Origin: Thermoanaerobacterium sp. RBIITD
GTDB taxonomy: Bacteria; Bacillota; Thermoanaerobacteria; Thermoanaerobacterales; Thermoanaerobacteraceae
Assembly: GCF_900205865.1 (NCBI RefSeq)
Contig: NZ_LT906662.1
Span: 2,927,411 to 2,991,410, forward strand
DNA: 64,000 bases
Reading direction: 5' to 3'
Of the stretch, positions 1 to 64,000 are shown piece by piece. Numbering within the stretch: the first letter of the stretch is position 1; every line of letters starts with the position of its first letter. The position numbers were made by a program, and so were the translations under genes. The notes below the pieces were generated by a model. It saw only the letters and a list, made by a program, of their open reading frames with translations, did not search any database and was not told the origin of the DNA.

Positions 1-1274
1 CAAGTGATTTACGTCCACTCTTTGAAACTATATTAAAGGAGATACCCGCACCGCAAGGTGATATTGATGGCCCATTACAGCTCATCGTTACGACTCTTGA
101 TTATGATGTTTACATTGGAAGAATCGCCATAGGCAAAGTTGTAAGAGGTAAAATTGTATCAGGTGAAACGGTTGGAATATGCAAAAGAGACGGATCTGTA
201 CAAAATGTTAAGCTGAGCAATTTATATCAATATGAAGGACTAAAAAGAATTCAGGTAGACAATGCCGTATTAGGAGATATTGTCGCTGTATCAGGAATAA
301 GCGATATAGAAATAGGTGAGACAATAGCAGATCCGGAAAATCCAGAGCCTGTTGATTTTGTACAAATAGAGGAGCCGACAATTTCTATGACATTTGGTGT
401 TAATACAAGTCCATTTGCAGGTAGAGAAGGAAAATTTGTTACATCAAGGCATCTTAGGGATAGACTATTTAGAGAGCTTGAAACAAATGTAGCATTAAGG
501 GTTGAAGAAACAGAAACAACGGAAGCATTTAAGGTATCTGGGCGTGGTGAATTACATCTATCTATATTGATTGAAACAATGCGAAGAGAGGGCTATGAAT
601 TACAGGTATCAAAGCCAACGGTAATTATAAAAGAAATTAACGGCGTAAAACATGAGCCAATTGAACTTTTAACTATTGATATACCGGAAGACTTTATGGG
701 CATTGTTATGGAGAAGCTTGGTTCAAGAAAAGGCGAACTTATGGATATGCATACATTAAAGCCCGGAACATTAAGACTTAAGTTTAAGATTCCAACAAGG
801 GGACTTATAGGATACCGATCTGAATTTCTTACAGATACAAAGGGTAATGGAATTATGACTTCTATTATATATGATTATGAACCATATAAAGGCGACATTC
901 CCACAAGGTCGAGGGGTTCTCTTGTAGCATTTGAGGCTGGAACTACTACAACATATGGCCTTTACAACGCACAGGAAAGAGGAATACTTTTTGTCGGACC
1001 TGGTGTAGAAGTATATGAAGGTATGGTTGTTGGTGAAAATGCAAGGAGCGAAGATATAGATGTAAATGTATGTAAGAAAAAGCATGTAACAAATTTACGG
1101 TCGGCAACGGCTGATGAGTCATTAAGACTTTCACCTGTAAAAGAAATGTCTCTTGAAGAGGCATTGGAATTTATTGCAAATGATGAGTTAGTAGAAGTCA
1201 CACCAAAAAGCATAAGGATAAGGAAAAAGATTCTAAGCTCACAGCAGAGATACAAAAATGCAAAATATAAATAG
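1..1274 (+). CDS. typA: TypA/BipA ribosome-associated GTPase, C-terminal part
   Basis: The reading frame is open from base 3, so the gene starts before the window and only about the last 424 residues are seen. TypA/BipA is a translational GTPase that binds the 70S ribosome and helps 50S assembly under stress. The GTPase domain is missing here. Visible in order are an EF-Tu domain II-like barrel (IGRIAIGKVVRGKIVSGE), an EF-G domain III-like part (FGVNTSPFAGREGKFVTSRH), an EF-G domain V-like part (LLTIDIPEDFMGIVMEKLGS) and the BipA-specific C-terminal domain (LIGYRSEFLTDTKGNGIM; RGSLVAFEAGTTTTYGLYNA). The last motif separates BipA from EF-G and LepA. A strong hairpin terminator follows at once. 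The call is secure. Confidence 0.96.
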   Translation, partial: SDLRPLFETILKEIPAPQGDIDGPLQLIVTTLDYDVYIGRIAIGKVVRGKIVSGETVGICKRDGSVQNVKLSNLYQYEGLKRIQVDNAVLGDIVAVSGISDIEIGETIADPENPEPVDFVQIEEPTISMTFGVNTSPFAGREGKFVTSRHLRDRLFRELETNVALRVEETETTEAFKVSGRGELHLSILIETMRREGYELQVSKPTVIIKEINGVKHEPIELLTIDIPEDFMGIVMEKLGSRKGELMDMHTLKPGTLRLKFKIPTRGLIGYRSEFLTDTKGNGIMTSIIYDYEPYKGDIPTRSRGSLVAFEAGTTTTYGLYNAQERGILFVGPGVEVYEGMVVGENARSEDIDVNVCKKKHVTNLRSATADESLRLSPVKEMSLEEALEFIANDELVEVTPKSIRIRKKILSSQQRYKNAKYK

Positions 1275-1275
1275 A

Positions 1276-1320
1276 AAAAAGGGGTTCGCTACGTAAAGTG
1301 CTTAACCCCTTTATTTTTCT
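1276..1320. terminator. Bidirectional intrinsic terminator between typA and the transglycosylase gene
   Basis: A 9-bp stem AAAGGGGTT (1278-1286) / AACCCCTTT (1304-1312) is flanked by an A-run on the left and a T-run on the right, so it can act on both converging genes. The stop codon of the minus-strand gene (1311-1313) lies inside the right arm. Confidence 0.85.
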
Positions 1321-1919
1321 AAATCTTTTAATATCTTATTGACATAATTTATGGTTTCATTATAAGGTGGTATACCGTTATATTTATCAACGGCAGCTTC
1401 TCCGGCATTATAAGCTGCTAAGGCTAACTTAACATTATTGTATTTGCTAATTAATTCACTTAATAATTTTGTACCCCCATCAATATTTTTTTTGGCATCA
1501 AAAGGGTTATCAATTCCAAGATAGGCGGCAGTCGAAGGCATTAATTGCATAAGACCCATGGCACCCGTCTTTGATACGGTATATTGTTCATAATCAGATT
1601 CTGCTTTTATAACTGAGTCGATTAGATTAGGGCTTACTCCATATTTTTTTGAAGCATCTAAAATATAATTTTTAATATCATTTATTGATGCACTATTATT
1701 TTTTCCATCATTTTTGATGTTAAAATTTTGTAGTAAATTTGTTGAATTAAGCGGCTTTTTATAATCAGCATCATATGTGCTTATAGGCTTTTCTTCCATT
1801 AAACTATTAAGCATCTCTTGAAAAGTGTTATCTTTTTTAGTAAGACTGATATTTAATGGAAGGCGAGACTCTATCTCATTAAGCTTACTTTCAATTAATG
1901 AATTAACATAATCCAACAT
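1311..1919 (-). CDS. Lytic transglycosylase, SLT/goose-lysozyme-like fold
   Basis: A 202-residue protein with a C-terminal soluble lytic transglycosylase domain of about 110 residues, the type that cleaves the MurNAc-GlcNAc bond with 1,6-anhydro product. Seen motifs are the catalytic Glu in SVIKAESDYEQY, then SKTGAMGLMQLMPSTA and LALAAYNAGEAAVDKY, the usual order in the family. The first 90 residues are a helical, low-conservation leader with no obvious signal peptide. The ATG at 1919 is chosen because GAAGGAGG lies 5 nt upstream; an extension of 10 codons lacks a ribosome site. It converges with typA and is probably a single-gene unit. The role in growth, sporulation or germination cannot be told from sequence. 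Confidence 0.88.
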   Translation of the reverse strand: MLDYVNSLIESKLNEIESRLPLNISLTKKDNTFQEMLNSLMEEKPISTYDADYKKPLNSTNLLQNFNIKNDGKNNSASINDIKNYILDASKKYGVSPNLIDSVIKAESDYEQYTVSKTGAMGLMQLMPSTAAYLGIDNPFDAKKNIDGGTKLLSELISKYNNVKLALAAYNAGEAAVDKYNGIPPYNETINYVNKILKDLEK

Positions 1920-2066
1920 AAAAACCTCCTTCATATTATATTTCGACATAATATTAAGTTTTCCTTCTTATATAATAAAAATGGGAAATTAGTCCTATAA
2001 AATAATTGTTTTATAAATAAAAGGAATTTAAATATTTATGTAGAATATATATCATGGGTGATGAGA

Positions 2067-2858
2067 GTGAGAACAAGGGCAGAAGAGAAAAAAAACGAAA
2101 GATACAATAGGAAAATTATTTTAGCAGTATTTATTATACCAATTGTATCGATATTAGTAGGTTTTTTGATAACTCAATTTTTAATAAAGCCATATATAGT
2201 AAAGATAAGTAACAATACGCTGTATGAGAAATATACATTTGATTTACCTACTTTAAATTATTATCAGGTAAAATTCGGCGAGTATAAGGATGAGAATGAG
2301 GCTAAGTATAATCTGAATTTGCTTATGATGAAAGGATTATTTGGAGATATTTATTTAAACGGTGATAAATATATTTTGAGTGTAGGCAATTTTCTAAATG
2401 AACAAAATGCGATTGATTACAATAAAAGGCTTAATATAAGTGGTGTAAAGGCTACTATAATATTAAACAAAGGTCCTCTGTATGAAATAGCATATGAAAA
2501 AAATTCATCCCATGATGTTGAAATAACAAAAGAATATGTAAATAGTTTATACGAAAACTTATCACAGTTATCTATACTATCATATAAAACAGCTATGGGG
2601 AATGTTGATGTGAAAGATATAGATATTTTAGAAAGTACAATTAAAAATTCAATAAAGAATATAAAATATTTTAATGATAAAGGAAATTTACAAAAAATAG
2701 CATCAGGTATTACATCTATAAATAATTTTATTTTAAGTGATATAAAGGACCTTAAGACATCAGTTCAACTGCAGGATGGAAATGCTTTTAGTATCACTCA
2801 GAAGGCTTTAATAAATTCTATAAAAAGCTACGATGGTCTAATCAGTTCTTTGAAATAG
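2067..2858 (+). CDS. Membrane-anchored SPOR-domain-like protein
   Basis: The start is taken as GTG 2067 because GGTGAT lies 4 nt before it; in-frame GTG 2058 and ATG 2061 are alternatives without a good ribosome site. About 20 charged residues precede one transmembrane segment (LAVFIIPIVSILVGFLITQF), so the rest should lie outside the membrane. Residues about 70-140 look like a SPOR-type repeat pair (YYQVKFGEYKDENEAKYNL, then YILSVGNFLNEQNAIDYNKR), a fold that binds denuded peptidoglycan. The remaining 125 residues are helical and unrecognised. SPOR assignment is from pattern only; the protein may act in division or sporulation. It stands alone, upstream of a decayed gene. Confidence 0.65.
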   Translation: MRTRAEEKKNERYNRKIILAVFIIPIVSILVGFLITQFLIKPYIVKISNNTLYEKYTFDLPTLNYYQVKFGEYKDENEAKYNLNLLMMKGLFGDIYLNGDKYILSVGNFLNEQNAIDYNKRLNISGVKATIILNKGPLYEIAYEKNSSHDVEITKEYVNSLYENLSQLSILSYKTAMGNVDVKDIDILESTIKNSIKNIKYFNDKGNLQKIASGITSINNFILSDIKDLKTSVQLQDGNAFSITQKALINSIKSYDGLISSLK

Positions 2859-2870
2859 AGGAGTGTCATA

Positions 2871-3210
2871 TGAAGCTTATTAAAGTGAAAGAAATATTGT
2901 AGGCAGAATGTTATGAAGACAAATTATTTGAGGACCTAGCCTTGTGCAGCAAAGGTAATGAGTGTTAAAAATCCTATAGGAATTAAAAAACATCGATAGA
3001 TGGTGTATTTTCTATAAGGAATATATATTGTGTAATTTTTGACAATAGAAAAAATAAAAAAAGATGTGGCTTACCTGGATGCAGGGCACTTGCAGAAGAC
3101 ATTGTAAAAGATACGCGAATGAGTACGATTGCATATTTAAATTAAAAGACAGAATAAAAGTACTTGCAAAGGGTGTGAAAATACCACCTGTAATCGGTGG
3201 TGAAAAGGAG
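2871..3210 (+). pseudogene. Decayed gene(s) ahead of the DRTGG protein
   Basis: A good ribosome site (GAGGAG) and ATG at 2871 open a frame that stops after 10 codons (MKLIKVKEIL), then continues in frame as AECYEDKLFEDLALCSKGNE before another stop. The start resembles a DRTGG-domain protein like the next gene. Further on, near 3064-3210, two frames contain protein-like sequence: RCGLPGCRALAEDIVKDTR followed by a shift to DRIKVLAKGVKIPPVIGG, which ends just at the next gene. This second protein is not recognised. Multiple stops and shifts make expression of a full protein unlikely. The remnants probably belong to the cluster of accessory genes that often precedes clostridial hydrogenase operons. 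Confidence 0.6.
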
Positions 3211-3218
3211 GAAGAATC

Positions 3219-3563
3219 TTGAAAGTAAAAGATATTTTAAATACTGATTTTACATTAGTTGCCGGCAAAGGTGGGCTCGATAAAGATGTGAATGGCATAT
3301 ATGTATGTGATTTATTGAGTTTTGTGATGACACATGTTAAGAGTGGTAGTGCATGGATAACAATCCAGACACATATAAATGTAATAGCTGTAGCGGTGCT
3401 TACAGAGATAAGCTGCATTGTTATTTCAGAGGGAGAAAAACTTGATGATAATGCAAAAGTTAAGGCAGATCAAGAGAATATACCTGTAATATCATACAAA
3501 GGATCCTCATTTGATGCAGCTGTGAAACTACATCAAATGCTAAAATGCACATCATTTAGGTGA
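3219..3563 (+). CDS. DRTGG-domain protein
   Basis: A 114-residue protein with a TTG start at 3219 and AAGGAGG 6 nt upstream. The whole length matches a DRTGG-type domain: MKVKDIL at the start, a segment ending CDLLSFVMTHVKSGSAWIT, then the hydrophobic strand INVIAVAVLTEISCIVIS and ENIPVISYKGSSFDAAVKL. DRTGG domains are small regulatory or ligand-binding modules found with CBS and phosphotransacetylase domains, and stand-alone copies commonly sit beside clostridial [FeFe]-hydrogenase genes. The molecular role is unknown. Its own spacing to the hydrogenase promoter (about 230 bp) suggests separate transcription. The domain call is fairly safe; the function is not. Confidence 0.75.
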   Translation: MKVKDILNTDFTLVAGKGGLDKDVNGIYVCDLLSFVMTHVKSGSAWITIQTHINVIAVAVLTEISCIVISEGEKLDDNAKVKADQENIPVISYKGSSFDAAVKLHQMLKCTSFR

Positions 3564-3700
3564 CATATCGGAAATACAAAATTATATAGAATTTAAAAAA
3601 CATTAAAGACATTGTTAATTGGTTGTGTAATTAATTGACGAATGCCGATAGAATTAGTAGAAATTTATCAAAAAAATAAAAAAATTTTACTTTTTAATAC

Positions 3701-3732
3701 CTGTTAAAAAATTAATAAACTTATGATATAAT
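3701..3732 (+). promoter_or_regulatory. Hydrogenase operon promoter with Rex-like operator
   Basis: A TATAAT -10 box lies at 3727-3732 with a weak TTAAAA -35 at 3704-3709 (17-bp spacer). The 18-mer at 3701-3718 reads CTGTTAAAAAATTAATAA and matches 16 of 18 positions of the clostridial Rex consensus TTGTTAA-N4-TTAACAA. It covers the -35 and most of the spacer, so a bound Rex would block polymerase. Rex leaves DNA when NADH is high, which would fit a hydrogenase that uses NADH. The consensus is from general knowledge; binding is inferred. Confidence 0.65.
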
Positions 3733-3795
3733 AAATTTGACTCATCTATATTATATGAAAACGTCTATAATTTATTCAAGAAGGAGGGTATATTA

Positions 3796-4278
3796 ATGAA
3801 GGCCATTTATGAGAAATTTGAAGAAGAAAAAATAAATAAATTCAAGAATATCATGGATGAGCTAAAAAACAAAGAGGGCTCATTAATTGCTGTAATGAAT
3901 GAAGCACAAGAGATTTTCGGGTATTTACCTATTGAAGTACAGCAATTTATTTCGGAAGAGATGAATGTTCCTCTAACAGAGATATTTGGCATTGCAACAT
4001 TTTATTCAAGATTTACATTAAAACCATCTGGTAAGTATAAAATAGGCTTATGCCTTGGGACTGCTTGCTATGTAAAAGGCTCTTCAATGGTTCTTGAAAA
4101 ATTAAAAGAAAAACTTGGAATAAGTGTAGGAGATGTAACAAATGACGGTAAATTTTCCCTTGAAGCAACACGTTGCCTTGGAGCATGTGGTTTGGCACCA
4201 GTAATGATGATAAATGGGGAAGTGTTTGGCAGATTAACACCTGATGATATCGACGATATCCTTAAAAAATATGAGTAA
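3796..4278 (+). CDS. hydC: NADH-linked [FeFe]-hydrogenase, NuoE-like 24-kDa subunit
   Basis: This 160-residue protein is the thioredoxin-fold [2Fe-2S] subunit that carries electrons within the multimeric hydrogenase. The four cluster cysteines are visible as CLGTAC and, about 40 residues later, CLGAC. The N-terminal helical part (IAVMNEAQEIFGYLPIEVQ) and the strand before the first Cys (SGKYKIGLCLGTACYVKGS) are standard for NuoE/HydC. The start has GAAGGAGG 7 nt upstream. It is the first gene of a five-gene operon with only 2-21 nt between genes. The name follows the HydABCD scheme of Thermoanaerobacter; other authors call the subunit HydE or HndA. Confidence 0.93.
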   Translation: MKAIYEKFEEEKINKFKNIMDELKNKEGSLIAVMNEAQEIFGYLPIEVQQFISEEMNVPLTEIFGIATFYSRFTLKPSGKYKIGLCLGTACYVKGSSMVLEKLKEKLGISVGDVTNDGKFSLEATRCLGACGLAPVMMINGEVFGRLTPDDIDDILKKYE

Positions 4279-4280
4279 AT

Positions 4281-4826
4281 ATGAAAGAATTAGCACTTTA
4301 CATTCTGGACATAGCTCAAAATAGTATAAATGCCGGTGCAAAAAATATTGAAATAGAGATGAATATCGATCACAAAAAAGATTTGCTTTCTATCGTTATA
4401 AACGATGACGGCTGTGGAATGGACAAAGATTTTCTTAATAAAGTTTTTGACCCTTTTACAACTACAAGGAAAGAAAGAAGAGTTGGCTTAGGGTTACCTT
4501 TATTTAAAGAGTTGGCAGAACAGTGCGGTGGAAATGTAGTGATTAAGTCTTCCAAAGGTATTGGTACATGCTGTACAGCAACATTTAAGCTTTCAAGTAT
4601 AGACCTTGTACCGCTTGGCGATTTACCTTCTACAATAATATCCATAATCATTTCAGATAATAGTGTGGATATTGTATACACATTTAAAGTAGATGGAAAA
4701 TCATTTAAATTTGATACAAAAGAAATAAGAAAGATATTAAAAAATGTTAAAATTACTGAAATATCTGTCCTAAACTGGATATTAGAGTATCTTAAAGATA
4801 ATATGAAAAAGATTATGGAGGTGTAA
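4281..4826 (+). CDS. Histidine-kinase-like ATPase (HATPase_c) in the hydrogenase operon
   Basis: The 181-residue protein is essentially one GHKL ATP-binding domain. Motifs are the N box (AQNSINAGAKNIEIEM), G1 (DDGCGMD) and G2 (GLGLPLFKELAEQCGG). No histidine-containing dimerisation domain, sensor or membrane segment is present, so it cannot be a normal histidine kinase. The last 60 residues add an unrecognised tail. It starts 2 nt after hydC ends and lies 2 nt before hydD, so it is surely co-expressed. Such an ATPase between NuoE- and ferredoxin-like genes is a recurrent feature of clostridial hydrogenase operons, yet it is not a known electron carrier. A regulatory or assembly role is possible but unproved. 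Confidence 0.88.
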   Translation: MKELALYILDIAQNSINAGAKNIEIEMNIDHKKDLLSIVINDDGCGMDKDFLNKVFDPFTTTRKERRVGLGLPLFKELAEQCGGNVVIKSSKGIGTCCTATFKLSSIDLVPLGDLPSTIISIIISDNSVDIVYTFKVDGKSFKFDTKEIRKILKNVKITEISVLNWILEYLKDNMKKIMEV

Positions 4827-4828
4827 CT

Positions 4829-5194
4829 ATGAAGTCAATCGAAGAATTAGAGAAGATTAGAAAAGAAACATTGAAAAAGGTAAACCTTCGAAAAGATAGA
4901 AACGGGATAAGAGTGACAGTAGGTATGGCTACATGTGGTATTGCAGCAGGTGCAAGGTCTGTAATTATGGCAATACTCGATGAGCTTGGAAAAAGAAATT
5001 TTACAGATGTTGTTGTAGCCGAAACCGGATGTATTGGTATGTGTAAATTAGAGCCAATTGTCGATGTTTATATACCAGGTAAGGACAAAGTGACCTATGT
5101 AAAGGTTGATGAAAGTAAGGCAAGACAAATTGTCTTAGAGCATGTAATAAATGGACATCCAATCAAAGAGTGGACTATAGAAAACTACGAATAG
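4829..5194 (+). CDS. hydD: Thioredoxin-like [2Fe-2S] ferredoxin, HydD-type
   Basis: A 121-residue protein of the small [2Fe-2S] thioredoxin-like family found as a fourth gene in NADH-dependent hydrogenase operons. Visible cysteines are in GMATCGIAAGA and ETGCIGMC; the first motif has a single Cys where NuoE has two, which is how I remember the family. The strand-rich C-terminal part (DVYIPGKDKVTYVKVDE) completes the fold. The ribosome site is GGAGGTG, 6 nt before ATG 4829. It follows the ATPase by 2 nt and precedes hydB by 13 nt. It probably helps pass electrons between hydC/hydB and hydA, but its exact role in the complex is uncertain. Confidence 0.85.
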   Translation: MKSIEELEKIRKETLKKVNLRKDRNGIRVTVGMATCGIAAGARSVIMAILDELGKRNFTDVVVAETGCIGMCKLEPIVDVYIPGKDKVTYVKVDESKARQIVLEHVINGHPIKEWTIENYE

Positions 5195-5207
5195 AGGAGG
5201 GGTGTAA

Positions 5208-6998
5208 ATGTTATTTAGATCACATGTTATGATTTGTGGTGGCACAGGATGTACTTCTTCAAACTCTGATAGAATTGCTAAATGTTTTGAAGATGAAATA
5301 ATTAATAAAGGGTTAGATAAAGAAATCAAAGTTGTAAGGACAGGTTGTTTTGGACTTTGTGAACTTGGACCTGTAGTTGTTGTTTACCCTGAAGGCGTTT
5401 TCTACAGCAGAGTAAAAGAAGAGTATGTGCCAGAAATAGTTGAAGAACATCTATTAAAGGGAAGGATTGTAAAGAAATATCTTTATGGTAAAAGTGTAAC
5501 AGAGGAAGGTATAAAACCACTTGAAAAAACTGAGTTTTTCAAAAAACAGCAAAGAGTTGCATTAAGAAACTGCGGTTTAATTAATCCTGAAGATATAAAT
5601 GAATCCATTGCTTTTGATGGCTATAAAGCTCTTGCAAAGGTTTTAACAGAAATGACGCCTGAGGAGGTAATAAATGAAGTTAAAAAATCAGGACTTAGGG
5701 GTAGAGGTGGCGGTGGATTCCCAACAGGAGTTAAGTGGGAATTTGCTTATAATCAGAAGGATACACCCAAATATGTAGTATGTAATGCAGATGAAGGAGA
5801 CCCAGGTGCTTTTATGGACAGAAGTGTACTTGAAGGTGATCCACACAGTGTATTAGAAGCAATGGAAATAGCAGGTTATGCAATTGGTGCAAATCATGGT
5901 TACATTTATGTAAGAGCTGAATATCCTCTGGCAGTAAAAAGACTGCAGATTGCAATAAATCAAGCAAGAGAATATGGACTTTTAGGTGAGAATATTTTTA
6001 ATACCGGTTTTAACTTTGATATAGAAATAAGATTAGGAGCCGGTGCATTTGTCTGTGGAGAGGAAACGGCACTTTTAAATTCAGTAATGGGCAAACGTGG
6101 TGAACCAAGGCCAAGGCCACCATTCCCTGCTGTAAAAGGTGTATGGAATAAGCCGACCATTATAAATAATGTTGAAACATTTGCAAATATACCTGTAATT
6201 ATATTAAAAGGTTCTGAGTGGTTTTCAAAATTGGGTACAGAAAAATCCAAAGGTACAAAAGTCTTTGCACTTGGCGGTAAGATAAATAATACTGGTCTCG
6301 TTGAGGTCCCGATGGGTACTACATTGCGTGAAATTATCTTTGAAATAGGTGGCGGAATACCAAAGGGTAAGAAATTTAAGGCAGCACAAACTGGTGGACC
6401 TTCAGGGGGATGTATACCTGTTGAACATCTTGATACACCTATTGATTATGATTCACTTTTAAGTATTGGTTCAATGATGGGCTCTGGTGGTCTTATTGTA
6501 ATGGATGAGGACAACTGTATGGTGGATATTGCAAAATTCTTCCTTGAATTTACTGTCGATGAATCCTGCGGTAAATGTGCTCCATGCCGTATCGGAACAA
6601 GGAGGATGTTGGAACTTTTAAATAAAATAACATCTGGCAAAGGTGAAGAAGGAGATATTGATAAGCTTGAAACTTTAGCTAATTCTATTAAAGCATCATC
6701 ACTATGTGGGCTTGGACAAACAGCCCCAAATCCGGTTCTCTCAACTCTAAAATATTTTAGAGATGAATATGAAGCACACATTAAAGAAAAGAGATGCCCA
6801 GCAGGTGTATGCCAGGCGCTATTGAGATTCGTGATCAATAGTGAAAAATGTAGAGGATGTGGTATATGTGCCAAAAATTGTCCGGCAAATGCTATTTCAG
6901 GTAAAGTAAAACAGCCACATGTTATTGATCATGATAAATGTATAAAATGCGGTTCTTGTATGGATAAATGTCCTTTTGACGCTATATACAAGAAATAG
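5208..6998 (+). CDS. hydB: NADH-linked [FeFe]-hydrogenase, NuoF-like flavoprotein subunit
   Basis: At 596 residues this is the full-length HydB type. Order of domains: a thioredoxin-like [2Fe-2S] domain (CGGTGC near residue 10, GCFGLC near 47); an FMN/NADH-binding domain with the glycine-rich loop LRGRGGGGFPTGVKW and GAGAFVCGEETALLNS; an SLBB domain; a [4Fe-4S] site (SCGKCAPCRIGTRRM); and a C-terminal pair of [4Fe-4S] sites (CRGCGICAKNCP and CIKCGSCMDKCP). It takes electrons from or gives them to NAD(H), and in bifurcating enzymes splits them between NAD and ferredoxin. ATG 5208 has GAGGAGGGG upstream. Whether this enzyme bifurcates cannot be told from sequence alone. Confidence 0.95.
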   Translation: MLFRSHVMICGGTGCTSSNSDRIAKCFEDEIINKGLDKEIKVVRTGCFGLCELGPVVVVYPEGVFYSRVKEEYVPEIVEEHLLKGRIVKKYLYGKSVTEEGIKPLEKTEFFKKQQRVALRNCGLINPEDINESIAFDGYKALAKVLTEMTPEEVINEVKKSGLRGRGGGGFPTGVKWEFAYNQKDTPKYVVCNADEGDPGAFMDRSVLEGDPHSVLEAMEIAGYAIGANHGYIYVRAEYPLAVKRLQIAINQAREYGLLGENIFNTGFNFDIEIRLGAGAFVCGEETALLNSVMGKRGEPRPRPPFPAVKGVWNKPTIINNVETFANIPVIILKGSEWFSKLGTEKSKGTKVFALGGKINNTGLVEVPMGTTLREIIFEIGGGIPKGKKFKAAQTGGPSGGCIPVEHLDTPIDYDSLLSIGSMMGSGGLIVMDEDNCMVDIAKFFLEFTVDESCGKCAPCRIGTRRMLELLNKITSGKGEEGDIDKLETLANSIKASSLCGLGQTAPNPVLSTLKYFRDEYEAHIKEKRCPAGVCQALLRFVINSEKCRGCGICAKNCPANAISGKVKQPHVIDHDKCIKCGSCMDKCPFDAIYKK

Positions 6999-7019
6999 AT
7001 TATGAAAGGAGTGCAATAA

Positions 7020-8765
7020 ATGGATAAGGTGCGATTAACGATAGATGGAATACCTGTTGAAGTTCCTTCTAACTATACAGTTTTGCAAGCTGCCAAAATG
7101 GCAAATATTGATATACCAACACTTTGTTATTTGGAAGGAATAAATGAAATTGGTGCATGTCGTGTATGTATTGTCGAAATAAAAGGCGTTAAAAATTTAC
7201 AAGCATCATGTGTATATCCTGTAAGTAATGGAATGGAGGTTTTTACGAATACACCGCGTGTAAGAGAAGCAAGGCGTGCGAACGTTGAGCTCATTCTATC
7301 TGCACATGATAGAAGCTGTCTTACATGTGAAAGAAATAGAAACTGTGAATTACAAGCTCTAAGCGAAAAACTCGGTATTAATGAAATTAGATTTACTGGT
7401 GAAAATATAAAATATCCAAAGGATGATTTATCACCATCAATAGTTAGAGACCCAAATAAATGTATTCTGTGCAGAAGATGTGTTTCTACATGTTCAAATG
7501 TTCAAAATGTATTTGCAATAGGAATGGTTAATAGAGGATTTAAAACTATAGTTGCACCGGTGTTTGGCAGAAGCTTAAATGAATCACCTTGTATAAGCTG
7601 CGGTCAATGTATTGAAGTATGTCCGGTTGGTGCTATATATGAAAAAGATCATATTAACAGAGTTTATGATGCACTATATGATGGCAAAAAATACGTCGTA
7701 GTACAAACAGCTCCTGCTGTGAGGGTTGCGCTTGGTGAAGAATTTGGTTTACCATATGGAACAATAGTAACGGGAAAGATGGTTTCAGCATTAAAAAGAT
7801 TAGGATTTGACAGCGTTTTTGATACTGATTTTGCCGCAGACCTAACTATAATGGAGGAAGGCAACGAATTACTCCAAAGGATTAATAATGGTGGTAAACT
7901 TCCGATGATTACATCATGCAGCCCAGGTTGGATAAATTATTGTGAGAGATATTATCCAGAATTTATAGAAAATCTTTCTACGTGTAAATCGCCACATATG
8001 ATGATGGGTGCTCTAATAAAAAGTTATTTTGCTGAAAAGAAAGGTCTTAATCCAAAAGATATATATGTAGTATCGGTTATGCCGTGTACGGCGAAAAAAT
8101 ATGAGATAGATAGACCCGAAATGGAATCGGATGGTATTAAGGATGTTGATGCAGTTCTGACGACAAGAGAATTGGCACGCATGATTAAACAGTCCGGGAT
8201 TGAATTCAATAAACTGCCAGATGAGGATTTCGACAATCCGCTTGGGGAATCAACAGGTGCGGCCGTAATATTTGGTGCAACGGGTGGTGTTATGGAGGCA
8301 GCGCTTAGGACTGTTGCAGATGTAGTAGAAGGGCGCGATTTAGAAAATATTGATTTTAGTGAAGTAAGAGGATTTGAAGGGATTAGAGAAGCATCCATAA
8401 AGATTGGTGGAAAAGATATTAAAGTTGCAATAGCTAATGGTACAGGGAATGCAAAAAAACTCTTAGATAAAGTAAAAAACGGCGAAGCCGAATATCATTT
8501 TATTGAAGTTATGGGTTGCCCAGGTGGATGCATTATGGGTGGTGGTCAACCGATACACAATCCTAATAAAAATCATGAAGTTAGGATTGCGAGAGCAAAA
8601 GCTATATATGAGGCTGATCGGAACTTACCCATAAGGAAATCCCATAAAAACCCGATGATAATAAAGATTTATGAAGAATATCTTAGCACACCACTGAGTG
8701 AAAAATCCCACCATCTCCTCCATACAAGCTATTCTAAAAAAGAATTATATCCTTTAAGTAAATAG
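7020..8765 (+). CDS. hydA: [FeFe]-hydrogenase catalytic subunit HydA
   Basis: A 581-residue group A hydrogenase. The N-terminus holds a plant-type [2Fe-2S] domain (CRVCIVEI region), a His/Cys [4Fe-4S] site (HDRSCLTCERNRNCEL) and two [4Fe-4S] sites (CILCRRCVSTC, CISCGQCIEVCPVGA). The H-cluster motifs follow: L1 reads TSCSPGW, L2 MPCTAKKYE and L3 MGCPGGCIMGGGQP. L1 differs from the textbook TSCCPGW at the second Cys. The C-terminal tail of about 60 residues follows the small-subunit-like region. It is the last gene of the operon and is closed by a hairpin terminator. It should make H2 from NADH, with or without ferredoxin, as a route to dispose of reductant in fermentation. Confidence 0.95.
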   Translation: MDKVRLTIDGIPVEVPSNYTVLQAAKMANIDIPTLCYLEGINEIGACRVCIVEIKGVKNLQASCVYPVSNGMEVFTNTPRVREARRANVELILSAHDRSCLTCERNRNCELQALSEKLGINEIRFTGENIKYPKDDLSPSIVRDPNKCILCRRCVSTCSNVQNVFAIGMVNRGFKTIVAPVFGRSLNESPCISCGQCIEVCPVGAIYEKDHINRVYDALYDGKKYVVVQTAPAVRVALGEEFGLPYGTIVTGKMVSALKRLGFDSVFDTDFAADLTIMEEGNELLQRINNGGKLPMITSCSPGWINYCERYYPEFIENLSTCKSPHMMMGALIKSYFAEKKGLNPKDIYVVSVMPCTAKKYEIDRPEMESDGIKDVDAVLTTRELARMIKQSGIEFNKLPDEDFDNPLGESTGAAVIFGATGGVMEAALRTVADVVEGRDLENIDFSEVRGFEGIREASIKIGGKDIKVAIANGTGNAKKLLDKVKNGEAEYHFIEVMGCPGGCIMGGGQPIHNPNKNHEVRIARAKAIYEADRNLPIRKSHKNPMIIKIYEEYLSTPLSEKSHHLLHTSYSKKELYPLSK

Positions 8766-8773
8766 AATAATTT

Positions 8774-8815
8774 AGTCCCCATAGTAAATGCTGTGGGGAC
8801 TTTGATTGTATTTCC
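8774..8815 (+). terminator. Terminator of the hydrogenase operon
   Basis: An 8-bp stem AGTCCCCA (8774-8781) / TGGGGACT (8794-8801) with a 12-nt loop is followed by a T-rich tail, 8 nt after the hydA stop codon. Confidence 0.8.
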
Positions 8816-8937
8816 ATAAATAACTTATTAAAAAAAGATTAGTTTGTGTCGAAATATATATTATTTATGATATAATTAAAAGGAAAAGTCTTAAATCTCG
8901 ATGAAAGTGAGAAAATATAATTTAAAGGAGTGGGAGA

Positions 8938-9189
8938 ATGAGAAGGAGCAAAGGCCCATGGACACTGGTATTTTTGCTGGTTGTTGGGCTAATACTTGGT
9001 GGCTTTGTAGGTGATTATCTTGCAAAATATGTAAGCCAGTTATCATACCAGCAAATAATAGGAATGAATAGTCCTATAAGCTTGGACCTTAATTTCATAA
9101 GGTTATCCTTTATGATTGCATTCAAGGTCAATATCGGGACTGTTGTAGGACTTATTGCTGCAATATATATGTTTTATAAGATAAAATAA
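8938..9189 (+). CDS. DUF4321-type small membrane protein
   Basis: An 83-residue protein with two hydrophobic segments (TLVFLLVVGLILGGFVG near residue 9 and NIGTVVGLIAAIYMFY near 62). The opening MRRSKGPWTLVFLLVVG is what I associate with the DUF4321 family that sits just upstream of maf in clostridia. The ribosome site AAAGGAGTG lies 5 nt before ATG 8938. A TATAAT box at 8871-8876 is a plausible -10 element, but no good -35 is seen. It is the first gene of the maf-radC-mreB run. No function is known. Confidence 0.72.
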   Translation: MRRSKGPWTLVFLLVVGLILGGFVGDYLAKYVSQLSYQQIIGMNSPISLDLNFIRLSFMIAFKVNIGTVVGLIAAIYMFYKIK

Positions 9190-9226
9190 AAAGCGTAAGT
9201 GCGGCACTGCGAAAGGAAAGTATAAG

Positions 9227-9802
9227 ATGAAGATTATTCTTGCATCAAAATCTCCAAGGAGACGTGAATTGTTGTCTGGTATAGGCCTCGATTTTGATAT
9301 AATTGGAAGTAATATAGATGAAATAACAGATGAGGTAAAACCGGAGAATATTGTTATGGATTTGTCAAAGAAAAAAGCCGAAGACGTAGCAAAGGGTGCT
9401 GATTCAGATTCAATCGTCATTGGTGCGGATACTATTGTTGTTATTGATGGGGAAATACTCGGTAAGCCTAAGGATAGACTTGATGCATATAATATGTTAA
9501 AAAAGTTGTGCGGAAGATGGCATAAAGTCTATACAGGAATTACCGTTATTAATACAAAAGATTTTAAAGTTGTATCAGATTTTGAATCAACTGATGTACT
9601 TATGAAAAATCTCAATGATGATATGATATATCGATACATTGATAAGGGTGAAAGTTATGATAAAGCGGGTTCATATGCTATTCAAGGATATGGATCACTT
9701 ATTGTCGAAAAAATAAATGGTGATTATTTTAATGTAGTAGGATTGCCAATTACAAAATTATCTGATATCCTTTTAAAAGAATTTAAAATAAACCTGCTTT
9801 AA
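9227..9802 (+). CDS. maf: Maf family nucleotide pyrophosphatase
   Basis: A 191-residue Maf protein, a house-cleaning enzyme that hydrolyses dTTP, UTP or modified nucleotides to monophosphates and that blocks septation when overproduced. Seen motifs are the opening LASKSPRRRELLSGIGLDF, the central GADTIVVIDGEILGKPKD, GRWHKVYTGI, and YAIQGYGSLIVEKINGDYFN near the end, all in family order and at the normal length. The ribosome site is GAAAGGAAAG ahead of ATG 9227. It lies 12 nt before radC in a conserved maf-radC-mreBCD order, which is why it was once linked with cell shape and septation. Confidence 0.95.
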   Translation: MKIILASKSPRRRELLSGIGLDFDIIGSNIDEITDEVKPENIVMDLSKKKAEDVAKGADSDSIVIGADTIVVIDGEILGKPKDRLDAYNMLKKLCGRWHKVYTGITVINTKDFKVVSDFESTDVLMKNLNDDMIYRYIDKGESYDKAGSYAIQGYGSLIVEKINGDYFNVVGLPITKLSDILLKEFKINLL

Positions 9803-9814
9803 GGGGGAAAAAGA

Positions 9815-10519
9815 ATGGGAGAGGAATCAAGCTTTACTATAAAAGATTTGCCTGAAGATGATAGGCCACGAGAAAGGCTTGTTAAATATGGTTCATCTGT
9901 ATTGTCAAATGCAGAACTAATGGCTATAATTATAGGGACGGGTAATAAAAATGAAAGCGCAATAATGCTTTCGCAAAGATTGCTTAGTGAAGGCCGCGGA
10001 CTTAAATATCTTATGGATACAGGAATAGAAAGGCTTTCAGAAATTAAAGGCATAGGTGTAGCGAAAGCTGCAAAATTAAAGGCCGCTATAGAGCTTGGAA
10101 GGAGATTGGCTCTTTCAGGGTATAATGATAGTTATGTTATAAGGAAGCCTGATGATGTAATAAGTTTATTGATGGATGAAATGAGGTATCTTAATAAAGA
10201 ATATTTTAAAGTGGTCATGCTTAATGTGAAGAATAAAGTTATTGCAGTCGATACTATTTCAATAGGAAGTTTAAATACTTCTATCGTTCATCCGAGAGAG
10301 GTTTTTAAAGCTGCTATTGAGAGGTCAGCATCTTCGATAATTTTAGTTCATAATCATCCAAGCGGCGATCCAAATCCAAGCAAAGAAGATATTGATGTAT
10401 CAAATAGGATTCATAAAAGCGGAAATATATTGGGGATAAAAGTGTTGGATCATATTATTATAGGTGATGGCATAGGTGTAAGTTTGAAAGAAAAAGGATA
10501 TTATGATTTTGATGAATAA
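9815..10519 (+). CDS. radC: RadC/MPN family protein
   Basis: A 234-residue RadC-family protein. The N-terminal third has a helix-hairpin-helix ([20 protein letters not shown]), and the C-terminal half is a JAB1/MPN metal-binding domain with the signature [16 protein letters not shown]. The old annotation 'DNA repair protein' is not well supported; the MPN motif suggests a zinc metallohydrolase or a scaffold. The start ATG 9815 has AAGGGGG 7 nt upstream. The gene overlaps a spurious upstream extension of mreB; the actual mreB start is 19 nt after the radC stop. Length and motifs are normal. Confidence 0.93.
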
Positions 10520-10538
10520 GGAAGGAGTTAAAGTTATA

Positions 10539-11561
10539 ATGAAAGGATTTTCGAGAGATATAGGTATTGATCTTGGGACAGCAACAACACTTGTTTATGT
10601 ACAAGGTAAAGGTATAGTATTAAGGGAACCGTCAGTTGTTGCTATAAAAAATGACACACATACGGTTCTTGCAGTTGGTGAAGAAGCTAAAAAGATGGTT
10701 GGTAGAACCCCAGGTAATATAGTTGCTATAAGACCAATGAGAGATGGTGTTATAGCTGATTTTGATATAACGAAAATGATGCTTGATCATTTTATAGGCA
10801 AGGTAAATCCGAGAAAGGGTTTATTTAGGCCACGAGTTATTGTTGGTATTCCTTCTGGCGTAACAGAAGTAGAAAAAAGAGCAGTAATAGAAGCAGCGTT
10901 TCAAGCAGGTGCTAAAGAGGCTCATACAGTAGAAGAACCAATGGCTGCTGCAATTGGTGCAGGTTTACCTGTCGAAGAACCAACTGGAAGCATGGTTGTT
11001 GATATAGGTGGCGGCACGACTGATGTAGCCATAATTTCTCTTGGCGGTATAGTTACAAGCAAGTCGCTGAGAATTGGTGGAGATGAGATGGATGAGGCTA
11101 TTATAAACTATATCAAGAGAGAATATAATCTTATGATTGGTGAAAGGACAGCAGAAGAAGTAAAGATTCAGATAGGATCTGCATTTCCTAAGGCAAAAGA
11201 AGAGACAATGGATATTAGAGGAAGAGATTTAGTGTCTGGCCTCCCAAAAACCCTAAAAATTACTTCAACAGAAATACTTGAGGCACTAAAAGATCCTGTA
11301 TCAAGCATACTAGACGCTATCAAAATGACACTTGAAAAGACACCACCGGAATTAGCTGCTGATATAATGGATAGAGGAATAATGTTAACAGGTGGTGGTG
11401 CATTATTAAGCGGTATAGATAGACTTATAAGACAAGAAACGGGAATGCCAATTCAAATAGCTGATCAACCATTGGATTGTGTGGCATTAGGTACGGGTAA
11501 AATATTAGAAGAAAGTTCGTTATTTAAAAGAGTTTTAAGCCCTATAAATAAGCTAAATTGA
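10539..11561 (+). CDS. mreB: Rod-shape actin-like protein MreB
   Basis: A 340-residue MreB when started at ATG 10539, with GGAAGGAGTT upstream; an in-frame ATG at 10503 inside radC has no ribosome site. Actin-fold motifs are phosphate-1 ([18 protein letters not shown]), connect and phosphate-2 ([19 protein letters not shown]), and the adenosine loop ([17 protein letters not shown]). MreB forms short membrane-bound filaments that steer the elongation machinery (RodA/PBP2) along the lateral wall. Here it is followed directly by mreC, mreD and the PBP2 gene, so the elongasome genes form one operon. Confidence 0.97.
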
Positions 11562-11574
11562 GAGGAGTGGGAAA

Positions 11575-12405
11575 GTGCCACGATTTCTAAAAAATAAACA
11601 ATTCGTATTAGTAGTAATAATAGCCGTGGCACTTATTTCTGCCATGGCATATACCTATGGTGGTGGACGGGATATAACATCTATTGAATCAACTATAGGT
11701 GGTGTTTTATCTCCAGTACAAAAAGTATTCTATTCCATAGGTAATAATGTATCAAATTTTTTTGTATCTATAAGAGAAATTGGTACATTACGAGTTAAAA
11801 ATGCTTCCCTTGAAAATGAAATAGTTAAATTAAAAAAAGATAATATAAAGTTACAAGAATATATAAGCGAAAATGACAGACTAAGAAACATCTTAAATTT
11901 TAAAGATAATAATATTGATATAACTACTAAACCAGCAAATATTGTAAGTAAGAATCCTGGAAATTGGTTTAATACATTTAATATAGATATAGGTTCAGAT
12001 AATGGTGTTAAACCAAAAATGGCCGTTCTTGATGAAAAAGGAAATATGGTAGGCACTGTTACAGACGTAGGGAAAAATTGGTCAAAAGTTTTATCTATAA
12101 TTGATGTAGACAGTTCCGTAAGTGCGATTGATGTAAAAACTCGTGACAATGGTATCATAAGAGGGGATTCTAATGGTAACCTTACAATGATTTACATTCC
12201 TGCTGATTCCAAAATTAGCAAGGGTGATGTAATTACTACATCTGATATGAGTATTTTCCCAAAGGGACTTATAATCGGGATAGTTGAAAAAGTAGAAAAG
12301 CAAGAAGGCTCACTTTTAAAACAAGCGATAATTAAACCTGAGGCTGATTTTGAAAGGCTCGAATTTGTGCAAGTTGTTACAAATATGAAAACTACGGGGA
12401 AGTAG
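11575..12405 (+). CDS. mreC: Rod-shape protein MreC
   Basis: A 276-residue MreC with GTG start 11575 (AGAGGAGTGGG upstream). An N-terminal transmembrane helix (FVLVVIIAVALISAMAYTYG) is followed by a coiled coil (LENEIVKLKKDNIKLQEYI) and a beta-barrel-rich extracytoplasmic part containing the family markers VVSKNPGNWFNTF-like (here IVSKNPGNWFNTFNIDIG), NGVKPKMAVLDEKGNMVGTV and DSSVSAID. It links MreB to PBP2 on the outer face. It follows mreB by 13 nt and precedes mreD by 5 nt. Confidence 0.95.
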   Translation: MPRFLKNKQFVLVVIIAVALISAMAYTYGGGRDITSIESTIGGVLSPVQKVFYSIGNNVSNFFVSIREIGTLRVKNASLENEIVKLKKDNIKLQEYISENDRLRNILNFKDNNIDITTKPANIVSKNPGNWFNTFNIDIGSDNGVKPKMAVLDEKGNMVGTVTDVGKNWSKVLSIIDVDSSVSAIDVKTRDNGIIRGDSNGNLTMIYIPADSKISKGDVITTSDMSIFPKGLIIGIVEKVEKQEGSLLKQAIIKPEADFERLEFVQVVTNMKTTGK

Positions 12406-12410
12406 AGATA

Positions 12411-12917
12411 ATGAAAAGTATATATAAATATTTATTAATTATATTAATGATAGTATTGCAGGCAACGGTATTTAGATATTTTGCTATATTAGGCGTTAAA
12501 CCTGATGTACTGCTAATATTAATTATATCTTTTGCACTCTTAAATGGCATTAACGAAGGGATTGTTTTAAGCCTGTTTGGAGGTCTTCTTGAAGATATAC
12601 TTTTTAATAATGCTATTGGTTTTGTAGCTATTTCCTTGTTGATAGTTGCTTATTTATCTGGATTGCTTGGCAAAAATGTTTTTAAAGAAAATACATTCGT
12701 TGCATTCGTATTTGTATTTTTAGGGACTATTCTTTACAATTTGATAATGGTATTTTCAATGCTCCTCATGAAGTATGAATTAAACCCTGCTTTATTATTT
12801 AATATAATAATAGTTCAAGCGGTTTATAATTCTATAATTACAATATTTGCTTACAGATATTTAGTTAAATTTAATAATTATATAAATAAGTCAAGAAAAT
12901 TTTTTTTTAAGATTTAA
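12411..12917 (+). CDS. mreD: Rod-shape membrane protein MreD
   Basis: A 168-residue, very hydrophobic protein with about five membrane helices, as usual for MreD. The segment GLLEDILFNNAIGFVAISL, a polar loop between helices, is the most typical part of the family, and KPDVLLILIISFALLNGINEG precedes it. Sequence conservation in MreD is low, so the call rests mainly on position between mreC and the PBP2 gene and on length and hydropathy. The start ATG 12411 has GTAGAGAT upstream, a modest ribosome site that suggests coupling with mreC. Confidence 0.9.
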   Translation: MKSIYKYLLIILMIVLQATVFRYFAILGVKPDVLLILIISFALLNGINEGIVLSLFGGLLEDILFNNAIGFVAISLLIVAYLSGLLGKNVFKENTFVAFVFVFLGTILYNLIMVFSMLLMKYELNPALLFNIIIVQAVYNSIITIFAYRYLVKFNNYINKSRKFFFKI

Positions 12918-12928
12918 AGGTGGTTAAA

Positions 12929-15265
12929 TTGAATGAGAGTTTAAAAAAAAGATTTAATGTGTTAGGCTGGATAATAGCAATTATTTTGATTTTACTTATT
13001 GCTAGACTCGTTTATCTACAGCTTATTAAAGGAGATTATTACAAAGAACAGTCTATTGGAAATGCAATAAGACCAATTACAATTACTGCTCCTCGTGGTG
13101 ATATTGTAGATAAAAACGGTGTAAAGCTTGCAACGAGTAGGCCAAGCTTTTCTATAGAGTTAATGAAAAGCGATGTCAAAAATGTTAATTTAAATGACGT
13201 TATATTAAAATTATTAAAAATACTCAATAGCAATAATGTTAAGTATAAAGATGATTTGCCTATATTTTTAGATAATCATAATATGCCATATTTTAATTTT
13301 CAAAATCCAGACGAAAGCAATGTCGATCAAGCTGTCCTCATGCAGAGGGAAAAACAATGGAAGAAAAACAACAATATAGAACAAACTGCTACAGCTGACG
13401 AAGCATGGAAAATGCTTATTGAGAAATTTAAAATATCTCCAAAATTATCTCCTCAGGAAATAAGAGGAATAATGGCCATTAGGCAATTAATGGTTGAGCA
13501 GGGATATACGCAATATAAACCCGTCGAAATAGCAGTTGATGCAAATCAGCAAACTGTCGCACAAATAGAGGAAAATCATTTAGACCTTCCGGGCATAATA
13601 ATAGATATCAAACCCATAAGGGTTTATCCTTTTAATACACTTTTATCACAAACCATTGGCTATATCGGCCGCATGAATCAAGAGGAATGGAAAAAATATA
13701 GTCAAGAAGGATATCAAATTTCTGACCTTGTTGGACATTATGGATTAGAAAGTTATCTAGAAAAATATTTAAGAGGTACAGATGGCAAACAACAAGTGGA
13801 AGTAGATAACTACGGAAGGTTAATCAAAAAATTAGATGAAATAAAACCGATACAAGGTAATACAGTATATTTGACAGTCGACGAAAAATTGCAGAAGGTA
13901 GCAGAAGATTCACTGCAAAGGACGATGGAAAGTATAAGGGCAAACAAAAGAGGGCCACACGGAGAGTATTTACCTGCAAATATTGGTGCTGCTGTAGTAA
14001 CAGACATAAACACAGGAAAGATATTAGCGCTTGCCAGCGTTCCTGGATATGATCCAAATATCTTTGCATCTGGTAGTCCTCCACAAAGCATAATCAATGA
14101 ATTATTTCGCCAGAGAAATGCGACGATTGACCCCAGTCCAATTTTTAATTATGCAATACAAGGTACTGCACCACCTGGTTCAACATTTAAAATGGTTACT
14201 GCACTTGCTGCTTTGGAGTCTGGTGTAACAACAGTTAACGAAAAATATGATGATCCAGGGATATATGCTCCTACAGGACAAGAAAACTGGCTTTTTGGTG
14301 AATATGGGCAAAGACAAGGTCCTGTTAATGTGTCTGATGCGATAAAATACTCTACAGATACTTATTTCTATGAGATGAGTAGAAGAATGGGTATTGATAA
14401 AATTTACGAATATGCACATAAGCTTGGACTTGATCAAAAAACCGGAATAGAATTATATGAAACACAAGGAATAATCGCAAATCCGCAGTTTAAGAAAGAC
14501 TATAATTTAGCAATTTTAAAATCTATGGTTAAGACGGATAAAAACCCAAATGGAAAAATAACACAGGATCAATATGACAAAATAGTTGCGTTAATAGACA
14601 AAGGGAATTTCAGCGATTATAAGACATTCTTAGAATTGAAAAAGATGGGTATAACCAATTCGAAATTACAAATGGATATATGGAGAATCATGGATGGAAC
14701 AAGATGGACTTTGGTAGATACAACAAATGCTTCAATAGGTCAAGGCAGTAATCAATTTACACCGATAGAAATTGCAAGCTATCTGTCTACACTTTTAAAC
14801 GGTGGAACGAGATATAGAATGCATTTAGTTGATAAAATAGTTTCACCGGATGGGAAAATTGTAGAGGAAGTAAATCCGGAGGTACTTGATAAGATTGACA
14901 TACCACAAAATTACCTTGATGCAATTAAGCTCGGAATGAAAGGAGCGACAGAAGAAGGTGGTACGGCAAGTGCTGCATTTGCTAATTTTCCTATAGAAGT
15001 TGGAGGAAAGACAGGGTCTGCTGAGGTAGGCTCCCATGGAAGCAAAATAATGCAAAACTACGGATGGTTTGTTGGATTTGCACCATATGACAAACCACAG
15101 ATTGTAGTAACGGCACTTATATATCAAGGTGGTTCAGGTGCATATACAGCACAAGTTGCGAGAGACATTATGGATGCTTACTTTGGCTTTAACAATCCTA
15201 ACAATCAAACACAAAATCAGAATCAACCTAAAAACAATGTACAAGGGCAAAATAATGGTCATTGA
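12929..15265 (+). CDS. mrdA: Penicillin-binding protein 2 (elongasome transpeptidase)
   Basis: A class B PBP of 778 residues from TTG 12929, which has AAAGGTGG 5 nt upstream; GTG 12920 overlaps that site and is unlikely. One N-terminal membrane anchor (IIAILILLIARLVYLQLI) is followed by a dimerisation domain (TITAPRGDIVDKNGVKLA) and the transpeptidase domain. Active-site motifs are SxxK (GSTFKM), SxD (STDTYFYE) and KTG (GGKTGSAEV). An insert of about 100 residues around residues 85-190 makes it longer than the E. coli protein, as I would expect in clostridia. The tail is Asn/Gln-rich. It crosslinks lateral wall peptidoglycan together with RodA. Confidence 0.94.
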   Translation: MNESLKKRFNVLGWIIAIILILLIARLVYLQLIKGDYYKEQSIGNAIRPITITAPRGDIVDKNGVKLATSRPSFSIELMKSDVKNVNLNDVILKLLKILNSNNVKYKDDLPIFLDNHNMPYFNFQNPDESNVDQAVLMQREKQWKKNNNIEQTATADEAWKMLIEKFKISPKLSPQEIRGIMAIRQLMVEQGYTQYKPVEIAVDANQQTVAQIEENHLDLPGIIIDIKPIRVYPFNTLLSQTIGYIGRMNQEEWKKYSQEGYQISDLVGHYGLESYLEKYLRGTDGKQQVEVDNYGRLIKKLDEIKPIQGNTVYLTVDEKLQKVAEDSLQRTMESIRANKRGPHGEYLPANIGAAVVTDINTGKILALASVPGYDPNIFASGSPPQSIINELFRQRNATIDPSPIFNYAIQGTAPPGSTFKMVTALAALESGVTTVNEKYDDPGIYAPTGQENWLFGEYGQRQGPVNVSDAIKYSTDTYFYEMSRRMGIDKIYEYAHKLGLDQKTGIELYETQGIIANPQFKKDYNLAILKSMVKTDKNPNGKITQDQYDKIVALIDKGNFSDYKTFLELKKMGITNSKLQMDIWRIMDGTRWTLVDTTNASIGQGSNQFTPIEIASYLSTLLNGGTRYRMHLVDKIVSPDGKIVEEVNPEVLDKIDIPQNYLDAIKLGMKGATEEGGTASAAFANFPIEVGGKTGSAEVGSHGSKIMQNYGWFVGFAPYDKPQIVVTALIYQGGSGAYTAQVARDIMDAYFGFNNPNNQTQNQNQPKNNVQGQNNGH

Positions 15266-15291
15266 GAATAATATTTCGACTTATTGACAAT

Positions 15292-15327
15292 AAAAGAGGG
15301 CATTTTTTATCCTCTTTTGTTTTTTTA
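15292..15327 (+). terminator. Terminator after the PBP2 gene
   Basis: An 8-bp stem AAAAGAGG (15292-15299) / CCTCTTTT (15311-15318) followed by G and seven T residues. It separates the mre-PBP2 operon from minCDE. Confidence 0.85.
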
Positions 15328-15394
15328 GAAGGAAAAATAAAAGTTATGGAGAATATTATAATTAGGACTAAGACTATAATGGGAGGGCCAAAAG

Positions 15395-16039
15395 ATGTTA
15401 GATGATTATGTGAAAATACATGGTTCTAAAGATGGCCTTGTGGTAATTGCCAGTGATATCACAGATATAGATACACTAAAAGAAAAAATTATAAATAGAA
15501 TTGAGCATTCAATTACATTTTTTAAAGGTGCTCAACTGACAGTTAAAGTACATAATCTTGATGTAGATGAGAGCAGTATTGAGGCATTAAAGGAGTTTAT
15601 TTTTGGCAAATATGGTGTTAATGTAAATATTAAAAAAATACAAGAAAGACGCCTTAAAAATGTAACAAAAGAGAATGCAATTTTTGAGGGTCTCGATGAA
15701 GGTATGACGAAATTCTTTAATGGAACTGTTAGGTCTGGACAGGTAGTAAAGTATTATGGAAATCTCATAATACTTGGTGACGTAAACCCCGGAAGCATCG
15801 TTCAAGCATCAGGAAATATCATTGTAATGGGTACTTTAAGGGGGATTGCACATGCTGGTATATCAGGAAATAATAGAGCAATAATTGCTGCATCAAAAAT
15901 ATGTGCTATGCAGCTTAGAATTGCTAATATTATATCAAGGTCACCCGATAATGATATTGAGGCGATGTATCCTGAAGTTGCATTAATTAAAAAGAATAAA
16001 ATTATAGTTAAGCCACTTTACTTATATGGTAAAATATAG
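15395..16039 (+). CDS. minC: Septum-site inhibitor MinC
   Basis: A 214-residue MinC. The N-terminal domain of about 100 residues binds FtsZ; the C-terminal right-handed beta-helix binds MinD and is seen in TVRSGQVVKYYGNLIILGDV, NPGSIVQASGNIIVMGTLRG and AHAGISGNNRAIIAASK, all diagnostic. GGGAGGG lies 7 nt before ATG 15395. TATAAT sequences at 15357-15362 and 15375-15380 could serve as -10 boxes, though the second is too close to the ribosome site and neither has a good -35. It blocks polar Z-ring formation when bound to MinD. Confidence 0.94.
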   Translation: MLDDYVKIHGSKDGLVVIASDITDIDTLKEKIINRIEHSITFFKGAQLTVKVHNLDVDESSIEALKEFIFGKYGVNVNIKKIQERRLKNVTKENAIFEGLDEGMTKFFNGTVRSGQVVKYYGNLIILGDVNPGSIVQASGNIIVMGTLRGIAHAGISGNNRAIIAASKICAMQLRIANIISRSPDNDIEAMYPEVALIKKNKIIVKPLYLYGKI

Positions 16040-16082
16040 TAAAATAGACAATAAAGAGAAACTAAGAAATGGAGTGAAGTAA

Positions 16083-16886
16083 ATGAGTGAGGTTATAGTA
16101 ATAACATCTGGTAAAGGTGGGGTAGGTAAAACAACAACAACAGCGAATATCGGTACATTCCTTTCAATGAAAGGTTTTAAAACCGTATTAGTTGATACTG
16201 ATATAGGATTGAGGAATCTTGATGTTGTCATGGGACTTGAAAATAGGATAGTATATGACCTTGTAGATGTAGTAGAGGGACAGTGCCGTTTAAAACAAGC
16301 TTTAATAAAGGATAAAAGATATGAAGGATTGTATCTTTTACCAGCTGCCCAAACAAGAGATAAAACTGCCGTTAATCCAGATCAAATGAGAAAAGTTACA
16401 GATGAGTTGCGGCAAGAGTTTGATTATATTCTTATTGATTGCCCCGCAGGTATAGAACAAGGCTTCAAAAATGCTATAGCTGGTGCTGATAGGGCTTTAG
16501 TGGTTACTACACCAGAAGTATCTGCTGTAAGAGATGCTGATAGGATTATAGGACTTCTTGAAGCGTCAGAAGTAAATAATCAGATGCTTGTTATAAATAG
16601 AATAAAAATGGATATGGTAAAGCGTGGAGATATGATGAATATTGAAGATATCATGGATATTCTTGCAATAGACTTATTAGGCGTTATACCAGATGATGAG
16701 AATATAGTTATATCTACTAATAAAGGTGAACCAATAGTTACAGATGAAAAATCACTTGCCGGACAAGCATACAGGAATTTAACACAAAGATTAGTTGGTG
16801 AAGATGTTCCTCTTATAAATCTTGATGTAAATAATGGTATATTAGAAAGATTAAAAAATTTATTTAAAATTTCTTCAAGTCGGTAA
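16083..16886 (+). CDS. minD: Septum-site ATPase MinD
   Basis: A 267-residue deviant-Walker ATPase with the P loop GKGGVGKTTTTANIG, switch I VDTDIGLRNLDVVMGLENR, and the Walker B-like IDCPAGIEQGFKNAIAGAD. The C-terminal amphipathic membrane-targeting helix is present as ILERLKNLFK. It recruits MinC to the membrane and is displaced by MinE. It lies 43 nt after minC, and minE begins 18 nt later. GGAGTGAAG upstream is the ribosome site. Confidence 0.97.
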   Translation: MSEVIVITSGKGGVGKTTTTANIGTFLSMKGFKTVLVDTDIGLRNLDVVMGLENRIVYDLVDVVEGQCRLKQALIKDKRYEGLYLLPAAQTRDKTAVNPDQMRKVTDELRQEFDYILIDCPAGIEQGFKNAIAGADRALVVTTPEVSAVRDADRIIGLLEASEVNNQMLVINRIKMDMVKRGDMMNIEDIMDILAIDLLGVIPDDENIVISTNKGEPIVTDEKSLAGQAYRNLTQRLVGEDVPLINLDVNNGILERLKNLFKISSSR

Positions 16887-16904
16887 TGTCAGGAGGTGTA
16901 TCAT

Positions 16905-17180
16905 ATGGATTTATTTAAATCTTTTGGCAGTAAAAGAAACAGTAAAAATGTAGCAAAAGAAAGGTTACAGTTATTGCTAGTTCATGACAGGTCCGACGTA
17001 TCTCCAAAATTTTTAGAGGTTATGAGGGAAGAAATTATGAATGTAATATCTAATTATGTTGATATTGATGAAGAAGGATTAAATGTTGAAATAACAAAAG
17101 AGAAAAGAAGAGACGATACATATGTTCCAGCACTTCATGCTGACATACCAATAAAAAAGATGAAAAGAGTAATAAGATAA
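16905..17180 (+). CDS. minE: Min topological specificity factor MinE
   Basis: A 91-residue MinE started at ATG 16905, which has AGGAGGTG 6 nt upstream; GTG 16896 overlaps that site. The N-terminal membrane-targeting and anti-MinCD part (MDLFKSFGSKRNSKNVAKER; LLVHDRSDVSPKFLEVM) and the C-terminal beta-strand dimer region (ADIPIKKMKRVIR) are both visible. Having minE, not DivIVA, at the end of minCD points to an oscillating Min system. A strong hairpin terminator overlaps its stop codon. Confidence 0.93.
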   Translation: MDLFKSFGSKRNSKNVAKERLQLLLVHDRSDVSPKFLEVMREEIMNVISNYVDIDEEGLNVEITKEKRRDDTYVPALHADIPIKKMKRVIR

Positions 17181-17204
17181 CCGGTTATTTACCGGTCTTT
17201 TTTT
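17180..17204 (+). terminator. Terminator after minCDE
   Basis: ACCGGT (17180-17185) / ACCGGT (17191-17196) forms a perfect 6-bp GC-rich hairpin with a 5-nt loop and is followed by C and seven T residues. The last base of the minE stop codon is in the stem. Confidence 0.88.
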
Positions 17205-17323
17205 ACCCTTTAAAAAATTTATATATACTGTTAAATATTGAGTGTAAACAAGTTATGGTGTATAACGACATTGTATGATATAATACAAGAAGTGATATTA
17301 TATAGAAAGGGTAATATACTGTA

Positions 17324-18421
17324 ATGTTAAATAAAAAGTTATGGAAAAACTTTGATTTTGGACTCCTTATTACAGTCATCTTAATATGTGCATTAAGCAT
17401 TGTTGTTATATCAAGTGCTTCACATGCTATTGAAACAGGATCATACAAAAAAGTAATTGTGCAGTCATTTGCAATATTATTTGGTATTATATTATTATTT
17501 ATTATAACATTATTTGATTACAATCAGATATCAAGGTTGTCTAAAATTATATATATATTAAATATTTTAGTGCTTATATCTGTACTATTTGTCGGAAAAG
17601 TTAGTAATGGAGCGCAAAGCTGGATTCATATTGGTCCGATTGATATACAGCCATCAGAATTTTCTAAGATTGCTATTATATTAACTCTTGCAAATACATT
17701 TAAAGATATGGATGAAGTAAGGAGTTTTAAAGATTTAATTGGCCCACTAATACATGTTGGGATTCCATTTATTATTGTTATGCTGCAACCTGACCTTGGA
17801 ACAGCCCTTGTATTTATAGCAATCTTTATAGGTATGTTGTTTATATCTGGTGTAAGACCTAAAGTATTTGGAGGCTTAATTGCCGCAGGGCTTGCAATGC
17901 TTCCTGTAGCATATAAAATACTAAAGCCATATCAAAGGAACAGGCTTTTATCATTTATAAATCCCAATCTCGATCCAATGGGTTCTGGATATCATGTTAT
18001 ACAGTCAAAAATAGCGATTGGTTCTGGTATGTTTTGGGGAAAGGGATTATATAATGGCAGCCAAACACAACTTTATTACCTGCCTGAAGCGTGGACGGAC
18101 TTTATCTACTCTGTTGTTGGAGAAGAGTTGGGCTTTATTGGTGCAGCTTCATTGATACTTCTTTATGGAATAATGCTTTACAAATGTTGGAGAATAGCTT
18201 TTATGGCTAAGGATAAGTATGGATATCTAATAGCAGTTGGTATTATATCCATGTTTACATTCCACATATTTGAAAATATAGGAATGACGGTTGGAATAAT
18301 GCCTATTACAGGCATACCACTACCATTTATGAGCTATGGTGGAAGCTCAATAGTTGCCAACATGATTGCAATTGGCCTTTTATTAAATGTCGGCATGCGA
18401 AGACAAAAAATCAATTTTTAA
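17324..18421 (+). CDS. rodA: Rod-shape SEDS glycosyltransferase RodA
   Basis: A 365-residue SEDS-family protein with about ten membrane helices. Family motifs are SWIHIGPIDIQPSEFSKIA, QPDLGTALVFIAIF, VGEELGFIGA and the C-terminal PLPFMSYGGSSIVANM. SEDS proteins polymerise lipid II glycan chains with a class B PBP partner. Position after minCDE and near mreBCD-PBP2 favours RodA over FtsW or SpoVE. A TATAAT at 17279-17284 could be its -10 box. GAAAGGGTAA lies before ATG 17324. Confidence 0.92.
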   Translation: MLNKKLWKNFDFGLLITVILICALSIVVISSASHAIETGSYKKVIVQSFAILFGIILLFIITLFDYNQISRLSKIIYILNILVLISVLFVGKVSNGAQSWIHIGPIDIQPSEFSKIAIILTLANTFKDMDEVRSFKDLIGPLIHVGIPFIIVMLQPDLGTALVFIAIFIGMLFISGVRPKVFGGLIAAGLAMLPVAYKILKPYQRNRLLSFINPNLDPMGSGYHVIQSKIAIGSGMFWGKGLYNGSQTQLYYLPEAWTDFIYSVVGEELGFIGAASLILLYGIMLYKCWRIAFMAKDKYGYLIAVGIISMFTFHIFENIGMTVGIMPITGIPLPFMSYGGSSIVANMIAIGLLLNVGMRRQKINF

Positions 18422-18468
18422 TTGATATAATATTTTATTTCTACAAATGAAAAGAAAGGATGATGTTT

Positions 18469-18864
18469 ATGAATATTGCATTGATAGCACATGACATGAA
18501 AAAACCTCTCATGGTAAATTTCGCTATAGCTTATAAGAATATTCTAAAAAAGTGCAATATATACGCAACAGGTGCTACAGGACAATTAGTTGAGGAAGCT
18601 ACAGGAATTAAGGTCAATAAATTTTTGCCTGGACCGATGGGTGGCGATCAGCAGATTGGGGCAATGATTGCTCAAGATAAGATGGACCTTGTCATATTTT
18701 TAAGAGATCCTTTGACAGCGCAACCACATGAACCGGATATACTGGCTCTTTTAAGAGTTTGCGATGTGCATTCTATACCATTAGCAACAAATTTGGCTAC
18801 AGCAGAAGTATTGATAAAAGGGCTCGATATGGGACTACTAGAATGGAGAAATGCAGTAAAATAA
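18469..18864 (+). CDS. mgsA: Methylglyoxal synthase
   Basis: A 131-residue MgsA if started at ATG 18469, which aligns with the usual MxIALIAHD opening; ATG codons at 18460 and 18463 lie in or next to the ribosome site GAAAGGATG. The enzyme turns dihydroxyacetone phosphate into methylglyoxal and phosphate, a bypass of lower glycolysis when phosphate is short. Motifs are the phosphate-binding ATGATGQL-type loop, the catalytic Asp in [22 protein letters not shown], and the His in [16 protein letters not shown]. Length is normal. Confidence 0.95.
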
Positions 18865-18877
18865 AATTTATTCATAA

Positions 18878-18917
18878 TCCCTTCTCATTGATAATATAAA
18901 TATATCATGAGAGGGGG
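18878..18917 (+). promoter_or_regulatory. Hairpin covering the spoIVFA ribosome site
   Basis: TCCCTTCTCAT plus GATA (18878-18893) can pair with TATC plus ATGAGAGGGGG (18903-18917), giving about 15 bp with one bulge and an AT-rich loop. The right arm contains GAGAGGGGG, the ribosome binding site for ATG 18926. There is no T-run after it, so it is more likely a translation control than a terminator. Confidence 0.5.
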
Positions 18918-18925
18918 TTGGCCAA

Positions 18926-19669
18926 ATGAAGCCAAATAAATGGTCATCTACCAATTATATTAAAAAAAATAAGGTAGACTTAAAAAAATATATTGAAATA
19001 TTTGAAAATCAATTTATAATTTGTCTCGTGCTTGTCGGAGTAGCTATGTTATTAAAGGCTATAAATATACCTATTGCAAAAACTATAACAGAAGGTACTA
19101 AGTCAGTTTTAAACTACAATATGAATTATGAAAATACAAAGAAAGGTCTACAGTTAGTAATGAGTAAAATTCCTACCTTTAAAGAAGATGTAATTAAGGT
19201 ATTTTCAAATAAAAGCGAAGACAGTAAAAATGTTATTTCCAACAATGCTATATCAAGGATGATAGCTCCAATAAAAGGAAGCGTGGTTTCAAAATTTGGG
19301 TTAAAAGTAGATCCTAAAACAGGAAAAGAAATAAAGAATGATGGAGTTGACATAAGTGTTAGCACTGGCGAAAGCGTTAAAGCTGTTTTGGGTGGGGAAG
19401 TCATGATTGCAGATGAAACATATCCGGACCTTGGCAAAGTTGTTGTACTGAGGCATGAAAATGATGTAAGATCGGTTTATGCTCATTTATCAGAAATAGA
19501 TGTTAAAAAAGGTGACAAAATAATACAAGGACAGGTTATTGGCAAAATTGGTGAAACGGGTAAAATTACTGCACAAACACTACATTTTGAAATATGGGAA
19601 AATGGAAAACCCATTGATCCACTTTCAAAGGTAAGTTTTGATGCACCTTCAAGTGATGTTAAAAAATGA
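18926..19669 (+). CDS. spoIVFA: Stage IV sporulation protein FA, degenerate M23 domain
   Basis: A 247-residue protein with one membrane helix (FIICLVLVGVAMLLKAINI) and a C-terminal LytM/M23-like domain outside it. The metal site is damaged: where peptidases have HxxxD there is NDGVDIS, and the HxH motif is reduced to TLHFEIW, so it should not be a peptidase. That is typical of SpoIVFA, which in Bacillus holds and inhibits SpoIVFB in the outer forespore membrane and is cleaved by SpoIVB. Its stop overlaps the spoIVFB start by 4 nt (ATGA), so the two are translationally coupled. Confidence 0.85.
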   Translation: MKPNKWSSTNYIKKNKVDLKKYIEIFENQFIICLVLVGVAMLLKAINIPIAKTITEGTKSVLNYNMNYENTKKGLQLVMSKIPTFKEDVIKVFSNKSEDSKNVISNNAISRMIAPIKGSVVSKFGLKVDPKTGKEIKNDGVDISVSTGESVKAVLGGEVMIADETYPDLGKVVVLRHENDVRSVYAHLSEIDVKKGDKIIQGQVIGKIGETGKITAQTLHFEIWENGKPIDPLSKVSFDAPSSDVKK

Positions 19670-20529
19670 ATATTGATATTGATAAAATAAAGATAAACCC
19701 ATTTACATGGGTTTTTGTATTACTGCTTATCATTACAAGATATTATGTTGAATTAGTAAATATAGTTCTTACTGTCGCAATTCATGAATTTAGTCATTTT
19801 ATTATGGCAAAAAGACTCAATGTCAATGTCTTACAAATTGAAATATTCCCATTCGGCGGTGCAGCTATTCTCGATAGTTCTTTATTTATTCGCCCGGATT
19901 TGGAAATTTTGATCGCCTTAGCAGGCCCTTTGTCAAACCTTGTTTTTGTTTTACTGCTTATAATAATTGCAGAGTCAACAGGTATTTCTTTTGATCATTT
20001 AATAAGTATAAATATTATCATGTGTATATTTAATCTTTTACCTGGTGTTCCGCTTGATGGTGGCAGAGCCTTAAAGAGTATTTTATCTAGATTTATTGGG
20101 ACTATCAAAGCAAATAATACTGCGGTTTACATATCATATATTTTATCCTTAGCATTAATGTACTATGGTATATTTACTTTAATATATGGCTATAAGAATT
20201 ATGAATTAATAATCCTTGCTATATTTTTATTTATCGCAGCAAAAAAAGAGAGAAAATTATCGGTGTTTTTTCATTTACGGGATGTAGCATATAAAAAAGC
20301 AGATTTTTATAAGAGAGGATGTATGAGTGTTAGGCAGATAGCTGTTTTAGAAAATCAAAAAATAAGTAAAATAATTAATTGTTTTTTACCACTAAAATAT
20401 CATATAATAGTTGTGCTGGATAAAAATCTTAGAGAGAAATATAGGCTTACAGAAACAGAACTTTTTGATTATGCTGTTAGTAACGGTATAAATTTATGTG
20501 TTGGGGATGTCTTAAATAAGATAAAATAG
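19666..20529 (+). CDS. spoIVFB: Stage IV sporulation protein FB, M50 site-2 protease
   Basis: A 287-residue membrane metalloprotease. The zinc ligands are in AIHEFSHFIMA (HExxH) and in LLPGVPLDGGRALKS (the distal Asp). Several hydrophobic helices surround them, and a cytosolic C-terminal part of about 90 residues looks like a CBS-type module, as in Bacillus SpoIVFB. The enzyme cleaves pro-sigma-K in the mother cell. Direct overlap with spoIVFA supports the call. This pair shows that the host makes endospores or descends from a spore former. Confidence 0.9.
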   Translation: MNIDIDKIKINPFTWVFVLLLIITRYYVELVNIVLTVAIHEFSHFIMAKRLNVNVLQIEIFPFGGAAILDSSLFIRPDLEILIALAGPLSNLVFVLLLIIIAESTGISFDHLISINIIMCIFNLLPGVPLDGGRALKSILSRFIGTIKANNTAVYISYILSLALMYYGIFTLIYGYKNYELIILAIFLFIAAKKERKLSVFFHLRDVAYKKADFYKRGCMSVRQIAVLENQKISKIINCFLPLKYHIIVVLDKNLREKYRLTETELFDYAVSNGINLCVGDVLNKIK

Positions 20530-20538
20530 GAGGTAACA

Positions 20539-22389
20539 ATGCTTGATATAAAAGAAAAAATAGATAGTATACTAATGATGGTAAATAAACCTGCTCGTTA
20601 TACAGGCGGAGAGGTAAATTCAGTGATAAAGGACACAAAAAATGTAGACATAAGGTTTGCTTTCGCATTTCCTGATGTATATGAAGTAGGAATGTCACAT
20701 CTTGGAATGAAAATACTGTATCATCTTTTAAATGATAGACAAGATACATATTGTGAAAGGGTCTTTGCACCTTGGGTAGATATGGAAAAAATCATGAGAG
20801 AAAATAATATACCTCTTTTTTCATTAGAGACTAAAACACCTCTTGAAAGATTTGACTTTATTGGTTTTACACTACAATATGAGTTAAGCTATACCAACAT
20901 ACTGAATATGCTTAACCTTGCGGGTATACCTATTAGAAGTAAGGATAGGGAAAACCTTCCGATAATAATAGCTGGTGGACCTTGTTCATATAATCCAGCA
21001 CCATTATCAGATGTAATAGATTTATTCGTAATAGGTGATGGCGAGGAAGTAATAAATGAACTTTTAGATTTATATAAAGAATGTAAAAAAATTGGTGAGA
21101 CAAAAGAAAAATTTTTAAAACTTGCATCAACAATAAAAGGAATATATGTACCATCATTCTATCAAGAAATATACAATGAGGATAATACAATTTCATCAAT
21201 AAAACCATTGATAAAAGATGTACCATCATCAATAAAAAAGAGAATTGTAAAGGACCTTGATAAGACATACTATCCAGAAAAGCAAATAGTACCATTTATG
21301 AATATCATTCATGATAGAATAATGTTGGAGGTATTTAGAGGTTGTACGAGAGGATGTAGGTTTTGTCAAGCTGGCATGTTGTATAGGCCTGTCAGAGAAA
21401 GGTCAAAGGAGCATTTGCTTGAATTGGCTGATAAATTGATAAAAGCAACTGGTTATGAAGAAATTTCACTGTCTTCTTTAAGCACATGTGATTACTCTGA
21501 AATAGAAGGGCTAATATATGACTTGATTGAAAAGTACAAAGATATGGGAATAGGTGTAGCATTACCATCAACAAGGATAGATGCTTTTTCTATAAACTTG
21601 TTAAAGGAGATACAGAAAGTTAGAAAGACTGGTTTAACACTTGCACCTGAAGCGGGTACACAAAGATTAAGGGATGTCATAAATAAAGGTGTAACAGAAG
21701 AAGATTTGATAAATTCTACAAGAGAAGCATTTAAGGCCGGATGGAGTACTGTAAAACTGTATTTTATGTTAGGTTTGCCAACAGAAACAATGGAGGATGT
21801 GAGAGGAATTTCAGACCTTGCACATATGGTGGCAGACGTCTATAAAGACGTAAAAGGAAACACAAAGGGACTTAAGATAACTGTAAGTACATCAACATTT
21901 GTACCAAAGCCATTTACTCCATTCCAGTGGTATGGACAGGAAAATATGGATATAATTACAAAAAAGCAAGATCTATTAAAAAGTTTATTAAAAGGACACA
22001 TATTTCATTACAATTGGCATGAAACTAAGATGAGCTTCCTTGAATCTATAATATCAAAAGGCGATAGAAGAGTAGGACAAGCCATAATCAGAGCATGGGA
22101 AAAGGGATGCAAATTTGATGGATGGGATGACTTTTTTAAATTTGACATATGGATGGATGCTTTTAATGATGTCGGAGTCGATCCATATTTTTATGCAAAT
22201 AGAAAACGCGATTTTGATGAAGTATTCCCTTGGGACATTATAGATGCAGGTGTAAAGAAAGATTACCTTATAAGGGAGTATAAAAAATCTTTGGAAGGCG
22301 TGCTCACAAATGATTGCAGATTATATTGTACAGGTTGTGGGATAAAAGAGCTCGAAAAAGGGGTTGTATGTTTTGAAACTAAGAAATAA
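20539..22389 (+). CDS. B12-binding-domain radical SAM protein, TIGR03960-like
   Basis: A 616-residue protein with a degenerate cobalamin-binding-like N-terminal domain and a radical SAM domain whose cluster motif is RGCTRGCRFCQAG (CxxxCxxC). Other marked parts are FAFPDVYEVGMSHLGMKILY near residue 40, LAPEAGTQRLRDVINKG and WHETKMSFLESIISKGDRR. This family is nearly always next to the DUF2344 gene, as here, and in some genomes the two are fused. The reaction is unknown. It overlaps the next gene by 17 nt. AGGAGGTAAC lies 5 nt before ATG 20539. Confidence 0.85.
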   Translation: MLDIKEKIDSILMMVNKPARYTGGEVNSVIKDTKNVDIRFAFAFPDVYEVGMSHLGMKILYHLLNDRQDTYCERVFAPWVDMEKIMRENNIPLFSLETKTPLERFDFIGFTLQYELSYTNILNMLNLAGIPIRSKDRENLPIIIAGGPCSYNPAPLSDVIDLFVIGDGEEVINELLDLYKECKKIGETKEKFLKLASTIKGIYVPSFYQEIYNEDNTISSIKPLIKDVPSSIKKRIVKDLDKTYYPEKQIVPFMNIIHDRIMLEVFRGCTRGCRFCQAGMLYRPVRERSKEHLLELADKLIKATGYEEISLSSLSTCDYSEIEGLIYDLIEKYKDMGIGVALPSTRIDAFSINLLKEIQKVRKTGLTLAPEAGTQRLRDVINKGVTEEDLINSTREAFKAGWSTVKLYFMLGLPTETMEDVRGISDLAHMVADVYKDVKGNTKGLKITVSTSTFVPKPFTPFQWYGQENMDIITKKQDLLKSLLKGHIFHYNWHETKMSFLESIISKGDRRVGQAIIRAWEKGCKFDGWDDFFKFDIWMDAFNDVGVDPYFYANRKRDFDEVFPWDIIDAGVKKDYLIREYKKSLEGVLTNDCRLYCTGCGIKELEKGVVCFETKK

Positions 22390-23023
22390 ATTCGAAAAAG
22401 ATGACAATTTAAGGTTTATTTCACATTTGGATCTTATGAGGGTGATTGAACGTGCAATGCGTAGAGCGAAAATTAAGTTTGCACTATCAAAAGGTTTTAA
22501 TCCACATCCATTGATATCATTTGGTCCAGCATTAATGATAGGTGCTACGACACATGGTGATTATTTCGATGTTATTCTTGATGAAAATATAGTACCAGAA
22601 GAATTCAAAGATAAGATGAATGAATCACTCCCAAATGGTTTAACAATAATAGAATCTTATATAGTTGATGATAAAGACCTACTGTCAAGCAGAATAAAAG
22701 AGGGAGAATATATATTAAAGGTAATAGCTTTAGAAAATACAGAGAATTTAGATTCTATTATTAATAATTTTATGAATAAAAATAAAATACTAATAGAAAA
22801 GGAAAGTAAGAGCGGTAAAAAGATTATTAATTTAAGGCCATATATTGTAGATTTTAATGTAATAGGTACAGTTGGTGATATAATATTATTGTACATTAAA
22901 TTGATCATTGCGGAAGGTTCCCCTGGACCATTACATGTGTTAAGTGCTTTTAATGGATTTGCAAATTATATAATTGACACAAATAATATAAGAATTGATA
23001 GAAAAAACCTTATACTTGATTGA
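22373..23023 (+). CDS. DUF2344 / TIGR03936 family protein
   Basis: Started at TTG 22373 (216 residues) because AAAAGGGG sits 9 nt upstream and the protein then opens KLRNKFEKDDNLRFISHLD, the family norm; TTG 22364 abuts the ribosome site. Other typical parts are LMRVIERAMRRAKIKFALSK and FNPHPLISFGPALMIG. It always accompanies the radical SAM protein upstream, and some versions are fused to it. The role is unknown; the location before rng and rplU hints at RNA or ribosome modification, which is an inference from context only. Confidence 0.83.
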   Translation: MKLRNKFEKDDNLRFISHLDLMRVIERAMRRAKIKFALSKGFNPHPLISFGPALMIGATTHGDYFDVILDENIVPEEFKDKMNESLPNGLTIIESYIVDDKDLLSSRIKEGEYILKVIALENTENLDSIINNFMNKNKILIEKESKSGKKIINLRPYIVDFNVIGTVGDIILLYIKLIIAEGSPGPLHVLSAFNGFANYIIDTNNIRIDRKNLILD

Positions 23024-23033
23024 GGTGAAATAT

Positions 23034-24467
23034 TTGAAACGAATTTTATTTGACATAAGCGAAAATTTTAATCAAGTTGCATATATTAAAGACAGTATTT
23101 TAATCGAATACCATATAGAAAACCTGGCAAATAGAAGCATTGTTGGCAATATTTATAAAGGAAAGGTACAAAATGTTATAAAGGGAATGCAGAGTGCCTT
23201 CATAGACATTGGAATAGGTAAAAATGCCTACTTATTTATCAATGATATCATTGAAAAAAATGATTCTAATGCTGAAAAAAAGACAATTACTAAATTATTA
23301 AAACCAGGACAAGAGATAATGGTGCAGGTTTCAAAGGATTCGATGGGGCTAAAAAATCCGAAAGTAACAACAAATTTTTCACTACCAGGTAAATACGTTG
23401 TATTAATGCCCGGAGTTGATTATATTGGTATATCACACCGAATAGATAATGAGATTGAAAAATCAAAGCTTATGGAAATAGCGAAGAGGATAAAGCCTGA
23501 AAATGCCGGACTTATAATAAGGACTGCAGCGCAAAATGTAAGCAAAGAAGAATTTGAAAATGATATTTTAAGTTTATGTAAGCTGTATGAGAAAATTATG
23601 GAAAGGTATGAAACAGCAAAGGCACCTGATTTAATATATGAGGAAGAAAATTTTATTATTAAATATATAAGGGATATGTCATCTTTTATGGTTGATGAAA
23701 TAATTATAAATGATTTAAAGCAATACGAAGAGTTAAAAAATTATTTAAAAAATCAAGATCACAAAAATTTTGTTGTTAGATATGAAGAAGGCGACTTAAT
23801 TGGACTGTATGGAGTTGAAAAACAGGTAGAAAGGCTTTTAAATAAAAGAGTCTGGCTTAAAAGTGGCGGATTTATTATTATTGATAAGGTCGAAGCACTA
23901 ACTGTTATTGATGTTAATACAGGTAAATATATCGGTAATTCATCACTTCAAGAAACGATTTTAAAAACAAATATTGAAGCAGCAAAAGAGATTGCAGTCC
24001 AATTAAGGCTTAGAGATATTGGTGGAATAATAATAATAGATTTTATCGATATGGATAATGAAAATGATAGACAAAAGCTTATCAATGTCTTTGAAGAATG
24101 TTTAAAAAATGATAGATCAAAGTGTAGCTTGCTCGGTTTTACGCAACTTGGCCTTGTTGAAATGACAAGAAAAAGAGTAAGGTCTAATGTTAGTGAATAT
24201 ATGATAGATAAATGTCCATGTTGCAATGGAACAGGACATATTATTTCGAATGACATGCTTCTATTAAAATTAAAAAGGACAATTGAAAGAATATGCAAAA
24301 ATACAAATGCAAAAAAAATTATAATAAAATCCAACAAAAAGATAGCGAATATTATAGTACAAAATGGTTTAAAAGAGAAATACCTACAAATGTTTGGCAT
24401 TTCTATAGTACCTGTTATATGTGATGCCATGAATTTAAATGACTTTGATGTAAGTTATGAGTTGTGA
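23034..24467 (+). CDS. rng: Ribonuclease G/E family endoribonuclease
   Basis: 477 residues from TTG 23034, which has GAGGTGA 4 nt upstream; an earlier in-frame TTG at 22995 lies inside the previous gene. The S1 RNA-binding domain is at the N-terminus (GNIYKGKVQNVIKGMQSAF, IDIGIGKNAYLF). The catalytic DNase I-like part has AL-TVIDVNTGKYIGN and IGGIIIIDFIDMDN, which hold the Mg-binding Asp residues. The zinc-link is CPCCNGTGH. No long C-terminal scaffold is present, so it is the short RNase G type. It likely processes rRNA and mRNA. Confidence 0.94.
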   Translation: MKRILFDISENFNQVAYIKDSILIEYHIENLANRSIVGNIYKGKVQNVIKGMQSAFIDIGIGKNAYLFINDIIEKNDSNAEKKTITKLLKPGQEIMVQVSKDSMGLKNPKVTTNFSLPGKYVVLMPGVDYIGISHRIDNEIEKSKLMEIAKRIKPENAGLIIRTAAQNVSKEEFENDILSLCKLYEKIMERYETAKAPDLIYEEENFIIKYIRDMSSFMVDEIIINDLKQYEELKNYLKNQDHKNFVVRYEEGDLIGLYGVEKQVERLLNKRVWLKSGGFIIIDKVEALTVIDVNTGKYIGNSSLQETILKTNIEAAKEIAVQLRLRDIGGIIIIDFIDMDNENDRQKLINVFEECLKNDRSKCSLLGFTQLGLVEMTRKRVRSNVSEYMIDKCPCCNGTGHIISNDMLLLKLKRTIERICKNTNAKKIIIKSNKKIANIIVQNGLKEKYLQMFGISIVPVICDAMNLNDFDVSYEL

Positions 24468-24496
24468 TTGACAATTATTTATTATTATGTTAGAAT
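24468..24496 (+). promoter_or_regulatory. Promoter of the rplU-prp-rpmA operon
   Basis: TTGACA at 24468-24473, a 17-bp spacer and TAGAAT at 24491-24496 make a near-consensus sigma-A promoter. The -35 box begins right after the rng stop codon. Confidence 0.8.
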
Positions 24497-24502
24497 ACAC
24501 TT

Positions 24503-24595
24503 TGTAGCCGCTCGGAACGGGTTTTGAAAATACTTCAAATATTAGTTGATGAAGTACCTTGTTTTCGGCGAGACTGGTATAGAGGAGGTGCCTTT
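24503..24595 (+). ncRNA. Ribosomal protein L21 leader (autoregulatory mRNA structure)
   Basis: About 93 nt between the promoter and rplU contain paired GC-rich blocks (for example GCCGCTCGGAACGGG early and TTTTCGGCGAGACTGGTAT just before the ribosome site). Firmicutes rplU is typically preceded by a structured L21 leader in which the protein represses its own operon. The match is by position, size and these blocks, not by covariance search; exact ends are approximate. Confidence 0.7.
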
Positions 24596-24907
24596 ATGTA
24601 CGCAATAATTGAGACAGGTGGTAAGCAATATCGAGTTCAAGAAGGAGATATTCTCGAAATAGAGAAGCTTAACTGTGAAGCTGGTAGTGTTTATACATTT
24701 GATAAGGTATTGGCAGTTGCAAAAGATGATGGTACTGTAAATTTTGGCAAACCCTATCTTAACGATGCAAAAGTTGACGCAAAAGTACTTGAACATGGCA
24801 AGGGTAAAAAGATAATTGTATTCAAGTATAAACCTAAGAAAAATGAAAGAAAAAAGCGCGGACATCGCCAACCATTTACAAAAGTTCAGATAGAAAAGAT
24901 TGTATAA
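24596..24907 (+). CDS. rplU: 50S ribosomal protein L21
   Basis: A 103-residue L21 started at ATG 24596, 6 nt after GAGGAGGTG; the frame stays open upstream through the leader, but the family starts at [14 protein letters not shown]. The C-terminal RNA-binding signature [20 protein letters not shown] is complete. It binds 23S rRNA. The gene is first in the rplU-prp-rpmA unit. Confidence 0.98.
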
Positions 24908-24912
24908 GGAAA

Positions 24913-25248
24913 ATGATTAAAGTTGAGATATTTCGCGATATTAATGATAAAGTGCACAAATTCGTTATAAAAGGGCATGCAGGGTATGACGTGTATAATA
25001 AGGATATAGTGTGTGCTGGTGTTACGGCTGTTGCGCAGACAGCAATACTTGGCATAGAGCTACTTCATACTGTATCAATTGATAAGATGATAGATGATGG
25101 GTACATGCATGTTGAAATAAAAGATAATGGTTCAAATGAAGATAAAATAAAATTATGTGCAATTATTGACACAATGATTTTAGGACTTAAAGATATCGAA
25201 AAAGATTATCCTAAATATGTAAGAGTGATCGATAGGAGGTGTGAATAA
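24913..25248 (+). CDS. prp: Ribosomal-processing cysteine protease Prp
   Basis: A 111-residue Prp (YsxB family). The catalytic pair is visible as [10 protein letters not shown] (His) and [14 protein letters not shown] (Cys). Prp removes the N-terminal extension of L27 after a Phe. The neighbour L27 indeed has such an extension, which makes the pair self-consistent. It lies 5 nt after rplU and overlaps rpmA by one base (TAATG), so it should be tightly coupled. Confidence 0.93.
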
Positions 25249-25535
25249 TGAAGCTGCAATTATTTGCTCATAAAAAAGGTATGGGAAGTACACGCAATGG
25301 ACGTGATAGTGAATCAAAGCGCCTTGGCGTAAAAAGAGCAGATGGGCAATATGTTTTGGCCGGAAATATATTAGTTAGACAAAGAGGTACAAAGATACAT
25401 CCTGGTATTAACGTAGGCATAGGGAAAGATGATACATTGTTTGCACTTACAAATGGATATGTGACATTCGAAAGAAAAGGCAAACATAAGAAGCAAGTAA
25501 GCGTATATGATAAAAGAAAAGAGGTCCTGGCATAA
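25248..25535 (+). CDS. rpmA: 50S ribosomal protein L27 with Prp-cleavable N-terminus
   Basis: A 95-residue L27. The start reads [15 protein letters not shown], where the residues up to LQLF are the extension cut by Prp, leaving AHKKG, the natural mature N-terminus that reaches the peptidyl transferase centre. The rest ([34 protein letters not shown]) is typical. GATAGGAGGTG is the ribosome site. A terminator hairpin has the stop codon in its loop. Confidence 0.98.
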
Positions 25536-25554
25536 GCCGGGATTTTTCTTTTTT
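25525..25554 (+). terminator. Terminator of rplU-prp-rpmA
   Basis: TCCTGGC (25525-25531) / GCCGGGA (25536-25542) makes a 7-bp stem with one G-T pair; the rpmA stop codon TAA is in the loop. A T5CT6 run follows. Confidence 0.85.
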
Positions 25555-25615
25555 GTATTTAATTATTTTGGTATAATGTATATAAATAAGCTAGCTAAAT
25601 TGTGAGGTGATTTTA

Positions 25616-25843
25616 ATGACAGAAATAGAAGATTTATTTGTAAAATATATAAATATGAAAAGGCATCAATATTTGAATGACCTGCAGGTAATACTTGGAT
25701 ATGCTCAACTTGGTAAACTTGATAAGATATCAGAATATGTGCATAAAGTAATAAATGAATTTGATGAAGAACGGGAAATATTTAATAATAATAACATGGA
25801 TAGTATCTTAAAATATATAAAAAATAAAGATATGAATGCTTAA
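25616..25843 (+). CDS. Short Spo0B-like histidine phosphotransferase domain
   Basis: A 75-residue protein from ATG 25616 (GAGGTGA 6 nt upstream). It consists of the Spo0B alpha-helical hairpin alone: LFVKYINMKRHQYLNDLQ and VILGYAQLGKLDKISEYV, with the phosphorylatable His at residue 17 in the RHQYLNDLQ context. Bacillus Spo0B is about 190 residues and has a second, ATPase-like domain that is missing here. As in Bacillus, it sits directly before obg. Many clostridia lack a Spo0F/Spo0B phosphorelay, so it may act as a stand-alone dimeric domain with another partner. That role is open. Confidence 0.75.
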   Translation: MTEIEDLFVKYINMKRHQYLNDLQVILGYAQLGKLDKISEYVHKVINEFDEEREIFNNNNMDSILKYIKNKDMNA

Positions 25844-25861
25844 TTTGGGGTAGGTGATTTT

Positions 25862-27133
25862 GTGTTTATTGATACTGCTAAAATTTATATAAGGTCAGGC
25901 AATGGTGGCAATGGTGTAATTTCTTTTCGAAGAGAAAAATATGTAGCTTATGGAGGTCCGGATGGCGGCGACGGTGGAAAAGGTGGAGATGTAATATTTA
26001 TAGCAGACCCAAATATGTCAACACTTATGGATTTTAGATATAAGAGAAAGTATGTAGCATTAAACGGTGAAAACGGACAAGGAAATAAAAAATATGGGAA
26101 AGATGCCGAAGATTTGTATATAAAAATTCCGGTAGGGACACAGATAATAAGAGATGATACAAATGAAATAATTGCGGACCTTACAAAGCCCGGTCAAAAG
26201 GCAATTGTTTTAAAGGGTGGAAAGGGAGGAAGGGGGAACGCAAAATTTGCTACACCAACATTAAAGACACCAAGATTTGCAGAAAGCGGTGAGGAGGGAA
26301 AGGAACTCTATGTAAGACTCGAATTAAAATTACTTGCGGATGTTGGCCTCGTTGGATTTCCAAATGCCGGAAAATCTACATTACTTGCGGCTTGTACAAA
26401 AGCAAAGCCAAAAATTGCAGACTATCCCTTTACAACACTTTCACCGAACCTTGGTGTGGTCTTTCATAAGGGAAAGTCCTTTGTTATAGCTGATATACCT
26501 GGACTTATAGAGGGTGCTCATAATGGTGAAGGTCTTGGATACGATTTTTTACGACATATAGAAAGAACGAAATTGATTTTGCATGTTGTAGATATATCTA
26601 ATCAAACTACTGACCCGATAAAAAATTTTAAGAAAATTAATAATGAACTATATCTTTATAGCGATAAATTAAAAAAATTTCCTCAGATAGTTGTATTAAA
26701 TAAAATAGATGCTGTTGATTTAAAGGAAATGGATATTGATGCTGTAGAGAGTAAAATTAAGGAAATGGGATATGATGTCTATAAAATATCTGCAATGTCA
26801 GGTGCAGGTATAGACAGTTTGCTTGATAAAACTATAGAAATTCTTGATAAAATAAAAGTCGACATAGAAGCTAACACCGAAGATGTTATAATATATGACA
26901 TGCCCAAAGAGGAAGAGACCGTTAATATAGATATAAAAGATGGTACATTTTATTTAAGTGGAAGTAAAATTGACAGACTTTTAAAAAGGGTTAATTTGCA
27001 AGATGAAAATTCCTTAAGATATTTTGAGAAAAATTTAAAGAAAACAGGAATAATCGAAGAACTAAAAGAAAAAGGGCTTAAAGATGGTGATATAATAAAT
27101 GTAAGAGATTTTGAATTCGAATATTATGATTAA
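25862..27133 (+). CDS. obgE: GTPase Obg/CgtA
   Basis: A 423-residue Obg with GTG start 25862 (GGGTAGGTGAT upstream). The glycine-rich Obg fold is at the N-terminus (GNGGNGVISFRREKYVAYGG, DGGDGGKGGDV), the G domain follows (GFPNAGKSTLLAACTKAKP, DIPGLIEGAHNGEGLG, LNKID), and an OCT-type C-terminal domain of about 70 residues ends the protein (SGSKIDRLLKRVNLQDENSL). It takes part in 50S subunit assembly and stress signalling, and in Bacillus is needed for sporulation initiation. Coupling with the Spo0B-like gene mirrors the Bacillus spo0B-obg operon. Confidence 0.97.
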   Translation: MFIDTAKIYIRSGNGGNGVISFRREKYVAYGGPDGGDGGKGGDVIFIADPNMSTLMDFRYKRKYVALNGENGQGNKKYGKDAEDLYIKIPVGTQIIRDDTNEIIADLTKPGQKAIVLKGGKGGRGNAKFATPTLKTPRFAESGEEGKELYVRLELKLLADVGLVGFPNAGKSTLLAACTKAKPKIADYPFTTLSPNLGVVFHKGKSFVIADIPGLIEGAHNGEGLGYDFLRHIERTKLILHVVDISNQTTDPIKNFKKINNELYLYSDKLKKFPQIVVLNKIDAVDLKEMDIDAVESKIKEMGYDVYKISAMSGAGIDSLLDKTIEILDKIKVDIEANTEDVIIYDMPKEEETVNIDIKDGTFYLSGSKIDRLLKRVNLQDENSLRYFEKNLKKTGIIEELKEKGLKDGDIINVRDFEFEYYD

Positions 27134-27362
27134 AGGTGGATAAGTCAATTTTAAATCATTCTAAAAAAATTGAAAAATTTCTTGATTAACAATATATACA
27201 GTTGTTAGTGAACATTAAATATTGTATAATATATAAAAGTAATAATAAAAATTCTTTTGGGAAAAGTGAAACATTTTTGCTTCTTACATTGTGGAAGGTA
27301 ATAGATTGAAGAATCTTCATACTTTCATTTGTGAGATAAAATATTGTGGAGGACATTCATAT

Positions 27363-27986
27363 ATGACTAATGATAAATTAAGGCTTGGTATTATGGGTGG
27401 AACATTTGATCCGATACATTTTGGGCATCTTGTAACAGCAGAAGCAGTGAGAGATAAATTTAATCTTGACAAAGTTATATTTGTTCCTTCAGGGAATCCA
27501 CCACATAAGATTAAAAGAAGCATTACGGACAAAAAAGTAAGATATCTAATGACGATACTTGCAACAGTTACAAATCCTTATTTTGAAGTATCCGCTATTG
27601 AGATAGAAAGAGAAGGCTACACATATACGATTGATACTATAAAAGAGTTTAAAAAAATATATGGTGATTCGACAGATATTTATTTTATTACTGGAGCAGA
27701 TGCTATACTTGAAATACTGACATGGAAAAATGCCGAAGAACTTTTGGATATATGCAATTTTGTTGCTGCAACAAGACCCGGATATGCAAATGACACAATA
27801 AATAGTAAAATAAAGTATATAAAAAGAATGTTTAATAAAGATATTTTTCAAGTAACTGTGCCATCACTAGCTATATCTTCAACAGATATAAGAAATAGAG
27901 TATTTGAGGGAAGACCAATTAAATATTTGCTTCCTGAATCTGTAGAAAGATATATTGAAAAATGCGGACTTTATAAAAGAAGGTGA
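27363..27986 (+). CDS. nadD: Nicotinate-nucleotide adenylyltransferase
   Basis: A 207-residue NadD from ATG 27363, with GTGGAGGAC upstream; a longer in-frame TTG start at 27291 adds non-family residues. Motifs are [20 protein letters not shown] (nucleotidyl-transfer GxFxPxHxGH), [19 protein letters not shown] and the C-terminal [12 protein letters not shown]. It adenylates nicotinate mononucleotide on the way to NAD. A TATAAT at 27235-27240 suggests a promoter about 120 nt upstream; see findings for an inverted repeat near it. yqeK follows after 4 nt. Confidence 0.95.
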
Positions 27987-27990
27987 CATT

Positions 27991-28572
27991 ATGAATGTGG
28001 ATTTTTATATAGATAGACTTAAAACTTTATTAAATGAAAAGAGATTTAAACACTCCATAGGTGTAATGGATACGGCAGTGAAACTAGCAGAGCGGTATGG
28101 TGCAGATGTAGAAAAGGCTAGAGTAGCAGGACTTTTACATGACTGTGCAAAAAATTTAAGTAGTGAAGAATTAATTGCACTTGCAGAAAAATATAACATT
28201 GAATTAGATGATGTATTAAGGCATTCACCATTTTTATTGCACGGACCTGTTGGTGGATATTTAATAAGAGACAATTTTGGAGTATGTGATGAAGAAATTA
28301 AAAGAGCAGTTATGCTACACACAACAGGTGACAAAGATATGACACTTCTTGACAAGATAATATTTTTGGCGGATTTTATTGAACCTGGAAGAGACTTTGA
28401 AGGAGTAGATGTTTTGAGAAAAACTGCAGACGAAGACCTTGACAAAGCAGTTATTATGGCTCTTGATAGGACAATCGAGTTTGTAATAAAAAATAATCAA
28501 CTGTTGTACAATAAGACTGTTATTGCACGCAATGATATGCTTATAAAATTAGAAAAATCTAACATTAATTAA
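27991..28572 (+). CDS. yqeK: HD-domain hydrolase YqeK
   Basis: A 193-residue HD protein from ATG 27991 (AGAAGGTGAC upstream). Metal-site residues are in RFKHSIGVMDTA (His), AGLLHDCAKNL (HD), RHSPFLLHGPVGG and the later DKIIFLADFIEPGRDF, in the YqeK order. YqeK proteins hydrolyse diadenosine tetraphosphate symmetrically to ADP. Position between nadD and rsfS is the standard Firmicutes arrangement. Confidence 0.93.
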   Translation: MNVDFYIDRLKTLLNEKRFKHSIGVMDTAVKLAERYGADVEKARVAGLLHDCAKNLSSEELIALAEKYNIELDDVLRHSPFLLHGPVGGYLIRDNFGVCDEEIKRAVMLHTTGDKDMTLLDKIIFLADFIEPGRDFEGVDVLRKTADEDLDKAVIMALDRTIEFVIKNNQLLYNKTVIARNDMLIKLEKSNIN

Positions 28573-28641
28573 ATAGGCATTATTTTAATAGTAAATTGAA
28601 ACAATATTTATCAAAAAATAATGTTTTCGGAGGGTTTGTCA

Positions 28642-29004
28642 TTGTATAAAGACAGTAGTGAATTAACTTTTAAAATTTTAAAGATTCTTGATAATAAAAA
28701 AGCCATTGATTTAAAAGCACTATATGTAGGAGATTTGACGACTGTAGCAGACTATTTTATTATAGCAAGTGGTACTTCAATAACACATGTTAAATCATTG
28801 TGTGATGAAGTGGAAGAAAAGTTGAATGAAGATGGTGTACCGGTAAACCACATCGAAGGATACAATAGTGCAAGGTGGATTTTAATGGACTATGGCAACG
28901 TAGTTGTTCACATCTTTACAAAAGATGAAAGAGATTTTTATTCGTTAGAAAGACTTTGGAGTGACGCGAAAGAAATAGTACTTGACAAGCTAATATTTGA
29001 TTAG
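28642..29004 (+). CDS. rsfS: Ribosome silencing factor RsfS
   Basis: 120 residues from TTG 28642, 9 nt after CGGAGGG; ATG 28621 would overlap that ribosome site. Family parts are ILDNKKAIDLKALYVGDLT, VADYFIIASGTSITHVKSLC and NHIEGYNSARWILMDYGNVV-VHIFTKDERDFYSLERLW. RsfS binds L14 on the 50S subunit and blocks subunit joining when nutrients are low. A hairpin terminator follows. Confidence 0.95.
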   Translation: MYKDSSELTFKILKILDNKKAIDLKALYVGDLTTVADYFIIASGTSITHVKSLCDEVEEKLNEDGVPVNHIEGYNSARWILMDYGNVVVHIFTKDERDFYSLERLWSDAKEIVLDKLIFD

Positions 29005-29021
29005 TATAATATTTTTAATAT

Positions 29022-29064
29022 AAACCTCTCAGGCCTGCATATATAAGGCAGCGAGGTTTTTTTC
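29022..29064 (+). terminator. Terminator after nadD-yqeK-rsfS
   Basis: AAACCTC (29022-29028) pairs with GAGGTTT (29053-29059), the loop can form extra GC pairs, and seven T residues end the element. Confidence 0.8.
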
Positions 29065-29141
29065 GTAATAATTTATTCAATAAAATATATAATATTTAAA
29101 TTAGTTTAATTAACATTTAGAAGTTTTGGGGGGGGATAAAA

Positions 29142-29798
29142 GTGCCATCGAAAACGCATCCTATTTTAAAGAACATGATACCTGTTGTAGAAAGTATTGC
29201 AAAAACATTTGGCAAAAACTGTGAAGTTGTACTTTATGACTTTTCTAATTTACAGAGTTCTGTTATCGCAGTTGGTAATGGCCACATAACTGGCAGAGAA
29301 GTTGGTAACCCAATACCTGAGATTATTTTAAAAGCATTAAAATCCAATAAAACTGATAATGAAGTTAATTTTAAAAGTAAGGGTAAAGATGGAAAAATAT
29401 TAAAATCTACTACTGTTTATTTTAAAGATGACAGTGGAAGACCAATTGGGTGTTTATGCATAAATATTGATATCTCAGAATATATTATGGTAAAGAATAC
29501 ACTTCAAGACCTTTGCGAGATAAACGATGGTGAGGAATTATCTGCCGAGCCTTATAGCGGAAATGTTAATGATGTCCTTGAAAATATAGTAAATACTACA
29601 ATTGAGAATTATGGAAAACCTGTGAATTTTATGTCTAAGGAAGAAAAAGTAAATATGGTAAAAATGCTCGATGCTAAAGGTACATTCCTCATAAGAGGCG
29701 CGATTGACTATGTGGCAAAAATATTATGTGTATCGAGATATACAATATATAATTATCTTGATGAAATAAGGGTTGGTGATGATTTAAGCAAATACTAA
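29142..29798 (+). CDS. YheO/DauR-like PAS-HTH transcriptional regulator
   Basis: A 218-residue protein. The N-terminal 120 residues are a YheO-type PAS domain (FGKNCEVVLYDFSNLQSSVI, GNGHITGREVGNPIPE, DDSGRPIGCLCINIDIS), and the C-terminal 60 residues are the HTH_22-type helix-turn-helix (GTFLIRGAIDYVAKILCVS, RYTIYNYLDEI). The ligand is unknown; relatives respond to amino-acid-related compounds such as D-arginine. GTG start 29142 lies behind a run of eight G residues (29128-29135), which acts as ribosome site. It precedes the c-di-AMP riboswitch operon on the same strand and may regulate or sense its product, but a separate promoter lies between them. Confidence 0.85.
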   Translation: MPSKTHPILKNMIPVVESIAKTFGKNCEVVLYDFSNLQSSVIAVGNGHITGREVGNPIPEIILKALKSNKTDNEVNFKSKGKDGKILKSTTVYFKDDSGRPIGCLCINIDISEYIMVKNTLQDLCEINDGEELSAEPYSGNVNDVLENIVNTTIENYGKPVNFMSKEEKVNMVKMLDAKGTFLIRGAIDYVAKILCVSRYTIYNYLDEIRVGDDLSKY

Positions 29799-29805
29799 AA
29801 TAAAT

Positions 29806-29834
29806 TTGCAATACTAAGACAAAAATGGTATAAT
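29806..29834 (+). promoter_or_regulatory. Promoter of the riboswitch operon
   Basis: TTGCAA at 29806-29811, a 17-bp spacer and TATAAT at 29829-29834. Transcription should start near 29841, just before the riboswitch aptamer. Confidence 0.8.
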
Positions 29835-29850
29835 TTATATAACTTAATAT

Positions 29851-29975
29851 GATGCTAAACGCTTAATTCATAAGAAGCGGGGGACCCAGTTAAAGGGGTG
29901 AATCCATATTGCATGGAAGGGTTATCTTTCGATCCTAACCCGTCAGCTAACCTCGTAAGCGTTGAAAGAGGAGGA
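29851..29975 (+). ncRNA. ydaO/yuaA-type cyclic di-AMP riboswitch
   Basis: The outer stem pairs AACGCTTA (29858-29865) with TAAGCGTT (29956-29963). Inside are the conserved blocks AGCGGGGGACCCAGTT, GGGGTGAATCC, AAGGGTTATC with CCTAACCCGTCAGCTAACCT, and the 3' part CTCGTAAGCGTTGAAAGAGG, all as in the ydaO motif. Known members bind c-di-AMP and usually switch genes off when it is abundant. Ends are approximate. The usual targets are potassium transport, wall hydrolases and osmolyte genes, so control of an opine-dehydrogenase operon is unusual. Confidence 0.9.
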
Positions 29976-29981
29976 GATAGC

Positions 29982-30014
29982 ATGGATATATTCGGTTATA
30001 AGTCCTTCTACTAG
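29982..30014 (+). CDS. Possible 10-residue leader peptide in the riboswitch tail
   Basis: GAGGAGG ends the aptamer and is followed 6 nt later by ATG 29982 and an open frame MDIFGYKSFY ending in TAG. The last four codons fall in the sequence that can pair with the ribosome site of the next gene (30004-30012 with 30065-30073). If translated, ribosomes would keep that site open. It may also be chance, because the purine-rich block is a conserved part of the riboswitch. Confidence 0.35.
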   Translation: MDIFGYKSFY

Positions 30015-30025
30015 TAACCGTGTTC

Positions 30026-30054
30026 AGGCTGTAGATTTTCTCTATAGCTTTTTT
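30026..30054 (+). terminator. Expression-platform terminator of the riboswitch
   Basis: AGGCTGTAGA (30026-30035) pairs with TCTATAGCTT (30041-30050) around a 5-nt loop, and a T-run to 30054 follows. An outer stem (CCTTCTACT 30004-30012 with AGTAGAAGG 30065-30073, and GTAAC 30014-30018 with GTTAC 30055-30059) encloses it and covers the next gene's ribosome site. Confidence 0.75.
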
Positions 30055-30085
30055 GTTACCCAAAAGTAGAAGGAGGTCGTGTACA

Positions 30086-31186
30086 ATGAAGTTACCATCT
30101 TTTGCAGTAATTGGAGCTGGAAATGGCGGTCAGGCAATGGCGGCACATCTTTCTTTGATGGGATTTTCAGTCAATCTTTATAATAGGACGTATGAAAAAC
30201 TTATTCAAATATTAAATAATGGTGGTATATATCTTGAGGGCCCAACAAATGGTTTTGGTGAAATAAACAAAATTACTGATGATATCGAAGAAGCAATAAG
30301 CAATGTAGATATTATAATGGTAACTATTCCGGCATCAGGACATTCTGATATAGCATATGAAATGTTACCATATCTAAAAAGTGGTCAAATAATAGTTTTA
30401 AATCCTGGAAGAACATTCGGAGCAATTGAATTTTACAATATTATTATTAAGAGAAATGATATCGATGTTACAATATCAGAAACAGATACATTTATTTATG
30501 CATGTAGGTCAAATAATGGTGTTGCTAAGATTTACAGAATAAAAGATGTCGTATCATTAGCTGCAATACCTTCGTGGAGAACAAATTATGTTGTTAATCT
30601 TTTGAATTTAGCATATACACAAATCATTCCGGCTGAAAATGTTTTAGTTACAAGCTTAAATAATATAGGTTCGATATTTCATCCAACACCAACTCTTTTA
30701 AATTCTGCGCGAATAGAGACAACAGATGGAAATTTTCAATATTATTTAGAAGGTATATCACCATCTGTAGCAAAAATACTAGAAAGAATAGATAAAGAAA
30801 GAATAGCAGTTGCACATGCACTTGGTGTAAATGCCGTTACAGCATTAGACTGGCTAAAAGAAACTTATGGTTCACATGGGGATAATCTATATGAGGCAAT
30901 ACAAGATACTGATGCATATAGAGGCTTGTCAGCACCAAAGACACTTGAGTGCAGATACATTTTTGAAGATGTTCCGATGAGCCTTGTACCAATTTCATCT
31001 ATAGGAAAACAGTTGGGGATTCCTACACATACAATTGACTCAGTAATCCATCTAGCATCTTGCATGCACGAAAAGAACTACTGGAAAATTGGCAGAACAG
31101 CTCAAAAACTTGGGCTTGAAGGTAAAAGTGCTGATGAGATTAGAAATATTGCATGTGGTGTAAAGGAGGAGATTACGGTCGCATGA
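30086..31186 (+). CDS. NAD/NADP octopine/nopaline (opine) dehydrogenase family protein
   Basis: A 366-residue enzyme from ATG 30086 (AGAAGGAGGTC upstream). The N-terminal Rossmann domain opens FAVIGAGNGGQAMAAHLSLM and continues with VDIIMVTIPASGHSDIAYEM. The C-terminal helical domain shows the opine-family His in NNIGSIFHPTPTLLNSARI, followed by KERIAVAHALGVNAVTALDW and YRGLSAPKTLECRYIFEDVP. Opine dehydrogenases join an amino acid and a 2-oxo acid by reductive amination. Substrates cannot be named. It is the first gene behind the c-di-AMP riboswitch and overlaps the B12-protein gene by 4 nt, so both should be made together. Confidence 0.88.
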   Translation: MKLPSFAVIGAGNGGQAMAAHLSLMGFSVNLYNRTYEKLIQILNNGGIYLEGPTNGFGEINKITDDIEEAISNVDIIMVTIPASGHSDIAYEMLPYLKSGQIIVLNPGRTFGAIEFYNIIIKRNDIDVTISETDTFIYACRSNNGVAKIYRIKDVVSLAAIPSWRTNYVVNLLNLAYTQIIPAENVLVTSLNNIGSIFHPTPTLLNSARIETTDGNFQYYLEGISPSVAKILERIDKERIAVAHALGVNAVTALDWLKETYGSHGDNLYEAIQDTDAYRGLSAPKTLECRYIFEDVPMSLVPISSIGKQLGIPTHTIDSVIHLASCMHEKNYWKIGRTAQKLGLEGKSADEIRNIACGVKEEITVA

Positions 31187-32835
31187 AAAAATTAATTATT
31201 GCAGCATCATTAGAAAATGATGTACATGTAGCTGGTGTTTTTAATTTTTTAAGATTAGCAGAAAAGGAAGGGTATGCTACTCAATTTTTAGGTCCCGCAA
31301 CTTCGATTGATAATCTTATAAATAATGTAATAAATAAGAAACCGGATATTGTTGGTGTAAGCTACAGATTAACATCAGATTCACTTAAAAATATTTTAAA
31401 GACTTTAAAAAGTAAAATAGATTATTATGATCTTAACAAAATAAGATGGATTTTTGGTGGTACAGAGCCTAACGCAATAGTTGCGAAAGAGTCAGGAATT
31501 TTTGAAGCTATATTTGACGGTACAAATGGTGATGAGTATACAATATCATATTTGAAAGGTAATAAAATTACCATTGGTGAAGAAATGTATGAACAGGATA
31601 TAATAAGCAGGATAAATGAAAGTTATCCATACCCTGTAATAAGACACCATTTTGGACTACCTTCATTTGAAGATACACTTAAAGGAATTAAAAAAATAGC
31701 AGAGGAGAAAATACTGGATGTAATTTCACTTGCACCGGATCAAAACACTCAAGAGCATTTCTTTGATAAAAAATACAATAAATCTCTTGATGGTGCAGGT
31801 GGTGTTCCTTTAAGGACTGAAGAAGATTTTAGAAGACTTTATGAGGCATCAAGGTGCGGCAACTATCCATTATTGAGATGCTATAGCGGTACAAATGACA
31901 TTTTTAAAATGGCGAAAATGCTTAAAAACACTATTCATAATGCATGGGCTGCAATTCCATTATGTTGGTATAATATATTAGATGGGAGGGGTCCAAGACA
32001 GGTAGAAGAGGCAATAGCAGAAAATCAAAAACTGATGAAGTGGCATGCAGATCAAAATATACCTGTTGAAGTAAATGAAGCACATCATTGGAGCTTAAGG
32101 GATGCTCATGACGCTATATGTGTTGCTGCAAGTTACTTAGCTGCATATAATGCTAAAAAAATGGGTGTTAAAAATTATATAGCTCAATTTATGTTTAATG
32201 TTCCACCATCTATTTCACCAAAAATGGATCTTGCAAAAATGTTAGCATCTATAGAGATGATTGAAAGCCTTGAAGATAAAAATTTTAAAGTTATAAGACA
32301 GGCAAGGGCTGGCCTTGCCAGTATGCCGCAGGACCTTTATGAAGCTAAAGGGCAGCTTGCATCGAGTGCGTATCTATCAATGGCAATTAAACCGCACATT
32401 TATCATGTTGTAGGTTTTTGTGAAGCACATCATGCGGCAACACCAGATGATATTATAGAAAGCGTAAAAATTGTAAAAGCTGTAATAAAAAATACACTTT
32501 CGGGTATGGTAGATTTCACAAAAGATAGTGATATAATAATACGCAAAAATGTGCTTATTAATGATGCAAATATTATACTAAAAGGTATTAAAGATTTAAA
32601 TGAATATTGCAATGACCCATTATCAGATCCACACTCACTATCGATAGCTATAAAAACGGGGATATTAGATGCTCCACATCTTAAAGGGAATAAGAGCGCA
32701 AGAGGAGCACTACAAACTAAAGTGGTAAATGGAGCATGTTATGCATATGATTACGAAAATGATAGAATTATATCTGAAGAAGAAAGAGTTTCAAAAATCC
32801 TTGATGAATATCAAAAATTAATTGTTGTAGCATAA
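31183..32835 (+). CDS. Cobalamin-binding mutase-like protein of unknown substrate
   Basis: A 550-residue protein from ATG 31183 (AAAGGAGGAG upstream). The first 120 residues form a B12-binding domain with the base-off/His-on signature DVHVAG (DxHxxG) at residue 13, VGVSYRLTSD and WIFGGTEPN. The remaining 430 residues look like the TIM-barrel subunit of glutamate mutase type enzymes, with SRCGNYPLLRCYSGTNDIF, PVEVNEAHHWSLRDAHDAI, YIAQFMFNVPPSISPKMDLA and KPHIYHVVGFCEAHHAATP. Both parts are fused, unlike glutamate mutase with its two subunits. The reaction is unknown; a carbon-skeleton or amino-group migration is plausible. Partnering with an opine dehydrogenase suggests action on an amino-acid-like compound. 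Confidence 0.78.
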   Translation: MKKLIIAASLENDVHVAGVFNFLRLAEKEGYATQFLGPATSIDNLINNVINKKPDIVGVSYRLTSDSLKNILKTLKSKIDYYDLNKIRWIFGGTEPNAIVAKESGIFEAIFDGTNGDEYTISYLKGNKITIGEEMYEQDIISRINESYPYPVIRHHFGLPSFEDTLKGIKKIAEEKILDVISLAPDQNTQEHFFDKKYNKSLDGAGGVPLRTEEDFRRLYEASRCGNYPLLRCYSGTNDIFKMAKMLKNTIHNAWAAIPLCWYNILDGRGPRQVEEAIAENQKLMKWHADQNIPVEVNEAHHWSLRDAHDAICVAASYLAAYNAKKMGVKNYIAQFMFNVPPSISPKMDLAKMLASIEMIESLEDKNFKVIRQARAGLASMPQDLYEAKGQLASSAYLSMAIKPHIYHVVGFCEAHHAATPDDIIESVKIVKAVIKNTLSGMVDFTKDSDIIIRKNVLINDANIILKGIKDLNEYCNDPLSDPHSLSIAIKTGILDAPHLKGNKSARGALQTKVVNGACYAYDYENDRIISEEERVSKILDEYQKLIVVA

Positions 32836-32845
32836 GACAAAGGGA

Positions 32846-32869
32846 AACGCTTATATAAGCGTTCTTTTT
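32846..32869 (+). terminator. Terminator of the riboswitch operon
   Basis: The 18-bp palindrome AACGCTTATATAAGCGTT (32846-32863) is followed by C and five T residues. The arms repeat the outer-stem sequence of the upstream aptamer (AACGCTTA/TAAGCGTT), which may be coincidence. Confidence 0.85.
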
Positions 32870-32959
32870 AATTTTATATAAGATTGTTATTTCTGAAATA
32901 ATGTATTATTATTCTATTGATAGGTACTAAAATAATTAAAGTAAGAGGCGGTGTATATC

Positions 32960-34096
32960 TTGAGTATTGTATCTATAGAAAGATGCAGGACATATAGTAG
33001 CACTGAGGTAAAATCAGCGATTAATAAATGTATTAATAATCTTGGAGGCATTGATAAGTATGTGAAAAAAAGTGATAAAGTATTTTTAAAAGCAAATTTG
33101 CTTAAAAAAAATAAACCCGATGATGCTGTAACGACACATCCTGCTATAGTTGAGGCAGTTGCAAACATTGTAAAAGATATTGGTGCTATACCGATAATAG
33201 GTGACAGTCCATCAGGCCCTTTTAGTGAAAGGGCATTAAAGGGAATTTATGAGTCAACTGGCATGGAAGAGGTTTCAAAGCGAACAGGTGCAGAACTGAA
33301 TTTTATAACGGATGAGCTATCAGTAAAGATACCTGGTGGAAAAGTAATAAAACAAGCGACAATAATGAAAGCAATAATGGATTGTGATTTAATTATTTCA
33401 ATTCCTAAATTAAAGACACACGGTATGACAGTATACACAGGAGCTGTTAAAAATCAGTTCGGAGTAATACCTGGTCTTGTTAAAGCTGGATACCATTTAA
33501 CCATGTCAAACATTAAAGACTTCGCAGATATGCTTATCGACCTTAATAATTTTTTGAGGCCTGTTTTAACCTTTATGGATGCTGTCGTTGGTATGGAAGG
33601 TAATGGACCATCCGCCGGAAAGCCAAAAGATATTGGCCTAATTATTGCATCAAATGATGTATTTTCACTTGATACAGTTGCAACATCAATAATAGGATTA
33701 AAGCCAGAGGATGTGCCTACTGTTTTTATGGCACAAAAAAGAGGATATGGTAAATTAGAAGATATCGATATTAAGGGTCTTAGCATTAACGATGCTAAAG
33801 TAAGTGATTTTGACATACCAACACTGAGAGGTTTTAGCGTTACAGAAAAAATTCCACCATTTTTATCGAAATACATAGATAAATATGTAAAACCATATCC
33901 AGAATTTAATCATGAAATATGTAAAAGCTGCGGTATATGTGTATCGAGTTGCCCACCAAAAGCTCTAAAAATGATTAATAGAAAACCGTTGGTTGATTTA
34001 AAAACATGTATAAGATGCTTTTGCTGTCAAGAATTATGCCCACATAAAGCAGTAAAAATAAAAAGACCTTACTTATCAAAATTTTTATATAGATAA
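32960..34096 (+). CDS. DUF362 domain protein with two [4Fe-4S] clusters
   Basis: 378 residues from TTG 32960 with AGAGGCGG upstream. The N-terminal 290 residues are a DUF362 domain (SDKVFLKANLLKKNKPDDAV, PIIGDSPSGPFSERALKG, DCDLIISIPKLKTHGMTVYT, GAVKNQFGVIPGLVKAGYH). The C-terminus has two ferredoxin-type motifs, CKSCGICVSSCP and CIRCFCCQELCP. The family is common in anaerobes and presumed to be redox active, but no reaction is established. A terminator before and after shows it is a separate unit from the riboswitch operon. Confidence 0.88.
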   Translation: MSIVSIERCRTYSSTEVKSAINKCINNLGGIDKYVKKSDKVFLKANLLKKNKPDDAVTTHPAIVEAVANIVKDIGAIPIIGDSPSGPFSERALKGIYESTGMEEVSKRTGAELNFITDELSVKIPGGKVIKQATIMKAIMDCDLIISIPKLKTHGMTVYTGAVKNQFGVIPGLVKAGYHLTMSNIKDFADMLIDLNNFLRPVLTFMDAVVGMEGNGPSAGKPKDIGLIIASNDVFSLDTVATSIIGLKPEDVPTVFMAQKRGYGKLEDIDIKGLSINDAKVSDFDIPTLRGFSVTEKIPPFLSKYIDKYVKPYPEFNHEICKSCGICVSSCPPKALKMINRKPLVDLKTCIRCFCCQELCPHKAVKIKRPYLSKFLYR

Positions 34097-34120
34097 AAAA
34101 GGGTTTAAAAATTCTTTTTT
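34095..34120. terminator. Weak bidirectional terminator
   Basis: A6 G3 T3 (34095-34106) can pair with AAATTC T6 (34109-34120) using two G-T pairs and a tiny loop. It lies between two convergent genes, where a shared terminator is expected. Confidence 0.4.
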
Positions 34121-35381
34121 ATTTAGTAAAAATATATTTACTTTTCGCTTTTATCTTTTTTTTTCGCCATAATAAAGCTGCTAAAAGTACAACTAATAAT
34201 CCGGAAAAGAATTCTATATATGTCATTATCTTATTATGATCTTTAACAACATTGGTTTTGCTTTCATTGTAATAAGTACCTATTGAATTTTTATATACTG
34301 TCTCATTTGCTAATAATTGAACACTACCTATTTCTTTTCCGTCTAAGGTATATTTTAAGAAACCTAAGATAGTACCCTTTTTAATAGGTGCGTTTATATC
34401 ATTATTTAGCTCAACTTTTGATTTAATACTATTTTCTTCTCCCTTTGGAACTTCGTAGTAAAAAGCATCTTTTGACACAAGTGGCAATTTGAATTTCACT
34501 TTGCCAATTTCAGCGTATGTTACAATTGTACCTTTATCAACTAATTTCACCAAATTGTAATTATTAAAACCATAGTTAAGTAATTTAATTGTATCAGACC
34601 ATATGTTTGCACCTTCATCACCCATTATAACGGAAATTAATCTGTGCCCATTTCTTGTTGCTGATCCTACGAAAACTTGATTAGCTGCGACCGTATAACC
34701 AGTTTTAACACCGTCTGCACCGTCATAATGAAAGCTAGTCGGCTTTATAAGCTTGTTGCTAATCCAAAGGTCTCTTGGCTTATTGAATTTGTTTGTTGGT
34801 GGTATTTGATAATGCATTGTACTAACGATTTTTCTAAATGTCTCATTATTCATAGCGTATCTCGCAATTAATGCCATATCATATGGTGTAGCATAATGAT
34901 TTTCATTAGGTAACCCATTAGGATTTACAAAGTGGCTATCATTAGCACCTATTTCCTTTGCTTTTTTATTCATCAAATCGGCAAAACCTTCGATGCTACT
35001 ACCTATATGGTCTGCGATAGCAACAGCTGCGTCATTAGCGGATTCAAGCAACATAGCATATAGGAGCTGTTCAAGTGATAGCTGTTCACCAGGTACAAGA
35101 TACATGGCATTTCCATCTATCTTAGTCACATCATCATTTGCAGTTACTATGTCGCTAAGATTTCCTTTTTCTAATGCTATTATAGCTGTTAGGATTTTAG
35201 TTGTGCTGGCAGGAAACATTCTTTGATGCATATTCTTATCGTATAAAACTTGTCCTGTCGTAAAATCCATCAAAACTGCCGTTGGCCCTACAATTTGAGG
35301 CTTTTCTTCAATAGCGTAGACATGGGGTATATAATTTATTAATAATATAAAGACCAAAAAAGACAATAAAAAATTTTTCAT
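34119..35381 (-). CDS. D-alanyl-D-alanine carboxypeptidase, PBP5/DacF type
   Basis: A 420-residue protein with a signal peptide (MKNFLLSFLVFILLINYIPH, then AIEEKPQI), a serine carboxypeptidase domain and a C-terminal membrane helix (FFSGLLVVLLAALLWRKKK) in place of the usual amphipathic anchor. Active-site motifs are SxxK (PASTTKILTA), SxN (SANDAAVAIAD) and KTG (GVKTGYTVAANQ). A PBP5-associated C-terminal beta domain lies near residues 290-370. It trims the terminal D-Ala of peptidoglycan stem peptides. It could be the vegetative or the sporulation (DacF) enzyme; no symbol is given for that reason. Confidence 0.9.
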   Translation of the reverse strand: MKNFLLSFLVFILLINYIPHVYAIEEKPQIVGPTAVLMDFTTGQVLYDKNMHQRMFPASTTKILTAIIALEKGNLSDIVTANDDVTKIDGNAMYLVPGEQLSLEQLLYAMLLESANDAAVAIADHIGSSIEGFADLMNKKAKEIGANDSHFVNPNGLPNENHYATPYDMALIARYAMNNETFRKIVSTMHYQIPPTNKFNKPRDLWISNKLIKPTSFHYDGADGVKTGYTVAANQVFVGSATRNGHRLISVIMGDEGANIWSDTIKLLNYGFNNYNLVKLVDKGTIVTYAEIGKVKFKLPLVSKDAFYYEVPKGEENSIKSKVELNNDINAPIKKGTILGFLKYTLDGKEIGSVQLLANETVYKNSIGTYYNESKTNVVKDHNKIMTYIEFFSGLLVVLLAALLWRKKKIKAKSKYIFTK

Positions 35382-35500
35382 TTCTCTGCCTCCATTTTGC
35401 GCTTATAATCTAAGTATACCAAAAAAATATAAAAAATAAAAAGGAATTTTTATAATAATGTAGAAATAATTATATGAATTAATTTAATAGGGGTGTACAT

Positions 35501-36145
35501 ATGATAAAATTTAACAAAAGACAACAATACGCTTTAATTATTCTTCTTGTTATAGTTTTATTTGTTTCAGGATATTTTATATACGTAAAAAGTAAAAATG
35601 CACAAGACACAGGTATAAAAGTGGACATAAAAAATGAATCTAGTGTTTTAAAAGACAGTAAAGATGAAGAAACAAAAAAGTCTCAACTAAAAAGGGATTT
35701 AAAGGTATATATAACTGGTCTTGTAAAATCACCTGGTGTTTATACAATGAGAGATGGTGACAGAATTGATGATGCAATAAAGCTTGCAGGCGGAGCATTA
35801 GACGGTGCAGACCTTACAAACATAAATCTTGCAGAAAAAGTAAAAGATGAGCAGATGATAAAGATACCAAAGTTAGGCGAAAACAACGGGCCTTCTAATA
35901 ATGATGGAGGTAATAATGGACAAAATAGTTTTGAAAGTAAATCAAATGATGGTAAAATAAATATAAATACGGCATCAAAGGCTGAGCTAGATACACTACC
36001 TGGGATTGGCGAAGTAACAGCTCAAAGAATAATTGATTTTAGAGAGCAACATGGGAAATTTCAAAAGATAGAAGATATAATGAATGTATCAAGGATTGGC
36101 CCTAAGCTATTTGAACAAATAAAAGATAAAATAACAGTTGATTGA
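35501..36145 (+). CDS. comEA: ComEA-like helix-hairpin-helix DNA-binding protein
   Basis: A 214-residue protein with an N-terminal membrane anchor (YALIILLVIVLFVSGYFIYV), an acidic-basic linker, an SLBB domain (KVYITGLVKSPGVYTMRDGD) and a C-terminal double helix-hairpin-helix (KININTASKAELDTLPGIG; INVSRIGPKLFEQIKDKI-like end). A stretch rich in Gly and Asn links them. ComEA binds incoming DNA during natural transformation. comEC is not next to it here; the gene stands before selD. Length and order are normal for the family. Confidence 0.9.
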   Translation: MIKFNKRQQYALIILLVIVLFVSGYFIYVKSKNAQDTGIKVDIKNESSVLKDSKDEETKKSQLKRDLKVYITGLVKSPGVYTMRDGDRIDDAIKLAGGALDGADLTNINLAEKVKDEQMIKIPKLGENNGPSNNDGGNNGQNSFESKSNDGKININTASKAELDTLPGIGEVTAQRIIDFREQHGKFQKIEDIMNVSRIGPKLFEQIKDKITVD

Positions 36146-36155
36146 AGGTGATTGC

Positions 36156-37190
36156 ATGGTAGATAGAGTGAGATTAACACAAATGTCATGCAGTTCCGGC
36201 TGAGCTGCCAAATTAAGCCCTGAGGCGTTGGCACAGGTTCTGTGTCAATTTGATATACCTAATGATAAAAATTTGTTGGTTGGTTTAAATACAAACGATG
36301 ACGCAGCCGTCTATAAGATAGATGGAAATAATGCAATTATTAATACGGTTGATTACTTTACGCCTATAGTAGACGAGCCTTACGATTATGGCCAGATTGC
36401 GGCTGCAAATGCCTTAAGTGATGTTTATGCAATGGGTGGAAAACCATTGTTAGCACTAAATATAGTTTGCTTCCCAACACAATATCTTGACATGTTAAAG
36501 GAGATATTAAGAGGCGGAAATGATAAAGTTAAAGAAGCAGGAGTATTTATAGCTGGTGGTCATACCATACAAGATAATGAACCGAAATATGGACTATCTG
36601 TAACAGGGTTAATAAAACCGAATATGGTTATCAAGAACTGCAATGCAAAACCAGGAGACATTCTTATACTTACAAAACCTATTGGCACTGGTGTAATAAG
36701 TACAGCGCTAAAACGTGATAAATGCCCTGAAGATGTATTAAAAAATGCCGTAGATGTTATGAAGTATCTAAATAAAGATGCATCATCAATAATGATGCAA
36801 ATTGGTGTTAATGCATGTACAGATATAACAGGTTTTAGTCTTTTGGGCCATGCTTATGAAATGGCACATTATAGTAAAGTAAGTATAGAATTTGATGTAA
36901 GCAAAATATCATTTATAGAAGGTGCAAAAGAGCTTGCATCAATGGAATTTATACCAGGTGGGACATATAGAAATAAAAACTATTTAAAAAAGTATATAAG
37001 GATAGACAACGTTGCTGAAACAATAGAAAACTTGTTATTTGACCCACAGACATCCGGAGGACTTTTGATATCGGTTAGCGAGGATAAGGCAAATACACTA
37101 TATGAGGTGCTTAATAGTGGTACAAGATTTAAATGTAGTATAGTAGGAAGAGTTATTGATAGAGGAGAATTTGATATTTATGTAAAATAG
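36156..37190 (+). CDS. selD: Selenide, water dikinase SelD, itself a selenoprotein
   Basis: The frame from ATG 36156 (GAAGGTGAT upstream) has an in-frame TGA at 36201-36203, codon 16, in the context SCSSG-U-AAKLSP, where other SelD proteins have Cys or Sec. Reading UGA as selenocysteine gives 344 residues; gene callers that stop at UGA would start at 36228 and lose the catalytic N-terminus. The kinase body has LNTNDDAAVYKIDGN, AANALSDVYAMGGKPL and FDPQTSGGLL-type parts (here LLFDPQTSGGLLISV). SelD makes selenophosphate from selenide and ATP for tRNA-Sec and other uses. selA and selB follow. Confidence 0.95.
36201..36236 (+). promoter_or_regulatory. Probable bacterial SECIS hairpin in selD
   Basis: Just 3' of the UGA, CTGCCAA (36205-36211) can pair with TTGGCA and AG (36228-36236, one bulge), and inside it GCC (36217-36219) pairs with GGC (36224-36226) around a CTGA loop. 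Position and size fit the SelB-binding element of bacteria, which lies within the coding region after UGA. Confidence 0.6.
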
Positions 37191-37218
37191 TTCCATGTAG
37201 AACAAGGAGAGATTTTTT

Positions 37219-38604
37219 TTGAAAGATTTACTAAGGGAACTACCTTCTGTTGATGAAATATTGAAAGACAATGATATAAAAAAACTTTTTTCAATTATTA
37301 AAAGGGAAAATATAATATATGCTGTGAGAAAAGCTATAAATTTTTATAGAGATTTAATACTTAAAGGTGATGTAATTAAGTTTAATAACAAAGATATTAT
37401 TAATAAAGCTATTAAATATATAAGTAAGGAAAAACAATTTAAGCTAAGAAGAGTAGTAAATGGTACTGGTATTGTAATACATACAAATCTTGGCAGAGCA
37501 CCATTGCCTAAAAATATGTCAAATAAATTAATAGATGTATCAACACATTATTCAACACTCGAGTATGATATAGAGGCTGGCAGTAGAGGGTCAAGATACT
37601 CACATGTTGAAGAGCTTTTATGTATTTTAACTGGGGCTGAAGCGGCTTTAGTTGTAAATAACAATGCCGCTGCAGTTCTCCTTGCATTATCAACTATTGC
37701 CAAGGGAAAAGAAGTAATTGTATCGCGTGGTCAGCTTGTAGAAATTGGCGGTTCTTTCAGAGTGCCTGATGTGATGAGCCAAAGTGGTGCAATATTAAAA
37801 GAAGTCGGTACGACAAATAAGACTCACGATTATGATTATATTAATGCAATTAATGAAAATACTGCTTTAATATTAAAGGTACATACAAGCAACTATAAAA
37901 TAATTGGATTTACATATGAAGTAAAATTAGAAAAAATAGTTGAGATTGCTCGAAAATATAATCTGCCTACAATGGAGGACCTCGGAAGCGGTGTACTTGT
38001 TGATTTAACTAAATATGGCCTTTCATATGAACCGACTGTTCAATCATCAATCAAATCTGGGATAGATATAGTTACATTTAGCGGCGATAAATTACTTGGT
38101 GGACCGCAGGCAGGAATAATTTTAGGCAAACGTAAGTATATTGAAATGATGAAGAAAAACCCTTTAACTCGTGCATTAAGGGTCGATAAAATGTGCTTAT
38201 CAGCCCTCGAATATATTTTAAAGATTTACCGTGATGATGATCCGCAAAAAAATGTACCGGTATTAGCTATGCTTACTTTAGATAAAGAGGAATTATACAA
38301 AAGAGCCGAAAATCTACGTAATATATCTGGTGATATCAAAAACCTTGATGTAAAAATTGCTGAAATAGAATCAATGGCTGGAGGAGGTTCACTTCCAGGT
38401 TTAGCTATACCATCTTATGGTATAGCTATAACTATAAGAAATATGACTGCTAATGAATTAGAAGAAAAATTAAGAATAAATGAAATACCAATTATTACAA
38501 GGATAATACAAGATAAAGTAATAATAGATGTAAGGACACTATTTGATGATGATTATATAATTATACATGATGCAATTAAAAATATATCGGAGGAAGTAAC
38601 TTGA
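37219..38604 (+). CDS. selA: L-seryl-tRNA(Sec) selenium transferase
   Basis: A 461-residue PLP enzyme, TTG start 37219 with AAGGAGAG upstream. Family parts are RRVVNGTGIVIHTNLGRAPL, RYSHVEELLCILTGAEAALV, NNNAAAVLLALSTIAKGKEV and the PLP lysine in FSGDKLLGGPQAGIILG. SelA converts Ser-tRNA(Sec) to Sec-tRNA(Sec) with selenophosphate from SelD. It lies 28 nt after selD and overlaps selB by 4 nt. Confidence 0.97.
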   Translation: MKDLLRELPSVDEILKDNDIKKLFSIIKRENIIYAVRKAINFYRDLILKGDVIKFNNKDIINKAIKYISKEKQFKLRRVVNGTGIVIHTNLGRAPLPKNMSNKLIDVSTHYSTLEYDIEAGSRGSRYSHVEELLCILTGAEAALVVNNNAAAVLLALSTIAKGKEVIVSRGQLVEIGGSFRVPDVMSQSGAILKEVGTTNKTHDYDYINAINENTALILKVHTSNYKIIGFTYEVKLEKIVEIARKYNLPTMEDLGSGVLVDLTKYGLSYEPTVQSSIKSGIDIVTFSGDKLLGGPQAGIILGKRKYIEMMKKNPLTRALRVDKMCLSALEYILKIYRDDDPQKNVPVLAMLTLDKEELYKRAENLRNISGDIKNLDVKIAEIESMAGGGSLPGLAIPSYGIAITIRNMTANELEEKLRINEIPIITRIIQDKVIIDVRTLFDDDYIIIHDAIKNISEEVT

Positions 38605-40487
38605 AACATATAATTATTGGAACAGCCGGACATATCGATCACGGCAAAACCGCTTTAATAAAAGCCTTGACTGGAAATGATACAGATAGACTTAAGGAAG
38701 AAAAACAAAGGGGTATAACTATAGATTTAGGTTTTACTTATTTTGATTTACCGTCCGGTGTTAAGGCAGGTGTAATAGATGTGCCGGGGCATGAGAAATT
38801 TATAAAAAATATGTTGGCAGGTGCACATGGCATTGATATTGTATTAGTTGTAATAGCTGCTGATGAGGGTGTGATGCCACAAACAAAGGAACATATAGAT
38901 ATACTTACATATCTCGGCATAAAAAACGGCATTGTCGTCATAACCAAATGCGATAAGGTCGATAATGATTGGTTAAGGATGGTTAAAGATGATATTAAAG
39001 AATATTTAAAAGACACTTTTTTAAAAGATGCTCCAATAATAGAGGTATCATCATTAACAGATTATGGAATAAAAGAATTGATTGGAATAATAGATAATAA
39101 AGCAAAAGAAATAACTGAAAAAAATTTTAAGGGAATATTTAGGTTACCTATTGACAGGGTTTTTACTGTGCATGGCTTTGGAACGGTTGTTACAGGAACA
39201 CTTATATCCGGGACAATAACAAATGGTGATATAATAGAAATATATCCAGAGATGATAATAACAAAAGTGAGGAATATACAAGTCCATGATGCCAATGTTG
39301 ATAGAGCTTATGCAGGTCAAAGAACGGCATTAAATATTGCTGATGTTAAAAAAGATGAAATAAGTCGTGGTGATGTTATTGCACCACCTGATGTCATCGA
39401 ACCTTCTAAGATAGTTGACGTGAAATTATCTTTATTAAAAAACAAAAGCATAAAAAATCGAGAGAGAATAAGACTTTATACAGGAGCGTCAGAAACTATA
39501 GGAAGAGTTGTACTACTTGATAGAGATGTATTAAATGGTAATGAAAGCACATATGCTCAGATAATTCTTGAAAAAGATGTATGTGTCCTAAAGGATGACA
39601 GATTTGTTATAAGGTCATATTCGCCAATGATAACAATTGGCGGTGGTATTATTTTAATACCAAATGCAGTAAAACTTAAAAGATTTAAATATGAGGCAAT
39701 AGAAGAACTTAAAAAAATTTATGAAAATGGAGACCTATATTTATTAGAAAAATATATTTATAATTCTATTTTACCTATTCCGATTATGGATGTTAGTAAA
39801 AGATTTAATATACCTGATATTCAGGATGTTATAGATAAAATGACATCTCTTTTGAAAATTAATGTTAATGGCGTGATATATCTATATCATAAGAAGATAT
39901 ATGAAGGTATACAAAAAAACGCAAAAGATTATTTATCAAATTACCATAAAAAATACCCTTTAAGAGAAGGTGTTTCAAAAGAAGAGCTTATTGTTAAGCT
40001 ATTTGGCAATTTGAAAAGTAAGCTAACAGATTATATCCTAAAATTAATGGAAGATGATAAAGTAATAAAGATAAATGCAAAAAATGTATCACTGTATAAT
40101 TTTAATGTAACATTAACACATGAACAAAAAAATATAGAAATTAGTTTATTGAGATTATATGAAACAGCAAAGTACAATGTAAAAAGACCGAGAGAGATAG
40201 AGGACTATGATAATATTTTGCCTGTTTTTAATTATATGGTAGAAAAAGGCGAGCTCGTTAAAATTAATGATTATATTTACTTGACACAAAATAATTTTAA
40301 TAATTCAAAGGAAATACTTATAAATTATCTTAAAGATAATAATGATATCACCCTTGCTATATACAGGGACTTGTTAGGAACGAGCCGCAGAATAGCTATA
40401 GGTATACTCGAATATTTTGATGCGATAAAATTAACAAAAAAAGTTGGTGACATTAGAATATTAAATAAGGGATTTAAAAATTCTTGA
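38601..40487 (+). CDS. selB: Selenocysteine-specific elongation factor SelB
   Basis: A 628-residue factor, TTG start 38601 with CGGAGGAAG upstream. The GTPase domain has GHIDHGKTALIKALTG, DVPGHEKFIKNMLAGA and TKCD; EF-Tu-like domains II and III follow (RVFTVHGFGTVVTGTLISG). The C-terminal 250 residues are winged-helix repeats that bind the SECIS RNA. It brings Sec-tRNA(Sec) to UGA codons that carry a SECIS hairpin. The gene closes the selDAB run. Confidence 0.96.
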   Translation: MKHIIIGTAGHIDHGKTALIKALTGNDTDRLKEEKQRGITIDLGFTYFDLPSGVKAGVIDVPGHEKFIKNMLAGAHGIDIVLVVIAADEGVMPQTKEHIDILTYLGIKNGIVVITKCDKVDNDWLRMVKDDIKEYLKDTFLKDAPIIEVSSLTDYGIKELIGIIDNKAKEITEKNFKGIFRLPIDRVFTVHGFGTVVTGTLISGTITNGDIIEIYPEMIITKVRNIQVHDANVDRAYAGQRTALNIADVKKDEISRGDVIAPPDVIEPSKIVDVKLSLLKNKSIKNRERIRLYTGASETIGRVVLLDRDVLNGNESTYAQIILEKDVCVLKDDRFVIRSYSPMITIGGGIILIPNAVKLKRFKYEAIEELKKIYENGDLYLLEKYIYNSILPIPIMDVSKRFNIPDIQDVIDKMTSLLKINVNGVIYLYHKKIYEGIQKNAKDYLSNYHKKYPLREGVSKEELIVKLFGNLKSKLTDYILKLMEDDKVIKINAKNVSLYNFNVTLTHEQKNIEISLLRLYETAKYNVKRPREIEDYDNILPVFNYMVEKGELVKINDYIYLTQNNFNNSKEILINYLKDNNDITLAIYRDLLGTSRRIAIGILEYFDAIKLTKKVGDIRILNKGFKNS

Positions 40488-40511
40488 TTATATTAAGAAG
40501 GATTTTTTGAT

Positions 40512-40553
40512 ATCTTCTCGAATATATAAATAGATTTTATTATTCGAGGAGAT
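40512..40553 (+). promoter_or_regulatory. Hairpin covering the ribosome site of the coiled-coil protein gene
   Basis: ATCTTCTCGAATA (40512-40524) pairs with TATTCGAGGAGAT (40541-40553) over 13 bp with one G-T pair and a 16-nt AT-rich loop. The right arm holds GAGGAGA, the only ribosome site for ATG 40557. No T-run follows. Confidence 0.6.
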
Positions 40554-40556
40554 TAT

Positions 40557-41612
40557 ATGAAAAGAATTGTAATAATTATAATAATATTCGCTCTATCATT
40601 TTCTATGATAAAAACTACGTATAGTGACCCTGTGTTGGATTTAAAAAATGCTGAATCAGAAGAACAAAAGATTATTCTTGATTTACTTAATTTAGACATG
40701 GAAAGAACTAAATCAATAAGGGAACTTGACCAGATAAATGCTGAAATAAGTAAAATAAATGCACAAATCAATTTAAAAAACGTGGAAATAATAAGTCTTA
40801 ATCAGAATATTAAAAATGAGAGAAACCGTATAAAAGGTTGGTTTAGATTCTTGTATATGGATGGTACAAATACAATTCTTTCATTGATTTTAATGTCAAG
40901 CAATGCTGTAGAACTTTTACATAGGATAATCTACATTGACATAATTACTAATTATTTTTACTCGAAATTGGATCATATAAATTACCTCCTTAAAAATAAA
41001 AAGGCCGAAGAAATTTCTTTGAACAATCAAAAAAATGACCTTAATAAAAAACAGCATGAACAGAATGATGTAATAAATAAAATCAATCAATTAAAAATAA
41101 GTAAAACAGCGATGCTAGAAGATATAAGAAAGCGTATTGCGGATTATCAAAAAATATTGAATATTAGCGATTCGATCGACATGAGCTTACCATCACTTGA
41201 TTATTTACTAAACAATCTTTCAAAATTACCATGGGAAACATTAAAACCTGTTAATATAGATTATTCGCTATTTTCTATATCCGCAGTATTTAGCGATAAA
41301 TCCATTAATGATATGATTAATAATTATGATGATAAATTAAAAGGCATTGGGATTAAATTTGATGGTAGTGGTTTTACATTAAGCGACCAAGACAATTATA
41401 CACTTAAAGGTAATTTTGCAATTGATGGAGGTAAAGTCAAGCTTGATATTAAATCTATTGACATTAAAGGCATTGCTATTACTGGCGATTATTTAAACAA
41501 TATGCTAAGGAATTACAATACAACATTAAATTTTGAAAGCCCATTAGTAGCATATAAACTAAGCGATGTGAAAACATCCGAAGGTAATGTGATATTTACA
41601 TTAAGTAAATAA
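40557..41612 (+). CDS. Secreted coiled-coil protein, PcsB-like N-terminus
   Basis: A 351-residue protein with a signal peptide (MKRIVIIIIIFALSFSMIKT, then TYSDPV). Residues 30-210 form long coiled coils (RELDQINAEISKINAQINLK; EEISLNNQKNDLNKKQHEQN) interrupted by RIKGWFRFLYMDGTNTILSL, a pattern seen in PcsB/CwlO-type wall hydrolases. No NlpC/P60 or M23 catalytic domain follows. The last 130 residues are a repetitive beta-rich part (FKLDGSGFTLSDQD-like, KVKLDIKSIDIKGIAITGDY) of unknown kind. It may be a regulator of a wall hydrolase. A strong hairpin covers its ribosome site. Confidence 0.6.
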   Translation: MKRIVIIIIIFALSFSMIKTTYSDPVLDLKNAESEEQKIILDLLNLDMERTKSIRELDQINAEISKINAQINLKNVEIISLNQNIKNERNRIKGWFRFLYMDGTNTILSLILMSSNAVELLHRIIYIDIITNYFYSKLDHINYLLKNKKAEEISLNNQKNDLNKKQHEQNDVINKINQLKISKTAMLEDIRKRIADYQKILNISDSIDMSLPSLDYLLNNLSKLPWETLKPVNIDYSLFSISAVFSDKSINDMINNYDDKLKGIGIKFDGSGFTLSDQDNYTLKGNFAIDGGKVKLDIKSIDIKGIAITGDYLNNMLRNYNTTLNFESPLVAYKLSDVKTSEGNVIFTLSK

Positions 41613-41717
41613 TTATAAATACTTTAAAATGATTTTCATTAAATGGATTAAATGATAGAATAATATTATAACATTTTTGAATTTTACTTTTAATTATACA
41701 ATATTAGGAGGATTAAC

Positions 41718-42203
41718 GTGAAAGAAATAGTTTTTGCAGGTGGTTGTTTTTGGGGAGTTCAGGCATACTTTGATACGATAGATGGTGTAATATCTACAAA
41801 AGTAGGTTATGCTAATGGAAATAAAGAAAACCCAACATATAAAGAGGTTTGCACGAATACAACCGGATTTGCCGAAGCATGTTATATAAAGTATGATGAG
41901 AATATGATATCCTTAGAAGAATTATTAAAGGCGTATTGGAGGATAATAAATCCGACATCAATAAATAAACAGGGAAATGATATAGGAACACAGTATCGTA
42001 CGGGAATTTACTATATCGATAATGATGACCTTAATATTATAATAAAATCAAGGGATAACGAACAAAAAAAATATGAAAAACCGATAGTTACAGAGATAGA
42101 ACCACTCAAAAACTTTTACGATGCAGAAGAATACCATCAAAAATATCTTGAAAAAAATCCCGGCGGCTATTGTCACATTCCACGTGAACTCTTAAAAAGA
42201 TAG
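41718..42203 (+). CDS. msrA: Peptide methionine sulfoxide reductase MsrA
   Basis: A 161-residue MsrA with the catalytic [11 protein letters not shown] at residue 8, then [15 protein letters not shown] and [18 protein letters not shown], all in order. It reduces methionine-S-sulfoxide in proteins with thioredoxin. The active site is Cys (TGT), not Sec, although this genome decodes Sec. TTAGGAGGATTA lies 6 nt before ATG 41718. No MsrB partner is adjacent. Confidence 0.95.
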
Positions 42204-42213
42204 ATTATAAAAT

Positions 42214-42260
42214 GGCTTAATATGTGACAGCGAATTACATATTAAGCCTTATATTTATTA
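42214..42260. terminator. Terminator between msrA and the glycosyltransferase gene
   Basis: A perfect 12-bp stem GGCTTAATATGT (42214-42225) / ACATATTAAGCC (42237-42248) with an 11-nt loop lies between two convergent genes, with a T-rich tail on the plus side. Confidence 0.8.
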
Positions 42261-44036
42261 ATCCATTTTTTCGTCCAATATTGCAAGTGCTTCTTTATCA
42301 TAAATATTGAAAAGCTTCATTGACCGCAAAATCTCATCACATGCAAATTGATAAAATCCATATTTATAGTATAATTTACCTAATCTCAGTAAAACTTTAT
42401 TATCATTAATGAGGTTTAAAAGGTTTAAACCTTTCTCAAATATTTCGAATTCCTCAAGATATAAAAGCCTTTCTAAAATTTCAAATATTATATCTTCATA
42501 TTCTGAAGATAATTTTTCATCATCACTTAATGTTGTAGGCATTTCACCTTTAGATAAAATCATTAATCTCAACATGACGTCATATAATTTAGGTTTAATT
42601 TTTTTAATATATTTTAATTCCTCATTGATATTATCTTTTTTAATTATGTTTAATAAAATTAGATCGGGTACTATATTTTCATAGAATGAACTATCTTTTC
42701 CAACTTTGCTCCAGTATTTATATGCATTATTAAAATTTTTAAGATTAAAAAAACAATTTCCAGTCAAATAAAGAACTTCATCGTTAATGGTATTATTTAA
42801 AATAAGTTCATTTAAGTATTTGAGGCATACATCATATCTTTTAAATCTCATAAATATTTTTATCAATAATATTTTATCTTCATAAATATTTGGATCTAAA
42901 TATTTTTCTATTTCATTCATTGCTATATCTAAAGGTTTTGTAATAAGAAGAATATAACTCATGTCATATAATGGTTCTTTAAATTTTCTATTGTTATTAT
43001 ATGAATCAACAAAATTTTTATATGCAACATCATAATCTTCTAATTCAAGATACAATTTACCCAAGGCATAATATGCTCTATAACTACCTGTACCTGCTAT
43101 AAAACCTAAATCATCCGGTGCATCACCCATCTCAATGCATTTTTTAAACATTCTCTCTGCAATAGTGTATCTTTTTTTGATATGAAGTATATAACCCTTT
43201 AAAAAATAAAGATCTGTTAAATTTTGATAATAGGATATTCCATTTTCGATCATTTTTATTGATTCATTATATCTTCCGAGTTCATTTAGACATAGAACGA
43301 TCCTTACGTATAGTTTTGAAAGATAACCTGTTTTGGCAAAAGTATTTTTTAGAGATATCATATATTCATCAAGTGCTTTACTGTAATCCTCAAGTGCAAA
43401 ATATTCATTTCCCAAGTTGAATCTCATAAATGGATCCTGTGGATTGTTTTTAAGGACTTTATTAATTATTAACATATTTCTTTTTCTTTTATTTTTATTT
43501 TGGACTTCATAATTTAAATATCCATAATGATATACTTTAATATCCGTATTTATTAATTTTGCATTTGGATTTACATTCTGTATGACAACTGCAATTTGTT
43601 CATGTATTGGATATATAAATCTATATTCAGGTCTATTTCTCATAATTCTTAAATTCATATTAATAGCGGTTTCATAACTTGGACTATTACCGACAAAATT
43701 TATAGTTTTAAAAAAATATGCTTCATCATCGTCATTTAATATTTCTTTTACTTTTTTTAAATCATTTTTATCAAGTTCATCATCCGCATCCATAAATAAT
43801 ATCCATTTTCCATGTGCCATATCTAAAGATTTATTTCTGGCCTCACTAAAATCATCATGCCATTCTACGCTATAGATGTTAGCTCCATATGACCTTGAAA
43901 TTTCTACAGTTTTATCTATAGAACCAGTATCAACTATGACAATTTCATCTACCAAATCCTTAACACTATCAAGACACCTTTTAATATTTTTTTCTTCATT
44001 TTTTACAATCATACAAAGGCTTATAAGTGGTTGCAT
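42258..44036 (-). CDS. Family 2 glycosyltransferase with TPR repeats
   Basis: A 592-residue protein from ATG 44036 (GAGGAGG upstream; TTG 44039 is an alternative). Residues 1-240 are a GT2 domain (LISLCMIVKNEEKNIKRCLD, VDTGSIDKTVEI, and DADDEL, the metal-binding DxD). Residues 240-590 are TPR-like helical repeats (DPFMRFNLGNEYFALEDYSK; AYYALGKLYLELEDYDVAYK). No membrane helix is seen, so it should act in the cytoplasm. GT2-TPR proteins glycosylate proteins or peptides. Next to a Thr/Asn-rich surface-like protein it is a good candidate for its modifying enzyme. Confidence 0.87.
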   Translation of the reverse strand: MQPLISLCMIVKNEEKNIKRCLDSVKDLVDEIVIVDTGSIDKTVEISRSYGANIYSVEWHDDFSEARNKSLDMAHGKWILFMDADDELDKNDLKKVKEILNDDDEAYFFKTINFVGNSPSYETAINMNLRIMRNRPEYRFIYPIHEQIAVVIQNVNPNAKLINTDIKVYHYGYLNYEVQNKNKRKRNMLIINKVLKNNPQDPFMRFNLGNEYFALEDYSKALDEYMISLKNTFAKTGYLSKLYVRIVLCLNELGRYNESIKMIENGISYYQNLTDLYFLKGYILHIKKRYTIAERMFKKCIEMGDAPDDLGFIAGTGSYRAYYALGKLYLELEDYDVAYKNFVDSYNNNRKFKEPLYDMSYILLITKPLDIAMNEIEKYLDPNIYEDKILLIKIFMRFKRYDVCLKYLNELILNNTINDEVLYLTGNCFFNLKNFNNAYKYWSKVGKDSSFYENIVPDLILLNIIKKDNINEELKYIKKIKPKLYDVMLRLMILSKGEMPTTLSDDEKLSSEYEDIIFEILERLLYLEEFEIFEKGLNLLNLINDNKVLLRLGKLYYKYGFYQFACDEILRSMKLFNIYDKEALAILDEKMD

Positions 44037-44066
44037 CAAAAATCATTCCTCCTCTTTTTTATGTAT

Positions 44067-44088
44067 TTAGGTGCTTTAAAGCACCTTT
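44067..44088 (-). terminator. Hairpin after the low-complexity surface protein gene
   Basis: AGGTGCTTTAAAGCACCT (44069-44086) is an 18-bp perfect palindrome directly 3' of the minus-strand gene ending at 44092. Only a short A/T tail follows, so termination may be partial, with readthrough into the glycosyltransferase gene. Confidence 0.6.
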
Positions 44089-44091
44089 ATC

Positions 44092-44736
44092 TTAAGTTTG
44101 AGCATTGTAATAAAATTCTGCAGTAACAGTTGAAGTACCCGCGTTATAAAAAATACGAGTATAGTTTAGAAATCTACCAGCAATGAGGGTTGCCGCAGTA
44201 CCTGGAGCAACACTTATTTCACCTGTTACGTCATCAATATAATACGCTTCAGCGGTTGTCGGACTTATCTGTAATACAACGGAAAATGCGGCATTACCAG
44301 TATTTCTAACATAATAAGTGTACATTGTTTTCTGTGAGGTATCTTCTGCAAGCAAGGCTCCTGTCCCAGTAACATTATTAATTGAAGAAGTAACGGATAT
44401 AAAACTCCTACCAGATAATACATTGGATATCGTATCAATACTCGAATTAAGTGGACGAATATTTACTGTATTAGTAACATTGGTATTCACCGTATTAGTA
44501 ACATTAGTATTTACAGTACTAACAACGTTTTGAACTGTTATATTATCTACTGTATATGATAATGGTCTTATATTAAGGTCCGACGCCGTGACTGTAATAG
44601 AGGCATTTTGCAAAGTTGTTAAAAGATTTCCACTAGCATCAGTCAATAAGGCTGTAACGGTTCCTTGTGCAGTTTGTCCGTGAACCAATGTTTTGAGCTG
44701 GCTTGCTACAGGATTAAAAACAATATTGTTGGGCAT
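44092..44736 (-). CDS. Ser/Thr/Asn-rich surface-like protein, DUF6385-like
   Basis: A 214-residue protein from ATG 44736, with GAGGTGA 5 nt upstream. No signal peptide, Cys or Lys-rich domain is visible. The middle is low complexity with a short tandem repeat (VNTNVTNT VNTNVTNT, about residues 77-92) flanked by NIRPLSYTVDNITV and NIRPLNSSIDTI, themselves an approximate duplication. The C-terminal 90 residues are beta-rich (SFISVTSSINNVTGTG, YYVRNTGNAAFSVVLQ). I associate this with the DUF6385 group of clostridial surface or spore-coat proteins. Two glycosyltransferase genes flank it, so it may be an O-glycosylated surface or exosporium filament. Function is not proven. Confidence 0.6.
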   Translation of the reverse strand: MPNNIVFNPVASQLKTLVHGQTAQGTVTALLTDASGNLLTTLQNASITVTASDLNIRPLSYTVDNITVQNVVSTVNTNVTNTVNTNVTNTVNIRPLNSSIDTISNVLSGRSFISVTSSINNVTGTGALLAEDTSQKTMYTYYVRNTGNAAFSVVLQISPTTAEAYYIDDVTGEISVAPGTAATLIAGRFLNYTRIFYNAGTSTVTAEFYYNAQT

Positions 44737-44762
44737 ATTTTTCACCTCATATTTTAATTCTT

Positions 44763-44779
44763 TATATATATATATATAT
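44763..44779. repeat. TA dinucleotide tract in a divergent promoter region
   Basis: A run of eight TA units followed by more AT-rich sequence lies between the divergently transcribed surface-protein and glycosyltransferase genes. Tract length changes could affect promoter spacing. Nothing else is clear between 44737 and 44859. Confidence 0.7.
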
Positions 44780-44859
44780 ATGATTTATATATAAAAATGT
44801 TATATATGATAAGCAATATTTTTTTTAATGAATATATTAAAATAATGAGGTGATGTGTA

Positions 44860-46419
44860 ATGAGAGTTTTAATTGGAAGTGCTATAAAACAGGATTATGA
44901 TATTTTAAGAGAATTTTTGGAATCAATAAAAAATCTTGAATCGGATAAAATAAAAATAGATTACTATTTTGTTGATGACAATGATGATAAAAGATCAAGT
45001 ATTTTCCTATATGATTTTAAAAAAGAAGTTACTCAATCAACAGTAGAAATAATTACTGCAGAAAACAAGAATATGAGATATCTAAGGGACGATGTAACAC
45101 ATTATTGGACAGATGATCTTATGAATAAAGTTGCGGATATTAAAAATAAAATAATAAACTACGCTAAAGAAAAAAATTATGATTTTTTATTTTTAGTTGA
45201 TTCAGATTTATATTTACACCCTATGACATTAAAACAGCTGATTATGGCAGAAAAAAATATTATATCAGAGATTTTTTGGACGAAATGGTCACCGGATTCT
45301 ATAGATTTGCCACAAGTATGGGTTTCTGATCAATACACTCTATTTGAAAAAGGTATGAGTGAAAAATTAACCCAAGAAGTGATAAATGAAAGAACTATGA
45401 GATTTTTAAACATGCTATTAGATAGAGGTATTTATAAAGTTGGAGGATTAGGAGCTTGCACACTTATATCAAAAAAAGCTATTAATTCTGGATTATCTTT
45501 TAGTGCAATATATAATCTTTCTTTTTCAGGAGAAGATAGACATTTTTGCATAAGAGCGGTTTCTCTTGGCTTTGAACTTTTTGTGGATACCCATTGGCCA
45601 GCATTTCACATATACAGAAGTGATGATTTAAAGAGGTTATCTATTTATAAAGAATGTATAAAAAAAATTAATGGAATATATAAATATATTATGCTGCCAT
45701 ATAATAGAAGAATAAAAATATCGGATAATAGAGTCACGCTTTCTATGGTTCTAAAAAATGAAGCTAATAGATATTTAAAAGATGTTTTAAAAATCGCACG
45801 CGAAATAGTTGATTCCGCTGTAATCATTGATGATGCAAGTACAGATAATACAAAAGAAATATGTTTAAAAGAGCTTAGTGGGATACCTGTAACATACATT
45901 GTCAATAAAAAATCAATGTTTAACAACGAAGTTGAACTTAGAAAAAGGCTTTTTAATGAAACAATAACTAAAAATCCGGATTGGATACTCTGCCTTGATG
46001 CAGATGAAATATTAGAAGATAAAATCATTCATAAAATAAAAGGAATTATAGATAAACCATATTACGATACAGTATGTTTTAGATTATATGACTTTTGGAA
46101 CGATCATCAATATAGGGACGACATTTATTGGAATGCCCATAAGAGAATGTGGCCTTTTCTTATAAGATACCAGCCATATTTTAAATATGTTTGGAGAGAA
46201 ATACCTGTACATTGTGGGAGATTTCCTTTGAATATTTTTGAACTTCCAACAGGAACCAGTGAGATAAGAGTAAAACACATGGGCTGGGCTAATGAAGAAG
46301 ACCGCCTTTTAAAATATAATAGATATATGCAACTAGACGGTGATGGAAAATATGGTATATTAGAACAATATAAATCAATACTCGATAAGAATGTTAATTT
46401 AAGGGATTGGGAGGATTAA
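44860..46419 (+). CDS. Two-domain glycosyltransferase
   Basis: A 519-residue protein, ATG 44860 after GAGGTGAT. Residues 1-270 look like an Anp1/GT-A fold domain (MRVLIGSAIKQDYDILREFL, FLFLVDSDLYLHPMTLKQLI with DSD as the metal site). Residues 290-519 are a GT2 domain (LSMVLKNEANRYLKDVLKIA, VIIDDASTDNTKEICL, WILCLDADEILEDKI). No signal or membrane helix is seen. It is divergent from the surface-protein gene and likely adds sugars to the same target or to a glycan of it. The acceptor is not known. Confidence 0.8.
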   Translation: MRVLIGSAIKQDYDILREFLESIKNLESDKIKIDYYFVDDNDDKRSSIFLYDFKKEVTQSTVEIITAENKNMRYLRDDVTHYWTDDLMNKVADIKNKIINYAKEKNYDFLFLVDSDLYLHPMTLKQLIMAEKNIISEIFWTKWSPDSIDLPQVWVSDQYTLFEKGMSEKLTQEVINERTMRFLNMLLDRGIYKVGGLGACTLISKKAINSGLSFSAIYNLSFSGEDRHFCIRAVSLGFELFVDTHWPAFHIYRSDDLKRLSIYKECIKKINGIYKYIMLPYNRRIKISDNRVTLSMVLKNEANRYLKDVLKIAREIVDSAVIIDDASTDNTKEICLKELSGIPVTYIVNKKSMFNNEVELRKRLFNETITKNPDWILCLDADEILEDKIIHKIKGIIDKPYYDTVCFRLYDFWNDHQYRDDIYWNAHKRMWPFLIRYQPYFKYVWREIPVHCGRFPLNIFELPTGTSEIRVKHMGWANEEDRLLKYNRYMQLDGDGKYGILEQYKSILDKNVNLRDWED

Positions 46420-46499
46420 AAAAGAAAGATGATATATTAACACCAGAAGGCATATTAATTGTTTTCTGGTGTAATTGCAATAGCTTAAAAAAATACTCA

Positions 46500-46965
46500 G
46501 TTTTAAAACATTACTTTTTTAGAAATATATTTGTCATTTCTAGAAATTTAAATATAGCCAAAGCTATTATGCTACCACTAATTGTATTAATTGAAAAATG
46601 AATTATAAAGAAAAAAGCAGCGACATTTTTACAATGAATAAATTTTGCAATAGGAAAAGCTAATATAGCACCTATTATGCCTGTACCGATTATCTCACCT
46701 AAAATGCGAGTAATTTTTTACCCGTTTTTTTATAGAGAATTCCGCCAAATAAAGCACCGATCATACTTCCTGGAAACGCAAGTAAAGTACCTGTGCCAAT
46801 GAAATTTCTAATTAAAGATATACAAAATGCAATTAATACAGCATAGCTCGGTCTGAGTGTTACTGTAGAAATAACGTTAATTATATGTTGTATAGGTGTT
46901 GTTTTAGATGCACCAATAAGTATTAAATTGATATAATTATACTTTATAAATATGGTTTTGTAAAG
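46500..46965 (-). pseudogene. thiW: Decayed ECF thiamine transporter S component ThiW
   Basis: On the minus strand the remnant reads PIQHIINVISTVTLRPSYAV, LIRNFIGTGTLLAFPGSMIG, ALFGGILYKKTGKKLLAF then a shift to GEIIGTGIIGAILAFPIAKF and another shift. This is the conserved core of ThiW-type ECF S components. Several frameshifts and stops and the lack of a proper start show that it is dead. No TPP riboswitch is visible upstream (46966-47079). The plus-strand hairpin ACACCAGAA/TTCTGGTGT at 46440-46476 lies beyond its end and is unexplained. Confidence 0.75.
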
Positions 46966-47079
46966 ATAAATTTAATTTTAATTGTGCCGAATAAGTGCAC
47001 AAAATGTGCCCTTACTTGCAAAAATCTGCATAAATAAAAATTAAATAATAAAAAAGTCTTATAAAGCCTTGATATAGAA

Positions 47080-47175
47080 TGGCGGGAGTATGTGGGAATC
47101 GAACCCACCCCTCGCCTTTTTAGACGAGAAGCTGGTTTTGAAGACCAGTAGGCACACCAGCACCTATCTACTCCC
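47080..47175 (-). tRNA. selC: tRNA-Sec (UCA anticodon)
   Basis: On the minus strand the RNA begins GGGAGTAGATAGGTG and ends TACTCCCGCCA. The 96-nt length with encoded CCA, the anticodon loop CTTCAAA (anticodon TCA) in CTGGT/ACCAG, the long variable arm CTCGTCT/AGGCGAG and the T arm GTGGG-TTCGATT-CCCAC are the features of tRNA-Sec. It decodes UGA with SelB. It lies about 6.6 kb from the end of selB, a separate locus. Confidence 0.96.
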
Positions 47176-47197
47176 AATATATTAATATTTTATAATA

Positions 47198-47686
47198 TTA
47201 TTTGTCCCTTTTCAATGGCTTGCCGCTTTTTATTGAGTGAGCAATTCTCGAACATGCTGCTGCTACAACCGCAGCAACTAAATCATCAATAAAAGTATTA
47301 CATCTTTCATCTTTATGTTCATTTAAAACACCAATAATTCCAAGCTTTACTTTATCAAGATATCCGAAATTTGTAAGTCCTATTGAACCATATATATTTG
47401 TTATACTTAATGCTAATGTTTCATCTATACCATAAAGGGGCTCGTCTCTTTTTAATATTGATAATAATGGCTCGTCGAGCATATTTTTTTCTGCTAATTT
47501 ATCAAGGGTTATGCCTGTCAAAATGGCATTTTGTACCTCTCTTTTATCAAGTACAGCATTTAAACTCTCTATGCTTTCCTCCCTTGTTAAATCATAATAC
47601 TTCTTTTGAAGTTCTATAACAAGGTCAGCCATATCATTTATTGTTACACCACGTTCTTTTAATAAATTTATTATGATATCCTTCAT
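47198..47686 (-). CDS. PgpA/YutG-like phosphatidylglycerophosphatase A domain protein
   Basis: A 162-residue protein from ATG 47686, with TTAGGAGGCAC upstream. The C-terminal 110 residues show the PgpA-type pattern: ALSITNIYGSIGLTNFGYLD, GIIGVLNEHKDERCNTFIDD and DLVAAVVAAACSRIAHSIKS. The N-terminal 50 residues (GVTINDMADLVIELQKKYYD) are those of the YutG group. Membrane helices typical of E. coli PgpA are absent, so the activity may differ. The gene sits between tRNA-Sec and a divergent gltX. Confidence 0.8.
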   Translation of the reverse strand: MKDIIINLLKERGVTINDMADLVIELQKKYYDLTREESIESLNAVLDKREVQNAILTGITLDKLAEKNMLDEPLLSILKRDEPLYGIDETLALSITNIYGSIGLTNFGYLDKVKLGIIGVLNEHKDERCNTFIDDLVAAVVAAACSRIAHSIKSGKPLKRDK

Positions 47687-47738
47687 TTTGTGCCTCCTAA
47701 TCTTAAAATTGGTTATAATCATATAATATGATGAAATG

Positions 47739-47767
47739 TTGAAAAATATTATATATTAAAGTATAAT
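47739..47767 (+). promoter_or_regulatory. Promoter of gltX
   Basis: TTGAAA at 47739-47744, a 17-bp spacer and TATAAT at 47762-47767. The 5' UTR of about 40 nt has no room for a T-box. Confidence 0.8.
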
Positions 47768-47815
47768 CAAAATTAGTTTTAAAGTCCATAGACAAAAGTT
47801 GAAAGGGATGTTTTT

Positions 47816-49261
47816 ATGAGTGAAATTAGAGTAAGATTTGCACCAAGCCCTACAGGAAATTTACATATTGGTGGTGCGAGGACGGCATTATTTAATTGGC
47901 TTTTTGCAAGACACAATAATGGTAAAATGGTTTTAAGAGTAGATGATACAGATTTGGAGCGTTCTACAGGTGAATCGATGAAAGCTATAATTGACGGATT
48001 AAATTGGCTTGGTATTGATTGGGATGAAGGCCCTATATATCAGTCAAAAAGGCTTGATGAATATAGAAAGTATGCGAAAAAATTAATAGATGAAGGCAAA
48101 GCTTATTACTGTTTCTGTTCAAAAGAAGAGCTTGATGAAATGAGAAATATAGCTCAAAAAGAGGGAAAACCCCCTATGTATACAGGTAAGTGTAGAAATC
48201 TAACTCGTGAAGAAGTATCAAAATATTTAGATGAGGGGAAAAAACCTGTTGTGAGATTAAAGGTCCCTATGGAAGGTAAAACAGTGGTTCATGATATAAT
48301 AAGAGGTGATGTAGAATTTGATAATGCTACATTTGATGATTTTATTATTATGAAATCCGATGATATGCCAACATATAATTTTGCAACAGTTGTAGATGAT
48401 TACGAATTAAAAATAACTCACATTATAAGGGGTGAAGAACATCTTTCAAATACACCTAAGCAGATTTTGATGTATGAAGCTTTAGGATTTGATATTCCAA
48501 AGTTTGCACATGTTTCAATGATATTAGCACCGGATAGAAGTAAACTAAGTAAAAGACATGGAGCTACATCTGTTCAAGAGTTTAGAGACCTTGGATATTT
48601 GCCTGAGGCTATAATTAACTATATAACGTTGCTTGGTTGGATCCCTGAAGATGGTGAAGAAATATTTAATACGTCAAAAAGTATAAAAGAATTCACACTT
48701 GAGCGGGTATCAAAAAATCCGGCTATATATGACACAAAAAAGTTGACATGGCTAAATGGTATTTACATAAGGGAATATGATATTGATAGATTAACTAAGG
48801 AAGTAATACCATTTTTAATTAAAAATGGCCTTATTAGTGATGATTATGATTATAACTATATCAAAAAAATCGTCAATGCTGTGAGAGGAAGAGAAAAAAC
48901 TCTTGCAGAAATAGCAGATGCTATGAGTTATTATTTTATAGATGAATTTGATTATGACGAAAAAGGTGTAAAAAAACATTTTGAAAAAGATGGTGTTGCT
49001 GATATTTTAAAAAAGGCAGTCGAAGCACTTAATGATGTATCGAATTTTAATGTAATAGAAACGGAAGAAGTATACAGAAACCTTATAGTAAAATTAAATA
49101 TTACAAGCGGAGCCCTTTTTCATCCTACAAGACTTGCAATTTCGGGAAGAACATTTGGCCCTGGCTTATTTGATATAATGGAATTATTGGGCAAAGAGAA
49201 AACAATAGAAAGAATCAAAAAAGCTATAAAATATATCGAAGAAAATATTAAGAGTAAATAA
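47816..49261 (+). CDS. gltX: Glutamyl-tRNA synthetase
   Basis: A 481-residue class I synthetase with the HIGH motif in [18 protein letters not shown] and the KMSKS motif as [13 protein letters not shown]. The central PDVVLKSDGMPTYNFA-type part reads [20 protein letters not shown]. It charges tRNA-Glu and, with Gat proteins as in most Firmicutes, tRNA-Gln as well. Matching tRNA-Gln and tRNA-Glu genes lie 1.4 kb downstream. ATG 47817 region starts at 47816 with AAAGGGATG upstream. A terminator overlaps its stop codon. Confidence 0.97.
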
Positions 49262-49290
49262 GAGAACATTCTAGTTCTCTTATTTATTAT
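49259..49290 (+). terminator. Terminator of gltX
   Basis: TAAGAGAAC (49259-49267) / GTTCTCTTA (49274-49282) is a 9-bp stem with a 6-nt loop and a T-rich tail; the stop codon is in the left arm. Confidence 0.8.
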
Positions 49291-49562
49291 GAATGTCAAT
49301 ATAAGGGATATATTGACTTTTACAACATACGCTTATTTCTAAAACCTCATATACTTTTAAAAAAATATAATTGCATTAGATTAAACGCTATTATCATAAA
49401 CATTAGCACTGTTTCAATGCACGTTGGGCTATGAAGAAAACAATGGTCTAAATGCCATGGAGATTTTACTCTTTTATCTTTTAATGTATTGATTTTTCAC
49501 CCATATCATATACTCTATTAATATAGGTGAGTAATTGTTTTAAATAACTTTTGTTCATTTTT

Positions 49563-49614
49563 AAGCATCCTTTTCTATGAGTTTGTGAACAAAACTATTA
49601 TAAAAAGGATGCTT
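49563..49614. repeat. 12-bp perfect inverted repeat
   Basis: AAGCATCCTTTT (49563-49574) and AAAAGGATGCTT (49603-49614) are perfect complements with 28 nt between them; the inner part (AGTTT...AAACT) can pair too. There is no T-run and no neighbouring gene, so it is not an obvious terminator. Confidence 0.7.
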
Positions 49615-49917
49615 CTATTATGCAAAGTTTTTATAACATCATCTTTTGTACTAAAAGTAATATTTCATATCATTTTACCATATCCAATAGTTTATAGATT
49701 TCTGCTTTTTATAATTTATAGCTTGAAGTTTTAAGAATGTCTGGACAAGTTTTCTGTTTTTTATACAAATCTTAATCTATGATTTTCTTTTTGTTATTTG
49801 TTATTAATAATATTTTTAACATCTTTTAATATATGTTAAGTTATTAAACATTGATACAAAAATGAAATGTTTATGTCTTAAAATGATAGATAAAAATTGC
49901 AATAACATATATATAAA

Positions 49918-49995
49918 ATTACAAAAAATGTAATTGCATTTATTAAGGTTGACATATGTTATATTATATAATAAAAGTGTTGTTGTAAAATTACA
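49918..49995 (+). promoter_or_regulatory. Pair of TGTAA/TTACA operator-like repeats before the EamA fragment
   Basis: ATTACA-N5-TGTAAT at 49918-49934 and TGTAAAATTACA at 49984-49995. The second lies at the same place, relative to the EamA start, as TGTAAATTTTACA (58757-58769) before the intact gene. TTGACA at 49949 and TATAAT at 49967 are only 12 bp apart, so the promoter is unclear. Confidence 0.5.
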
Positions 49996-50014
49996 GTAAA
50001 AGAGGGTGTTTATT

Positions 50015-50077
50015 TTGAATAAGGGTTATATCTATCTTACTATTACAGTGTTTTTTTTCAGTACATACGAGGGATGA
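50015..50077 (+). pseudogene. 5' fragment of an EamA-family transporter gene
   Basis: TTG 50015 with AGAGGGTG upstream opens MNKGYIYLTITVFFFSTYEG, then TGA. It matches the first 19 residues of the intact transporter at 58786 (MNRGYIYLIITVLFFSTYEV). The rest of the gene is absent; DUF436 sequence follows within 6 nt. The fragment and its upstream region look like a second copy cut short by a deletion. Confidence 0.8.
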
Positions 50078-50082
50078 TATGA

Positions 50083-50435
50083 ATGGATTTGATTGAGATT
50101 TCGAAACAGACCAAAATTGTGATAGATGAATTATTAGACATTGCAAATGTTAAAAAAGGTGGTTTATTTGTTCTTGACGGTAATACCAGTGAAGTTCTTG
50201 GTAAGAAAGTTGGCACATCGGGAAGCTTAGATGTTGCAAAAGCAATTGTTGACCCACTCTTTGAATCTATCAAAAAAGAGGTTTATATCTTGCAATACAA
50301 GGTTATGAACACTTAAATAGAGCGCTTCTTGTTAAAGAGGAGGCAATGAAAAAATATAACCTTGATGAAGTAACGGTTATACCACAGGTACATGCTGGTT
50401 TTGGTATAGGGCTTTTCTTAATTAGAATGATTTAA
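50083..50435 (+). pseudogene. Frameshifted DUF436 (YwlG-like) gene
   Basis: ATG 50083 opens MDLIEISKQTKIVIDELLDI and LGKKVGTSGSLDVAKAIVDP, typical of the DUF436 / TIGR01440 family. The first frame ends at 50316. A one-base shift near 50300 restores GYEHLNRALLVKEEAMKKYN and LDEVTVIPQVHAGFG, after which a stop at 50435 precedes the family's normal end of about 180 residues. The protein is of unknown function even when intact. It is broken by at least one shift and a lost C-terminus. Confidence 0.78.
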
Positions 50436-50638
50436 GCCTATTGTATTACCAATTTGAGCCATTTTGAAATCAAAAAATGATTCACTTTAGTTTTTATGCA
50501 AACAAATATGTAACATTACTATCATCAAATAAATAAAACATAAACGTTTTTTCGGCAAGGGTAATCTAATGTAGTGGAATAAAATATAAAAAAAAGACTA
50601 ATATATATTTATATATTTTGTAAAAAGTGAAAAACCTC

Positions 50639-50667
50639 TTGTCAAAATTAAAAAGCCGTGATATAAT
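50639..50667 (+). promoter_or_regulatory. Promoter of the tRNA-Gln/tRNA-Glu pair
   Basis: TTGTCA at 50639-50644, a 17-bp spacer and TATAAT at 50662-50667, with the tRNA starting 17 nt later. Confidence 0.85.
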
Positions 50668-50683
50668 AACAACTGTCAGTTGA

Positions 50684-50757
50684 TGCCGAATGGTGTAACG
50701 GTAGCACCGGTGACTCTGGATCATCTAGTCTAGGTTCGAATCCTAGTTCGGCAGCCA
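50684..50757 (+). tRNA. tRNA-Gln (CUG anticodon)
   Basis: 74 nt with encoded CCA. Acceptor TGCCGAA/TTCGGCA, anticodon stem GGTGA/TCATC around loop CTCTGGA (anticodon CTG), T arm CTAGG-TTCGAAT-CCTAG. The first base pair is U-A, as is common for tRNA-Gln. Confidence 0.95.
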
Positions 50758-50765
50758 TTATTTTT

Positions 50766-50841
50766 GGCCTTATCGTCTAGTGGCCTAGGACATCGCCCTC
50801 TCACGGCGAAGACAGGGGTTCGACTCCCCTTAAGGCTACCA
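50766..50841 (+). tRNA. tRNA-Glu (CUC anticodon)
   Basis: 76 nt with encoded CCA. Acceptor GGCCTTA/TAAGGCT, anticodon stem TCGCC/GGCGA around loop CTCTCAC (anticodon CTC), T arm AGGGG-TTCGACT-CCCCT. It lies 8 nt after tRNA-Gln and is likely cotranscribed with it. Confidence 0.95.
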
Positions 50842-51170
50842 TTGATATCCACAATTAAGAATATTTTAAAATGATCTTCATATACAATAACCTTTTGGAC
50901 ATTGTTTAATACTACCTTTCATATATACATTTTACTGTGTTAAACTTTTCATGTCCACATTTATATACTAGCACCAAACAGAACTGAAAAAAGCAGTATC
51001 AGGACAAGCATAATGCCTGTCTTTTTTAAAATTTCTGTTTATTTTTTAAAAAAAGTAAGTAATCAATATATAATGTTATAAACATAAATAAACTACAATA
51101 TTTTGATGTGTTTTAATAAAAAAGCTAATTATACAATTTGCTCAATTATTTAAAATATAAATATTAAACA
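50842..51170. other. Spacer after the tRNA pair, no gene recognised
   Basis: About 330 bp of AT-rich sequence. A plus-strand terminator-like hairpin GACAAGC/GCCTGTC followed by six T residues lies near 51003-51027. On the minus strand a short hydrophobic frame (KKTGIMLVLILLFSVLFGAS) near 50965-51030 may be the remnant of a membrane protein, but it is too short to name. Confidence 0.45.
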
Positions 51171-51986
51171 TCAATTAATTAAATAATTAATTACCGATTT
51201 ATTAGTAAACCTTAATTGTTCAGGAAATTCACTGTTTCTTTTTGATAAAAGTGCAAAGTATCCTTCTTCCTCAAAATTTTCTTTAATCCTTGCATTTTTA
51301 AAACCCAATCTCGTTATTAATTCGTAATAAAAATCCTTATAATTGATTATATCTTTTGGTACCAAATGAAAAATTCCTTTTAAATTGTTATTTATTATGT
51401 AACATAATTGTCTTGCTATCATTGTATCAGTATTTGTATTATGAAAAAGTTTTGGATAAACAACAACATCTTTGTTGTTATGAAGCAAGGTTAATAATTC
51501 GTTCATCCTTGGAGAATTTTTCCCCCAAACTTGAGGAAGTCTTAATAAACAGACATTATCATGTAATATTTCTGTCATTCTCTTTTCACATTCTATCTTA
51601 TATTGTCCATAATCGCTATGAGAATTTGGCAAATCATCTTCGTAATGAGGTTTACTTAAGTCATTATCAAAGACATTTGTAGTAGAGAAAAAGTATAAAC
51701 TTCCGCCATTTTCCTTTAGGTATTTGGCAATTTTTATATGCAGAATCAATTGTTTATTAAAATCTCCTCTTAAACATGAAACTATACTATGAGGCTTTAA
51801 AGTATTCAATATAATACTTATGTTATCCGAATCTTCGATGTTGAGCTTAAAACTTCTATCTTGATTCAATGGTACTGGATTTTGAAAGTACGTTGAATAA
51901 ACCTGAAATTTATCATATTTATTCATTTCATTTATTATTGCTGTTCCTACAAGTCCACTTCCACCCAGTATTAAAATCTTGTGCAT
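51171..51986 (-). CDS. RmlD-like NAD(P)-dependent sugar-nucleotide reductase/epimerase family
   Basis: A 271-residue extended SDR protein. The Rossmann motif is HKILILGGSGLVGTAIINEM, a Thr/Ser region FFSTTNVFD follows, and the active-site pair is in SDYGQYKIECEKRM (YxxxK). LRLPQVWGKNSPRMNELLT and ICGIFHLVPKDIINYKDF-type parts (here GIFHLVPKDIINYKDFYYEL) are like RmlD (dTDP-4-dehydrorhamnose reductase). No other rml genes are near, so rhamnose synthesis is not shown. ATG 51986 lies 12 nt after AAGGAGG, which is part of a palindrome. The 5' UTR looks structured. Confidence 0.75.
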   Translation of the reverse strand: MHKILILGGSGLVGTAIINEMNKYDKFQVYSTYFQNPVPLNQDRSFKLNIEDSDNISIILNTLKPHSIVSCLRGDFNKQLILHIKIAKYLKENGGSLYFFSTTNVFDNDLSKPHYEDDLPNSHSDYGQYKIECEKRMTEILHDNVCLLRLPQVWGKNSPRMNELLTLLHNNKDVVVYPKLFHNTNTDTMIARQLCYIINNNLKGIFHLVPKDIINYKDFYYELITRLGFKNARIKENFEEEGYFALLSKRNSEFPEQLRFTNKSVINYLIN

Positions 51987-51997
51987 GAGAATTATAC

Positions 51998-52058
51998 CTC
52001 CTTATAAGGAGAGTGGCAACCACACCCTGCTTATCAAGCTACCTCAAGTATAATTATA
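51998..52058 (-). promoter_or_regulatory. Structured 5' UTR and -10 box of the RmlD-like gene
   Basis: On the minus strand TATAAT (52058-52053) is followed by three small hairpins: GCTT-GAT-AAGC (52039-52029), GTGG-TTG-CCAC (52023-52013) and the palindrome CTCCTTATAAGGAG (52011-51998), which contains most of the AAGGAGG ribosome site. No known riboswitch class is recognised. No good -35 is seen. Confidence 0.45.
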
Positions 52059-52076
52059 GCATATATAGAGCTTTAA

Positions 52077-52102
52077 GCACTCATTAATTTGAGTGTTTTT
52101 TT
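52077..52102 (+). terminator. Orphan plus-strand terminator
   Basis: CACTCA (52078-52083) / TGAGTG (52090-52095) followed by seven T residues is a standard terminator on the plus strand, but both neighbouring genes are on the minus strand. It may end an unrecognised small RNA or be left from a lost gene. Confidence 0.6.
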
Positions 52103-52126
52103 ATTGGAGGGATATATGTTATCTCT

Positions 52127-52702
52127 TTAACTTTGCATAGTTTCAAGCAAAGCATTTAAGAAATTATAATTAATTTTGCCATTAATTATTTTATAATTTT
52201 TATCTTTGTTTATGTTATCATACATATTAAAAAGAAATAAATGATAAGTCTTAGTGGTTTCCAGAAAAACATTAATATAATTTTCATTGGTTATGCTTAT
52301 CATAATTTTTTCATTTTTTTTATTAGTTTCTAAATAAATTTCGTAGGAATAATCATTTGTATTAGTAAATTTACCGTTATATTGTACAAGTTTAAATTGT
52401 TTTAGATATGTTAATAAATCTTTTATTATCTTTGAATCATTGCTGCTCTTTGTTATTGCACTATTATTAGAGTCGTTAGTGTGCCTAATCAAAGTGACAG
52501 AAACGATTTTTGAATTACTGAAATTATTTAAAACCAACTGATTAAACATTCCCATTTCGAAATAATTTACGTATGAATTGATAACGAGGAATATACAAAA
52601 AAAGAAAAATCCAATATATTTTAGAATTTTTATTTTTTTAAATTTTAGCTGCAATAATAAAATAATTAAAGGCATTATTGCTAATATAGACAATAATAAC
52701 AA
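52127..52702 (-). CDS. Hypothetical membrane-anchored protein
   Basis: A 191-residue protein that I do not recognise. Two hydrophobic helices are at the N-terminus (MLLLSILAIMPLIILLLQL and YIGFFFFCIFLVINSYV), and the remaining 140 residues are polar, rich in Asn, Lys, Ser and Thr (SNNSAITKSSNDSKIIKDLL, KFTNTNDYSYEIYLETNKKN) and presumably outside. The base composition is more AT-rich than in its neighbours. The start is uncertain: the TTG at 52702 has only GGTAGGATT upstream. It may be a recent acquisition. Confidence 0.5.
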   Translation of the reverse strand: MLLLSILAIMPLIILLLQLKFKKIKILKYIGFFFFCIFLVINSYVNYFEMGMFNQLVLNNFSNSKIVSVTLIRHTNDSNNSAITKSSNDSKIIKDLLTYLKQFKLVQYNGKFTNTNDYSYEIYLETNKKNEKIMISITNENYINVFLETTKTYHLFLFNMYDNINKDKNYKIINGKINYNFLNALLETMQS

Positions 52703-52718
52703 TTAGATCAATCCTACC

Positions 52719-53014
52719 TTATAACCTATTAACAATATTATACAAAAAAGAAATCAAAAAGTAAACCAAATTAATAATTTTTTTAAGTTCTTCCAACGCC
52801 GTATTCCACGTCCTAAAATATCTAATAATAACTTTATAGGAAGGCTTAAAACGTCCACTTTTGTACTCATTGATGCTTGGCAAATGTCCAAAGTATTGAT
52901 AAGCCTGATTAAGTCCATTAATACAATCATCTTTTGTGTATCTAGTTATGTCATTATAAGGTATATTTAAGACTTTTTTAAGCCTTGTAATACCGCCATG
53001 ACGCTCAATTTGAG
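52719..53014 (-). pseudogene. 3' fragment of a gene with homing-endonuclease-associated repeats
   Basis: An open frame without a start runs from the element end to TAA at 52719-52721. It contains IERHGGITRLKKVLNIPYND and YTKDDCINGLNQAYQYFGHL with FKPSYKVIIRYFRTWNTALE, which resembles the HNH_repeat module of phage and mobile endonuclease-like proteins. The 5' part is missing, cut by the insertion element on its right. Confidence 0.55.
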
Positions 53015-53976
53015 TGTATATGCTAATATAAAAGTGATTCTTTCCAAAGTTAGTTTATTTTGCGCATATGTTCAGACCAAAGCACTTTAGCTTTTAGCGT
53101 ATCGAAGCTACACCTTCCATACATAATTCTTTTAATTACTTTGAGCTTATTGACACTGCCTTCCGCAAGACCATTATTAAAATCATATATTATTGCATTT
53201 CTAACAGCATCTATATCTTTTACTAGCCCTTTCACAAAACTTTCTATTTCGTGAATTTTTAACGAAATGGCTTTATCTATCCATTCTTCTAATTTACTAA
53301 TATTTTTCTCTAACAGTATTTCCCTAAATTCATTTACAAGATGATATATACTTGCATAAAATGGATATTCATTACATACTCTATCCAATTGCTCTTGAGT
53401 AATCATTTTTACTTCCTCGATAGGCTTATACAGCAACTTTATTAAATTTTTGCGCTCTATTAATTCGCTAATTTTGTCTCCATTATCATTAGATTTATCT
53501 TTATCATATTCCTTTTTGTAACGATGTTTCCATTCGCTAATATAGTGACGTATGTTGGAAATAGAACCATTGTAACCTTTTTTACGAATTATCTCATCAA
53601 TATTTGCTGATGTATATCCTTGCTCAATATAATGATTTAATTCATCTATAAATGGACTTAATTTACCTGGTTTTTTAATTTTTTTTGTTATGTTGTCTAT
53701 GTTACACTAAAAGTTTCTTTTATAATGTGAATGAACTTTTGTAGATGTTTGACCACAGAAAGGACATTTTAATTCTTTTCTATTTGATTCCACTTTGATA
53801 TATATAGTATCATCAATTATTTCATGGCTTTTATATTCTAAATTTTTATCCAGCATCTTAATAAATTCATCCATCTAAGAGTCCTCTTTTCTAATTTTCT
53901 TATCATTCTATTATATCATGCATTTATTAGATTTAAACTAACTGTGGAAAGAACCACTTTTAGTGTAACATAGACA
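53015..53976 (-). mobile_element. Internally deleted ISL3-like insertion element, 962 bp
   Basis: The ends are imperfect 39-bp inverted repeats: left TGTATATGCTAATATAAAAG then TGATTCTTTCCAAAGTTAG (53015-53053), right the complement of TGTCTATGTTACACTAAAAG then TGGTTCTTTCCACAGTTAG (53938-53976). Both start TGT and end ACA. No direct target duplication is seen (flanks AATTTGAG and TTTTAGCC). Inside is a minus-strand transposase with zinc finger and C-terminal ISL3 parts but missing the middle. A 21-bp copy of the right tip occurs inside at 53694-53714. It should be immobile on its own. Confidence 0.75.
53050..53874 (-). pseudogene. ISL3-like transposase with internal deletion and stop
   Basis: From ATG 53874 the frame reads the N-terminal zinc finger (ELKCPFCGQTSTKVHSHYKR), then NF and TAG at the internal 21-bp end copy. 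The same frame goes on with CNIDNITKKIKKPGKLSPFI and EQGYTSANIDEIIRKKGYNG, and ends with DFNNGLAEGSVNKLKVIKRI, MYGRCSFDTLKAKVL, the typical C-terminus of ISL3 transposases. About 150-200 residues with part of the DDE core are missing compared with an intact transposase of 420 residues or so. Confidence 0.8.
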
Positions 53977-54184
53977 TTTTAGCCTTTTCTAGATTCCTAT
54001 CATCTTTTAATTCAAATGTAAATTCATCCATTTTGTTTTTCAGTATTTCTGCATGTGTCATTTCATCTTTTGCCATCTCTTTAAATACATTGTAAAGTTC
54101 ATTGTCTTTATTCAATTCAGCTTGATTATTGTAGTAATCTACACCATCCAGTTCCATTTTGATTGCATACTCTAAAGGATTCAT
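53960..54184 (-). pseudogene. Rubrerythrin/ferritin-like protein truncated by the insertion element
   Basis: ATG 54184 with GGAGATGAT upstream opens MNPLEYAIKMELDGVDYYNN, followed by FKEMAKDEMTHAEILKNKMD, a ferritin-like diiron pattern (ExxxY...DExxHxxxL). The native sequence ends at about residue 69 (NLEKAK), and the last codons MSMLH and stop come from the tip of the element. Typical members are about 150-170 residues, so the second half of the helical bundle is gone and iron binding should be lost. Confidence 0.75.
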
Positions 54185-54351
54185 ATAATCATCTCCATTA
54201 TCAATAAATAATATTTTTCTTCTAATAATATTATAACATTATTTGCAAATTAATTAAATAAGAAAAAAGAAAATATTTCTTTATAAATTCTTTATAATTT
54301 AATTTTATAATACAAACATCAAACAAAAAGATGGGAGAAAGGTGGTATATT

Positions 54352-55050
54352 ATGGAATATATACTTGAAACGAGAAATTTAAAAAAGTCCTATGGGAAAC
54401 ACTTAGTTGTAGATGACATTTCATTAAAAGTTCCTAGAGGATCTATATATGGGCTTCTTGGACCTAATGGCGCCGGTAAATCTACTACATTAAAGATGGT
54501 AACTGGTTTACTGCATCCAACATCAGGTGAAATATTTGTATTTGGAGAGAGGTGGCGAAGAGAACATCTTGATAGAATTGGTGCACTTATTGAGTTACCT
54601 GCACTATATGGGAATTTGACGGCACATGAGAATCTTTTGGTTCACGCAAGATTAATTGGAATTGCTGATGAGAGGATTAAAGAAGTTCTAGAAATTGTAG
54701 ATTTAAATGATACAGGTAAAAAACTAGTATCGCAATTTTCTACAGGCATGAAACAGAGATTAGGTATTGCCATTGCTTTATTAGGAAATCCTGATTTGTT
54801 AATACTTGATGAGCCATCCAATGGTTTAGATCCTATAGGTATACAGAATCTTCGAGAATTAATAAAGTCTTTTCAGAAAATGGGTATTACAGTAATATTA
54901 TCAAGCCATATTTTAACAGAAGTTTCAAAGCTTGTTGATACAATAGGTATTATAAGTAATGGCAAAATTAAATACCAAGGAACAATAGATGAAAAGCAAG
55001 ACATTGAACAGTTATTTTTTAATGTAGTGAGAGGTGAAAAAAATGATTAA
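54352..55050 (+). CDS. Lantibiotic-type ABC exporter, ATP-binding subunit
   Basis: A 232-residue ATPase from ATG 54352 with AAAGGTGG 6 nt upstream. Motifs are Walker A (GLLGPNGAGKSTTLKM), a Q-loop region (GALIELPALYGNLTAHENLL), the signature STGMKQRLGIA (a variant of LSGGQ), and Walker B (LLILDEPSNGLDPIG). The GALIELPALY segment is typical of the nisin/gallidermin immunity and bacitracin-export group. It is the first of five overlapping genes (ATPase, two permeases, response regulator, kinase). Confidence 0.92.
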   Translation: MEYILETRNLKKSYGKHLVVDDISLKVPRGSIYGLLGPNGAGKSTTLKMVTGLLHPTSGEIFVFGERWRREHLDRIGALIELPALYGNLTAHENLLVHARLIGIADERIKEVLEIVDLNDTGKKLVSQFSTGMKQRLGIAIALLGNPDLLILDEPSNGLDPIGIQNLRELIKSFQKMGITVILSSHILTEVSKLVDTIGIISNGKIKYQGTIDEKQDIEQLFFNVVRGEKND

Positions 55051-55801
55051 TATTTTGAAATCGGAAAATTTAAAGTACAGAAGGACTTTTATGAGAAAAC
55101 TTATTATATTTGCGCCGCTGTTTTTTGTGCTGTATGCACTACCGCAAAAGATATTTATGCCTGCAACTTATCTCATGCCATGGCAGCTTCTTATTGATTT
55201 GGTGTACAATTGGTGGTCGGTAATTTTTATACCGATTGGCTTCGCACTTTATGCATCGCTGGTAGCTTTGCATGAGAAAAAATCTGGCCGATATCGAAGT
55301 ATAAAAAGTCGAAATGTTTCTCTACACAAAATATGGATAGGTAAAATATTGATAATGGCCTTCTATACATTTTTGTCAACATTGGTTTTGATTATTGCTA
55401 TTATTATAACAGGATCAATAACGGCAGGTGGAGATATTCCTTGGGGTAAAATAATTGCAGGAGGATTTTTTACATGGGTTACATCGCTTGCTCTTAATCC
55501 TTTGGAATTATGGCTGGCAACTATGAAAGGAACATTTTATAGCATTGCATTAGGGTTTGTAGGACTTATTATCGGTGTGATTGGAGCTTCTAAATTATAT
55601 TGGATCTATATTCCATGGAGCTGGCCAATAAGGCTTATGTGCCCAATAATAGGTGTTCACCCTAACGGTACATTGTTACAGATTAATGACTCCTTAAGAG
55701 ATCCATCGGTAATCCCGATAGGCGTTATTGTATCAGCTTTAGCGTTTTTGATATTCTCAATTCTTACTATGATTTGGTTTCAAAGGAGAGATCTAAATTG
55801 A
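55043..55801 (+). CDS. Lantibiotic-type ABC exporter permease 1 (MutE/EpiE-like)
   Basis: A 252-residue membrane protein from ATG 55043, preceded by GAGGTGA within the ATPase gene (8-nt overlap). About six helices are visible, beginning after KSENLKYRRTFMRKLIIFAP, with the motif IFIPIGFALYASLVALHEKK and the later YIPWSWPIRLMCPIIGVHPN, both typical for the MutE/EpiE group of immunity permeases. It should form the membrane part of the exporter together with the next gene. Confidence 0.88.
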   Translation: MINILKSENLKYRRTFMRKLIIFAPLFFVLYALPQKIFMPATYLMPWQLLIDLVYNWWSVIFIPIGFALYASLVALHEKKSGRYRSIKSRNVSLHKIWIGKILIMAFYTFLSTLVLIIAIIITGSITAGGDIPWGKIIAGGFFTWVTSLALNPLELWLATMKGTFYSIALGFVGLIIGVIGASKLYWIYIPWSWPIRLMCPIIGVHPNGTLLQINDSLRDPSVIPIGVIVSALAFLIFSILTMIWFQRRDLN

Positions 55802-56574
55802 TGAAGATATTGTATTCTGAAATAATAAAGACGAAGCGTACACCTTTAAGATATATTACATTTTTGCTTCCGGAATTGTTTTCATCTGCACTTCTATGGT
55901 ACTGTTCAGTAAGATCTTTATCTGATTTTTATATACATCAAGCCTTTTTTGAAATCTGGACGGCAGTGGTTGTTCCGATTGTGGCTGGCTTATTATTTGG
56001 TTTGGCTGCAAATCAGGAGGAGAATGCTGGAGGTTTCATAAACTTGTTTGGCAATAATTTTGAAAGGAGCAGTTTATACATTGGCAAATTCATAATTATA
56101 GCATTATCAATACAGATAAGTATGATAATTTCAATATTTATTTTTGGAATTGGGTTTGAAATATTACGTGGGAATTTTCCGTGGGTCATCTATATAGCGT
56201 CTTTTATTTTAGAATCAATCGGTGCATTATCATTATTGTCTATGTATATGTGGATTAGTTTTGCATGGGGATTGGGAGCATCAATTGGATTTGGTGGCTT
56301 TGGCATGTTAGTTGCTGCGCTTATGTCTACGAACTTAGGCAATAGTATATGGACTTATATCCCATGGGCATGGCCTGTGAGGTTATCAGAACTTCCTGGT
56401 GCATATCTTCTTTTTACATCAAGCATGACGTATCCGCCTAAAATAATATCGTCGGGAGAATTGATTAATCAAATCGCCAGTGGGTTCATCTTTGCTTCAT
56501 TGTTTTTTATATTTATGATTGTTGGTGGTATAATATGGTTTAAGAGATGGGAAGGCAGGAAAATGTATGAGTAA
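55801..56574 (+). CDS. Lantibiotic-type ABC exporter permease 2 (MutG/EpiG-like)
   Basis: A 257-residue membrane protein, ATG 55801, overlapping the previous stop by one base, with AAAGGAGAG upstream. It is distantly similar to permease 1, sharing the start KILYSEIIKTKRTPLRYITF, the segment VVPIVAGLLFGLAANQEENA and YIPWAWPVRLSELPGAYLLF. The pair forms the heterodimeric channel of the exporter that removes peptide antibiotics from the membrane. Confidence 0.87.
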   Translation: MKILYSEIIKTKRTPLRYITFLLPELFSSALLWYCSVRSLSDFYIHQAFFEIWTAVVVPIVAGLLFGLAANQEENAGGFINLFGNNFERSSLYIGKFIIIALSIQISMIISIFIFGIGFEILRGNFPWVIYIASFILESIGALSLLSMYMWISFAWGLGASIGFGGFGMLVAALMSTNLGNSIWTYIPWAWPVRLSELPGAYLLFTSSMTYPPKIISSGELINQIASGFIFASLFFIFMIVGGIIWFKRWEGRKMYE

Positions 56575-57262
56575 AATATTAATTATTGATGATGAGAAAG
56601 AGATAGCTGATTTGTTAAAAGATTCGCTTGAAAGAAAGGGCAATACTGTTCTGACTGCTTATAATGGCAAGGAAGGAATTGAAAAAGCTAAAGAAATGCC
56701 GGATCTTATAGTGCTTGATATTATGATGCCTGATATTGATGGGTATGAAGTTTGCCGTAAGATAAGGGATACTGTAATTTGTCCCATCGTATTTTTAAGT
56801 GCAAAACAAAGCGAAATGGACAGGATAAAGGGATTTGCCTTAGGTGGTGATGATTATGTTGTAAAACCATTTAGCTTAAAGGAATTGTTAGCAAGGATAG
56901 ATGCACATTTGCGAAGGGAAAAGCGAGCAATTTTATTAAATGAAGAAGGAAAAAGGGCTTTATTAAATTTTAAAAACATTACAATAGATTTAAAGTCGCG
57001 GGAAGTGATGGTGAATGGGAATCCTATTGGGCTTACAAAAAAAGAATTCGATGTTTTAGAGCTTTTGTCGCTTCATCCCGGTCAAGTATTTTCAAAAGAA
57101 CAGATATATGAAAAAGTATGGGGTTTTGATGCAGAAGGTGACACTACTACAGTTACAGAGCATATTAAAAATATAAGAGCAAAAATTGAGAACTTTGATC
57201 CTGACACAGAATATATTAAGACAGTGTGGGGAATAGGTTATAAATGGGAGAAGGTTTTATGA
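56567..57262 (+). CDS. OmpR-family response regulator
   Basis: A 231-residue regulator overlapping permease 2 by 8 nt. The receiver has ILIIDDEKEIADLL (acid pocket), PDLIVLDIMMPDIDGYEVCR (phospho-acceptor Asp), the Thr/Ser position FLSAKQSE and VVKPF (Lys). The C-terminal winged helix shows LTKKEFDVLELLSLHPGQVF and TVTEHIKNIRAKI. It likely controls this exporter operon in response to an antimicrobial peptide sensed by the next gene's product. Confidence 0.94.
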   Translation: MSKILIIDDEKEIADLLKDSLERKGNTVLTAYNGKEGIEKAKEMPDLIVLDIMMPDIDGYEVCRKIRDTVICPIVFLSAKQSEMDRIKGFALGGDDYVVKPFSLKELLARIDAHLRREKRAILLNEEGKRALLNFKNITIDLKSREVMVNGNPIGLTKKEFDVLELLSLHPGQVFSKEQIYEKVWGFDAEGDTTTVTEHIKNIRAKIENFDPDTEYIKTVWGIGYKWEKVL

Positions 57263-58710
57263 TATTTAAAAATAAACCGCTAAAGACACAGTTTATTATA
57301 TCTTTTGTTTCTATATTGATATTAAGCATACTGGCTACTATAGTGACGTATTATATAGGATATCTGTTGTTTTTAAATATTCAGTATAAAAAGGTTTATC
57401 CGGCTAATTACTATGAGAAGATGATTCCTTCAATCGAAAGCAAGATTCGAGGATATGGATCGGATATATTAAATATTAATAATAAAAGTAAGATTGACAA
57501 AATCATACCAAAAGAAGGTATTAAGTATCAAGTGATGAATCAAAATGGACATAAAATATATGGCACTGATAATCAGAAGCTGATTAGGGATAGAGACGAA
57601 CTGTATAAAATTATAAATACGACATCTGGTATAAAAGGTAACTATTATAAAACTATACCGATAATAAATAAGCAAGGTACGATAGAAGGTGCTGTTTCAC
57701 TGTCTTATACATTAACGCCTTATTTTATTAATAAGGTAGACAGAATTCTATACGAGCCATTATTTATAATAATAGTATTTTCGCCGTTTATTTACATTGC
57801 TTTATTTACAATACTTTTTTCTCTGGAATTTACTAAAAATATAAGAAAACCTTTAAATTTGATTATCGAGGCGTCAAGAAAAATAAAAGAAAGAGATCTC
57901 AATTTTGACATTGATTATAAAGCGGATAATGAACTTGGTAGTTTATGTGTAGCATTTAATGATATGAAAGATGAATTAAAAAATTCTCTTACTGCTCAGT
58001 GGAAAATCGAACAGGAAAGGCACGAAATGGTAGAATCCCTCGCCCATGATTTGAAGACACCTATTTCAATAATCAGAGGATATGCTGAATCATTGCTTGA
58101 TGATTGTATAGGCGACAAGTTAAAATTTAAAAAGTATTTAGATGTGATTGTTGAGAATGCTGATAAATGTATAAAGATTGTAAAGATGATGTTGTACATA
58201 TCTGAATTAGATGATTCACCAGCCAATCTGAATTTTAGTCAGATAAATATAAAAGATTTTTTAACGCGCAAAATAGATGAATATAAACAAATTTCAAAAG
58301 ACAAAAATTTAAATTTTGATTTGGATATTTTAGACCAAAGGCATGATAAATCAATGGTATATATAGACGTTGAAAAGTTTGAGAGGGTAATGGATAATAT
58401 CGTTATTAACAGTATAAAATATACGCCTGAATTAGGAATGATAAAGATAAGAGGTAATATCGATGAAGATAAAATTTATATAACAGTTTGTGATTCAGGA
58501 AGTGGATTCAGCCAGAAAGACTTAGCACATCTTTTTGATAGATTTTACAGAGGAGATGTATCTAGGTCATCAGAAGATGGACACGCTGGACTTGGACTTT
58601 ACATTGCAAAAAAGTTGGTAGAGCTCCATGGCGGGAAAATTGAAGCTTACAACTCAGATGGTAGAGGTGCCTGTATTAAGTTTGATTTAAAGTATGAGAA
58701 GAGTGTGTAA
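57259..58710 (+). CDS. Membrane sensor histidine kinase
   Basis: A 483-residue kinase from ATG 57259 (GGGAGAAGG upstream), overlapping the regulator by 4 nt. Two membrane helices (FIISFVSILILSILATIVTY and LFIIIVFSPFIYIALFTILF) enclose an extracellular domain of about 130 residues. A HAMP region, the H box (LAHDLKTPISIIRGYAE), N box (MDNIVINSIKYTP), G1 (VCDSGSGFS) and G2 (GHAGLGLYIAKKLVELHGG) follow. The sizeable outer domain differs from BceS kinases, which have none, so sensing is probably direct. Confidence 0.93.
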   Translation: MIFKNKPLKTQFIISFVSILILSILATIVTYYIGYLLFLNIQYKKVYPANYYEKMIPSIESKIRGYGSDILNINNKSKIDKIIPKEGIKYQVMNQNGHKIYGTDNQKLIRDRDELYKIINTTSGIKGNYYKTIPIINKQGTIEGAVSLSYTLTPYFINKVDRILYEPLFIIIVFSPFIYIALFTILFSLEFTKNIRKPLNLIIEASRKIKERDLNFDIDYKADNELGSLCVAFNDMKDELKNSLTAQWKIEQERHEMVESLAHDLKTPISIIRGYAESLLDDCIGDKLKFKKYLDVIVENADKCIKIVKMMLYISELDDSPANLNFSQINIKDFLTRKIDEYKQISKDKNLNFDLDILDQRHDKSMVYIDVEKFERVMDNIVINSIKYTPELGMIKIRGNIDEDKIYITVCDSGSGFSQKDLAHLFDRFYRGDVSRSSEDGHAGLGLYIAKKLVELHGGKIEAYNSDGRGACIKFDLKYEKSV

Positions 58711-58756
58711 AATCATAAAAACAATCTTGACACAGGGTATATAATAAAGATGATGT

Positions 58757-58769
58757 TGTAAATTTTACA
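58757..58769 (+). promoter_or_regulatory. TGTAAA/TTTACA palindrome before the EamA gene
   Basis: TGTAAATTTTACA is an inverted repeat between the TATAAT at 58740-58745 and the ribosome site. A very similar sequence lies before the EamA fragment at 49984-49995. It is a likely operator; the regulator is unknown. Confidence 0.5.
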
Positions 58770-58785
58770 TAAGAAGGTGACAAGA

Positions 58786-59688
58786 TTGAATAGAGGCTAT
58801 ATCTACCTTATCATAACCGTACTGTTCTTCAGCACTTACGAAGTGGTGGGAAGGACACTTACAGGCATTGTAAATCCAGTTCAGATAAATTTCATCAGGT
58901 TTTTTATCGGCGGACTTATATTACTGCCTATTGCCATTAAAAATATTAAAAGGAAAAATCTTCACATAACGCTTCAAGATTTTACACTATTAGTTTTTAT
59001 AGGGCTTACAAATGTGGTATTTAGCATGTCATTTTTGCAGATAGGGATAAACATGACATCGGCCAGTCTTTCTGCCGTCATATTCAGTTCAAATCCTCTT
59101 TTTGTAATGATTGCAGCTTCTCTTATATTAAATGAAAAATTAGATTCTGCCAAAATTTACGGACTTATACTGGGCATAATAGGTCTGGTTATTGTATTTT
59201 ACAAGCAGCTAATGTCAGGTGGTAATCATTTAACTGGAATTGTACTTCTTGTGTTGTCGTCAATCATGTATGGTGTATACACAGTGTTGGGCAAGAAATT
59301 CACTGTTAAGTTCGATAGCGTTGTTATGAATTCATTCTCTTTTATAATAGGAAGTTTGCTTCTTATGCCATTGCTTCTGTACAATAGATATCCTATTTTT
59401 AGCTTGCCTGCAAAAGCCGTACCGCAAATGCTGTATTTAACTGTATTTGTTACAGGTATTGCATATTACACTTATTTTTTAGGTTTATCAAGTGTAAATA
59501 CTGGTGTAGGATCTATGGTTTTCTTTGCAAAGCCGATACTAGCCAGCATAATTGCAGCAATATTTTTATCAGAAAAAATTACTATCCAGCTTGTAATCGG
59601 AACAATCGTAATACTTATAGGTATATTGATTGTACAGAGAGATAATATAGCTTTATTTAGCAGTAAAAATGCAGATGAAGAGATGTAA
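58786..59688 (+). CDS. EamA/DMT-superfamily metabolite exporter
   Basis: A 300-residue protein from TTG 58786 (GAAGGTGAC upstream) with about ten membrane helices in two EamA repeats. Repeat 1 begins GYIYLIITVLFFSTYEVVGR and has INFIRFFIGGLILLPIAIKN; repeat 2 begins GIVLLVLSSIMYGVYTVLGK and ends with KPILASIIAAIFLSEKITIQ. Substrates of such carriers are usually amino acids, sugars or drugs and cannot be told. The N-terminal part and control region are duplicated at 50 kb in broken form. Confidence 0.92.
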   Translation: MNRGYIYLIITVLFFSTYEVVGRTLTGIVNPVQINFIRFFIGGLILLPIAIKNIKRKNLHITLQDFTLLVFIGLTNVVFSMSFLQIGINMTSASLSAVIFSSNPLFVMIAASLILNEKLDSAKIYGLILGIIGLVIVFYKQLMSGGNHLTGIVLLVLSSIMYGVYTVLGKKFTVKFDSVVMNSFSFIIGSLLLMPLLLYNRYPIFSLPAKAVPQMLYLTVFVTGIAYYTYFLGLSSVNTGVGSMVFFAKPILASIIAAIFLSEKITIQLVIGTIVILIGILIVQRDNIALFSSKNADEEM

Positions 59689-59690
59689 AA

Positions 59691-59725
59691 GAGGGTCTCA
59701 ATGTGATTTAGAGGCCCTTTAACTT
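59691..59725. terminator. Terminator between EamA and permease genes
   Basis: AGAGGGTCTC (59690-59700 region) pairs with GAGGCCCTTT (59712-59722 region) over 10 bp with G-T pairs, between convergent genes. Confidence 0.7.
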
Positions 59726-59729
59726 ATTT

Positions 59730-60296
59730 TTACACATCCAAATTTTCTACCTTTTTCTTGAAGACAAATTTTATGAATAATGCCAGAACGATCAATTCAA
59801 GTATTAGAACTATTTTATTAAATTTAGCAGTAAATTCTATGCCTAGTATATTGACAACTGTGTTAACGATTATGAAGACCAATGCCCATATGACAACTGG
59901 AACAGATGGGAATATGTTGCTTAATGCTGCAGCACTGACGACATACAAGAGTGCAGGTACTAAAAGATAATCTAATAGTATAGCCCATCCAGTGAAAAAA
60001 CCAATGACTTTGTTTAAACCATTTGTCGCATAAGAATAAACAGAACCAGCGATTGGAAAAGCTTCAGACATTGAAGCATAGCTAAATGCAGTAAATATCA
60101 TTCAGATTATGCCTATTACATAGGCAAGTGCTACCATTCCCTTTGATATGTCAGCTACAAAGCCGTAAATACCAAAGGGAGCTATTGGAACCATGAATAT
60201 GAGGCCATAAATGATGAGATCCCAGACAGTTAAAGCTCTTTTTAATTCCTGCTTATAGCCAAAGTTTTCCAGAGCACCGTCATTTTTATTATCCAT
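59730..60296 (-). pseudogene. Amino-acid permease (APC family) with in-frame UGA and lost C-terminus
   Basis: From ATG 60296 the frame reads ALTVWDLIIYGLIFMVPIAP and MVALAYVIGII, then TGA (60102-60104), then in the same frame MIFTAFSYASMSEAFPIAGS and TGWAILLDYLLVPALLYVVS, ending FKKKVENLDV at 59730. APC permeases are about 450 residues with 12 helices; here only about 188 codons and five helices remain. The UGA stands where a small residue is expected, so it looks like a Gly (GGA) to stop change rather than Sec. It lies 16 nt downstream of the formamidase gene. Confidence 0.8.
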
Positions 60297-60311
60297 TATT
60301 ATACCTCCTGA

Positions 60312-61207
60312 TTAAAATACTATTCCATACGTCTCAAGTACCCAATTTGGCATTGAGAAACGAGCTGTTTTAAGTGGGTCAACAACTTGCGATATTTGGA
60401 CATTGCCAGATATACTGAAAAGGGTTGATATTTCTTCTATCGATAGGTCAGTGTACTTTTGGAAAAGTTCTGCCATGTCTTTGACTGCTTTTTCTATAGT
60501 TTTTCTATTGATTCATTTGATGCAATTGTGGCTGTTACTTCATTTGTCTTGACGACTGGATTTTGGATTTTTAGATTTTTTAAAACTTTTAGCCATACAG
60601 TAACGGCGCCGTTTACTTCTACACCTGATACGCCTATCTCTCCAGCACCCATTACGGCATGTAAGTCTCCTAATGCGAAAAGTGCACCATCAACAAAGAC
60701 AGGCAAATAAAGCTTAGTGCCTTCACCGATAAGTGTAGTGTCCATATTTCCTCCATGAGGACCCGGTGTGCCGCAGTTTATTTCGCCTTCCTTTGGAGCG
60801 ACGCCTATTACACCTATCATTGGTTTTACAGGAAATGAGAGCTTTTCATTGAAAATGACTTTGCTATTATTTATCTCAACTACTTTTGAATACAGGTCAT
60901 TCATCTTATCGCCTAAAACTCCTAAATCCTTTCCTGTTGCAACGACACCTTTATTTTCGATGTCGATTTTTTTGATTGTCACTTCTAATACGTCATTTTC
61001 TTTTGCACCATTGATGTAGATTGGACCTGTTGCAGGGTTTACTTTGTCCCAATCCATTGTTTCCAATTTGTCATCATTTGTTTTGATTTGGTTTGAGAAA
61101 CAGTCTAGAGTTTCGATTTCCACATCATCGCCGTCATTTACAAAAAGATTAGGTTTATTGTTTTTTGTAAAGCTGAAGATGTTATTTTCTTTAGATAGTT
61201 TATACAT
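60312..61207 (-). pseudogene. Acetamidase/formamidase (FmdA/AmdA family), frameshifted
   Basis: ATG 61207 with AGGAGGTC upstream opens a 237-residue frame with FVNDGDDVEIETLDCFSNQI, NPATGPIYINGAKENDVLEV, CGTPGPHGGNMDTTLIGEGT and DLHAVMGAGEIGVSGVEVNG, the core of the family, which hydrolyses formamide or short amides. A one-base loss in an A-run near 60500 stops it early. The next frame supplies the normal end (KAVKDMAELFQKYTDLSIEE, QISQVVDPLKTARFSMPNWV). The last 60 residues are thus out of frame. A working shorter enzyme is unlikely but not excluded. Confidence 0.8.
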
Positions 61208-61409
61208 TATAAAGACCTCCTCGTATAATATGATTTGTAATCAACCAAAAAGATCGATCTTTAAAAAGATTACAAAATTTAATTGAACCTTGATAATTAA
61301 ATATTGTTTTACTAAATTTGTCATAATTAAATCCATCAAGTGCCACTTGATATTATGTATACTTCGCTTAGCTATTATCTATGTTTGGGAAGATGGGTTG
61401 TCAAGCCCG
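61208..61409. other. Spacer between formamidase and cbiF remnants
   Basis: About 200 bp without a recognisable gene. The left part carries the upstream region of the minus-strand formamidase; no cobalamin riboswitch (box GCCACTG) is seen before the cbi genes, which fits loss of the 5' half of cbiF. Confidence 0.5.
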
Positions 61410-61868
61410 AACGCAGCTCATTTACAGCTGCTGCGGCTGTATTAAAAAAAGAATTAACACTGCCGGAAATATCTCAGACAGTTATTATAACTAGAACAGA
61501 AGGATGAACACCAGTGCCTGAAAGTGAAAATTTAAAATCTTTGGCAAAGCATCATGCTACTATGGCAATATTTTTAAGTGTACATAAAATTGACAAGCTT
61601 GTTAAAGATCTTATAACAGAATATAATGAAGATACTCCCGTTGCTGTGGTATATAAGGCAACATGGGATGATAAAATAATTATTAATGATAAATTGAAAG
61701 ACATCGACAATAAAGTAAAAGAAAAAATATAAATAAGACTGCTATGATACTTGTAGGAAATTTCCTTAGTGATATTGATAAGTATTCAAAGTTATATGAC
61801 AAAAACTTTTCACATGAATTTAGGAAAGGAAATAATAATGAAATTGGCTGTATTAGCACTAACAAATA
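61410..61868 (+). pseudogene. cbiF: 3' part of cobalt-precorrin-4 methyltransferase gene, broken
   Basis: The remnant begins near ERSSFTAAAAVLKKELTLPE and continues EISQTVIITRTEG, then TGA, then TPVPESENLKSLAKHHATMA and IFLSVHKIDKLVKDL, all in one frame. A shift near 61730 then gives NKTAMILVGNFLSDIDKYSK and FSHEFRKG, the usual C-terminus. The N-terminal half with the SAM-binding loop is absent. CbiF methylates C-11 in anaerobic corrin synthesis. The gene order cbiF-G-H-J confirms the call. Confidence 0.82.
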
Positions 61869-62865
61869 ATGGAGCAAAACTTGCAAAGAAAATATCAGAC
61901 AAATTTAAAGCAGACTTATATCTTCCTAAGAAATATTCATATTATGGAGTTAATACAATTGATAAAAGTTTTATAGAATTTGTCCATAGTATATTTAAAA
62001 ACTATAAGGGATTTATATTTATCATGGCTACAGGAATAGTCGTTAGGGCTATTGCTAAAGTTATAGAAAATAAAAGACAAGATTCGGCAATAATTGTCAT
62101 AGACGAAAAGGGTAATTATGTTATTAGTCTATTATCAGGGCACATTGGTGGTGCAAATTAGCTTGCACAAAATGTTGCTTCATTTATTGGTGCAAAACCT
62201 ATTATAACAACTGCATCAGATGTCAACGGCATGATAGCAGTTGATGTCATAGCAAAAGAGATTGGCTATTATATAGAAAATTTTAAAGACTTAAAAAAGG
62301 TTAATGCAGCGATAGTAAATGGTGAGAAAGTCGCTTTTGTAGGAGATAAATTTACTAAATTACAAGAAACAGATAGTATAATTAAAGTACATGGTATTAA
62401 AGATGCTCACCATGTTTCTGCATGTGTTTTAATAAGAGATGGAAGTTATGATGTACCGGATATACCATATGTAGTATTTAGAAAAATATTGTTTTAGGCA
62501 TTGGCTGTAAAAGGAATACTCCCTATGAAACCCTTATAAGTGCTGTAACGGTCATATTTTATAGACTAAATATAAGTTTAAACTGTATATATAAAGTTAC
62601 TACAATAGATATTAAAAAAGACGAAGGTTGTATACTTAAAATTGTTGAATACTTAAATGTGCCCGTTAAATTTTACAGTGCAGATGAACTAAAAGCAGTT
62701 GAAAATATATATCCTATATCAAACTTTGTAAAAAAGACTGTAGTGGTTGGTAGTGTTGCACGTCCATCGGCATATTTGGGTAGTAATAGAGGCAAGGAAA
62801 TTTATTATACAATAAATGATGGTGTAACTTTGGCAGTTTACAGGAAAGAGGAGAAAAGTCAATGA
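61838..62865 (+). pseudogene. cbiG: Cobalt-precorrin-5A hydrolase gene with stop and frameshift
   Basis: ATG 61838 (GGAAAGGA upstream) reads MKLAVLALTNNGAKLAKKIS and IFIMATGIVVRAIAKVIENK, then LLSGHIGGAN and TAG at 62159 where the family has GGAN-E-LA. The same frame continues AQNVASFIGAKPIITTASDV until a stop near 62495. A shift leads to VLGIGCKRNTPYETLISAV and VGSVARPSAYLGSNRGKEIY, the C-terminal CbiG part, ending at 62865. Two lesions in one gene argue for real decay. The enzyme opens the delta-lactone ring and releases acetaldehyde. Confidence 0.85.
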
Positions 62866-63592
62866 GATGGAAAAAAGTAGTAGGAATCGGTCCTGGAAGT
62901 ATTGATGATATGACATTTAGGGCATATAATGTAATAAAAGAGTGTGACGTGGTTGTTGGTTATATAACGTATATAAATCTTATGAAAGAGATCATTAATG
63001 ATAAAGAAATTATATCGTCAGGTATGAGAAATGAAATCTCAAGATGCAAAGAATGTCTTAAAATAGCTCTTGAAGGGAAAAAGTTTGTTTAATATCAAGT
63101 GGTGATGTAGGCATTTATGGTATGGCAGGCCTTATGTATGAAATAGCGGAACATGAAAATAAAAATATAGATATTGAGATAATACCAGGGATTAGTGCAT
63201 TTAATTCATCAGCATCAATTCTTGGAGCACCTATAGTGCACGATTTTGCATCTTTAAGTTTATCAAATTACTTAACACCGTGGGAGATAATAGAGAAAAG
63301 ATTGAGACTTGCGGCACAAGCGGATTTTGTTATAGTATTGTATAATCCAAAAAGCAAAGAAAGACCAGATAGTATTAGGTTAGCACAAAATATACTACTG
63401 AAATATAAAAGTGAAGATACACCGGTAGGAATAGTCAAAAATGCATCAAGGAATGGCCAAAATATAACAATTACAACATTAAAAGAAATAAATAATCACG
63501 AAATAGATATGACAACAACAGTGATAATAGGAAACGAAAAAACTTATGTAATAAATGGCAAAATGATAACACCAAGAGGGTATAAATTATAA
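62862..63592 (+). pseudogene. cbiH: Precorrin-3B C17-methyltransferase gene, frameshifted
   Basis: ATG 62862 opens KKVVGIGPGSIDDMTFRAYN and ECDVVVGYITYINLM. After GKKFV a stop appears at 63090, but one base change of frame in the A5GTTT stretch gives VCLISSGDVGIYGMAGLMYE, and the rest runs to 63592 (EIIPGISAFNSSASILGAPI, HDFASLSLSNYLTPWEIIEK). Apart from this one shift the gene is complete, about 240 residues. CbiH methylates C-17 and contracts the ring. A homopolymer sequencing error is an alternative explanation. Confidence 0.85.
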
Positions 63593-63631
63593 TTTACTTC
63601 AAGTTCCTAATATATGAAAGGACTGTTTAAA

Positions 63632-64000
63632 GTGATACTTGTTTTATCAGGTACGAAAGATGGAAGAGAGATAGCGAAGAATCTAAATAATACAGGATTT
63701 GATATAATTGTAAGTACAGTAACTGATTACGGAGAAAATCTTAATGATAATGATATAAAAGTGCACATAGGTGCTTTAAATGAAGATGAATTAATAGAAT
63801 TTATTAAAAATAATAATATTGATACGGTTGTTGATGCTACACACCCTTTTGCAATAAATGCCAGTATAAATGCAATAGATGCTTGTAAGAAGACAAAAAT
63901 AAGATATATAAGGTATGAAAGGCAGAGCATTATCGATAAAAATGCTATTATTGCCAATGGTTTTAAAGAAGCGGCAGATAGATGTGTCGAATTTAATATA
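63632..64000 (+). CDS. cbiJ: Cobalt-precorrin-6A reductase, N-terminal part
   Basis: GTG 63632 (GAAAGGA upstream; ATG 63614 in frame is an alternative) opens MILVLSGTKDGREIAKNLNN. It continues IDTVVDATHPFAINASINAI and IRYIRYERQSIIDK, as in CbiJ/CobK, and remains open to the window end, giving 123 codons of about 250. It reduces the corrin ring with NAD(P)H. It is the only cbi gene in view without a lesion, but the remainder is outside the window. Confidence 0.88.
   Translation, partial: MILVLSGTKDGREIAKNLNNTGFDIIVSTVTDYGENLNDNDIKVHIGALNEDELIEFIKNNNIDTVVDATHPFAINASINAIDACKKTKIRYIRYERQSIIDKNAIIANGFKEAADRCVEFNI

Follow-up and report, generated by a model that had tools for sequence, protein, structure and literature searches.

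An operon of an opine dehydrogenase and a B12 mutase-like protein behind a c-di-AMP riboswitch, with a probable role in making an osmoprotective solute

Two overlapping genes of Thermoanaerobacterium sp. RBIITD, encoding an opine dehydrogenase (ODH) and a fused B12-binding/TIM-barrel protein, follow a c-di-AMP riboswitch, and we propose that this operon, governed by an OFF switch, makes an opine-type osmoprotective solute, a reading to which we assign a probability of about 0.6. The locus spans positions 29,806–32,869 of the window, by which we mean the whole 64,000-nt stretch of DNA analysed (GCF_900205865.1, contig NZ_LT906662.1, positions 2,927,411–2,991,410 of the forward strand). Its regulation and the classes of its two enzymes are well supported, and its features are listed in Table 1.

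Table 1 Features of the ODH–B12 operon and its leader (window positions)
Feature	Position	Strand	Basis or detail
Promoter-like site	29806..29834	+	TTGCAA-17-TATAAT, TG before TATAAT, 10/12 matches
c-di-AMP (ydaO) riboswitch aptamer	29850..29975	+	RF00379, 100.3 bits, model positions 1-134 of 134
Predicted antiterminator	29967..30043	+	Aptamer tail 29967-29981 pairs with 30028-30043 (terminator left half and loop)
Possible leader ORF MDIFGYKSFY*	29982..30014	+	Motif kept in eight genomes
Stem covering the ODH ribosome-binding site	30003..30074	+	30003-30012 with 30065-30074, encloses terminator, predicted -26.5 kcal/mol
Intrinsic terminator of the riboswitch, between aptamer and ODH	30026..30050	+	Stem paired in 97.1% of cells (14 genomes)
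Opine dehydrogenase (ODH; CENDH/octopine dehydrogenase family), 366 aa	30086..31186	+	PF02317, E 9.9e-51
Fused B12-binding and TIM-barrel mutase-like protein, 550 aa	31183..32835	+	PF02310, predicted fold
Intrinsic terminator closing the operon, with T tail	32846..32863	+	

The original prediction named a ydaO-type aptamer, and the Rfam search returned a strong, full-length covariance match to RF00379 (E 1.3e-22), whose score compares with a gathering score of 38. It had also named a strong promoter. The promoter-like elements do recur before the aptamer in eight further genomes of the genus, but such consensus matches alone occur at about chance level (20 found versus 17.2 expected). Between the aptamer and ODH, the leader can form either a terminator or an antiterminator, both predicted and kept in 14 genomes. 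In these genomes, which come from two genera, the terminator stem is paired in 97.1% of cells, compared with 24–57% when it is slid, and is likely the expression platform; the antiterminator pairing holds in 98.4% of cells, compared with 35–64% when slid, and is predicted in transcripts that stop short of the complete terminator. Because the columns of both elements hardly vary, covariation is weak and the argument rests on conservation.

The ODH start that we prefer is ATG 30086, which is preceded by AGGAGG, while the mechanical start of the reading frame is TTG 30053. The stem covering the ribosome-binding site differs between the window and the other genomes of the genus by a single C-G to T-A change that affects both of its sides, and in this genus its 5′ arm contains the end of the possible leader ORF. 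The motif of that ORF, M(D/N)xFG..FY*, is kept at 10–11 codons with one in-frame 3-nt insertion. Like the terminator between aptamer and ODH, this ORF was not named in the original prediction. Judged from these sequence features, the stem and the putative leader ORF may add translational control of ODH. Another c-di-AMP riboswitch with the same terminator/antiterminator arrangement has been described as an OFF switch (PMC9337991), and by analogy we infer the same direction here. At high c-di-AMP, the bound aptamer would retain its 3′ tail and transcription would stop at the terminator; when c-di-AMP is low, as at low K+ or during osmotic stress, the tail would pair with the left half of the terminator and the operon would be transcribed.

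Both the 4-nt gene overlap and the terminal terminator that had been predicted are present; the overlap is the ATGA at 31183–31186, in which the ODH stop codon TGA (31184–31186) runs into the start codon of the B12 gene (ATG, 31183–31185). In Thermoanaerobacterium, the gene pair stands alone behind a single riboswitch. The suggestion that a YheO-like PAS regulator just upstream is functionally connected found little support: the regulator lies ahead of the operon here and at six Thermoanaerobacter/Caldanaerobacter loci but gave no match in the DNA analysed from eight other genomes of the genus, and for this lack of conservation we rule it out as a member of the system.

Assignment of the first gene to the opine dehydrogenases, as originally proposed, is well supported. 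Its product carries the PF02317 helical domain and NAD-binding (Rossmann) matches at residues 6–104, and it matches N-(1-D-carboxyethyl)-L-norvaline dehydrogenase (CENDH, 1bg6) over nearly its full length (E 1.3e-86). ODH residues His199, Arg290, and Asp295 align with His202, Arg292, and Asp297 of 1bg6, which we take to be the catalytic residues of CENDH, and are kept in 69–70 of 70 relatives. Together, the catalytic-residue equivalents and the homology to CENDH support a putative reaction in which an amino acid and a 2-oxo acid are joined reductively.

The second protein consists of a B12-binding domain (residues 1 to ~128) followed by a TIM barrel (~135–540), in agreement with the predicted fused, mutase-class architecture; PF02310, over its cut-off at residues 5–108, is the only part named by Pfam. 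The AlphaFold2 model (pLDDT 92.6) is closest among solved folds to glutamate mutase E (Z 32.7, 2.8 Å over 371 residues, 16% identity), followed by the lysine 5,6- and ornithine 4,5-aminomutases (Z 27–31) and then methylmalonyl-CoA mutase, with Z scores of 20–33 overall. In the DxHxxG-type B12 motif, His15, at the position of the cobalt ligand, and Gly18 are invariant in 58/58 sequences, and the first position is Cys in 49 and Asp in 8. The glutamate mutase E model TIGR01503 has no match in the window genome, and a comparison of the protein itself with NCBIfam gave none either. By its predicted fold and cofactor motif, it appears to belong to the adenosylcobalamin mutase class, outside the glutamate mutase family and every named family. 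Five arginines of the barrel region (154, 232, 269, 306, and 375) are invariant in the 58 sequences, suggesting a substrate with several carboxylates. Glutamate mutase presumably binds its substrate by an arginine claw and a glutamate; Arg232 aligns with one of the claw arginines, and the other active-site positions shift between alignments, leaving the mapping too ambiguous to count as evidence.

Linkage of the two genes is conserved. An alignment query detected at least 567 relatives, whereas a contig scan with the single window protein as query gave no match; 80 named loci were analysed. ODH accompanies the B12 gene in all of the first 23 regions of relatives and adjoins it in each except L051. 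It is present in 73 of the 80 named loci; six of the seven loci without it start at a contig edge, and at the seventh (L071) the DNA ends shortly after the B12 gene. Where flanks are usable, the two genes are adjacent in 71 of 74 loci. At L121 a divergent ODH is separated from the B12 gene by MutL, and at L139 three genes lie in between. MutL was considered as an obligate partner and ruled out, as a full-length copy is absent from the window's genus. Bacterial hosts include Thermoanaerobacterium, Thermoanaerobacter, Caldanaerobacter, Halanaerobiales, Lutispora, Sedimentibacter, and metagenome-assembled genomes (MAGs) of several candidate phyla; archaeal hosts include MAGs of Thorarchaeota, Lokiarchaeota, and Bathyarchaeota. 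Assignments of MAGs, bacterial or archaeal, may be wrong in places. An even phylum sample of 398 genomes contained the mutase in 86 and a related ODH in 112, indicating that ODH relatives also exist without the mutase. Neighbourhoods of the pair have no conserved uptake system, ammonia-lyase, acyl-CoA enzyme, exporter, or mur genes.

A third, amide-forming enzyme is encoded in 32 of the 80 loci: a Ddl-like ATP-grasp protein in 19 or an AsnB-like protein in 13, never both. In several AsnB-like partners the N-terminal cysteine is missing, as is part of the glutaminase domain, a condition that we take to resemble the lactam-forming β-lactam synthetase and CarA (1jgt, 1q15); at other loci the cysteine is retained, and in some lineages the partners are close to ordinary asparagine synthetase. 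Further loci contain an ATP-grasp gene resembling PylC and L-amino-acid ligases, an NAD-synthase-like gene, or a D-glutamate-cyclase-like gene. Judged by family, what these partners have in common is that they would use ATP to form an amide or lactam. Neither the ATP-grasp nor the AsnB-like partner has a close homologue in the window genome, so the pathway there would end earlier or use another enzyme.

These partners bear on whether the operon could instead be a catabolic or redox sink, in which ODH oxidises opines or serves to remove NADH while the mutase channels an amino acid into fermentation. The hosts are mostly anaerobes, and the nearest folds of the B12 protein, glutamate mutase and the aminomutases, serve amino-acid fermentation. 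However, ATP-consuming ligases are conserved beside the pair while the uptake system, ammonia-lyase, and acyl-CoA enzyme are not, control by c-di-AMP and nhaA-I RNAs is atypical of catabolism, and no locus examined places the pair within a known catabolic cluster. We therefore regard this explanation as unlikely.

The osmoprotective-solute reading draws on the company that the riboswitch keeps. The window genome has five c-di-AMP riboswitches including that of the operon, and downstream of the other four lie TrkA/TrkH-like K+ uptake genes and three genes for wall hydrolases, all identified from their sequences; both kinds of gene are usual c-di-AMP targets. A c-di-AMP riboswitch lies ahead of the operon on the same strand in 26 of the 80 named loci, and ahead of it in 39 of the 86 genomes in the phylum sample that carry the mutase (29 of 71, one of these below the Rfam cut-off, plus 10 of the remaining 15). 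Five more genomes (G302, G336, G346, G377, and G386) have the riboswitch before an ODH that is not beside the mutase gene, and tandem aptamers occur in two genomes of the order. The riboswitch-linked cases span many families, all in the same direction; since related genomes are not independent, we put no probability on the linkage.

At L206, one c-di-AMP riboswitch lies ahead of ODH–B12 and a second ahead of an AsnB-like gene. The only two nhaA-I riboswitches of a Candidatus Desantisbacteria genome (L114) precede, respectively, a run of ODH, B12, CBS, and Na+/H+ exchanger genes and an AsnB-like gene; the nhaA-I class senses Li+ and, in rare variants, Na+ (PMC9646797). A fluoride riboswitch replaces the c-di-AMP type ahead of ODH at L078. 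Among 47 loci without a c-di-AMP match by our home-made model, archaea included, Rfam models placed a riboswitch before ODH only at L078 and L114. In roughly half of the genomes that carry the pair no riboswitch was recognised, and archaea showed none; the Na+-I riboswitch (RF03071) was found in 0 of 45 genomes carrying the operon's gene, and in seven regions of relatives no c-di-AMP aptamer lies near unlinked AsnB-like and ATP-grasp genes. Taken across lineages, the occurrence of the operon behind c-di-AMP and nhaA-I riboswitches points, at the level of sequence, to control by osmotic or ion signals and supports the link to ionic or osmotic stress originally proposed.

The same regulon could also be read as pointing to the cell envelope, with the operon making an envelope building block. 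c-di-AMP controls wall genes as well, wall-hydrolase genes lie behind three of the genome's five c-di-AMP riboswitches, and the Ddl-like third enzyme at 19 of the 80 loci resembles D-Ala-D-Ala ligase. Yet the pair also occurs in archaeal MAGs, where peptidoglycan is not expected, mur genes are not conserved beside it, and in one lineage Li+/Na+-type riboswitches and a Na+/H+ exchanger accompany it, observations that together make an envelope product improbable. We give still less weight to a secreted metallophore or signal derived from opine chemistry. Some opine dehydrogenases do make metallophores of the staphylopine type, and the fluoride riboswitch at one locus could be counted in favour of such a product, but the neighbouring genes include no conserved exporter and the regulation indicates ions and osmotic state.

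We found no description of the gene pair in the open-access literature searched, although the two main ydaO gene-association papers may list it. An undescribed pair that recurs in many bacteria and archaea, often beside ion-sensing RNAs, is probably the source of a new osmoprotective solute. For its substrates, order of steps, and role we infer a plausible scheme. The dehydrogenase would reductively join an amino acid and a 2-oxo acid to yield an N-carboxyalkyl amino acid (opine). The fused mutase, with adenosylcobalamin, would rearrange the opine or its amino-acid precursor, and in many other lineages an ATP-dependent enzyme would next make an amide or lactam. The product would be a compatible solute or some other metabolite associated with ionic stress. 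A broader extension of this scheme, to which we give slightly less than even odds, is a widespread, undescribed class of B12-dependent compatible solutes (an opine or its amide or lactam). Many anaerobic bacteria and some archaea would make them by means of ODH, the new mutase family, and an amide-forming enzyme that varies with lineage, and the RNAs acting as switches would respond to c-di-AMP, Li+/Na+, and perhaps fluoride. If true, the proposal would add a new branch to the c-di-AMP regulon, provide the first function for an unnamed B12 mutase family of bacteria and archaea, and point to a solute that anaerobes make under salt stress. Thermoanaerobacterium is genetically tractable, so the reading is directly testable there.

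The operon and its enzymes can be compared with their closest known counterparts. ODH is like CENDH in its full-length homology and its His/Arg/Asp equivalents, but, unlike CENDH, the window ODH belongs to a conserved operon with a B12 mutase. The mutase-like protein shares with glutamate mutase (GlmS/GlmE; 1cb7, 6h9e) a B12 domain bearing a DxHxxG-type motif and a TIM barrel of the same fold, and differs from it in its fusion into one chain with the B12 domain at the N-terminal end, in a barrel identity of 16%, and in a motif that usually begins with Cys rather than Asp. The lysine 5,6- and ornithine 4,5-aminomutases, for their part, also bind PLP and have the B12 domain at the C-terminus or on another chain. 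β-Lactam synthetase and CarA act on N-carboxyalkyl amino acids or similar substrates, whereas the AsnB-like partner is nearer in sequence to AsnB (1ct9, E 2e-52) than to 1jgt or 1q15 (about 1e-15). The arrangement as a whole is reminiscent of that in Dehalobacter, where the lysine 2,3-aminomutase for N-ε-acetyl-β-lysine is under c-di-AMP (and Na+) riboswitch control, and where a c-di-AMP riboswitch and terminator precede a radical mutase linked to osmolyte synthesis (PMC9337991), as is proposed here. Unlike the radical-SAM mutase of Dehalobacter, the enzyme described here is B12-dependent by family and is coupled to an opine dehydrogenase.

Between the c-di-AMP aptamer and the opine dehydrogenase (ODH) gene lies a possible leader ORF, preceded by a good ribosome-binding site. 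In the genus, eight genomes keep its pattern, M(D/N)xFG..FY*, with a single 3-nt insertion that preserves the reading frame, and the ORF's final codons are predicted to pair with the ODH ribosome-binding site.

Features of the operon region and of relatives
Feature	Location	Strand	Remark
Possible short ORF MDIFGYKSFY*	window 29982-30014	+	immediately 3' of aptamer
DUF362 + ferredoxin-type protein	window 32951-34096		immediately 3' of operon terminator
Selenocysteine-gene sites	window 36159-37190, 47084-47175		
Fluoride riboswitch RF01734	L078:8685-8746		50.3 bits; immediately 5' of ODH
Tandem c-di-AMP aptamers	L049:10883-11251		upstream of operon
Tandem c-di-AMP aptamers	L050:10549-10938		upstream of operon
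Close ODH	L197:6317-7420		54% identity

Other riboswitch arrangements precede the operon in relatives. Tandem c-di-AMP aptamers occur in two genomes of one order, and in a Bacillota MAG (L078) the ODH under the fluoride riboswitch belongs to an ODH–B12 pair.

The DUF362/ferredoxin-type gene had no match in the regions around the operon in relatives. The window also carries selD, in which an in-frame TGA is interpreted as the selenocysteine codon of SCSSGUAAK; selA-like and selB-like genes come after selD, and a tRNA-Sec gene lies on the opposite strand.

NAD-synthase-like genes neighbor the enzymes in two further loci, lying between the B12 and ATP-grasp genes in L105 and divergently from ODH in L197. 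The L197 genome encodes a true glutamate mutase E and, although the fused B12 protein was not found in it, also the close ODH.
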